This document shows positions 1 to 25,813 of a stretch of 25,813 bases of DNA, piece by piece. The notes under the pieces were generated by a model, which was given only the letters and a program-made list of their open reading frames with translations, was not told the origin of the DNA and searched no databases. Source of the DNA: a virus; IMG/VR virus record IMGVR_UViG_3300046808_000590, positions 1-25,813 of that record, one strand, 5' to 3'. How positions within the stretch are numbered: position 1 is the first letter of the stretch; each line of letters opens with the position of its first letter. The position numbers and the translations under genes are program-made.

Positions 1-213
1 CAGCGGATGCACCGGGATGACGTAGTCCAAATCCACCTGCAACGCTGCCCTGCCGTCCGTCGGGTGGTGGATGATGCCGAACACCGTGCCGTCGTGTTGG
101 TCGGGGCTTTGGAATTGCAGGGGCAGGGTAATGCAGTAAAGTTCCCGCGTGATGAACTGCGCTCGCTGCGGGCTGCTTAAAATGCCTTCGGGGCGGACGA
201 TGATAAATTGCAT
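1..213 (-). CDS. Hypothetical phage protein, N-terminal part (second copy of the gene at 25387-25779)
   Basis: This is the first 71 codons of the 130-aa protein encoded in full at 25387-25779, cut by the left edge of the window. It starts at the ATG at 213-211, which overlaps the stop of the upstream adhesin gene as TAATG, as in the right-hand copy. Relative to the right copy it has one amino-acid difference (Ser for Thr at residue 13) and six synonymous codon changes. Function is not recognised. Confidence 0.85.
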   Translation of the reverse strand, partial: MQFIIVRPEGILSSPQRAQFITRELYCITLPLQFQSPDQHDGTVFGIIHHPTDGRAALQVDLDYVIPVHPL

Positions 214-247
214 TAGTAGACGTTGAAATAGTCGTTGAGGGCGGATT
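1..247. repeat. Terminal direct repeat, left copy
   Basis: These 247 bases recur at 25567-25813 with 8 substitutions, all between positions 127 and 184, and no gaps. The simplest reading is the overlap that closes a circular or concatemeric phage genome, so positions 1-247 should be counted once. The copies are not identical: six codon differences are synonymous and one changes Ser to Thr. This suggests two co-existing strains were joined rather than a true physical terminal repeat. Confidence 0.93.
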
Positions 248-2612
248 CGATGGCGGTGCGGTCGGTCTGCTTATCAGCCTTGTAAATGAGCAGGCATTGC
301 ATTCGCTCAACGCAGCGAACACCGCTGCTTGCGCCGGCTACAAGCGTGACGCTGGACATGGTGTTATTGCCCCCTGCACCAGTGGCCAAATTGCCTCCGT
401 TCACCCACACCTTTTCGTCGCCAGTGCTGTCAAATAGACCGGTCGTAATTGTCTGACCTGTAACCGCCGCCGTTGATACGTAGGCAGTTCCGTTGTAGAC
501 GTTGCCTGTATTGTTTGCAAAAACTCCAGTATTTATAATCCACGAATTTGCGCCGCTTGCTATTTCCCCTCTGCCACCTCCTTGTTTCGTCACGGCGAAA
601 ATTGTGCGCTTTGTAACTGCCGGGCTGAACGTTTGGCTCGAATTGAAGAAGCCGCTGCTGCTGGCGTTGCGGTGGAACGATGGCAGCAGATTTTCCAAAA
701 GCACCCCCGTGCTGCTGTCGTAGATTTTGAACTGGTCGGCGCTCACGGTCTGCGTCAAATTGGCCGCGCTTGCGCTTTGGTCGTACCACGTTCGCACAAA
801 TCCGTCGGTTCCCGTGCAGAAAGTGGTCAAGGCCGCCGTGTCCAAATCCACTCCGTTAAATCCGATGTCCTGCTCGGTGTTGTCCGATGCCCGCCGCACC
901 CGAATGGCGCTTCCTGTGTGCGAACTGAACAGCAACGCCAAGCCATACCCGGAGGCAATGTCTGCGGTGTAAGAGTCAAGCAACGCCAGCGGCTGCTGCT
1001 CCCACGAAATTGCCAGCGTGAACGGCGGTTTGCCGTAGGTCTGCCCGTCCAAATACTCCTGCCATTTGGTTGCGGTGTTAGCATACGTCGTGTCAGCGGC
1101 AAAGGTGTGCAGCAGTGTCCATGTGTTCACGTCGGTGTCTTCGAACGCCTCGTTCTTGTACCAAATCTTCCGCACGATTTTATTGCCAGCCGACGGGGTG
1201 TTGGATTGGATGTTGAACGACTCCCCGTTGCCCTCTGCGGTCACGGTGAAGTAGCGTTCGACGGTTATTGACGCGGTGTTCGCTGCCGCCCGGTTGGTCG
1301 CCGCCTGCGTCGCGTAACGCTGCCCGAACGTGTTGCTGCCTTTCACTACGCCCGTGCCCGTGACGGTCGTTCCGGTGATGTTCTCGACGGCAAGGGTGTT
1401 GGTCGATGCGGTGTATCTGAACGCGTCTTCTTGGGTGAAGTTGCCTGCGTTGTCTTGGTAGAAGACGTTGCCGAGGAAGCCGCCCGGCGGTGGTGACCCG
1501 GGGATGTAGCCGACATTCGCCGGTGCCCATTTGCTGCCATCCCATGACAAAGCCTGCCCGGTCGTGGGCGATGTGGACGCGACGTTGGAGAGGTCAGCCA
1601 AACGAAACGCCGGGGTGTAGGTGCGCACGAAGATGCGCCCGGTGTTCACGTGCTGCCGGGTCACTACGGCGATGGCGATGCGGTGGTTCGGCGCGGTGGG
1701 TACGGTGCTGGTCAGTTGCCCGTCTGTGACCGATGCGTATAGGGTGGTGCCGACCGGATAGGCGTTGGTGTTTATCCCGTAAATCGTGCCGTAAGAACGA
1801 ACGTGACCCGGCTGCCCGGCGGGGATATTTTCCGACGCGATGCCAAGCAATCCCTTGGGGTCGTTGATGCTTGTGGCGCTGAACAGTGTGATGCCCATGC
1901 GGTCGCCCTGCGCACTGTTGCCAAACTGAATGACCTGGCCTTTGGTGATGGTGTTGAATGTGTTGTTGAAGACGGGCACATCTACCTTCGCCGGGCCGCC
2001 GTTTATCCATGAGGTGGTGGCCTCATCGTACACCAGTGCTTCGCGGTCAAGCGGCTCGTCGAGGTTAACGTCGGTCAGGGCCGCGAGGGTGGCGCTTACG
2101 TCGCCCGGCCCCCAGGTGTCGGTGGCCGAATCGTACACCAGCGCCTGCCCATCGGTGGGGTTGGGTGCGTTGACGTCGCTGACGTCGTCAAGTTCGAAGA
2201 TGCCGAGGTCTGCAAGCGCAGTTGGCAGGGTGACGTTGTCGCGCACCAGCATGACCCGGAACAGCATCGTCTGCGTGTACAGGTCGATGGACTCGAAGAC
2301 GTCGGTCGCTTGGTTGATGAATCGGCACTCGGCAATTGTCCCGCCGGTGTAGCCGTCAAGCGCGGAGCGGCACAACTCCGCAAGGGCGTGCGCCTCTTTG
2401 GGGCGGTCTTCGATGACAGACACCTGCACGGTATGCACGTCCATGTTGGTCGTGTTGTCGTGCGTGTCTGCGGGGTCGGTGTTGGTCAGCTGCACCACGA
2501 TGGCCGGAATCACCCCGCCCTCAAGCCGAGAGACGGGGTAAATGCGGCTCGTGGTGGTGATGGCCGTAATGTTGGCATCCGCTTTAAGGATGTCGATGAT
2601 GAGGTTAATCAT
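213..2612 (-). CDS. Tail-terminator (DUF3168-like) domain fused to a large adhesin / receptor-binding protein
   Basis: This is a 799-aa protein. Residues 1-125 look like the DUF3168 / tail-completion family, which caps the tail tube at the head end and is normally a stand-alone protein of about 130 aa. The rest resembles a fibre. There are three repeats of the type L-x-D-V...GQALV-Y-D...W (about 140-170, 178-206, 340-369). A beta-rich domain at about 209-330 is of a kind common in phage tail proteins. A C-terminal lectin-like region at about 545-690 carries the IRVRRASDNTEQDIGF and TTFCTGTDGFVRTWYDQS motifs of arabinofuranosidase-B/LamG-like domains. The gene position, after the HK97 gp10-like gene, fits a tail terminator. 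Its start overlaps the previous stop as ATGA and its stop overlaps the next start as TAATG. The reading frame is uninterrupted. The terminator assignment is by weak similarity plus position; the adhesin part is clearer. Confidence 0.8.
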   Translation of the reverse strand: MINLIIDILKADANITAITTTSRIYPVSRLEGGVIPAIVVQLTNTDPADTHDNTTNMDVHTVQVSVIEDRPKEAHALAELCRSALDGYTGGTIAECRFINQATDVFESIDLYTQTMLFRVMLVRDNVTLPTALADLGIFELDDVSDVNAPNPTDGQALVYDSATDTWGPGDVSATLAALTDVNLDEPLDREALVYDEATTSWINGGPAKVDVPVFNNTFNTITKGQVIQFGNSAQGDRMGITLFSATSINDPKGLLGIASENIPAGQPGHVRSYGTIYGINTNAYPVGTTLYASVTDGQLTSTVPTAPNHRIAIAVVTRQHVNTGRIFVRTYTPAFRLADLSNVASTSPTTGQALSWDGSKWAPANVGYIPGSPPPGGFLGNVFYQDNAGNFTQEDAFRYTASTNTLAVENITGTTVTGTGVVKGSNTFGQRYATQAATNRAAANTASITVERYFTVTAEGNGESFNIQSNTPSAGNKIVRKIWYKNEAFEDTDVNTWTLLHTFAADTTYANTATKWQEYLDGQTYGKPPFTLAISWEQQPLALLDSYTADIASGYGLALLFSSHTGSAIRVRRASDNTEQDIGFNGVDLDTAALTTFCTGTDGFVRTWYDQSASAANLTQTVSADQFKIYDSSTGVLLENLLPSFHRNASSSGFFNSSQTFSPAVTKRTIFAVTKQGGGRGEIASGANSWIINTGVFANNTGNVYNGTAYVSTAAVTGQTITTGLFDSTGDEKVWVNGGNLATGAGGNNTMSSVTLVAGASSGVRCVERMQCLLIYKADKQTDRTAIESALNDYFNVY

Positions 2613-3256
2613 TGGAATCCCTTGCGTTTTTTAAAGCGTTCGATGACCTTAACTACGTCCCTGCTAAACTTCTGCTCCACCACGCCCTTCTTGCTATCAA
2701 ACGCCTCCTGATACAAATTGTGCCCCTTGAATCCCGGGTGCTTGATGGACGCGATGCGATGCACCTTGCCGCTCTCCGCGTTGCGCACGGTGAACGCCCC
2801 TCGGCCCGTCTTTCGTCGCCCATCCACCGTGCCGAATTTGAAGCCCCGGCTGAACGGTCGAACGATGCCCACCTTCTTGCCTACGCCCCCGGTGCGCTCC
2901 GATGCCCCTTGCCCGGCTTGAATCAGGTGGTTGTATCGGATGGGCCGGGCGACGTAGCCCTTGGCCTCGTCGAGGTACGGCGAGGCGCTGAACACGTTGA
3001 ACCGCTTTGGCCCGGTGCGCACCACGACGTAGGGCTTGAACCGTTTGTCGTCGCCTGTGGTGATGACCTGCGCCTTCGCCCACGCGCCCGTTCCTGGCAA
3101 CTCGTTGCCGAGGCGTGACGCCTCCTTCTTGAACGGAATCACCGCGCTGCGCTGCGCGTTCTCGATGGGCTTGCCCTTTAACTCCAGCGGGATGGCTTTG
3201 AGGGCCGCCTCGATGGCCTTTACACTTGCGGGATCTACGCCGAACTTGACCGCCAT
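2609..3256 (-). CDS. HK97 gp10-like head-tail / tail-completion protein
   Basis: This is a 215-aa basic protein between the head-tail adaptor and the tail terminator, the usual place of HK97 gp10-family proteins that help join head and tail. The N-terminal third (IEAALKAIPLELKGK...AVIPFKKEASRLG) has the amphipathic helix typical of that family. The rest is longer than usual and rich in Gly, Lys and Arg. An open frame continues upstream, but the ATG at 3256 is preferred because it overlaps the preceding stop as TAATG, the coupling used throughout this genome. The stop overlaps the next ATG as ATGA. Family assignment rests on position and general features. Confidence 0.75.
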   Translation of the reverse strand: MAVKFGVDPASVKAIEAALKAIPLELKGKPIENAQRSAVIPFKKEASRLGNELPGTGAWAKAQVITTGDDKRFKPYVVVRTGPKRFNVFSASPYLDEAKGYVARPIRYNHLIQAGQGASERTGGVGKKVGIVRPFSRGFKFGTVDGRRKTGRGAFTVRNAESGKVHRIASIKHPGFKGHNLYQEAFDSKKGVVEQKFSRDVVKVIERFKKRKGFQ

Positions 3257-3570
3257 TAGTTCCGCAGTTCGGTGTAGACGTTCATCTCCTGCCGGCGATT
3301 CACCTCTTCGACCCCGGTGATGTAGTAGTACAAGCCCCCGAAGCTGATGCGCATGGTGGCGTTCACCCCGGAGTTGTAGCGGATGTTCCAGATGGTGCGG
3401 GTGAGGGCCGTCTGCCGGTCCACCTCTTCGCGCTCGGTAACGCCCTTGTCCATCTTGTTGGCCCACACGGTGGCGTAGGTCGTCCACGTCGTGTAGTCGT
3501 AATTCCAATCATCCTTCGCGGTGACCTGCTGCTCGATGACGATGCGGCGGTCGAGTTTGCCGATTCTCAT
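3256..3570 (-). CDS. Head-tail joining (head closure) protein, Phage_H_T_join type
   Basis: This 104-aa protein resembles the SPP1 gp16 / HK97 head-closure family, which forms the ring that plugs the connector and receives the tail. The family pattern is visible: an opening of the form MRIGKLDRRIVIEQ, a central TTYATVWANK, and a C-terminal RISFGGLYYYITGVEEVNRR beta-strand region. Its length is typical for the family. It starts four bases inside the preceding connector gene (ATGA) and ends in TAATG with the next gene. The neighbours on both sides are also connector proteins, which supports the call. Confidence 0.87.
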   Translation of the reverse strand: MRIGKLDRRIVIEQQVTAKDDWNYDYTTWTTYATVWANKMDKGVTEREEVDRQTALTRTIWNIRYNSGVNATMRISFGGLYYYITGVEEVNRRQEMNVYTELRN

Positions 3571-4124
3571 GCGTACACTCGATAAGGGGCCAGCAGCGCA
3601 TGCACGCCGATGGGCAGTTCGGTGGCAATCGTTCCGGTAAGCACCGCCTGCCGGTTCTCGTAGAAGTGGCCGGCGAGGATGCGGATGGCTTGCAGGATGG
3701 GGCCGGGCACGGTGCTATGCCCTGCCGTGGCGTTGATGATAACCTGGTTGTAACGTTCCAGGTAGACGGCGGGCGGCGCGTCAAAGGCGATGCGCTGCGG
3801 GGTGCCCACAAGGTCCGCGTACCACCTGGCGGTGGAAAGGGTTTGCAGGACGTTGTCGATGTCGTAGAACTGCACCGATGAGATGGCCGTCACCGGCCCC
3901 GCAGGAAATGGCGAGTCCACGAACGAGTCCATGTAGTAGGTCACCGTGCCGCTGCCGAATAGGCGCCCGGTGTATTCCTCGCACGCCTGCCGCGCGGAGG
4001 TCAGCAGAAAGCCGAGCGTGGTGTCGTCGTCCGCCCCGTCCACCCGCAGGTAGTTCTTGAGGTTGGTGAGGGTGATGAAGTTGGTGTCGGTGGGTTCGGC
4101 GGCCCGTTGGTAGCGCATTGTCAT
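3567..4124 (-). CDS. Head-tail connector protein (gp6-like adaptor)
   Basis: This 185-aa protein is of the HK97 gp6 / Phage_connect_1 type, the adaptor ring docked under the portal. The typical pattern is an N-terminal LTNLKNYLRVDGADDDTTLGFLLTSARQACEEYTGRLF helical block, then a beta region, then a C-terminal helix (ILQAIRILAGHFYENR). The ATG at 4124 is chosen; a second ATG lies two codons later. There is no Shine-Dalgarno sequence, only an A/T-rich stretch that is the tail of the terminator just upstream. This is the first gene after that terminator and has no obvious promoter of its own, so it probably depends on readthrough. Confidence 0.87.
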   Translation of the reverse strand: MTMRYQRAAEPTDTNFITLTNLKNYLRVDGADDDTTLGFLLTSARQACEEYTGRLFGSGTVTYYMDSFVDSPFPAGPVTAISSVQFYDIDNVLQTLSTARWYADLVGTPQRIAFDAPPAVYLERYNQVIINATAGHSTVPGPILQAIRILAGHFYENRQAVLTGTIATELPIGVHALLAPYRVYA

Positions 4125-4126
4125 GT

Positions 4127-4164
4127 GGTAAAAATAAGAAAGCCGGGGACGATGCCCCGGCCTT
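4127..4164 (-). terminator. Rho-independent terminator after the capsid gene
   Basis: On the minus strand a perfect 7-bp GC stem (GCCGGGG at 4161-4155 with CCCCGGC at 4148-4142) encloses a 6-base loop and is followed by a T-rich tract (TTTCTTATTTTTA, 4139-4127). It lies between the capsid stop and the connector start, inside the structural operon. It likely reduces rather than abolishes downstream transcription. Confidence 0.85.
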
Positions 4165-4189
4165 CCCAACCAACAACCAATCGCACAGC

Positions 4190-6436
4190 TTATGCGCCGA
4201 CCGTGAACCGAACGTCGCCCGTGTGAGCGAAGTCAGCGTCAGCGTACATGTTGAGGATAAGGCGGGTGATGCCCGTCGCAGCCAAAGTGTACGGGTCAAT
4301 GACGAGGTCGGCGGCTCCGCCACCCCAGTATGCCACGTAGCAGTTCTCCATGTTGGCGATGACAATCGGAACGAGGTCAGCCTCGTTGTTGATGGCCGTC
4401 GATGCGGTGGAGTTTGCATAGACCTCGGAGTAGATGTCATAAGACGTGTCGGTGATGAGACCGGCCGCAGCCAAAGACGTGCCGTAGGCGTTGTATCCGA
4501 AGATGGCGTTATCCTGCATGATCGGAATTGCACCGCCGGAAACGGTGGGCGTGTAGCGCGCCGTAGCCAGCAACCCGTGCGACGTGATGAACGCCGTGGA
4601 GTTGGTCAAAGCGTTGGCGTTGCCCAAAGCGCCGATGAGGCCAGAAGCCACCTGCGAGGTCAAGCCTGCCACCGTAGCCGCTGCGGTCTCGTTACGCTTC
4701 ACAAACGTAGAAGCCGCAGCGGCGATGACTTTCACAAGGAACATCTCGTCAATTTGCGCAGCCGACGCCCGAGCGAACTGGCGCTGAACCGTCGCGTCGA
4801 TGCTTTGGTTCATTGCGGCCAGCAACTCGTTGGTGATGTCGATGCGAGACGCAACACGCTGCGGAGACAACTGACGCGCTGCGATGGCAGCAGCACCCGT
4901 AGCCGAAGCGGTTTCGTTGATGATGTCCGTGCCGTCGTTGAGGGAGGGCAGGTTGATGTTTCCGGCGAGGCCGCGCAGGACGTTGGCGCCGGCCTGCTCC
5001 AAGATGGGCGTGGGAACCAAGGCCTCCAACACGTTGGTGTTGGATTGTCCTGGGACGTTCGTGCCGCCGATGGTCGAGGTGTTCCGCAGGATGAAGCCGG
5101 GAATCTGCGCCAAGCCGCGGACGCCTACGCCTGCGTTCTTCAGGTCGGATGCTGCCTGCTGGCTCATCTCCGCCTCGAGGCCGGTGAGGCGACCTGTCAT
5201 CGACTCGCGCACCAACTTGCTGACGCTGTAACGCTCCTGAATTTTTGACTGCTCCACAACTTCGCCCTTGCTTGCAGCAGCGCCGAAAGCGGCACGTGCC
5301 ACCTGCGCCTCCACCTTCTCCGCACGCTCGATTTTGGCGTCGAGTTCTGCGATGTCAGCGGTCAGGGTGTCGATGGTGGTTTCCTCTCCCTCGGTGTATC
5401 CGCGGGCCTGCAACGTGGCTCCCTCGCTCAGGGCAGACAGTTGGCTGATTTTGTTGGCGCGGAGCGCCTTCATGTCATTGAGATTCATGGTCTGGAATTT
5501 ATCTGATTTGCGTTCAAAGATAGGGGTTGCTACAATTTCGGGTTCAGCCTCTGCGACCGGTTCGGGTGCAGGCTCTGGCGCTTGCTCGGTGAACATCGCC
5601 ATCTCCCGCGCTTGCGCGGTGGTCGTAGGCGAAGCGGGATAGGTGCATGGGCTTACGTCGTACAACTGCCCGACCCGGTTGATGGTGCGGGTGCGACGGT
5701 CGCCGCTCCACTCGTCTTCCGCGATGGTAAAGGCGAAGGAGGATTGCGTGATGTCGCCGCGTTGAATGAGCGTGTACAGATCACGCCCCTCCTGCGTGTC
5801 GGCGAGTTTGGCGCGGTAGTGCAGGCCACGCTCGTCGATGGTCAGCGTCAGCGTGTTGTTCGTCGTGCGAGCCAATGGCACGCCGGTGTGGTTGATGAGC
5901 AGGCGCACGTCGTCGTTCGTGCGGCCATCAAATGCCCCCGGCGCCACGCGCTCGGTGAAGTAACCGAGGTCGTACTCATCGCCAAACACCGAGGCGTAGC
6001 CTTCGATGGTCATGTCCTCCTGGGCGCGAACCTCCACGGCGCGCACTTCGACGTTGTCGCCGTAGCGGGCGCGTAGTTGCGCCTCGTTGTTTCTGGTATT
6101 GTCTTCCATGTCGTCGTCGTCTTCTTCGTCTTCTTCGGTTTCGTTCATGTCTTCGACCTTATCGGCTGCCCAAGATAGTCCAGCGTCGCCACCCCAAAGG
6201 AGGTAGGAGATGGTGCCGCAGGCCTCGGTGTCGTCGGGGTTGTAGTATGTGCGGGCGCGGGACAGAAACGAGAACATCCGCACCGTCCGCTCTTCGCTAA
6301 TCATCTCGCGGTTGGCGAGGATGCGCGCCGTCTCCTTGCCCACGTCCGTAGCGCAGCGGCCATCCACCGCGTCGTTCAGTTCGATGCCGCGCCGAGCGTT
6401 GTCGCTGACCTCTTGGGGGTAGTCGTTATACGGCAT
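4190..6436 (-). CDS. Fused HK97-type prohead protease and major capsid protein
   Basis: A single 748-aa chain carries three parts. Residues about 1-95 form a small alpha-helical domain (SDNARRGIELN...WGGDAGLSWAADKV) seen in other phage head proteins. After an acidic linker (99-112), residues about 130-285 form the HK97 prohead protease, with the likely catalytic His183 (INHTGVPLAR) and Ser232/233 (ITQSSFAF). A Pro/Glu linker (286-300) leads to the capsid part from Met317. That part begins with a delta-domain-like coiled coil (317-375), followed by the HK97-fold shell protein to the end. Normally protease and capsid are separate genes. The ATG at 6436 is preferred over an in-frame TTG at 6460 because it overlaps the methyltransferase stop. 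The protease probably cleaves itself and the delta domain away during maturation. Internal initiation at Met317 (5488) is possible. Confidence 0.92.
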   Translation of the reverse strand: MPYNDYPQEVSDNARRGIELNDAVDGRCATDVGKETARILANREMISEERTVRMFSFLSRARTYYNPDDTEACGTISYLLWGGDAGLSWAADKVEDMNETEEDEEDDDDMEDNTRNNEAQLRARYGDNVEVRAVEVRAQEDMTIEGYASVFGDEYDLGYFTERVAPGAFDGRTNDDVRLLINHTGVPLARTTNNTLTLTIDERGLHYRAKLADTQEGRDLYTLIQRGDITQSSFAFTIAEDEWSGDRRTRTINRVGQLYDVSPCTYPASPTTTAQAREMAMFTEQAPEPAPEPVAEAEPEIVATPIFERKSDKFQTMNLNDMKALRANKISQLSALSEGATLQARGYTEGEETTIDTLTADIAELDAKIERAEKVEAQVARAAFGAAASKGEVVEQSKIQERYSVSKLVRESMTGRLTGLEAEMSQQAASDLKNAGVGVRGLAQIPGFILRNTSTIGGTNVPGQSNTNVLEALVPTPILEQAGANVLRGLAGNINLPSLNDGTDIINETASATGAAAIAARQLSPQRVASRIDITNELLAAMNQSIDATVQRQFARASAAQIDEMFLVKVIAAAASTFVKRNETAAATVAGLTSQVASGLIGALGNANALTNSTAFITSHGLLATARYTPTVSGGAIPIMQDNAIFGYNAYGTSLAAAGLITDTSYDIYSEVYANSTASTAINNEADLVPIVIANMENCYVAYWGGGAADLVIDPYTLAATGITRLILNMYADADFAHTGDVRFTVGA

Positions 6437-6437
6437 T
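6426..6437. repeat. 12-bp direct repeat at methyltransferase 3' end
   Basis: TTATACGGCATT on the plus strand, identical to 7033-7044. It spans the stop of the methyltransferase and the start of the protease-capsid gene. The paired copy spans the portal stop and the methyltransferase start. Confidence 0.9.
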
Positions 6438-7043
6438 TGCGTGCTTGTATTTGAGCGCAATCAACTCGTTGGCGTGCGCGTTTTTGTTCAAACGCAAGTC
6501 CAGAACGTACAAATTCAACTCTTTCTGCAATGCGGCGAGGCGCTGCGCGTGCCGCTCCCAAATGTCTTCACAGACAAGCACCCCGCCGTCTTCAAGAAGC
6601 ACGTCGTAATTCTTGAGAAAATACACCTGGGAATCCCACGTATGCGGGCCGTCGTCGATGATGACGTCGAACTTGCCATCAACGTCCAGCAGCATCTGCA
6701 ACGTGTCGTCGCAGTAGGCATCAAACTCCGCACCCCAATAGACCTTTACCTTGTCGATGTTCAATGCTTGCGGTTCCGCTACGCCCGATGCGGTGTTGTC
6801 GATGCCGACCACCGTTTGCACGTAGGGAAGCGATGCAAATGCCCGCAGCGATGCACCCTTGTAGATGCCGATTTCCAGCACTTTTAGGGGTCGGTTTTTG
6901 GTCAGTTGCTGCGCGAAGATGAGGTCATAAACGGGGCCGTAGGAATGCACAGTATTCTTGTCTGACCCGTGCGCGTCAAGCAGGTCGCCCAAACTCGTAG
7001 GCGCTGGTGGAGCCACCTTGTCAGCTTTCTTTTTATACGGCAT
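6426..7043 (-). CDS. Class I SAM-dependent methyltransferase (TylF/CmcI/Methyltransf_24-like)
   Basis: This is a 205-aa protein with a clear SAM-binding fold. Motif I is VLEIGIYKGAS (55-65), the acidic residue ending strand 2 is Asp82 (VVGIDNT), and the FDVIIDDGPHTWDSQ motif (125-139) has the Asp-Asp and His typical of metal-dependent small-molecule or sugar O-methyltransferases. No DNA-methyltransferase target domain is present, so it more likely modifies a small molecule, a glycan or a protein. It lies as an extra gene between portal and protease, where head operons normally have none. The ATG at 7043 is preferred: it overlaps the portal stop by 11 bases. Both portal and methyltransferase end in Asn-Ala-Val-stop and both downstream genes start Met-Pro-Tyr, because each junction carries the same 12-bp sequence. 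Confidence 0.88.
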   Translation of the reverse strand: MPYKKKADKVAPPAPTSLGDLLDAHGSDKNTVHSYGPVYDLIFAQQLTKNRPLKVLEIGIYKGASLRAFASLPYVQTVVGIDNTASGVAEPQALNIDKVKVYWGAEFDAYCDDTLQMLLDVDGKFDVIIDDGPHTWDSQVYFLKNYDVLLEDGGVLVCEDIWERHAQRLAALQKELNLYVLDLRLNKNAHANELIALKYKHANAV

Positions 7044-7044
7044 T
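7033..7044. repeat. 12-bp direct repeat at methyltransferase 5' end
   Basis: Identical to 6426-6437. It contains both the portal stop codon and the methyltransferase start codon, and the two copies bracket the methyltransferase gene exactly. Confidence 0.9.
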
Positions 7045-8223
7045 GCTTGAGATTTTAGCACTGTATTCGGCCATGCTGCCAAGGTCCAGCTGATTGACTT
7101 GCACGAGATGCAGGTCGCCCTGCGCGCCGATGGTGTTGTAGTCCTCCATCCGGCGCACCTCGTTGATGGTGAAGACGCCGTCCGTGAGCATCTGGTGATA
7201 GAAGTCGCTGCGTGCTTTCGTGTCCCCTCGAAGCAAGTCCTGCATATTGAACTTTGCGAAAAAGTCCTCGCGCTCAAATTCCGGGATCAACTTCAGGTTC
7301 ACCTCCTGCTCGATGCGCGTCGCCCACGGCACGATGGTGTGCCGGGCGAAGTTGCGGCCCTGCTCTTCCGTGTTGTTGAATGTGGTCTGCGTCGCCACCC
7401 CCACAATGTAGGGCGGAACGCCCATGATGGTGCAGATGGTTTCGTCCGAATAGCGGCGGGTTTGCAGGAACTGCGCCTGCTCCGGCGGGAGGCTGATTTG
7501 TTGGTATTTGAAGCCAAATGGCAACACCTTCACCCCGATGCCGCCCGTCTGCCACGACGAGCGCACCGCGTTCATCTGCTCGGTTTTGATGGGGTTGTCC
7601 GTGGACAAGATGCCCAGCATCGAGCCGTCAGAGCCAAAGAAATCCGCCCCGTAATTCTCCGCCGCCTTGGCGATGCCGATGTTCTCCTGATGCAACTCCA
7701 CCGGCGACTTGCCGTTGATGCAGCTGATGGCAAGAACGTCCTCGTACTTGATGTCCCCGAACTCCGTGTGCCGCACGAATAGCCGCCCGTTCAGGCGCAT
7801 CAAGGTGCAGTCGTTGGTGTGCAGGATGTGCAGGGCCATTGGCCGGCCGTCGAAGTTGTTGCGCTCGATGTGCGCGTAGGCCTTGCCGTAGGTCAGGGCC
7901 ATCGCGGTGATGGTTTCCCAGAACTCGTAAGGCGTCTGGTATTCGTTCGGTCGGATGGCGCACAGTTGGTGCGCCGGGTGGTTATAGGCCAACCGCCGCC
8001 CGCTGTCGATGCGCTCCAAGACGTTCAGGTTCATGTAGCCAATCGTCTGCGAAATCGCCCGCACGCAGGCGTAGACGGTGGCCACGGTCAGGGCGTTCTC
8101 CTTGCCCACCATTGCCCCCGACCGGGTGCGCATGGTGTAAGCCGTCGAGTTCCAAAACTCGTTGCTGCCCGTGTATGCGACGCGGGCGCGCCGTTGGAAT
8201 AGGGTGCGGATGCGGTCGAACAT
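7033..8223 (-). CDS. Portal protein, HK97 family
   Basis: This 396-aa protein forms the dodecameric ring at the capsid vertex through which DNA is packaged and ejected. Family hallmarks are visible: the N-terminal NALTVATVYACVRAISQTI block, NHPAHQLCAIRPNEYQTPYEFWE, the central ALTYGKAYAHIERN strand region, and the C-terminal VPPYIVG...TTFNNTEEQGRNFARHTIVPWATRIEQEVN stem and clip helices. Length is normal for the family. It begins 24 bases after the terminase large subunit stop and overlaps the methyltransferase by 11 bases. Confidence 0.95.
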   Translation of the reverse strand: MFDRIRTLFQRRARVAYTGSNEFWNSTAYTMRTRSGAMVGKENALTVATVYACVRAISQTIGYMNLNVLERIDSGRRLAYNHPAHQLCAIRPNEYQTPYEFWETITAMALTYGKAYAHIERNNFDGRPMALHILHTNDCTLMRLNGRLFVRHTEFGDIKYEDVLAISCINGKSPVELHQENIGIAKAAENYGADFFGSDGSMLGILSTDNPIKTEQMNAVRSSWQTGGIGVKVLPFGFKYQQISLPPEQAQFLQTRRYSDETICTIMGVPPYIVGVATQTTFNNTEEQGRNFARHTIVPWATRIEQEVNLKLIPEFEREDFFAKFNMQDLLRGDTKARSDFYHQMLTDGVFTINEVRRMEDYNTIGAQGDLHLVQVNQLDLGSMAEYSAKISSNAV

Positions 8224-8247
8224 TGCGGCTAAATTAGGGTAGATGAA

Positions 8248-9819
8248 TTAGAGCGTGATCACGGTGGTGATGACATCGTCCCCGTCGTCGCCGTTGAGCA
8301 TCGCCCCGTAGGCCATGATGCTCGCCACCACGCCGTCCACCATCTGCCCGAAGCGGGTGCGGTTCTTGGTCACCTTGATGTTGTCGGCTGCGTCGCGGTC
8401 GATTTTCACGCATCCCATCTGCCACCGCAGGCAGGCGTTGCCGCCGTGAAGGAGCGTCCCCTTGAGCATCTCCATTTCGAACATCTTCGTCGGGGTGGAG
8501 ATGTGCAGGAATCCCTGACCCATCGGCTGCATATCGACCCCCTCGTCGATGAGGTCGGGGACGATGTACGTGCTGAAACGCTGGTCGTAGGCCACGGCTT
8601 GGATTTGGAAATTGTCGGCGGCCGCAAGGATGTGGTCACGAACGACGCGGAAGTCGGTGACGTTGCCGGCGGTGATGGTCAGGTCGCCGTCGCGCTCGAA
8701 GCGCAGGTAATCCACCCCCTCGCTTTTGCGCATCTGGCTGCGTTCCTCATTCACGAATTGGTGAACTTTCAGGTAATACAAGCCCTTGCGTTCGTCCTTG
8801 AAGATGAGCGCGAAGGCCGTCAGGTCGCGGGTGGACGCAAGGTCAAGCCCACCCCAGCAGGGCAATTTGGCGAGGTAGTCGTCGGGCGGCAAGGGCGTCG
8901 CCCCGCGCATGAACTCGGCATCCGTAATCCACGCGGAATCCGCGCCCGTCCAAATGTTCAGGTGCAGCCGCAGGAAGGTGTTTAGCACCGCCGGGTTGGC
9001 TTGACACTTGGCGACCTCCTGCTCGAAATACTCTGCCTTGCAGATGGTACCGAAGCCCGGATTTGCCTTTCTCCAGGTGGCCTCTTGGGTCCAGTCGTCG
9101 TCCTTGCTGGCCCGGTAAAGGACAGGCAGGAACGTCTCGTCCACCACCTCGCCGGACAGTACGCGCTCGGCGTAGTCATGCACCTCGTAGCAGATGGACG
9201 TGGTGTCGTAGCCGGCGGTCGTGAGCATGATGATGAGCGGCTGCTCACGGGCCGCCACCGAGGTGGTCAGTACGTCGTACAGTTCCCGGTCACGCTGCGT
9301 GTGCAACTCGTCGAACAAGACCGCCGAGCAGTTGAAACCGTGCTTCGTCCGGGCCTCGGCGGAGATGGATTTGTAAAATGAGTTCTTGTAGTAGATGGCG
9401 TGCTGGAGCGTGCGGCACCTGGACGACAGGTTCTTGTTCTGCCCAACCATCGCGGCGGCGATGTCGAAGACAATGCGCGCCTGATTCCGGTCGCCGGCCG
9501 CGCTGATAATCTCCGCGCCTTCCTCCTGCTCCGCCACCAGCAGGTAGAGCGCGATGGCAGCGACGAGGTTGGACTTGCCGTTCTTACGCGGGATCTCGAT
9601 GTAGCACTGTCTGAACTTGCGCCGACCGTCTGCCCTCTTCCACCCGAAGAGCGGGCGGATGATGTCGTTCTTTTGCCATTCCTCCAGCAGGAACGGGCCG
9701 GTGTGGCCTTTGACGTGCGAGCAAAACCGCTCGATGAAGTTGACTACGCGCTCGGCTGCATCCTCGTCGTACCAATATCCCGTCGGGCTGGGGTCACTCA
9801 AGGAACTTGTCGAGTTCAT
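8248..9819 (-). CDS. Terminase large subunit (packaging ATPase and nuclease), HK97/Terminase_1 type
   Basis: This 523-aa motor protein cuts and translocates phage DNA. The ATPase half has a Walker A-like PRKNGKS (77-83), a Walker B VLFDEL (167-172) and a coupling motif LTTAGYD (199-205). The nuclease half begins with GGLDLAS, with the likely metal-binding Asp326, and continues to conserved acidic residues such as VAYDQRF. It overlaps the small subunit by 26 bases. Together with a P27-like small subunit, an HK97-type portal and an HNH nuclease just upstream, this arrangement is usually associated with cos-type packaging. Confidence 0.96.
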   Translation of the reverse strand: MNSTSSLSDPSPTGYWYDEDAAERVVNFIERFCSHVKGHTGPFLLEEWQKNDIIRPLFGWKRADGRRKFRQCYIEIPRKNGKSNLVAAIALYLLVAEQEEGAEIISAAGDRNQARIVFDIAAAMVGQNKNLSSRCRTLQHAIYYKNSFYKSISAEARTKHGFNCSAVLFDELHTQRDRELYDVLTTSVAAREQPLIIMLTTAGYDTTSICYEVHDYAERVLSGEVVDETFLPVLYRASKDDDWTQEATWRKANPGFGTICKAEYFEQEVAKCQANPAVLNTFLRLHLNIWTGADSAWITDAEFMRGATPLPPDDYLAKLPCWGGLDLASTRDLTAFALIFKDERKGLYYLKVHQFVNEERSQMRKSEGVDYLRFERDGDLTITAGNVTDFRVVRDHILAAADNFQIQAVAYDQRFSTYIVPDLIDEGVDMQPMGQGFLHISTPTKMFEMEMLKGTLLHGGNACLRWQMGCVKIDRDAADNIKVTKNRTRFGQMVDGVVASIMAYGAMLNGDDGDDVITTVITL

Positions 9820-10114
9820 CCTCCTCCATCTCTTGGTTCATCTTGGCCTCAAGTGACTTCACGATGGCGGTTTTCCGCTGACGATTGTCCCGCAACTGCT
9901 GCCATTCCGGGCGCTGCTTGGAATACAGTTGCCCGTTGTGGCCGGTGGTTTCGTAGGTTGTGCCGTTCTTGCGCACGTAGTTTTGCAACTCCTCCTCCTC
10001 CACCTCCACGCAGGCGAGGGTGTAGATAAGCGAGCGAATGCCCGGGGTGATGATGCCGCGCCGCTCGTAGTCGGCGGCCAGCGCGTCGAAACGCTCTTGG
10101 ATGATTGCGTCCAT
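9794..10114 (-). CDS. Terminase small subunit, P27-like
   Basis: This 106-aa protein is the DNA-recognition part of the terminase. An N-terminal helical region (MDAIIQERFDALAADYERRG) is followed by LIYTLACVEVEEEELQNYVRKNGTTYETTGHNGQLYSKQRPEWQQL, the pattern of P27-family small subunits, and a charged C-terminus that would contact the large subunit. It overlaps the large subunit gene by 26 bases. The start has no Shine-Dalgarno sequence; the bases before ATG are A/C-rich. It is the first gene of the late operon. Confidence 0.87.
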   Translation of the reverse strand: MDAIIQERFDALAADYERRGIITPGIRSLIYTLACVEVEEEELQNYVRKNGTTYETTGHNGQLYSKQRPEWQQLRDNRQRKTAIVKSLEAKMNQEMEEDELDKFLE

Positions 10115-10423
10115 TGGGTTGGTTTGTCCCCAAAGATGGGGAAGAAAAATGTTTTCACGCTACGGGCGGGCGGTTGCGTGCGGGTGAAAATGGGCGGAAA
10201 TGTTATGCGTAATTGCAAAGGGGCGCAAAAGGTTTTCAATAGAATCGACAAAATGATAATGGCGCGCTCTAACCACGATTGTTAAATTCCTTCGCTGCAC
10301 CCCCTACCCCTGCTGAGATTCCGGCCGACTGGTTCAAATAAGAAAGAATCCGAGCAGAAAATGAAGAGTCCGTTTCTTCGTTTCTGTTATTGTTTTGATA
10401 TTACTCAACTGCATTAAGAAGTT
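10115..10423. other. Intergenic region between HNH nuclease and terminase: likely late promoter and cos candidate region
   Basis: This 309-bp stretch contains no supported gene and is the longest non-coding gap in the genome. It is A/T-rich apart from a GC-rich island at 10162-10184. Near the terminase start lie the palindrome CCCCAAAGATGGGG (10129-10142), which on the minus strand contains CATCTTTG, one base from the Bacteroidota -7 element TAnnTTTG, and the palindrome GAAAAATGTTTTC (10144-10156). No convincing -33 element sits at the expected distance. In cos phages with an HNH gene beside the terminase, the cos site often lies here; that assignment is inference. Confidence 0.5.
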
Positions 10424-10702
10424 TCAATACATATCACTTCCCGCCCGCTTCTTGTTGTGGCAACTGTCGCAAAGCGCCTGATGGTTTGTCGTCCGCCAGA
10501 ACCAATCGGGCTTCTGCCTCGCCGGGATGATGTGGTCAACTACGTTCGATAATCTTTCGCACTGCACACACACCGGGTTCTCCTTGAGGAACCACGCGCG
10601 GTACTTCTGCCACTTGTTGGTGTGGTAGATGGCTTCGACCTTGTCCGCTCCCGGAATCGTCGCGTGCCACTTCGGTGGCCGGCCTTTAGGTACGCTTGGC
10701 AT
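10424..10702 (-). CDS. HNH endonuclease, packaging-associated
   Basis: This 92-aa HNH protein has zinc ligands CVQC (45-48) and CDSC (78-81), the catalytic DHI (56-58) and the closing NH...HNKK (73-74, 82-85). The N-terminus (PKGRPPKWHATIPGADK) resembles HNH proteins encoded next to P27-type terminases. In HK97-like phages such proteins are part of the packaging machine and stimulate cos cleavage. It is immediately upstream of the terminase genes and overlaps the glycosyltransferase by 17 bases. A free-standing homing nuclease is less likely given the position. Confidence 0.92.
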   Translation of the reverse strand: MPSVPKGRPPKWHATIPGADKVEAIYHTNKWQKYRAWFLKENPVCVQCERLSNVVDHIIPARQKPDWFWRTTNHQALCDSCHNKKRAGSDMY

Positions 10703-11339
10703 CGGGGAAGTATTTGGCCGCCGCCTCGTTGCGTCTCATCCTCTGCACGGGATCTGCATGAAGTGCTTCCGGCCCTTCGACCAAGTCCTTGAACGCTCGA
10801 TGCAGGAACCCCGGCAATCTCTTATCCCACAGGTGCGCACTCACCTTGATGTCGTCGCAGGTGAGGTCGGGGTCCATGCCCAGCCCATCGAGCGCGTCCC
10901 GCCGGATAAACATAAACCGTCCTTTGACCACCTGCACCGCGATGGTCGTCTCGTGCTTGGCCTTGGTGTGCCGGCTCTCCCAATACCTCCGGCCCTTGGG
11001 TAGCAGCACCCCAAACGCCCCAATGCACTGCACGCCTTTGTGTTCTTCCATGTACGTCTGGCACTCTTCAATCACCGTTGGCCGGGTGAACGTGAGGTCA
11101 TCGTCCATGATGCACACATAGCGCGTGTCCACCTGCATCGCTTCGACCCAACGCGCCCAGCACTTGAGCGAATTGTCCGCGTGAATCATCTTGTGCGCCT
11201 TGCCTTGGTATGCGTGCCGCGTGCCGCTGGCATTGTCAATGACGTGCACCTGCGGGTGGGCCGTCTGGTCAATCGCCCTGCCCACGATGCCCTGCAACTG
11301 CGCTGCTCGCCTCCAGTTGGTGTAGATGATGGTTGTCAT
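10686..11339 (-). CDS. Glycosyltransferase, GT-A fold (family 2-like)
   Basis: This 217-aa protein would transfer a sugar from a nucleotide-sugar donor. It has the GT-A start (TTIIYTNWRRAAQLQGIV, then VHVIDNASG), a metal-binding DDD motif at 79-81 in YVCIMDDDLTF, and a later acidic segment DLTCDDIKVSAHLW that could supply the catalytic base. The chain is short for family 2 but contains the whole catalytic core. There is no membrane segment. The gene overlaps the previous gene as ATGA. Targets could be phage DNA bases, a virion protein or host surface sugars; the sequence does not decide. Confidence 0.85.
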   Translation of the reverse strand: MTTIIYTNWRRAAQLQGIVGRAIDQTAHPQVHVIDNASGTRHAYQGKAHKMIHADNSLKCWARWVEAMQVDTRYVCIMDDDLTFTRPTVIEECQTYMEEHKGVQCIGAFGVLLPKGRRYWESRHTKAKHETTIAVQVVKGRFMFIRRDALDGLGMDPDLTCDDIKVSAHLWDKRLPGFLHRAFKDLVEGPEALHADPVQRMRRNEAAAKYFPDAKRT

Positions 11340-11665
11340 GTCCCAAGCCGTAACGCGTCCAAAATAAGCCCCGCACGCTCCTCCAGCGCCTCGGCCTGCT
11401 GACGCAGCCGAAGGAACGTGGCGACATCCATGTCGGTGGCATGCCGCCTGAACATCTGCGTCAGGCGCCCGTTCTTGCGCATTGGGGTAGACAGCACAGT
11501 TGTCTCAACCTGCCCGGCCTCGATGTAATCCCGTATCGCCTGCGCCTGCTCCATGAACTCCTGCGCCATCTGCTCGGTGGCTGGCATCTCCGTGAACACC
11601 GCGCTGCTGAACCGCCCCTGCCGGGTGATGCGGTACTGTTCCAGGTCCTCGTAATCGTATTTCAT
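11336..11665 (-). CDS. Hypothetical protein, helical
   Basis: This 109-aa protein is not recognised. It is mostly charged and helical, with two probable helices at about 30-52 (ATEQMAQEFMEQAQAIRDYIEAG) and about 75-105 (DVATFLRLRQQAEALEERAGLILDALRLG). There is no signal peptide, membrane segment or cysteine motif. The ATG at 11665 is chosen over an in-frame TTG three codons upstream because it overlaps the preceding stop as ATGA. It sits between the PAPS-reductase-like gene and a glycosyltransferase in the replication operon. Confidence 0.78.
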   Translation of the reverse strand: MKYDYEDLEQYRITRQGRFSSAVFTEMPATEQMAQEFMEQAQAIRDYIEAGQVETTVLSTPMRKNGRLTQMFRRHATDMDVATFLRLRQQAEALEERAGLILDALRLGT

Positions 11666-12540
11666 TCTTGGCAACTTGAATAAATGTCACATGATTCATC
11701 TTCGAATAGGTCGAACTGCACAGTCGTGTTTTGCCGCTCATCTCGCGCTGTGCCGTTCCATTTCTTTGCCGTTTCTAGCATCTCGGTCGCGCTGCGGTTG
11801 TGGCGGTACATGGTCATGCGCTCAGGTACGACCTTGCCCTTCTCCATCATAACGGCCTGCCGCTCCATCGGCACGAAATTCTCAAACCTCTCCATGCGCA
11901 ACGCAAAGTCGAAAATTGACGAATCTTCCTTGTATGCCGCAAATAGCGACCTGTCGCCCTTCTTGTAGCAACCCATGCAGTTGCCGAGATACGACGGTAT
12001 TTCTAGCCGAAAAGGCATCCCTGACCAGTACAAATTGACCCTCGGCTTATCCGTTGGTATCCAGCTAATGAGCGGATATACGATTTTGCGCTGCTTGGCT
12101 TCGACGCTCATCCGGTCGAACTCGTCTTTGCGAATGCCGATGGCGGTGTGGTAGTCCGCTCCCCAAAGGTCGATGGCGTACTTGCGAATGGGATTGGCCT
12201 TCAAATCTCCGCTGCACCATGGCGATGCTGGGTTAGGCAAGCCTCTTTTTTTTATGCCGCGCTCAAATGGCTCGCCGTTGCGGCTGGCCCCATGATAATC
12301 CGTGATCTTGTAGCCCACGCCCTCACCGTGCGCATTGGCGTGTGACTCAAGCCAAACCAAATCCAGACCGAAATGCCGGTCACATCGATGGGCAAATTCA
12401 AGAGTTTTCTCATGCTCCCAGCCTGTATTGGCAAAGACAAAAACCAACTCCGTAAAGCCTCGTTCATAGGCGTGTCGTTTCAGCCATTGGGCCATAAATG
12501 CAGAGGTTTCGCCTCCGCTGAAGGAGACCAGCAACTTCAT
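11662..12540 (-). CDS. PAPS-reductase-like ATP-pyrophosphatase (adenine nucleotide alpha hydrolase fold)
   Basis: This 292-aa protein begins with the PP-loop SFSGGETS (6-13), followed by FVFANTGWEHEKTLEF, which is typical of the phosphoadenosine phosphosulfate reductase family and of phage relatives of unknown substrate. Cys109 (SPWCSGDLK) and a CxxC pair (Cys188, Cys191 in GNCMGCYKKG) could bind a metal or take part in sulfur chemistry. The family activates a substrate with ATP; members include sulfate assimilation enzymes, tRNA thiolases and DndC of the phosphorothioate DNA system. No dndD or dndE partner is visible. The gene overlaps both neighbours as ATGA within the replication operon, suggesting a nucleic-acid modification or sulfur-supply role, which is inference. 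Confidence 0.88.
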   Translation of the reverse strand: MKLLVSFSGGETSAFMAQWLKRHAYERGFTELVFVFANTGWEHEKTLEFAHRCDRHFGLDLVWLESHANAHGEGVGYKITDYHGASRNGEPFERGIKKRGLPNPASPWCSGDLKANPIRKYAIDLWGADYHTAIGIRKDEFDRMSVEAKQRKIVYPLISWIPTDKPRVNLYWSGMPFRLEIPSYLGNCMGCYKKGDRSLFAAYKEDSSIFDFALRMERFENFVPMERQAVMMEKGKVVPERMTMYRHNRSATEMLETAKKWNGTARDERQNTTVQFDLFEDESCDIYSSCQE

Positions 12541-13211
12541 GGCTTCTTACGTTCTGCACGCATTTGTGCCCTGACCAATTGCCGCATCTGCTGCTTCACC
12601 TTGGCGTCCCGGCGGGCAACGTCACGGCGTGCCATGGCCTCACGTTCGTCAAACGTGATGCGGCCATCCGCGCCGGCGATGAATGTTGCCAGTGATCGCG
12701 GCGCACGCTCTCGGTCGCCGATGGCGTCCTGCAATGGCACTTGGAACAGCGTGGCCGTCTCTCGCTGGTGCGCTGTGGCCTGCTCGCCGTGCAGTTGACG
12801 CATGGCCTCCACCTTGCGCTCGTCGTAGGCTTGAAAGCACTGTATCAACCACTCAAGGTTGGTGTTGTTGTAATGCTTCTGCACCCGGCCCGCCTCCATC
12901 TCGTAGAGGCACAGTTTCCAATCCTCAAGCGTGAAGTTGCCGAACTCATCGGTCAGCCGCTTGGCAGCCCGTGCAATGCCTTCCTCGCTCTTGATGCCGT
13001 TTGGCGCGCCTATCATTTCCAGCGTAGCGGATAGCAGTTTGACCAATGCTGCTCGCGTGGCTTCCGGCTGCTCCCGTAATGCCCTCTGGACGTTAGCCCC
13101 AAATATCGCGGTCCTTAAGGACGTCGGAGGGGTGTTTGTACTTACCGCTTGAATGGAAGTAACTACCATTCCTCTTCCCGGACTTGTTCCAACCGTTGTT
13201 AGCTGATTCAT
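12537..13211 (-). CDS. Hypothetical replication-operon protein
   Basis: This 224-aa protein is not firmly recognised. The central part (TLEDWKLCLYEMEAGRVQKHYNNTNLEWLIQCFQAYDERKVEAMRQLHGE) resembles proteins encoded directly after the initiator in phages of Bacteroidota. The C-terminal 45 residues are very basic (REAMARRDVARRDAKVKQQMRQLVRAQMRAERKKP), likely a nucleic-acid-binding helix. The ATG at 13211 makes it overlap the preceding gene by 119 bases, unusually long here. A second ATG at 13169 would still overlap by 77 bases, and no later start precedes the conserved region. By position it could act in replication, for example as a helicase-loader-like factor, but no loader motif is visible. 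Confidence 0.72.
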   Translation of the reverse strand: MNQLTTVGTSPGRGMVVTSIQAVSTNTPPTSLRTAIFGANVQRALREQPEATRAALVKLLSATLEMIGAPNGIKSEEGIARAAKRLTDEFGNFTLEDWKLCLYEMEAGRVQKHYNNTNLEWLIQCFQAYDERKVEAMRQLHGEQATAHQRETATLFQVPLQDAIGDRERAPRSLATFIAGADGRITFDEREAMARRDVARRDAKVKQQMRQLVRAQMRAERKKP

Positions 13212-13854
13212 CTTGGTATTTGCTTTCTCGTTGTATCCAATCTCTTGCTGTGGCCTTCCAGTCCTTCATGGGCTTTCTGGCCTTGCCAATAACCCACCCG
13301 ACGCTTTCGTAGTAGTTGTAAAACCGCTCGCCCAAGTCGGAGGTCTGACCGGCCGCCACGAAGGCGTCAATAACCGTCTGGAGGTCTTTTGGGGTTGCCT
13401 CTTTTTTTGGTTTGGCCTCTATACTCTTTGATACTTCTTTACTTATTCTATTCTCTTCTATACTCTCCGCAACTGTGGTTGCTTCTTGGCGCATCTCTGG
13501 GCGCAACTTTTGCGCCTCTGGTTGCAACTCTTGCGCCTCTGGTTGCTTGCGCCTCTGGTTGCTTGTTCCTGTAGGCGCAACTTTTGCGCCTGTAGGCGCA
13601 ACTTCGACAGACAGGCGTCGCTTGTGGCCGTAACCCTCGGTCACGATGTGGCCGCTTTGCTCCAACTGATGACGCATCTTGCGGACGTGCTGCGGAGTGC
13701 AGCGCAGAGATTCAGCCAGGAAGTGGTCGCCCGCCCAACTCGCTCCGTCCTGCTTGCTCAATGCCGCCAAGCGAGCAAGAAACACGCGATGGAGCGGTGG
13801 AAGGTCAAGCGCCCATATTTCGGCAGGCAGCCAGATGCCGTTGGCCTCGTTCAT
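13093..13854 (-). CDS. Winged-helix replication initiation-like protein
   Basis: This 253-aa protein probably initiates phage DNA replication. Residues about 1-80 form a winged helix like those of phage replisome organisers (LPPLHRVFLARLAALSK...FLAESLRCTPQHVRKMRHQLEQSGHIV). A low-complexity linker (85-155) rich in Gln, Glu, Pro and Lys follows. Residues about 155-205 (LQTVIDAFVAAG...FYNYYESVGWVIGKARKPMKDWKATARDWI) are a C-terminal module common in such proteins. The linker DNA carries the repeated sequences listed separately, so the origin may lie inside the gene, as in phage lambda O. It starts six bases after the ribbon-helix-helix gene and no helicase or polymerase gene accompanies it, so host enzymes must be recruited. 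Confidence 0.87.
   Translation of the reverse strand: MNEANGIWLPAEIWALDLPPLHRVFLARLAALSKQDGASWAGDHFLAESLRCTPQHVRKMRHQLEQSGHIVTEGYGHKRRLSVEVAPTGAKVAPTGTSNQRRKQPEAQELQPEAQKLRPEMRQEATTVAESIEENRISKEVSKSIEAKPKKEATPKDLQTVIDAFVAAGQTSDLGERFYNYYESVGWVIGKARKPMKDWKATARDWIQRESKYQDESANNGWNKSGKRNGSYFHSSGKYKHPSDVLKDRDIWG
13500..13590. repeat. Iteron-like repeats in the initiator gene: candidate replication origin
   Basis: Three perfect 16-bp copies of TTGCGCCTCTGGTTGC lie at 13510-13525, 13531-13546 and 13547-13562. They are flanked by two perfect 17-bp palindromes GGCGCAACTTTTGCGCC at 13500-13516 and 13574-13590. The second and third 16-mers are 16 bases apart and the palindromes 74 bases apart, so the identical DNA is read in different frames. 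The repeats are therefore conserved as DNA, not as peptide. Confidence 0.7.
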
Positions 13855-13859
13855 CGCGG

Positions 13860-14003
13860 TCAGGATTTCAGGCCTTTTTCAAGCGCCTCACGGACGACGT
13901 CGCTAAACTTCCGCTTGCTGAATTTGGCAATCGTCAGGGCCAGTTCTCGCGTCTCTTCCGTGACGCGGATGTGGATGTTCTTTGGGTAGTTGTTGGCTTT
14001 CAT
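13860..14003 (-). CDS. Ribbon-helix-helix (Arc/CopG-like) DNA-binding protein
   Basis: This is a 47-aa gene. The protein has the minimal ribbon-helix-helix layout: a short strand with alternating residues (NIHIRVTEE, 9-17), helix 1 (TRELALTIAKFSK, 18-30), and helix 2 starting at the conserved turn KFSDVVREALEKGL (32-45). Such proteins dimerise, insert the strand pair into the DNA major groove and usually repress their own promoter. It is the first gene of the replication operon, directly downstream of a promoter flanked by a perfect inverted repeat. The stop lies five bases before the initiator start. A role as autoregulator or early/late switch is inferred. Confidence 0.87.
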   Translation of the reverse strand: MKANNYPKNIHIRVTEETRELALTIAKFSKRKFSDVVREALEKGLKS

Positions 14004-14007
14004 GTCG

Positions 14008-14039
14008 CAATGTTACACCGATATACTTTCCCATCCAAA
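14008..14039 (-). promoter_or_regulatory. Bacteroidota-type promoter of the replication operon
   Basis: On the minus strand TTTG (14039-14036) is followed after 20 bases by TAACATTG (14015-14008), one mismatch from the Bacteroidota -7 consensus TAnnTTTG at a standard spacing. The ATG of the ribbon-helix-helix gene is only four bases past the -7 element, so the transcript would be nearly leaderless. Confidence 0.62.
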
Positions 14040-14053
14040 CATTCCGTGTAACA
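14011..14053. promoter_or_regulatory. Candidate operator: perfect 8-bp inverted repeat flanking the promoter
   Basis: TGTTACAC (14011-14018) and its exact reverse complement GTGTAACA (14046-14053) are 27 bases apart. The inner arm overlaps the -7 element and the outer arm lies just upstream of the -33 element, so bound protein would cover the promoter. The adjacent ribbon-helix-helix gene is the obvious candidate ligand. Confidence 0.6.
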
Positions 14054-14060
14054 AGTTATG

Positions 14061-14094
14061 AACAACAAAAAAGGCGACCCGTAGGCCGCCCTTT
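14061..14094 (-). terminator. Rho-independent terminator with UACG tetraloop
   Basis: On the minus strand AAAGGGCGGCC (14094-14084) pairs with GGTCGCCTTTT (14079-14069) through two G-U wobbles, enclosing the tetraloop TACG in a C(UACG)G context. The run of six T (14072-14067) both closes the stem and forms the tract, which continues as GTTGTT. It ends the operon that starts at about 17030 and separates it from the replication operon. Confidence 0.85.
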
Positions 14095-14107
14095 CGCGTG
14101 TGGTGAA

Positions 14108-14284
14108 TCAGCACTCCGCCCCGTCGATTTCCAGCCGTCGCATCCGCACCGCCGCCGCCAAGGTGTTGGCGTCGATGCCACCGACCTGCTCGAATTGATA
14201 CGCGAAGCGCAGCAACTCCTCCGGCTCGTGTTTGAGCCATCGGGATAGGGTGGAGCGGCTTACGCCGAAGCAGTCAGCCGCCAC
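14108..14284 (-). CDS. Small helix-turn-helix protein
   Basis: This is a peptide of about 58 aa with a helix-turn-helix at its N-terminus (VAADCFGVSRSTLSRWLKHEPEEL), the pattern of MerR/Fis-like or terminase-like DNA-binding motifs, then two short helices. The start is uncertain. The GTG at 14284 is proposed because the frame upstream is covered by another gene and no ATG is suitably placed; it overlaps that gene by 11 bases. It is the last gene before the terminator. A transcriptional regulator role is plausible but not shown. Confidence 0.6.
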   Translation of the reverse strand: MAADCFGVSRSTLSRWLKHEPEELLRFAYQFEQVGGIDANTLAAAVRMRRLEIDGAEC

Positions 14285-14462
14285 CGTAACGCTGATAAAG
14301 CATTGCCTCGTGATCTGGGTCGCTGGGTTGGGTCGTAAAGCGGAGGCGATAAGGAAGCGACCTCGCTTTGACGCTTTGGAGGAACTTGCGGAAAGCTGGT
14401 TCATTATCTGTGTAAGAGATGTGAGCATCGTGGTCAATTAGATGCACGGTGTACGTGACCAT
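14274..14462 (-). CDS. Hypothetical protein, 62 aa
   Basis: Not recognised. It is a small soluble protein with a beta start (MVTYTVHLIDHDAHISYTDN), a short helix (EPAFRKFLQSVKAR) and a glycine-ending tail. The ATG at 14462 lies 13 bases after the stop of the DUF3127-like gene and is preferred to an in-frame ATG at 14504 that would overlap that gene by 29 bases. It has no membrane segment or cysteine motif. It is co-transcribed with the ssDNA-binding and exonuclease genes. Confidence 0.65.
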   Translation of the reverse strand: MVTYTVHLIDHDAHISYTDNEPAFRKFLQSVKARSLPYRLRFTTQPSDPDHEAMLYQRYGGG

Positions 14463-14475
14463 GACCGGGTTTGTT

Positions 14476-14832
14476 TCAAAAGGGCAACTCTTTATCAAGC
14501 CCATCGGGTTGCGGAATGTAGCCCGGAGGCGTCGTTGGAGCCGGTGCAGGCGCGTGAACGGTGGTTACTTGCATCAACTCGTGGCCGGCGTACTTGAGTT
14601 CAAGGAAGTGCCGGTCGTTCCATTGCCGGGCGCCGAGGTAGCAAAACACCTTCACCTTGGCCCCGAGCGAGGCATCCATTTCGCCGACGCTGTCCTTCAC
14701 TAGCGTGATGGGCATCTCGTTGTCGTACTTGTCGTCGGTTTGCACTACGACTGTCTGCTTGCGGAATCCGCTTGCGCCCACCGTCTGGGGCTCTGCTACG
14801 TCAATGACGCGGCCTTCAATTGTGACTTTCAT
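14476..14832 (-). CDS. DUF3127-like single-stranded DNA-binding protein (OB fold)
   Basis: This 118-aa protein has the beta-barrel pattern of DUF3127, a Bacteroidota family related to SSB: MKVTIEGRVIDV...ASGFRKQTVVVQTDDKYDNEMPITLVKD, then GAKVKVFCYLGARQWNDRHFLELKYAGHE. A Pro/Ala linker leads to the C-terminal tip LDKELPF, which resembles the acidic, Phe-ending tip by which SSB proteins recruit partners. The likely role is coating single-stranded DNA in replication or recombination, consistent with the exonuclease encoded just upstream. It overlaps the preceding gene by 17 bases. Confidence 0.83.
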   Translation of the reverse strand: MKVTIEGRVIDVAEPQTVGASGFRKQTVVVQTDDKYDNEMPITLVKDSVGEMDASLGAKVKVFCYLGARQWNDRHFLELKYAGHELMQVTTVHAPAPAPTTPPGYIPQPDGLDKELPF

Positions 14833-15124
14833 CTGTCAGGGTTTTATAGTAATCTTCAAGGTTCTCGTGCAATTTGGTCAGGTGGAACTGGCAGTTCTCA
14901 CGGATGTCCCACGCATCATCTCCGCTGACGCTGATGTTCGACATCTCGTTGCGCACCCAAATGACGTCCATCATCGCGTAGCGGATGAGGTCTTTTGCGT
15001 CCTCTTTTGCGTCGATTTCGGCCTGCTTGCGGCGGTTGTATCGCTCGCGGTACGTTTGGTAGGTGTAGCCCGCATACATGACGCAGGCCAGCGCCGTGAT
15101 CACGGCAAGTGCAAAGTCGTTCAT
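14816..15124 (-). CDS. Small membrane protein with cytoplasmic helical tail
   Basis: This 102-aa protein has one N-terminal membrane segment (about 4-22, FALAVITALACVMYAGYTY) followed by a charged helical domain (YRERYNRRKQAEIDAKEDAKDLIRYAMMDVIWVRNEM...HLTKLHENLEDYYKTL). The positive residues after the segment predict a cytoplasmic C-terminus. The ATG at 15124 overlaps the exonuclease stop as ATGA, which decides the start; the open frame upstream is excluded. No family recognised. Its place among recombination genes is unexplained. Confidence 0.75.
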   Translation of the reverse strand: MNDFALAVITALACVMYAGYTYQTYRERYNRRKQAEIDAKEDAKDLIRYAMMDVIWVRNEMSNISVSGDDAWDIRENCQFHLTKLHENLEDYYKTLTDESHN

Positions 15125-15888
15125 AGCCACTCGAAAGGTTTGGTTAATTGCATCGCCGGGTGCCAGTTGGGCAGTTGAATCATCGCCTCTGGATAGCCGC
15201 CCTCCGAACCATCCCACTCCTTCCACCGCTCGATGAGGTCGGTCAAATAAGCGCCGGCCATCTCAATGCTGTGCGGGTGCGGACGATACACCGCCACGTT
15301 GAACGGCTCCACCGTCTCCACGACAATCCACGCAAAGTCCATTTTCAGGCTCGTCAGTTGCAGATACGCCGCCGCTTGGAGGTGGTAGTCGTATTTGGCG
15401 CAATCTCTCGTAAATGCCGCCGCAGATGCGTCGGTGGTGGTCTTCACCTCGATAATGGTGGTCTGGTCGATGGCGTCAATGATGCCCTTGAAAGGCACGC
15501 CTTGCAGTTCGCCCTCCACCGTCTGCTCGGTCATCATCTTGGGCAGCATTTGGCACACGGGATGGCTGCTCCCCTGCACCGCCGCTCCGACCGTTGTGGC
15601 CAGCACGTGGGCGTCGTAGTCCACCAACTTGCGCCCAAGGCTGTTTGCCTGCTGGACATACCGCTGGTACGTCTCCTTCCCCTCCTTGGTTCGGCGGTCA
15701 AGATGCTCCGGAATTAGCTGGTACCGGGTATGGAATTCGTCCGGCTCCAAGACAGCCGCGTGAACCATCTCGCCGAGCAGCATGGCCGGCGTCTGCTTGC
15801 GACCTCCCTCGCTGACGTAGGCAAGGTAGTGGTTGGGTGATTTGGCAAACGCCTTGAGGGCGCTCACCGATAGGTAGTTGCGTTTCAT
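15121..15888 (-). CDS. PD-(D/E)XK nuclease, exonuclease VIII / RecB-like
   Basis: This is a 255-aa nuclease. The catalytic pattern is complete: G39-xxx-H43 (GEMVHAAVLEP), D138 (FKGIIDAI), E147-x-K149 (IIEVKT) and Q171-xxx-Y175 (HLQAAAYL). The N-terminus YLSVSALKAFAKSPNHYLAYV is typical of phage exonuclease VIII-like proteins that resect double-stranded DNA to feed a single-strand annealing protein. A DUF3127-like protein downstream and an unclassified protein upstream (16631-17020) may complete such a module. The ATG at 15888 is preferred; the frame upstream runs through the tRNA-like region. Confidence 0.9.
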   Translation of the reverse strand: MKRNYLSVSALKAFAKSPNHYLAYVSEGGRKQTPAMLLGEMVHAAVLEPDEFHTRYQLIPEHLDRRTKEGKETYQRYVQQANSLGRKLVDYDAHVLATTVGAAVQGSSHPVCQMLPKMMTEQTVEGELQGVPFKGIIDAIDQTTIIEVKTTTDASAAAFTRDCAKYDYHLQAAAYLQLTSLKMDFAWIVVETVEPFNVAVYRPHPHSIEMAGAYLTDLIERWKEWDGSEGGYPEAMIQLPNWHPAMQLTKPFEWL

Positions 15889-15907
15889 TCGCGATTGGTT
15901 TTGTGTG

Positions 15908-16051
15908 TAGTCAGGGCTGGAATCGAACCAGCTGGCGCTCTGCGGTTTGTCCAACGTTGCGGTTGCGCCGCATTGTGGCTATTGGTCGCCGTTACCAGAA
16001 CCCGGGATGCAACGACTTGCGCGCCCCGTCTCCCCACCTTGGGGCCTGACT
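15908..16051 (-). ncRNA. tRNA-like structured element (T-arm plus 7-bp acceptor-like stem)
   Basis: The 3' end on the minus strand is a canonical T-arm: GCTGG-TTCGATT-CCAGC (15932-15916), with a perfect 5-bp stem and a 7-base loop. It is followed by CCTGACT and a discriminator-like A (15908). An exactly complementary AGTCAGG lies 144 bases upstream (16051-16045), so a 7-bp acceptor stem can form. Between them no normal D-arm or anticodon arm fits. Local hairpins such as TGCGG-CGCAA-CCGCA and CCCCA-AGG-TGGGG are present instead. No 3' CCA is encoded. Alternatives are a degenerate tRNA, the tRNA part of an old attachment site, or chance within an 86-codon GTG-started frame (16145-15885) whose stop overlaps the nuclease start as ATGA. 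Confidence 0.35.
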
Positions 16052-16150
16052 GTGCCGTCTTTCCGGCTGCCATCGCTTTGCCTGCAGCGACCCGCGTCCG
16101 CTCATCTCCAGCGGCCAATAGCGCCCGTTTAGCCTCTGGGCACACCGAGG

Positions 16151-16366
16151 TTACGGAATCGGGTCGAAGTGTGATTGCAGCGCGACGTCACCGGTGGGCG
16201 AGGTGGCGATGATGTACGTCACGCCGTCGTACTCGTAGAGCATGACCTCAGTTTCCACCTGGCGGTCAGCGGCAATGATCGCGGCGAGGGTAACGCCCAA
16301 GCCGAGGCCAAATGCGATGGCCACTTTCGGCCAGTCGATGGTGCGGAGCAGTTGGATAAGTGTCAT
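16151..16366 (-). CDS. Small membrane protein, 71 aa
   Basis: Not recognised. One clear membrane segment lies at about 15-33 (VAIAFGLGLGVTLAAIIAA), preceded by a short N-terminal helix with Arg and Lys and followed by a 38-residue polar domain (QVETEVMLYEYDGVTYIIATSPTGDVALQSH). The start overlaps the upstream stop as ATGA. It is in the early unit, away from the lysis cassette, so a holin role is not favoured; superinfection exclusion or membrane anchoring would be speculation. Confidence 0.75.
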   Translation of the reverse strand: MTLIQLLRTIDWPKVAIAFGLGLGVTLAAIIAADRQVETEVMLYEYDGVTYIIATSPTGDVALQSHFDPIP

Positions 16367-16629
16367 AGGATGCGAAGCATGAAGGTGTACGAATTGCCAT
16401 CGAGGTGATGCGCGGTGATTTCGGCGCGCTCGATTTTGCTTTCCGGGTCAGGCTCGAAGGTGTACTTCTGCCGAAGCAGGTCAGCCGTCGGCGTGTTGGT
16501 TTTGACGTACAGCATAACCTGAAAGTCGGGGTTGATAACTGCCTGCAGGCTTGTGTGCATACCGACGATGTCGGCCTCGTTCACCTGCATGGACTCCAGA
16601 ATCTCAATAATCTCAAGGTGCTTTAACAT
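16363..16629 (-). CDS. Hypothetical protein, 88 aa
   Basis: Not recognised. A helical N-terminus (MLKHLEIIEILESMQVNEADIVGMH) is followed by beta strands (FQVMLYVKTN, ERAEITAHHLDGNSYTFMLRIL). It is soluble and mildly acidic, with no cysteines. It starts one base after the stop of the preceding gene and overlaps the next as ATGA, so it is translated as part of the early unit. Confidence 0.75.
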   Translation of the reverse strand: MLKHLEIIEILESMQVNEADIVGMHTSLQAVINPDFQVMLYVKTNTPTADLLRQKYTFEPDPESKIERAEITAHHLDGNSYTFMLRIL

Positions 16630-16630
16630 A

Positions 16631-17020
16631 TCACTTGGTTTGTTGGGTTTCGATTTCGTCTTCGCCTTTGGCGTTCAATTCGTAGAAGCCGGTCAGCTTC
16701 AGCACCGCCCGCGACATGGCCCGCTTTTCAGCCATTGCCACCGGGTACGGGTTGCGGTTGTTTGCCGGCGCGCACTCGCCGTAGGAGGTGGTCGTCATGT
16801 CGCCCATCTTGGCGGTGCATTCGATGACGTAGCGGGATTTCTCGGCGTCGCTCCACTCGAATACCGGGGTGTAGGCGACCGTGACCTTCGCCACGCGGCA
16901 GATGTGTTCGATGCCCGCCCGGGTCACGATGATAAAGCCGCGCCCGTCCTTGTGAAAGTGGCTGGCGTTCATCTTGTAGCGGGCGGCTAATGCCCGCAGT
17001 TCAGCGGCGTTGTCCTTCAT
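16631..17020 (-). CDS. Conserved phage protein, possible ssDNA-annealing or recombination factor
   Basis: This is a 129-aa protein. The C-terminal half has the pattern CAPANNRNPYPVAMAEKRAMSRAVLKLTGFYEL, which recalls a widespread phage family and the conserved AxxRAxxRA segment near the end of Rad52/Erf-like annealing domains, but it is too short for a full domain. The N-terminal half (HFHKDGRGFIIVTRAGIEHICRVAKVTV) is beta-rich. The ATG at 17020 is preferred over an upstream in-frame GTG (17071) because a good promoter lies between them. As first gene of the unit with an exonuclease and an SSB-like protein, a recombination role is inferred. Confidence 0.77.
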   Translation of the reverse strand: MKDNAAELRALAARYKMNASHFHKDGRGFIIVTRAGIEHICRVAKVTVAYTPVFEWSDAEKSRYVIECTAKMGDMTTTSYGECAPANNRNPYPVAMAEKRAMSRAVLKLTGFYELNAKGEDEIETQQTK

Positions 17021-17038
17021 TTTCTTTGTTTGATGTGC

Positions 17039-17069
17039 CAAAGATAGGTCAATGCGTCTCACGTGCAAC
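17039..17069 (-). promoter_or_regulatory. Bacteroidota-type promoter of the early/recombination unit
   Basis: On the minus strand TATCTTTG (17046-17039) matches the -7 consensus TAnnTTTG exactly, with GTTG (17069-17066) 19 bases upstream as the -33 element. It sits between the late terminator and the ATG at 17020, giving a short leader ending AAACAAAGAAA with no Shine-Dalgarno sequence. Confidence 0.7.
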
Positions 17070-17087
17070 ACACCAGCGTAATTTTAA

Positions 17088-17122
17088 CAAATAAAAAACG
17101 CCCCCCACGTTTGGGGAGCGTT
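17088..17122 (-). terminator. Rho-independent terminator of the late operon
   Basis: On the minus strand AACGCTCCCC (17122-17113) pairs with GGGGGGCGTT (17106-17097) with one G-U wobble across a 6-base loop, then TTTTTATTTGTT follows. It lies after the last lysis-cassette gene and just before the next promoter. Confidence 0.9.
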
Positions 17123-17172
17123 CCAAGTTATCAAACATGAAAAAGAAACAACGCCCTGATGGAGGCGCTAAT

Positions 17173-17406
17173 CTACGCCCTGTCTTCCGTGAATGAAAGG
17201 CACAAGGGCACAATGGCCACGGCGCACAGTGCAACCGCTGGCCACGTGATGCCGTTCTGCACGATGTCAGCGCAGGCCGTCGTGGCAATCAGCCCGCCGA
17301 TTGTACGCTTGGCGCTCCACCGGCGAAGGTCGCCCTTGGTCTTGAATGCCTCGGTGACATCGAACGAGCCGAGCAGTTTGGTCAGGTGACCGAGCAGCGG
17401 GTTCAC
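17173..17406 (-). CDS. Holin-like protein with two membrane segments
   Basis: This 77-aa protein has a 35-residue polar N-terminus (NPLLGHLTKLLGSFDVTEAFKTKGDLRRWSAKR) and two adjacent membrane segments (about 36-51, TIGGLIATTACADIVQ, and about 53-71, GITWPAVALCAVAIVPLCLSF) that form a hairpin. The start is the GTG at 17406, which overlaps the preceding stop as GTGA. The frame stays open further upstream, but that part is covered by the preceding gene. It is the last gene before the late terminator and next to the endolysin, the usual place for a holin or antiholin. Confidence 0.7.
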   Translation of the reverse strand: MNPLLGHLTKLLGSFDVTEAFKTKGDLRRWSAKRTIGGLIATTACADIVQNGITWPAVALCAVAIVPLCLSFTEDRA

Positions 17407-17561
17407 TTCGTTTTGCCCAGCAGAACCGCCTGCAGTATCCGCTTCACCACGTCCAGCCACTTGTCGTCCGCCTTGGTCTCCGTTAGGGCTGTCACCGTTC
17501 CCGCCAGGGTGATCAGTCCGAGGGCGATTTCCGCCCAGTTTGCTCTTAAAAATTCCCACAT
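17403..17561 (-). CDS. Small holin-like membrane protein, 52 aa
   Basis: This gene starts at the ATG at 17561, 18 bases after the endolysin stop. The peptide opens MWEFLRANWAEI, has one membrane segment (about 11-27, EIALGLITLAGTVTALT) and an amphipathic C-terminal helix (DDKWLDVVKRILQAVLLGK). This resembles the short single-pass holin-like proteins of Bacteroidota phages. Its stop overlaps the GTG start of the next membrane protein. A longer frame in another register covers the same DNA, but its N-terminal half is low-complexity and looks like a shadow of this gene. Confidence 0.72.
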   Translation of the reverse strand: MWEFLRANWAEIALGLITLAGTVTALTETKADDKWLDVVKRILQAVLLGKTK

Positions 17562-17579
17562 CGGTATCGTATTAGGGGG

Positions 17580-17936
17580 TTAATACAACCAAATTACGTC
17601 CTCCGGTTTTGACGGGTCGTTGTCGACGTGGATGAACGTAGGCGCGATGCCGATGCGATTAAACCCCGCCTCCATCAGCGCGCTGACGATGTGCGCCCGG
17701 TTGCGGGAATCGGTGCAGTGGATGTCCGCTGCAAGCCCCAACGTGTGGCTGCTGGCCTTGACGCCTCCCACCTTGCGGTTGTGGGCTGCGGTGCGGTAGC
17801 CGGAGTTGATTTTGAACGGAACCCCGGCGAGGCCACGGGCGCGGTCGAGCATCTGCAGGAAGTCGGAATCCATGTGCGCCTCGCCGCTGCCGGGCGCGTC
17901 GGGCGAGTCAAACTCCGCGTAGTTAAACCACTTCAT
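17580..17936 (-). CDS. Endolysin: M15-family peptidase
   Basis: This is a 118-aa single-domain zinc peptidase of the D-Ala-D-Ala carboxypeptidase / Peptidase_M15_3 type, which cuts peptidoglycan peptide stems. Zinc ligands are visible as H64 (SSHTLG), D71 (LAADIH) and H103 (FIHVDND), along with the conserved SGYRT (45-49). Its length equals the catalytic core. There is no signal peptide or cell-wall-binding domain, so it needs a holin for export; two holin-like genes follow. The start overlaps the preceding stop as ATGA. A virion-borne role is less likely. Confidence 0.93.
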   Translation of the reverse strand: MKWFNYAEFDSPDAPGSGEAHMDSDFLQMLDRARGLAGVPFKINSGYRTAAHNRKVGGVKASSHTLGLAADIHCTDSRNRAHIVSALMEAGFNRIGIAPTFIHVDNDPSKPEDVIWLY

Positions 17937-18133
17937 GAGTTCTTGGCTAAATGCAGTTCAATCCTGCGGATGGCCTCGGCCATTTCCTTCAGCAGGGTCT
18001 TCACCTCCACCTCGTTCTTTTCGAGCGTGTGAATGCGCGCGTTCATGCGAGCGATGTCGGCGTTGAGCTTCACCCAAGTGCCGACGATAGCCAAGGCCAC
18101 AGTCAGCGCGATGCCAAGTACTTCCGGTGTCAT
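17933..18133 (-). CDS. Membrane-anchored coiled-coil protein (XhlA-like), lysis cassette
   Basis: This 66-aa protein has one N-terminal membrane segment (about 5-21, VLGIALTVALAIVGTWV) followed by a long heptad helix (NADIARMNARIHTLEKNEVEVKTLLKEMAEAIRRIELHLAKN). The layout resembles haemolysin XhlA or tail-tip-associated lysis helpers. The ATG at 18133 is preferred; a TTG three codons upstream is also in frame. It sits between the tail-tip gene and the endolysin, overlapping the latter as ATGA. It may be a holin partner or spanin-like factor. Confidence 0.77.
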   Translation of the reverse strand: MTPEVLGIALTVALAIVGTWVKLNADIARMNARIHTLEKNEVEVKTLLKEMAEAIRRIELHLAKNS

Positions 18134-18148
18134 GGCCTGCAATTTAAC

Positions 18149-20887
18149 TCACCCCCAATAAAGGTTGCCTGCGCCGTCTGTCTTCAGGGATTGCCCCGAC
18201 GTTCCGTCGGTTGCAGGTAGGATGTAGGTGGTGTTTCCGCCCAATGCCGTCGGTGCTTTAATGGTGATGTTGTTCGTTCCGTTGCTGGCAAGTTCAAAGA
18301 ACTTGATGTAGGCGTTTGTCTTGGCTTCAAATCCCGTTTCGCTGGTAATGGCTCCCTGCGCATCGACGGTGGACAGCACCGCGTTGCTGATGGCGTTTTC
18401 CACTTTTGTGCCAAACGATGCGAACGACAGCACACCGCTCCCGTTGGTTTCCAGCACATCGCCATTGCTTCCGTCGGCCGCAGGAAGGGTGTATGATGTG
18501 GCGACCGATAATGATGTGGGTGCGCGAAATACGATGCTGTTGCCTCCATTGTTTGACGCTTCGAAAAACGAAAGGCTGCCGGCAACTGCTCCCGAACTGT
18601 TAATGATGGACAGGTCCATCAGTTCGACACTGTCCGTGGTGACCGTCAGCGGGTTCGGAAATCCAGCGTTTAGCACCTGGAAGGTTTCGCCTTGCAGGTC
18701 GATGGTCACAGGCACGTTGAATGTCGCGCTGACATCGTCGGCCTCCATGATTTTGACAGTGCCCACGTTCACCTCGAAGGTGGTGTCGCCGACGCTCACG
18801 AAGTTGTTGGTGTCCGCCACCAAGGACACGATGCCGTCGCGAAGTGGCACGCGCTCGTCGACGACCCCGCCCACCGACTGCCCGTCCAGCACGCCCTGCT
18901 CCAACGAGCGAACGGAGGCCGCCACGCCGATGACGCCGCCGAGGTTTAGCCCGCCGTCTCTTCTTACAGGATCGTCCTGCGCCACAGTTGTGCCGGCGCT
19001 TGATGCGAACAACTCGTACATCTCCAACTGTGCAAGCCGGGCGCGCGCCTGAAAGCCCATCGTGTAGAGCGCGTAGCGTTTGCCGTCGTAGGAGAGCGTG
19101 TGGTACATCAGCGGTACGACGTTGGCCGTGTTGCAGTACACTGTGCCCAACTGCCGCAGGCGCGGCGTGCTTTGGCCGAATAGGATGTCCCTGACGCCAA
19201 GCGCGTGGATGTCGTTGGTTCCGGTGGTAAGGGTGGGTGATGTCCAAGTGGTCACCTCTGCCCACGTCGATGCGCTGTCCTTTACTTGGATGAGGCCGTA
19301 GTTGTTGTTTTCGGCCACGTCGCCAAGCAGGCACGCCTCCTGCCGGTAAGTCACCGTGTTGGCGTTGCTGCTCTCCGCCCGGTAAAGCACGCTGTCGCCT
19401 TCGTTGTCTTCGTTCAGTACTTGGATGACGGTGACCGGTTCGGTGGCCGTGTACTGCCCGGCGATTTCGAGGCCTTGAATGTCCACGATTTTGAGCGTGA
19501 CCAGCAACTCCACCCCTTGGCTGTCGGCAGGCAAGGCTGGTAAACTGACCTCGTGCAATTGAAAGGGCTGCACGCTGTACTCTTGCCATTGGCTAAACCC
19601 TACGACCTGCACCCGGTTGGCGCTGTTCGTGCTCCACGTAATCGGCTCGTACGACGGGATGCGATACGTGATAGCCTGCGTCGATGCCCCGTTGAAGTAG
19701 TTGATGGTGCCGATGGTGTCCCAGTTCACGGGGCGATGGGCGTAGTAGTTCCCCACCTTCAGGCGCACCGACCACTGCCGGCGCATGGGGTAGATGGCTG
19801 ACGAAGTGCCGTTGTTCAGGGTCGGCCCGTCGCTATCTGGCACCCAAGTTCCGCCGACCCGAAGCAGGAAGTCGGTGGTGTTGCGGAAGATAAATTCGGG
19901 ATCTGTGGAAATCGTGTTGCCCAACTCCGATTTCAGGAAGTTGTAGGCCAGCACCACGTCCGTGCCCCGGTAGAGGTATGGCCGCTCTACCTTCTTGAGC
20001 GGTGTCTGGTACCCCCACTGCCACCCCTGCAACTTGCGCACCTCCACGTCGAGTTCAATCTCCGTGTCGATGTTGGTGGTGTCGATGTAGACGCTTGACT
20101 TCTTGTAGTTCAGAGCCGCCACCGTTGCGCTGTTGATGGCCTTGTGAACTGGCACAAACCAGAACGTGCCGTTGGCTTGGTAGAGCCGCGCCCCCATAGC
20201 GATGCAGAACTGCTCCAGCACGTAGAGCGTGCTGAAATATCGGTTTGCCCCGTTGTCCGGGTCGATGTTCCAAAACGTCATGTGCGAGGTGCGCAGGTTG
20301 TTGTAGTAGTCCCCGCTGCCGTAAATGTTGCCCGGCGTGTACGAGGCTACTGCCCGAATGAAGACGTCATCTGTGCCCCATAGCGACGCCTGCCGCACCT
20401 TGGTGAGGCCAAGGCAGATGTGGTCAATGAACGTCTGCCCATCGCTGCCGACGTAGGCCACGCCGTTGTTGTTGAATAGCACGTCGGCGAGGTTGGCCAG
20501 GTCGTCCGTCGCCCGCAGGCGGCAGGGCGTAGGCCACGCGGCGTCATCGAATAGCAGTTGGTCGGCAAGCAGCACGCCCGCCCAAAACAACTTGTCGGCC
20601 GGCGATGGGGCGACCCGAATCTCCACCAGATACCTGCCCTCGGGATCTGTCACAAGTTCGTCAAGGAAATCCCGGTGGTCTTCGTTCTGCTCGTAAAGCG
20701 TAAACTCCACGTAACTGCCAATGACTGGCTTGTAGCGGGTGTCCGTCTCACCTTCGTAGTTCAGCACAAAGCCGTCGCCGCCCAAGGTGAACGGAATGAC
20801 TGCGCTGGAGTGGGTGTCGTCGTGGATGTTGATTGTCCACTGCAAGCCCTCGTCGTCCTTGAAAATTGACTGTAACCGAATGCCCAT
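18149..20887 (-). CDS. Tail tip / baseplate protein with C-terminal fibre repeats
   Basis: This is a 912-aa protein encoded directly after the tape measure, where siphophages carry the tail-tip hub and fibre. The first 450 residues (RLQSIFKDDEGLQWTINIHDD..., LFWAGVLLADQLLFDD, LATDDLANLADVLF-type blocks) look like a Bacteroidota-phage tail protein with a structural fold of its own. The middle is beta-rich. The C-terminus has two copies of a module of about 54 residues (about 770-825 and 859-912), each with FFE-A-S-N-G-N-I, AP-T, YTLPA-DG and a LKTDGAGNL-type ending, a repeat common in phage fibres. It starts in the tape-measure stop (TAATG). It likely contacts the host together with the adhesin at 213-2612. 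Confidence 0.85.
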   Translation of the reverse strand: MGIRLQSIFKDDEGLQWTINIHDDTHSSAVIPFTLGGDGFVLNYEGETDTRYKPVIGSYVEFTLYEQNEDHRDFLDELVTDPEGRYLVEIRVAPSPADKLFWAGVLLADQLLFDDAAWPTPCRLRATDDLANLADVLFNNNGVAYVGSDGQTFIDHICLGLTKVRQASLWGTDDVFIRAVASYTPGNIYGSGDYYNNLRTSHMTFWNIDPDNGANRYFSTLYVLEQFCIAMGARLYQANGTFWFVPVHKAINSATVAALNYKKSSVYIDTTNIDTEIELDVEVRKLQGWQWGYQTPLKKVERPYLYRGTDVVLAYNFLKSELGNTISTDPEFIFRNTTDFLLRVGGTWVPDSDGPTLNNGTSSAIYPMRRQWSVRLKVGNYYAHRPVNWDTIGTINYFNGASTQAITYRIPSYEPITWSTNSANRVQVVGFSQWQEYSVQPFQLHEVSLPALPADSQGVELLVTLKIVDIQGLEIAGQYTATEPVTVIQVLNEDNEGDSVLYRAESSNANTVTYRQEACLLGDVAENNNYGLIQVKDSASTWAEVTTWTSPTLTTGTNDIHALGVRDILFGQSTPRLRQLGTVYCNTANVVPLMYHTLSYDGKRYALYTMGFQARARLAQLEMYELFASSAGTTVAQDDPVRRDGGLNLGGVIGVAASVRSLEQGVLDGQSVGGVVDERVPLRDGIVSLVADTNNFVSVGDTTFEVNVGTVKIMEADDVSATFNVPVTIDLQGETFQVLNAGFPNPLTVTTDSVELMDLSIINSSGAVAGSLSFFEASNNGGNSIVFRAPTSLSVATSYTLPAADGSNGDVLETNGSGVLSFASFGTKVENAISNAVLSTVDAQGAITSETGFEAKTNAYIKFFELASNGTNNITIKAPTALGGNTTYILPATDGTSGQSLKTDGAGNLYWG

Positions 20888-23196
20888 TATCCTTTGGTTC
20901 TTGTGCGGTCGTAAATCGTCCGCTCATTTGACAGTATCAAATCCCGCCCGCTGATGCGCCCGGTCACCACCACCTGCTGCGCGCTCTGCCCGCCGCCCAT
21001 CATCTTCATAAACTCGCCCATCCGTTCGAACGGAATGATGGCCTCCTTGCCCGACGGGTTGTCGCCGACCATTGCCAGCATCGGCCCGGTGACAAGACCG
21101 CCCTGCGCAAAGGCTGGCACGCCAAGGCTTGGACCGCTGCCTCCAGTTGATTGACTGCGCGCTGCCTTTGCAAGTTCGGATTTGGCAAATGAGCCGAGCG
21201 CCACAAGGGCAATACCTGCCGCAAGCGCAACGTAAGGGTTTAAGTTCACAAGCGCCTTCTGGATGCCGTCAATAGTAATACCAACTCCGATTGCAATTTG
21301 GCCCACTTGGATAGCGAGGTCGGCAAGCGTTGCAATAATCATCCGGCCCGCCCCCTGCATTCCATCTCCCGAAGACAACGCTGCGCCCGCCATGGCCGCA
21401 AGGTTGAACACAATGCTCTCCGCGGCTTGTTCAATAGCATCCTCAATAGCCGCCGCAAAATTTAATCCCTTTTGTTGCGCATTGTCGTATGCCGTTCCAA
21501 GGCCGGTAAGCGCTTCGATTTGCGCGTTGATTGCCTCGGTTGTGGCGTTGCTCACAATCGGCCCGCCCGTGTTGGTGACTGGGCCGGTGTCAGCGTTTGG
21601 GTTAATGGGTGTGAGAACCTCCGGGGCCACCACCCGGTTCAGCATCTCCTGCTTCAACGCAAGCGCCTCGGTCTCGTTGCCCAGCAGTTGTGCGGCGATG
21701 GCGGCGTCGCGGTAGGCGGCGGCTTGAGACGTCACCCGGTTGTTTAGATCACCCGTGATTTTGTACTCCGCGTCGATAGCGGCAAGCCGGTCGTCAAGTT
21801 GCGTGAGGTACGCCTTTGCGGCCGCTTCCGCCTCTTTCCTGCGCTGCTTCGCCTCTGCCGCAACCCGCTCTGCTTCTGCCGCCGCTTCGCGCTCGGCCTC
21901 GGCTTGCGCCTCTATCTCCGCCGTCCTGCGCTGCGACCAGTAGGCGTCGCTCTCCTTCTGCGCACGGAGTTTTTTGTAACCCTCTAACGTCTCTTCAGCG
22001 GCTTTCAACTCCTTGAGCAGTTGCTCCTTGCTCGGGCCGCCGCGCAAGGTGTTGTAGAGGTTCCGAAGTTCCTCCACCTTCTTGCCCTGCTCGTCGATGG
22101 CTTGGTTGATTTCCAAGATGGATTCGCTCGCCGCAAGACCCTTCACGCTGTCTCGCAGTTTGTCTATCTTCTGTACTGCCGTCTCTGCCCGTCGCGTGAA
22201 CGTGTAGATGGCAATCCCAAGTGCCACAACAGCCGCCGCTGCGATGACATAAGGGTTGGCAAGCACCGATGCGTTCAGTTTCAGCTGCTCAATCCTCGCC
22301 AATCTCATCGCGCCCTTGATGGTCACAAAGGCGTTTATCATCCCGCTCACCGCGATGAGCGTTGGGCCGATGGCGGCAAGCAGCCCGCCGACCACTACGG
22401 CCAGCGTCTTGGTCTCGTCGCTCCATCCCTTCACCTCATCTACCACGTCCCGAATTAAAGCAAGCAAAGGCTTGAGCGCATCGTTAATGATGCCGCCAAA
22501 CTCTTCGGCGAGCGCGCCTATCTCGATAGCCAGTTGCGTGTATGGGTCTGCGTTGGCAGCCGCCGCCGCAGCCCCGCCGAACTGCGTTTCCAACTCGCCC
22601 AAGATGACCGCCTGCGCTGCGGTGACATTACCCGCTTCAACTAACGTTTCAATCTGCTCCTTTTGCTGCGCGGTAAACTGCACGCCAGCCCGACCCAAAG
22701 CGGTGACGCCTTTGATGGGGGCGTTCAGCGCCTTGCCAAATTGCAAAGTGGCTGATGTTAGGTCGGTGCCGGTACGAGTTGCGTAATCCAAAATAGCCTG
22801 CTGGGCGCGGTCAAACTCTTGCCCGGTCACACTCGTAAACGTGAGCAGGTTGGCCGTGACGTTCTGCAGAATATCGTCATCGTCAAACAACGACACCCGC
22901 TGCAAGCCTTCGGCAAGCGTGGAAAGTTGGTCAACGGAACGGCCTGCCGCCCCGCCGGTGGACTTCACCGCGGCCTCCACCTGGGCAATGGCCTTGGCGC
23001 TATCCACGAAACTCTTCGTGGCAAGGCCGGCAAACGCAGCGATGGGGGCGGTCAAGCCAAGGGACAGATTTTGTCCGAGGCCGTTGAGGTTGTCGGCGGT
23101 TTCCCGCAAGCGTTTGGCCACGCCACCGAGCGCCCGGTCGAGCTGCTTGGTGTCGGCGCCAAAGATGATATTAAGAATCGCGTTGCTTTTCGCCAT
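20887..23196 (-). CDS. Tape measure protein
   Basis: This 769-aa protein sets tail length and is ejected with the DNA. It is Ala-rich and helical. The N-terminal 330 residues are of the TP901 core type (FGADTKQLDRALGGVAKRLRETADNLNGLGQNLSLGLTAPIAAFAGLA...GQEFDRAQQAILDYATRTG). It has hydrophobic segments near 267-292 and 312-330 and another near 685-705, and a long charged coiled coil at about 425-475 (EIEAQAEAEREAAAEAERVAAEAKQRRKEAEAAA). It overlaps the chaperone frame by 26 bases. By length the tail should be of the order of 100 nm. Confidence 0.94.
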   Translation of the reverse strand: MAKSNAILNIIFGADTKQLDRALGGVAKRLRETADNLNGLGQNLSLGLTAPIAAFAGLATKSFVDSAKAIAQVEAAVKSTGGAAGRSVDQLSTLAEGLQRVSLFDDDDILQNVTANLLTFTSVTGQEFDRAQQAILDYATRTGTDLTSATLQFGKALNAPIKGVTALGRAGVQFTAQQKEQIETLVEAGNVTAAQAVILGELETQFGGAAAAAANADPYTQLAIEIGALAEEFGGIINDALKPLLALIRDVVDEVKGWSDETKTLAVVVGGLLAAIGPTLIAVSGMINAFVTIKGAMRLARIEQLKLNASVLANPYVIAAAAVVALGIAIYTFTRRAETAVQKIDKLRDSVKGLAASESILEINQAIDEQGKKVEELRNLYNTLRGGPSKEQLLKELKAAEETLEGYKKLRAQKESDAYWSQRRTAEIEAQAEAEREAAAEAERVAAEAKQRRKEAEAAAKAYLTQLDDRLAAIDAEYKITGDLNNRVTSQAAAYRDAAIAAQLLGNETEALALKQEMLNRVVAPEVLTPINPNADTGPVTNTGGPIVSNATTEAINAQIEALTGLGTAYDNAQQKGLNFAAAIEDAIEQAAESIVFNLAAMAGAALSSGDGMQGAGRMIIATLADLAIQVGQIAIGVGITIDGIQKALVNLNPYVALAAGIALVALGSFAKSELAKAARSQSTGGSGPSLGVPAFAQGGLVTGPMLAMVGDNPSGKEAIIPFERMGEFMKMMGGGQSAQQVVVTGRISGRDLILSNERTIYDRTRTKG

Positions 23197-23853
23197 TGGT
23201 GTTCAGTTTATGGGTCATCTTGGCGAACAGGTCGTGGTGCTTCTTGCCCAACTTCGGGGCGGCCTTCACCTTCGCCTTCGCCTTGGCATACGGGTTGAAG
23301 TCGTTCCATTCGAACGGGCGCGCGTTCTTTCCGCGGTTGATGTTGGCCGTCAAGGCCATCAACGCAGACGTGTGCATCCACTGCACTTCATCTTGGAATT
23401 CGTAGGCGCGGAGCATGATCGTAATCTCCCCGAAGGTACTGCGCCAAAAGGTATCGGGGTCACGGCCCCTCTCCAGCCACGCGACGTAGTAGTCGCGCAT
23501 CGTGGGCGGGTCACCCCCGCCGCCATCGCTTACTTTTTTTTTGTGTCGAGTTGGAGTGAGGCGAGGACTTTATCGCTGACCTCATCCCACGCAACGGAGC
23601 CGAACAGTGCGGCGAACTTCTCGAAGGTCAGCGGCAACTGCGCGTCCTTCACAAGGGCAGCAGTGCGCGCCCCTGCCCACACAAGCCGGGGCAGGGAGCG
23701 CAATGCCTTTGATTCGAGCAACTCCTGAAGGTCCGCCAACCCCGCGCCCTCTTCTTCGAGGAACAAATTCAGTGCATACATGTTGATGACAACGTCCACC
23801 GACAGGTCGTCGGTCAGTTGGACTGTGAATTCGCCGCGGAGCTGGTTGGCCAT
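23171..23853 (-). CDS. Tail assembly chaperone GT-type fusion, made by -1 frameshift
   Basis: The frame at 23500-23171 (109 aa from its first ATG) is open without interruption back to 23533, in the -1 frame of the upstream 107-aa chaperone. Slippage on A-AAA-AAG at 23539-23533 just before the stop of the first gene would join residue 107 to Val-Ser-Asp-Gly4-Asp-Pro-Pro-Thr and then MRDYYVAWLERG, giving 227 aa. This is the lambda G/GT arrangement: a short and a long chaperone from one gene just upstream of the tape measure. The T part is rich in aromatic and Lys residues (AKAKAKVKAAPKLGKKHHDLF). An independent start at 23500 is possible but has no evident ribosome signal. Confidence 0.85.
23505..23542 (-). 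promoter_or_regulatory. Programmed -1 frameshift signal: A9 slippery run plus stem-loop
   Basis: Minus-strand A9-G (23542-23533) contains the heptamer A-AAA-AAG in the correct frame, directly followed by the TAA stop. Eleven bases after the heptamer comes a 6-bp GC stem (GGCGGG 23521-23516, CCCGCC 23510-23505) with a 5-base loop. Confidence 0.85.
23530..23853 (-). CDS. Tail assembly chaperone, short form (G-like)
   Basis: This 107-aa protein lies between tail tube and tape measure. MANQLRGEFTVQLTDDLSVDVVINMYALNLFLEEEG followed by a helical region ending in LDTKKK fits the size and layout of phage tail chaperones that hold the tape measure while the tube polymerises. It starts in the tube gene's stop (TAATG). 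Its last codons form the slippery sequence that yields the long form. Confidence 0.85.
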   Translation of the reverse strand: MANQLRGEFTVQLTDDLSVDVVINMYALNLFLEEEGAGLADLQELLESKALRSLPRLVWAGARTAALVKDAQLPLTFEKFAALFGSVAWDEVSDKVLASLQLDTKKK

Positions 23854-24374
23854 TAGTTGTTGTTATTGTTGAACGTAGCGTCGTTGGTGTCGAGAACCGC
23901 CTTGTAGATGGTCCCGTCGCCCTCAAAGTTAACCGAGAACGAGGCCACTTCGTTCAACCCCGCACTCTCTTCGTACGTGGTGATGTAGCCCTTGCCCCAG
24001 TACATGATGTCCCCATCCACGCCCGTGGTCCAAGCCAACTTGATTTTGGTCTTGTTTTTCCAGAGCGTGAACAGGTCGGCGCCGGACTTCACGCTGCTGG
24101 ACAGGCCGTACTCGATGAGGCCGTCGCACGCCATTGTCCAGGACAGCGATGAGGTGAGGATTTCCCGCTCTCCGTCGTTGTCTTTGGTGGTGGCGTCGAT
24201 GACTTCCATCGAGCCGCTGAACGTGCCGGACGTCGCGCAGGCGACGATTTCCCACGTGTCGTTCTCGCTCGTGTTGTCTCCGTAAGTTCCGCCGCTGAAA
24301 GTGCCGCTATTGGCGCTCTCGTTGCTGATGTAAATGCCGATGGCATTACTCCTGATTTTCCCCGTTGTAGGCAT
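23853..24374 (-). CDS. Major tail (tube) protein
   Basis: This 173-aa protein is of the TP901-1 tube type: MPTTGKIRSNAIGIYISNES start, Gly/Ser/Thr-rich strands (GTFSGG, SGTFSGSMEVIDATTKDNDGEREILTSSLSWTMACDGL) and a C-terminal strand pair (GLNEVASFSVNFEGDGTIYKA). It ends in an unusual run of five Asn. Length is normal. Position directly before the chaperones and tape measure supports the call. Its first 29 bases overlap the end of the glycosyltransferase gene in another frame. Confidence 0.9.
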   Translation of the reverse strand: MPTTGKIRSNAIGIYISNESANSGTFSGGTYGDNTSENDTWEIVACATSGTFSGSMEVIDATTKDNDGEREILTSSLSWTMACDGLIEYGLSSSVKSGADLFTLWKNKTKIKLAWTTGVDGDIMYWGKGYITTYEESAGLNEVASFSVNFEGDGTIYKAVLDTNDATFNNNNN

Positions 24375-25095
24375 GGTGATCTAAATTTTGAAAGGATTTG
24401 AGTTGTGAAAGTTCGGGAAAGCTGCCGACCACCTCCGTCGGTGGGAACCGATCGGTCTTGCGCGCAAACCCCTCGAACTTGTTGATGTTCTCTTTGGTCT
24501 TCAGGTCAATGATGAGCGGCGTCTTGGTCTTGAGCAGGTACGTCAACTGGTCCGTGCAGCGCCAAATGTTCGCCCTAAACGACGCGTCCATTCCGCTCAT
24601 CAGTTCGCCGTCGTAGCACCGCCCCAAATGCTTTTGGCATTTGACCAGCAACTCGCGTCTGGTGCATCGCCCGACGTTGCTTTGACCCCGCCCCCCGAAT
24701 AGATGCGTGCGCCCGGTGGCTGCGTCGATGATGTAGAACTGGTCGTGTGCAATCCATGCCCGCCCGGCCTTGAGTTCCTTGGCCATCAACTCCGCCCAAT
24801 CTTCGCGCAGGATGTTGTCCGAGCAGTACTCCATGAAGTAGTCGAACTCAAGGTTGCGCAGCATCCACCGCAGGCCCATCTCGAACTTGGTGCCGATGGG
24901 CGAGTTCTTGAAGGGGAAGTGCAGGTAGCCGCGCTTTTCGCAGACGGCAGGCAGGTCTTTGTCGTCGCCAATCACCACCACCTCCGTCTCGATGCCGAGG
25001 CGTTTGAACTGCTCGCGCACCCGGTCGAGCGCGTCCATCGCAATGTTGCGAATGCGGGCGCGCTTGTACACGGGAAAGTGAATTGCAACCTTCAT
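24346..25095 (-). CDS. Glycosyltransferase, GT-A fold, in the tail module
   Basis: This 249-aa protein opens MKVAIHFPVYKRARIRNIAMDAL, followed by EVVVIGDD, a GT-A nucleotide-sugar-binding pattern. SDN at 92-94 (YFMEYCSDNILRED) takes the place of the DxD metal-binding motif. HDQFYIIDAATGRTHLFGG...GMDASFRANIW resembles the acceptor-side region of small family 2 enzymes. No membrane segment is present. It sits between a 44-aa basic protein and the tail tube, overlapping the tube gene by 29 bases, so it may decorate a virion protein. It is not closely similar to the other glycosyltransferase at 10686-11339. Confidence 0.83.
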   Translation of the reverse strand: MKVAIHFPVYKRARIRNIAMDALDRVREQFKRLGIETEVVVIGDDKDLPAVCEKRGYLHFPFKNSPIGTKFEMGLRWMLRNLEFDYFMEYCSDNILREDWAELMAKELKAGRAWIAHDQFYIIDAATGRTHLFGGRGQSNVGRCTRRELLVKCQKHLGRCYDGELMSGMDASFRANIWRCTDQLTYLLKTKTPLIIDLKTKENINKFEGFARKTDRFPPTEVVGSFPELSQLKSFQNLDHHAYNGENQE

Positions 25096-25099
25096 GCTT

Positions 25100-25107
25100 C
25101 AAATGTA
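25100..25107 (-). promoter_or_regulatory. Possible -7 promoter element before the tail glycosyltransferase
   Basis: TACATTTG matches TAnnTTTG exactly and lies in the 23-base gap before the ATG at 25095, but there is no -33 TTTG at 19-21 bases upstream. The ATG would be almost at the transcription start. Confidence 0.25.
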
Positions 25108-25118
25108 CGCAAGCCCAA

Positions 25119-25253
25119 TTACCTGCCTTGCCCGCCGTAGGGTTTGCGGTAGTTGCGTGAGTTCTTGTTCGTGCTGGTCTTCGTCTTCGCGTGAACGCCC
25201 GGCCGGCTGACTTCGCGCAGCACCTTGGTGTGGGTGGTTTGGGATTTCGCCAT
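25119..25253 (-). CDS. Small basic protein, 44 aa
   Basis: This gene starts in the stop of the dockerin-like gene (TGATG). The peptide is highly basic and polar (MAKSQTTHTKVLREVSRPG, then HAKTKTSTNKNSRNYRKPYGGQGR) with no hydrophobic core. It resembles short conserved proteins I associate with phages of Bacteroidota; the function is unknown. It may bind nucleic acid or be a disordered virion component. Confidence 0.72.
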   Translation of the reverse strand: MAKSQTTHTKVLREVSRPGVHAKTKTSTNKNSRNYRKPYGGQGR

Positions 25254-25390
25254 CAGAACATGGTTAGCAGTTGCAGCAGGTCGGCGATGTTAATCACCCC
25301 GTTGCGGTCGATGTCACCGGCGGGGTCGTAGTGCCCGGCCATTCCGGCCAGCACGTAGCCGAGCAGTTGTATGGGTGAAAGTAGCGTCAT
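25253..25390 (-). CDS. Dockerin-like / EF-hand mini-protein, 45 aa
   Basis: This 45-aa protein has an N-terminal hydrophobic helix (LSPIQLLGYVLAGMAG, 4-19) followed by one calcium-binding loop of dockerin type: D26-x-D28-x-N30-G31-x-I33-N34-x-x-D37, then LLQLLTMF. Positions 1, 3, 5, 6, 8, 9 and 12 of the loop all fit the type I dockerin pattern. Dockerins normally carry two such repeats and attach enzymes to cohesins; here there is one. It overlaps the preceding gene as ATGA and the next as TGATG. A Ca-dependent structural role in the tail is possible. Confidence 0.77.
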   Translation of the reverse strand: MTLLSPIQLLGYVLAGMAGHYDPAGDIDRNGVINIADLLQLLTMF

Positions 25391-25779
25391 GGCTCAGCAG
25401 GAAACCAACCTTCCGCGATCATAAATGCCTCGTCCCTGACCGTGACCGTGCTTGGCACGATGTGCCTAAAGGGGAACGCCTTGCTGCTAAAAATCACCTG
25501 CATCAGCGTCATGCGCTCCGCGTCGGTAATCTCCGGGAACAACGACACCAGCCGCTCCAACGTGACCAGCGGATGCACCGGGATGACGTAGTCCAAATCC
25601 ACCTGCAACGCTGCCCTGCCGTCCGTCGGGTGGTGGATGATGCCGAACACCGTGCCGTCGTGTTGGTCGGGGCTTTGGAATTGCAGGGGCAGCGTGATGC
25701 AGTACAGTTCGCGGGTGATGAACTGCGCTCGCTGCGGGCTTGTTAAAATCCCTTCGGGGCGGACGATGATAAATTGCAT
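25387..25779 (-). CDS. Hypothetical tail-region protein, 130 aa
   Basis: Not recognised. It is a soluble protein with a beta-rich N-terminal half (MQFIIVRPEGILTS...RELYCITLPLQFQSPDQHDGTVFGIIHHPTDGR) and a mixed C-terminal half (LERLVSLFPEITDAERMTLMQVIF...DEAFMIAEGWFP). It has one cysteine and no signal or membrane segment. It starts in the stop of the adhesin gene (TAATG) and ends in ATGA with the dockerin-like gene. The first 71 codons are repeated at the left edge of the window with synonymous changes, so the sequence is under protein-level selection. Confidence 0.85.
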   Translation of the reverse strand: MQFIIVRPEGILTSPQRAQFITRELYCITLPLQFQSPDQHDGTVFGIIHHPTDGRAALQVDLDYVIPVHPLVTLERLVSLFPEITDAERMTLMQVIFSSKAFPFRHIVPSTVTVRDEAFMIAEGWFPAEP

Positions 25780-25813
25780 TAGTAGACGTTGAAATAGTCG
25801 TTGAGGGCGGATT
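25567..25813. repeat. Terminal direct repeat, right copy
   Basis: Same sequence as 1-247 except for 8 substitutions. It covers the first part of the 130-aa gene and the last codons of the adhesin gene. Confidence 0.93.
25779..25813 (-). CDS. C-terminal end of the adhesin gene (second copy)
   Basis: The last codons (ALNDYFNVY, stop) of the 799-aa protein at 213-2612, cut by the right edge of the window. It is identical to the left copy and confirms that the sequence continues across the junction. Confidence 0.85.
   Translation of the reverse strand, partial: SALNDYFNVY

Follow-up and report, generated by a model that had tools for sequence, protein, structure and literature searches.

The replication initiator gene in this phage DNA likely contains its own origin of replication. 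In the window (the whole stretch of 25,813 nucleotides that was analysed), seven iterons and an A/T-rich block lie inside a gene encoding a 253-residue initiator. Judged from sequence, this arrangement is best explained as an intragenic theta-type origin, working like the lambda origin in O and the one in pSK41 rep, with a probability of about 0.88. A preliminary description had proposed a likely replication origin here, and the proposal is supported by initiator homology, the adjoining A/T-rich block and the joint change of array and winged helix among relatives. In a group of uncultured phages, this region would be where replication likely starts. Its features are as follows.

13093-13854, minus strand: initiator gene, 253 aa (open reading frame and PHROG 270 match)
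13591-13842, minus strand: N-terminal winged helix-turn-helix, residues 5-88 (AlphaFold2 pLDDT ~90 over most of it; PDB winged-helix matches)
13411-13590, minus strand: predicted disordered linker, residues 89-148 (AlphaFold2 pLDDT < 50)
13198-13392, minus strand: C-terminal helical domain, residues ~155-219 (AlphaFold2 pLDDT mostly 80-88)
13584-13602, minus strand: iteron unit 1, GTTGCGCCTACAGGCGCAA
13563-13581, minus strand: iteron unit 2, GTTGCGCCTACAGGAACAA
13547-13565, minus strand: iteron unit 3, CAAGCAACCAGAGGCGCAA
13531-13549, minus strand: iteron unit 4, CAAGCAACCAGAGGCGCAA
13510-13528, minus strand: iteron unit 5, GTTGCAACCAGAGGCGCAA
13489-13507, minus strand: iteron unit 6, GTTGCGCCCAGAGATGCGC, right half degenerate
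13467-13485, minus strand: iteron unit 7, GAAGCAACCACAGTTGCGG, degenerate, adjoining the A/T-rich block
13417-13466, minus strand: A/T-rich candidate DNA-unwinding element, A-rich on the coding strand
13467-14063, no strand assigned: block replaced as a unit in two relatives, L002 and L004 (small upstream gene, winged helix and iterons)
13860-14003, minus strand: gene for a 47-aa ribbon-helix-helix-like protein, inside the swapped block (open reading frame; assigned by eye)
12537-13211, minus strand: 224-aa gene downstream of the initiator gene and overlapping it (placed by synteny)

The array occupies 13467-13602 and is composed of seven units of ~19 bp. The core of the unit is GTTGCGCC-TACA-GGCGCAA, and some copies are degenerate. 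The units start at nucleotides 252, 273, 289, 305, 326, 347 and 369 of the gene, at steps of 21, 16, 16, 21, 21 and 22 bp. They lie in frames 0, 0, 1, 2, 2, 2 and 0, together spanning all three reading frames. As the palindromic half-sites of units 6 and 7 are degenerate, there may be less than the full seven functional sites. A perfect 16-mer (TTGCGCCTCTGGTTGC on the plus strand) occurs three times, at 13510-13525, 13531-13546 and 13547-13562, and the 17-bp palindrome GGCGCAA-CTT-TTGCGCC (7+3+7) occurs twice, at 13500-13516 and 13574-13590, 74 bp apart. The repeat DNA is translated as QPEAQ in two copies and NQRRK in one, and the palindrome as EAQKLRP in one copy versus GAKVAP in the other. 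These repeats, palindromes and peptide readings (the first palindrome given there as AQKLRP) had all been correctly described earlier. The spacing of 16 bases then given for adjacent 16-mers is right for only one step; their starts are 21 and then 16 apart. The earlier location, 13500-13590, does contain repeats but is too narrow, as the units occupy 13467-13602 and the A/T-rich block extends the region to 13417.

The repeats cannot be due to chance. The observed repeats, inverted repeats and longest exact repeat (20 nt) were reached by none of 5000 codon shuffles, and protein-preserving synonymous shuffles gave the same result (0/5000). The window contains 17 copies of TTGCGCC, where 9.2 would be expected, and seven of them are found within 13500-13601. 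A second iteron cluster was not found elsewhere in the window, where scattered weak matches occur at chance level.

In a profile search, the initiator matched PHROG 270 (E 1.1e-7), a family annotated ‘replication initiation protein’, as well as three PHROG families named ‘replication initiation O-like’. PHROG 270 was matched by all 37 aligned relatives scanned (E <= 1e-3), and families named ‘O-like’ are also among the matches of these relatives. The winged helix is presumed to be the iteron-binding domain. The Pfam family HTH_36 was found in 33 of the 37 relatives; the window's own protein scores below threshold. The DNA for the predicted disordered linker holds the A/T-rich block and the larger part of the array. 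The C-terminal helical domain, which is presumed to recruit host replication proteins, matches PHROG 15768 and 28809, both of unknown function. Neither the lambda O model (Phage_rep_O; E <= 0.01) nor, at the sequence level, a RepA_N domain is among the Pfam families listed for these relatives. The structures 4pql, 4pt7, 4pta and 5kbj are RepA_N structures. The winged helix matches 4pql with a Z score of 9.0 over 89 residues, a score that unrelated winged helices equal. RepA_N descent by fold is not claimed, as repressor and other winged helices score equally.

By nearest-neighbour energy, no other 50-bp stretch of the 25.8-kb window is as unstable as 13417-13466, which directly adjoins the array. 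Most related loci likewise have an A/T-rich block immediately after the array, and it is among the least stable stretches of the locus, if not the least stable of all. Its synonymous sites are also conserved in several groups of relatives. In three distant relatives, L018 (gene nt 370-420), L042 (gene nt 370-430) and L134 (1020-1063), the block itself consists of repeats 12-13 bp long, such as CTACTAATACAG/TTACTAGTTCAG/TTACTAATTCAA or GAACCTATCAAT, which are possibly single-strand binding motifs. The GC-skew analysis proposed in the preliminary description gave no signal at the array: cumulative skew has its maximum at 10262 and its minimum at 25136, with no extremum at 13.5 kb, and was dropped as origin evidence.

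The array may instead be a site for the same winged-helix protein with another role, as an intragenic operator repressing the replication operon or as a partition (centromere-like) site. All evidence for protein-specific DNA sites applies equally to such roles, and the PDB fold matches of the winged helix include those of repressors and plasmid centromere proteins. A small regulator-like gene is located just upstream. However, an operator needs no strongly destabilised block fixed alongside it, yet most relatives have one, and the conservation of synonymous sites in that block argues against both roles. In addition, the homology is to replication initiators, and a pure operator is normally located at the promoter, not 250 bp into the gene. 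We consider an operator or partition site unlikely.

Comparison with relatives, gathered by three scans of viral contigs, revealed a DNA sequence maintained independently of the peptide it encodes. Synonymous (pS) and nonsynonymous (pN) differences are uncorrected Nei-Gojobori proportions; because pairs from the same group are interdependent, pooled values are descriptive. Among the window, L003, L008 and L014, pS is 0.041 in the array and 0.667 in the winged-helix part, whereas pN is alike, 0.124 and 0.138, respectively. For the pair of the window and L003, the two regions differ in synonymous change (Fisher p 7e-10) and not in nonsynonymous change (p 0.59). Synonymous change is similarly low in the arrays of the L009 group (0.017 versus 0.148), the L087 group (0.000 versus 0.426), the L103 group (0.058 versus 0.407) and L016/L069 (0.000 versus 0.709). 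The fall is weaker in the L108 group, from a pS of 0.188 to 0.085 in the array, and L002 and L004 are too nearly identical for these proportions to inform. Synonymous sites in the array are thus nearly frozen, yet amino acids change there as often as elsewhere, which indicates that selection acts on the array DNA, as had been claimed earlier. Relatives keep the DNA repeats and the 16/21/22-bp spacing while the peptide changes, in line with the earlier expectation of conserved repeats with variable linker peptides and the reverse of the pattern (peptide retained, repeats lost) that had been named as a refutation.

The same data make it very improbable that the repeats are slippage-derived tandem duplications in an unconstrained linker, or are selected as peptide, with no function as DNA: the linker is predicted to be disordered and the 21-bp steps preserve the frame, but the 16- and 22-bp steps break it, the array's synonymous change is far below that of the flanks with nonsynonymous change alike, and unit spacing is retained between groups whose arms differ entirely.

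Arrays of several types are found among relatives. L002 and L004 carry seven units of a different sequence, GTTCC-TACA-GGAAC, at steps of 16, 16, 16, 21, 21 and 21 bp. More distant relatives contain at least three palindromic units, such as TCCCCAAAATGGGGA, TCGCCAAAATGGCGA or CGTAAAATTTTTACG, at 22-bp steps, which place successive units in three different frames. The homologue in Psychrobacter phage Y8A contains three GTGACA-NNN-TGTCAY palindromes and 12-bp repeats inside the gene. All three palindromes share one frame, and the least stable stretch found lies elsewhere than downstream of the array. Repeat finding revealed no clear array in two Vibrio phage homologues (L132 and L133).

The array and the winged helix are inherited together. 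Across 51 members, 6-mer similarity of the arrays is correlated with winged-helix identity (partial Mantel r 0.754, reached in 0/2000 permutations) and not with C-terminal identity (r -0.055, p 0.93). The L002 contig is 92-93% identical to the window on both flanks of a replaced block of ~600 bp. Its initiator gene is 59% identical in DNA to that of the window over the first 249 nt and 97.7% identical over the last 351. Conversely, in L008-L015 a winged helix and array of the window's type precede an unrelated C-terminal domain. Behind closely similar winged helices and arrays, the C-terminal domain is of one of two unrelated types, ‘..GW..PMKDWKAAARGWI’ or ‘..ALHKLHN..AI..IQ..IANGWQGLF’; initiator genes with the two types are those of L008-L015, L103-L107, L069 and L077. 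Module boundaries coincide with the array and A/T-rich block, which would also be expected if the array were mainly a recombination hot spot for exchange of initiator modules and its low synonymous divergence reflected recent sharing; however, recent sharing would reduce pS and pN alike, whereas in the four-sequence group the array and its flanks have equal pN, and the arms of L002 and the window are wholly different despite nearly identical flanks, so that this fails as the sole explanation and is highly unlikely.

Returning to an intragenic origin, the winged helix and its matching palindromic array may constitute an exchangeable ‘origin-specificity cassette’ that moves between phages independently of the two unrelated types of recruiting domain at the C-terminus. 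The conserved combination of 21/22-bp (full-turn) and 16-bp (half-turn) spacing could then reflect an initiator complex alternating between faces of the DNA, unlike the helically phased iteron origins that are known. This proposal is tentative, and we regard it as one possibility that may well prove wrong.

A mechanism can be proposed by analogy with lambda O and pSK41 Rep. The N-terminal winged helix would bind the seven hyphenated-palindromic iterons in its own gene, probably as one dimer per unit. The resulting nucleoprotein complex would strain and open the adjacent ~50-bp A/T-rich block (13417-13466). The C-terminal domain, tethered by the disordered linker, may then recruit a helicase or its loader (or a primase) and the host replisome. 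Protein binding, melting, helicase recruitment and origin activity are what we infer from the sequence features. This gene can accommodate an origin because almost any peptide is acceptable in the linker, and 16/21/22-bp spacing is read in different frames harmlessly. The gene shows how a DNA site can be carried in all three reading frames by way of a disordered linker.

Origins inside initiator genes are well established in lambda, SPP1, pSK41 and repC. In lambda, the iterons are 18-bp hyphenated inverted repeats that lie inside O with a 39-bp A/T region (PMC6022878, PMC5043065). O binds the iterons as dimers, the neighboring A/T region is opened, and recruitment is mediated by the C-terminal domain (PMC6022878, PMC5043065), which a flexible linker joins to the N-terminal DNA-binding domain (PMC6022878, PMC5043065, PMC7466680). 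The locus in the window resembles lambda and lambdoid phages in its ~18-bp hyphenated palindromes inside the initiator gene, its adjoining A/T-rich block and its two domains with a linker. The lambda parallel drawn in the preliminary description therefore stands for the architecture and does not extend to the Pfam lambda O family, which none of the 37 members matched. By sequence, the initiator is located outside that family. Unlike in lambda, no P homologue is recognised downstream, and there are seven units at 16/21/22 bp compared to four in lambda and six in Stx phages.

In rep of the staphylococcal plasmid pSK41 (RepA_N), Rep boxes are central in the gene, the origin DNA encodes the linker and the N-terminal domain is a winged helix (PMC5703833). 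The pSK41 Rep C-terminal domain binds DnaG (PMC5703833). There is also a precedent for an N-terminal domain being exchanged along with its origin, and with the same HTH_36 domain type: in the chimeric pPR9 initiator, a block of ~500 bp containing the N-terminal domain (HTH of pfam13730, that is HTH_36) and the origin was exchanged, and the C-terminal domain is >97% identical (PMC5703833). The window is similar to pSK41 and pPR9 in that origin DNA encodes the linker and that the N-terminal domain and origin are exchanged while the C-terminal domain is kept. It differs from these staphylococcal plasmids in that it has no RepA_N match by sequence and its winged-helix fold similarity is not specific. 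In SPP1, oriL lies inside gene 38 and combines gp38-bound repeats with an A/T-rich unwinding element (PMC6316719). Another origin, oriR, is present in SPP1, whereas no second iteron cluster was found in the window. In RepABC plasmids, oriV lies inside repC at an A+T-rich block, and silent changes there abolish replication (PMC3155836). Unlike the array here, p42d repC lacks iterons. Less usual in the present group are the breadth of helix/array pair types on one scaffold and the conserved mix of half-turn and full-turn spacing. Among the open-licence papers searched, none was found to describe intragenic origins with co-varying iterons for this phage group.

Dozens of related phages share this layout with differing pairs of protein and putative binding sites. 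They constitute a natural experiment in which distinct recognition-helix/iteron pairs are placed on one protein scaffold, in one case on a nearly identical genomic background. They make it possible to test directly how protein and DNA recognise each other at intragenic origins and how phages exchange origin specificity.

The neighboring genes were also analysed. The 47-aa ribbon-helix-helix-like protein is a possible regulator. The downstream 224-aa gene occupies the position of ‘replication protein P’ in Psychrobacter phage Y8A (synteny), and the order of the P position followed by PAPS reductase is common to Y8A and the window. Profile comparison revealed no sequence relation between the 224-aa protein and Y8A ‘replication protein P’; it had no fold match, and its profile hits are weak (DUF6633 and others). 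That it is a helicase loader is possible but unproven. A scan of bacterial genomes with the initiator gave two weak matches, one in Spirosoma and one in an Acidobacteria MAG, both to the C-terminal part only, and these do not establish a host. Similarity of the terminase was rejected as a pointer to the host because it is too broad.

The contig ends, 1-247 and 25567-25813, are 96.8% identical over 247 bp. The contig, a virus record from a metagenomic collection, is therefore probably a near-complete genome (~25.6 kb) whose assembly crosses a junction that varies between strains. The PAPS-reductase-like gene is located at 11662-12540, two genes downstream of the initiator. At this position, the otherwise 93% identical L002 contig (6324-7208) encodes a protein with cytosine-methyltransferase-like motifs, recognised by eye. 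At 4190-6460, a head maturation protease and the major head protein are seemingly fused in a single 756-aa frame. A methyltransferase-like gene (6426-7277, by eye) lies between the portal and capsid genes. Glycosyltransferase-like genes are found at 10686-11339 (Pfam) and 24346-25095 (by eye), in a phage of only ~25 kb.

Follow-up and report, generated by a model that had tools for sequence, protein, structure and literature searches.

A ribbon-helix-helix gene ahead of the replication initiator of an apparently lytic phage: a probable autorepressor in an exchanged cassette

Genes and features of the replication locus

The sequence analysed is a 25,813-bp virus record from IMG/VR, the whole of which is referred to here as the window. 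Its two ends (1-247 and 25567-25813) share a 247-bp overlap with 96.8% identity, which makes it probable that the genome is complete, at about 25.6 kb, and circularly permuted or terminally redundant; the record was perhaps assembled from mixed strains. Genes on the minus strand encode a terminase, a tape measure protein, a portal, a protease-capsid fusion, an M15 peptidase, exonuclease VIII and an SSB-like protein. Among the scanned genes of the window, several of which had no match, neither an integrase nor a CI-like repressor was recognised, and on this gene content the phage is apparently strictly lytic. Searches for tRNA genes and Rfam families returned nothing. The replication locus reads leftwards and comprises the following features.

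14108-14437, minus strand: upstream helix-turn-helix (HTH) gene, the last before the terminator (profile and contig scan)
14068-14095, minus strand: intrinsic terminator that ends the upstream operon, immediately ahead of the RHH promoter (terminator scan)
14046-14053: left arm of the inverted repeat, GTGTAACA on the plus strand, upstream of the -33 element (repeat search)
14036-14039, minus strand: -33 promoter element TTTG (sequence; consensus from PMC7366714)
14011-14018: right arm, TGTTACAC on the plus strand, overlapping the -7 box, with an internal dyad TGT-N-ACA (repeat search)
14008-14015, minus strand: -7 box of the promoter, TAACATTG, occupying -12 to -5 when counted from the A of the ATG (box position from PMC9723704)
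13860-14003, minus strand: 47-aa ribbon-helix-helix (RHH) gene, MKANNYPKNIHIRVTEETRELALTIAKFSKRKFSDVVREALEKGLKS (open reading frame, relatives, fold)
13467-14063: swapped cassette of promoter, RHH gene, initiator DNA-binding half and iterons (DNA comparison)
13495-13565: 16-bp and 21-bp tandem repeats within the initiator gene, probable origin iterons (repeat search)
13395-13474: A+T-rich stretch adjoining the iterons, 53-70% A+T per 40-bp interval (composition)
13093-13854, minus strand: lambda-O-like replication initiator with a winged-helix N-terminal half and a conserved C-terminal half (PHROG, alignment)

The small RHH gene had been proposed in an earlier note made from the sequence alone, and it is borne out by homologues of equal length at the same place in related phages, by a predominance of third-position changes and by a fold match. 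The ATG at 14003 is its sole possible start, since an in-frame TAA sits just upstream. Changes at codon positions 1, 2 and 3 number 3, 1 and 10 between the relatives L007 and L008, and 11, 7 and 27 between L002 and L008; as third positions hold most of the changes, these reading frames are coding genes. The AlphaFold monomer model of the window protein (mean pLDDT 77) places two helices, at residues 16-29 and 33-46, behind an extended N-terminus. The N-terminal strand receives no DSSP assignment in this monomer model, as would be expected if it forms in the dimer alone, and the predicted model has the strand-helix-helix fold of the RHH superfamily. The top matches in a structural search were nearly all RHH proteins (ORF56, TacA1, Arc, AmrZ, CopG and PutA), with VIA Z up to 5.7 across 38-47 residues.

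On curated profiles, whose scores are a practical criterion for the RHH superfamily and not a defining biochemical feature, the window protein reached no Pfam or NCBIfam cut-off: DUF6290 scored 18.1 bits against a cut-off of 27, and the NCBIfam ORF56 and RelB profiles 18-19 bits against 50. The runner-up among the NCBIfam profiles was ORF56 plasmid copy control (E 0.0018, far under cut-off). The homologous protein of L002 passes the NikA-like profile, with 28.4 against a cut-off of 27. The window protein shares 43% identity with its L265 homologue and 28% with those of L002, L003, L007 and L008. The exposed strand residues of Arc are Q9, N11 and R13; the aligned residues are N9/H11/R13 in the window, I9/A11/R13 in L265 and L9/G11/R13 in L002, so that R13 is constant among the compared proteins and positions 9 and 11 vary. 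This variation agrees with a shifting operator specificity, of which it is no proof. A protein search of phage records found no homologues of the RHH protein, the same query had no match in viral contigs, where the relatives were reached via other genes, and a PDB sequence search gave spurious matches only. A profile built from five RHH proteins had one good match among the collected loci (L151, E 0.0001).

The following gene had been taken for the initiator, and this holds: it is co-oriented with the RHH gene across a gap of 5 nt, and its 253-aa product matches PHROG replication-initiation families (E 1e-7 to 1e-5). The RHH gene therefore lies directly upstream of the initiator gene and reads in the same direction, as is required of a cop-rep operon; in L007, L008 and L265 the junction is overlapping or nearly so. 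The tandem repeats inside the initiator gene are probably the iterons of the origin, and the A+T-rich stretch at 13395-13474 is probably its unwinding region. Repeats of 21 bp also occur in L002, L265 and L008, those of L002 having a different sequence.

Promoter, predicted leaderless start and inverted repeat

The sigma-A box of Flavobacterium psychrophilum, TAnnTTTG or the variant form TAnnTTGY, occupies -12 to -5 relative to the transcription start (PMC9723704), and Bacteroides promoters add a TTTG near -33 (PMC7366714). The leftward-reading promoter claimed in the earlier note, TTTG (14039-14036), 20 nt and TAACATTG (14015-14008), is present ahead of the RHH gene. Measured against TAnnTTTG plus TTTG, its TTTG is exact, spanning -36 to -33 from the ATG, and TAACATTG has one mismatch. 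The TTTG-N20-box pattern has two matches in the whole window (0.57 expected), one of which is this promoter. The box stands exactly at -12 to -5 from the RHH ATG in the window and in all five relatives that carry the gene, as TAACTTGG in L002 and L003, as TAACTTGC, of the TAnnTTGY form, in L007 and L008, and as a perfect TACATTTG without TTTG in L265. Of the 2027 ATG triplets that the six sequences contain, 7 have a box at this position when the search pattern is widened to admit the TAACATTG, TAACTTGG and TAACTTGC variants, one in each relative and two in the window. Judged from this conservation, the promoter is real. With the -7 box at precisely this distance from the ATG, the RHH mRNA should be leaderless, beginning at its AUG. 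A sigma-70 scan missed the promoter, as is expected for a box of the Bacteroidota type. A GC hairpin with a T run lies at the position of the window terminator in the RHH-bearing relatives.

The second such ATG of the window, at 25095, opens the gene at 24346-25095; it has TACATTTG at -12 to -5, a box retained in L060 and L083, and its message is likewise predicted to be leaderless. A further early promoter, at 17021-17172, has a terminator-like hairpin followed by a perfect TATCTTTG box that serves the early recombination operon; the box is identical in L003, and L002 has an extra gene there instead. We considered TGTTGCAC at this promoter (17063-17070) as a second operator and rejected it, since L003, with a different RHH protein, has the same sequence. 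The promoter boxes, the perfect TATCTTTG at the recombination operon and the scarcity of Shine-Dalgarno-like sequences (ahead of 3 of the 31 starts taken, some of them placed approximately) point to a member of the Bacteroidota as host. A host search with the terminase gave distant matches across many phyla and no host.

The inverted repeat said to flank this promoter was confirmed, with exact arms 27 bp apart. Its 8-mer occurs nowhere else in the 25.8-kb window, and each arm contains TGT-N-ACA, a dyad in its own right. Five bases of the -7 box fall within the right arm (-15 to -8 from the ATG); the left one (-50 to -43) lies about 6-7 bp upstream of TTTG without overlap. The proposal that the arms would block both promoter elements thus stands for the -7 box and fails for TTTG. 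A perfect inverted repeat of at least 8 bp appeared in the 64-bp leader in 45 of 2000 dinucleotide shuffles (2.3%), and 8-bp arms 20-40 bp apart are in no excess across the window (15 found, 12.6 expected). A scan of viral contigs for TGTTACAC-N25-29-GTGTAACA returned 67 stretches, which we took as roughly the chance number, not computed exactly. An inverted repeat is therefore present at the RHH promoter, as in cop-rep operons, with modest statistics: it is real and well placed, yet weak on statistics alone, and the comparison with relatives carries the case.

The perfect 8-bp repeat is confined to the window, and relatives retain at most a GTTA/TAAC core. A GTTA-N32/33-TAAC dyad is found in the window, in L002/L003 and in L007/L008. 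At the left arm position L008 keeps TGTTACAC and L007 has TGTTACAG. The GTTA of the window is farther from the terminator than that of the other lineages. Because TAAC belongs to the promoter box, the left half alone is independent evidence, and because L002/L003 are moreover alignable with L007/L008, the dyad amounts to about one independent coincidence, at roughly 1% by our own estimate. L265 is without the dyad and has a short palindrome in the spacer, AATACG-GAA-CGTATT, with a 19% chance of arising.

Relatives and exchange of the cassette

Relatives were found by scanning viral contigs with the SSB, initiator, HTH and terminase proteins. SSB identity to the window is 97% for L002/L003, 64% for L007/L008 and 46% for the L113 type; L265 was also recovered. 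A 46-47-aa RHH gene lies between terminator and initiator in L002, L003, L007, L008 and L265, and the layout of terminator, promoter, 46-47-aa RHH gene and initiator is, on sequence comparison, conserved in these five relatives from three other lineages. In the L113 type the RHH gene is absent and the initiator, with a similar N-terminus, comes directly behind the HTH gene; no terminator or promoter was seen on inspection of that junction. The terminator-promoter-RHH block therefore behaves as one unit, found whole or missing altogether, and control by the RHH protein is dispensable.

Between the window and L002/L003, DNA similarity stops at 14064 and restarts at 13466. No DNA similarity to L002/L003 was found within the cassette at 13467-14063; its flanks are about 92% identical for L003, and the C-terminal half of the initiator is nearly identical in L002/L003. 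L007 and L008 pair an L002-like RHH protein with a window-like initiator N-terminus, from which it follows that the two also recombine apart; strict co-inheritance of RHH type with initiator type was rejected on this ground. In L002/L003 two small genes of no clear family (76 aa and shorter; 5956-6284 in L002), absent from the window, lie between the RHH gene and the initiator.

Candidate autorepression, its alternatives and known systems

The arrangement is probably best explained by a CopG/ORF56-like autorepressor that limits or times the phage replication operon. The terminator would insulate the Bacteroidota-type promoter TTTG-N20-TAACATTG from the upstream operon, and transcription would begin with the first base of the RHH start codon, so that a message with no leader would encode first the RHH protein and next the initiator. 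As a dimer joined through its N-terminal strand (residues 9-14), the RHH protein would bind in the promoter region, with the TGTTACAC/GTGTAACA arms as its likeliest site; an occupied arm over the -7 box would exclude RNA polymerase and so limit initiator synthesis, much as CopG does on repB and as proposed for ORF56 on orf904. The word "autoregulated" in the earlier note was a reasonable guess. Its "switch for replication", understood as a two-state decision, found no support in a genome with overlapping ends and no recognised integrase or CI-like repressor, and a negative-feedback limiter or early shut-off fits the data better. Neither the predicted leaderless start nor the swapped cassette was noticed in the earlier note.

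The exact operator is less certain than autorepression of the replication operon. The RHH protein may repress its own promoter through another sequence, for example in the spacer or at one TGT-N-ACA arm, that over the -7 box, in which case the left arm would be due to chance. We consider this unlikely, if by no means negligible. In its favour, the significance of the repeat in shuffles goes no further than 2.3%, the repeat is missing as such in the relatives, 36 bp (3.4 turns) separate the centres of its arms, when RHH operators usually have contiguous or closely spaced half-sites, and the sole palindrome of L265 falls within the spacer. Against it, both copies of the 8-mer in 25.8 kb are at the RHH promoter, and the spacing between GTTA and the box is kept in a lineage with an RHH protein of 28% identity.

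It is improbable that the RHH protein acts elsewhere (at a host promoter, as a free antitoxin or as an anti-CRISPR-associated regulator), its place before the initiator being incidental to replication. Sub-threshold matches to the NCBIfam RelB antitoxin profile, the two extra genes that separate RHH and initiator in L002/L003 and the lack of the RHH gene in the L113 type would suit such a role; however, no toxin gene was found beside the RHH gene in the window, where the neighbour is the initiator, PADLOC returned nothing for the RHH protein, and in 5 of 5 relatives with the gene it comes first in the unit behind the same kind of promoter. Most improbable of all, the arms could be the target of the upstream HTH protein or of a host regulator, with the RHH gene a mere passenger in the operon. 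The HTH gene is adjacent and is retained before the initiator where the RHH gene is missing, but its product is 95% identical in L002/L003, whose promoter is without the TGTTACAC repeat, and the repeat varies along with the RHH protein and not with the HTH protein.

The proposed RHH autorepressor resembles several known systems in part. Like the window initiator, lambda O has a DNA-binding N-terminus and a gene with iterons and an A+T-rich stretch inside it, and for both the N-terminus and the origin are exchanged jointly while the C-terminus stays constant. Lambda O is controlled by CI, Cro and CII, with no RHH gene ahead of it. Arc of phage P22 is also a phage RHH protein of about 50 aa, with a fold match to the window protein and exposed strand residues 9, 11 and 13 that align, but what it controls in that temperate phage is the antirepressor region and not a replication operon.

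In plasmid pMV158 a minimal RHH gene comes first and the initiator second behind a single promoter, as in the window, and CopG acts on the promoter of its own operon, limiting the initiator RepB (PMC5703833). Unlike the window, pMV158 is a plasmid, an antisense RNA also acts on repB, and four CopG dimers bind cooperatively at their operator; the window protein, for its part, reaches no CopG-family cut-off. Plasmid pRN1 similarly has an RHH gene, that of ORF56, ahead of the replication-protein gene orf904, with which it is co-transcribed, and ORF56 is a proposed binder of its own promoter (PMC3869888). ORF56 is both the best Foldseek match of the window protein and a weak NCBIfam match. However, pRN1 is an archaeal plasmid with a primase-helicase-polymerase, and its proposed origin is 3' of the replication gene, whereas the window iterons are inside the initiator gene. 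Leaderless repressor mRNAs are known for lambda cI and for cI and cro of PY54 (PMC4488713). As in the window, the promoter of a phage regulator abuts the start codon and the message runs from the AUG, but those regulators are not RHH proteins, the phages are temperate and the starts were measured there and are predicted here.

If the autorepressor reading is correct, an apparently lytic phage makes use of plasmid-style copy control, with a minimal RHH repressor before the initiator, and does so by way of a leaderless message in a Bacteroidota-type host group where such messages make up about 4-6% of mRNAs (PMC9723704, PMC7366714). The RHH genes and promoters exchanged among these phages would then form a natural series in which to follow how RHH specificity and operator sequence co-vary. 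It is a rather doubtful further thought that the cassette at 13467-14063 is an exchangeable specificity module, whose RHH protein might block the replication of co-infecting phages with the same operator and not that of swapped siblings, so defining a superinfection-exclusion (immunity-like) group in a lytic phage without lysogeny. In such a module operator, RHH protein, initiator DNA-binding half and iterons would be exchanged between sibling phages, with the leaderless promoter layout and the initiator C-terminus fixed.

Two other observations concern neighbouring and unrelated genes. In the unrelated phage L262 a NikA-like RHH gene (2501-2692) stands two genes ahead of a primase-helicase-like gene, an order that appears similar to the RHH-initiator order of the window in another replication type. 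The window also has a PAPS-reductase-like gene at 11662-12540 (PADLOC SspD, E 3e-11), which is not at this place in L002; the same slot in L003 (7602-8486) holds an apparent DNA cytosine methyltransferase gene, and the site is perhaps an accessory slot for DNA modification.
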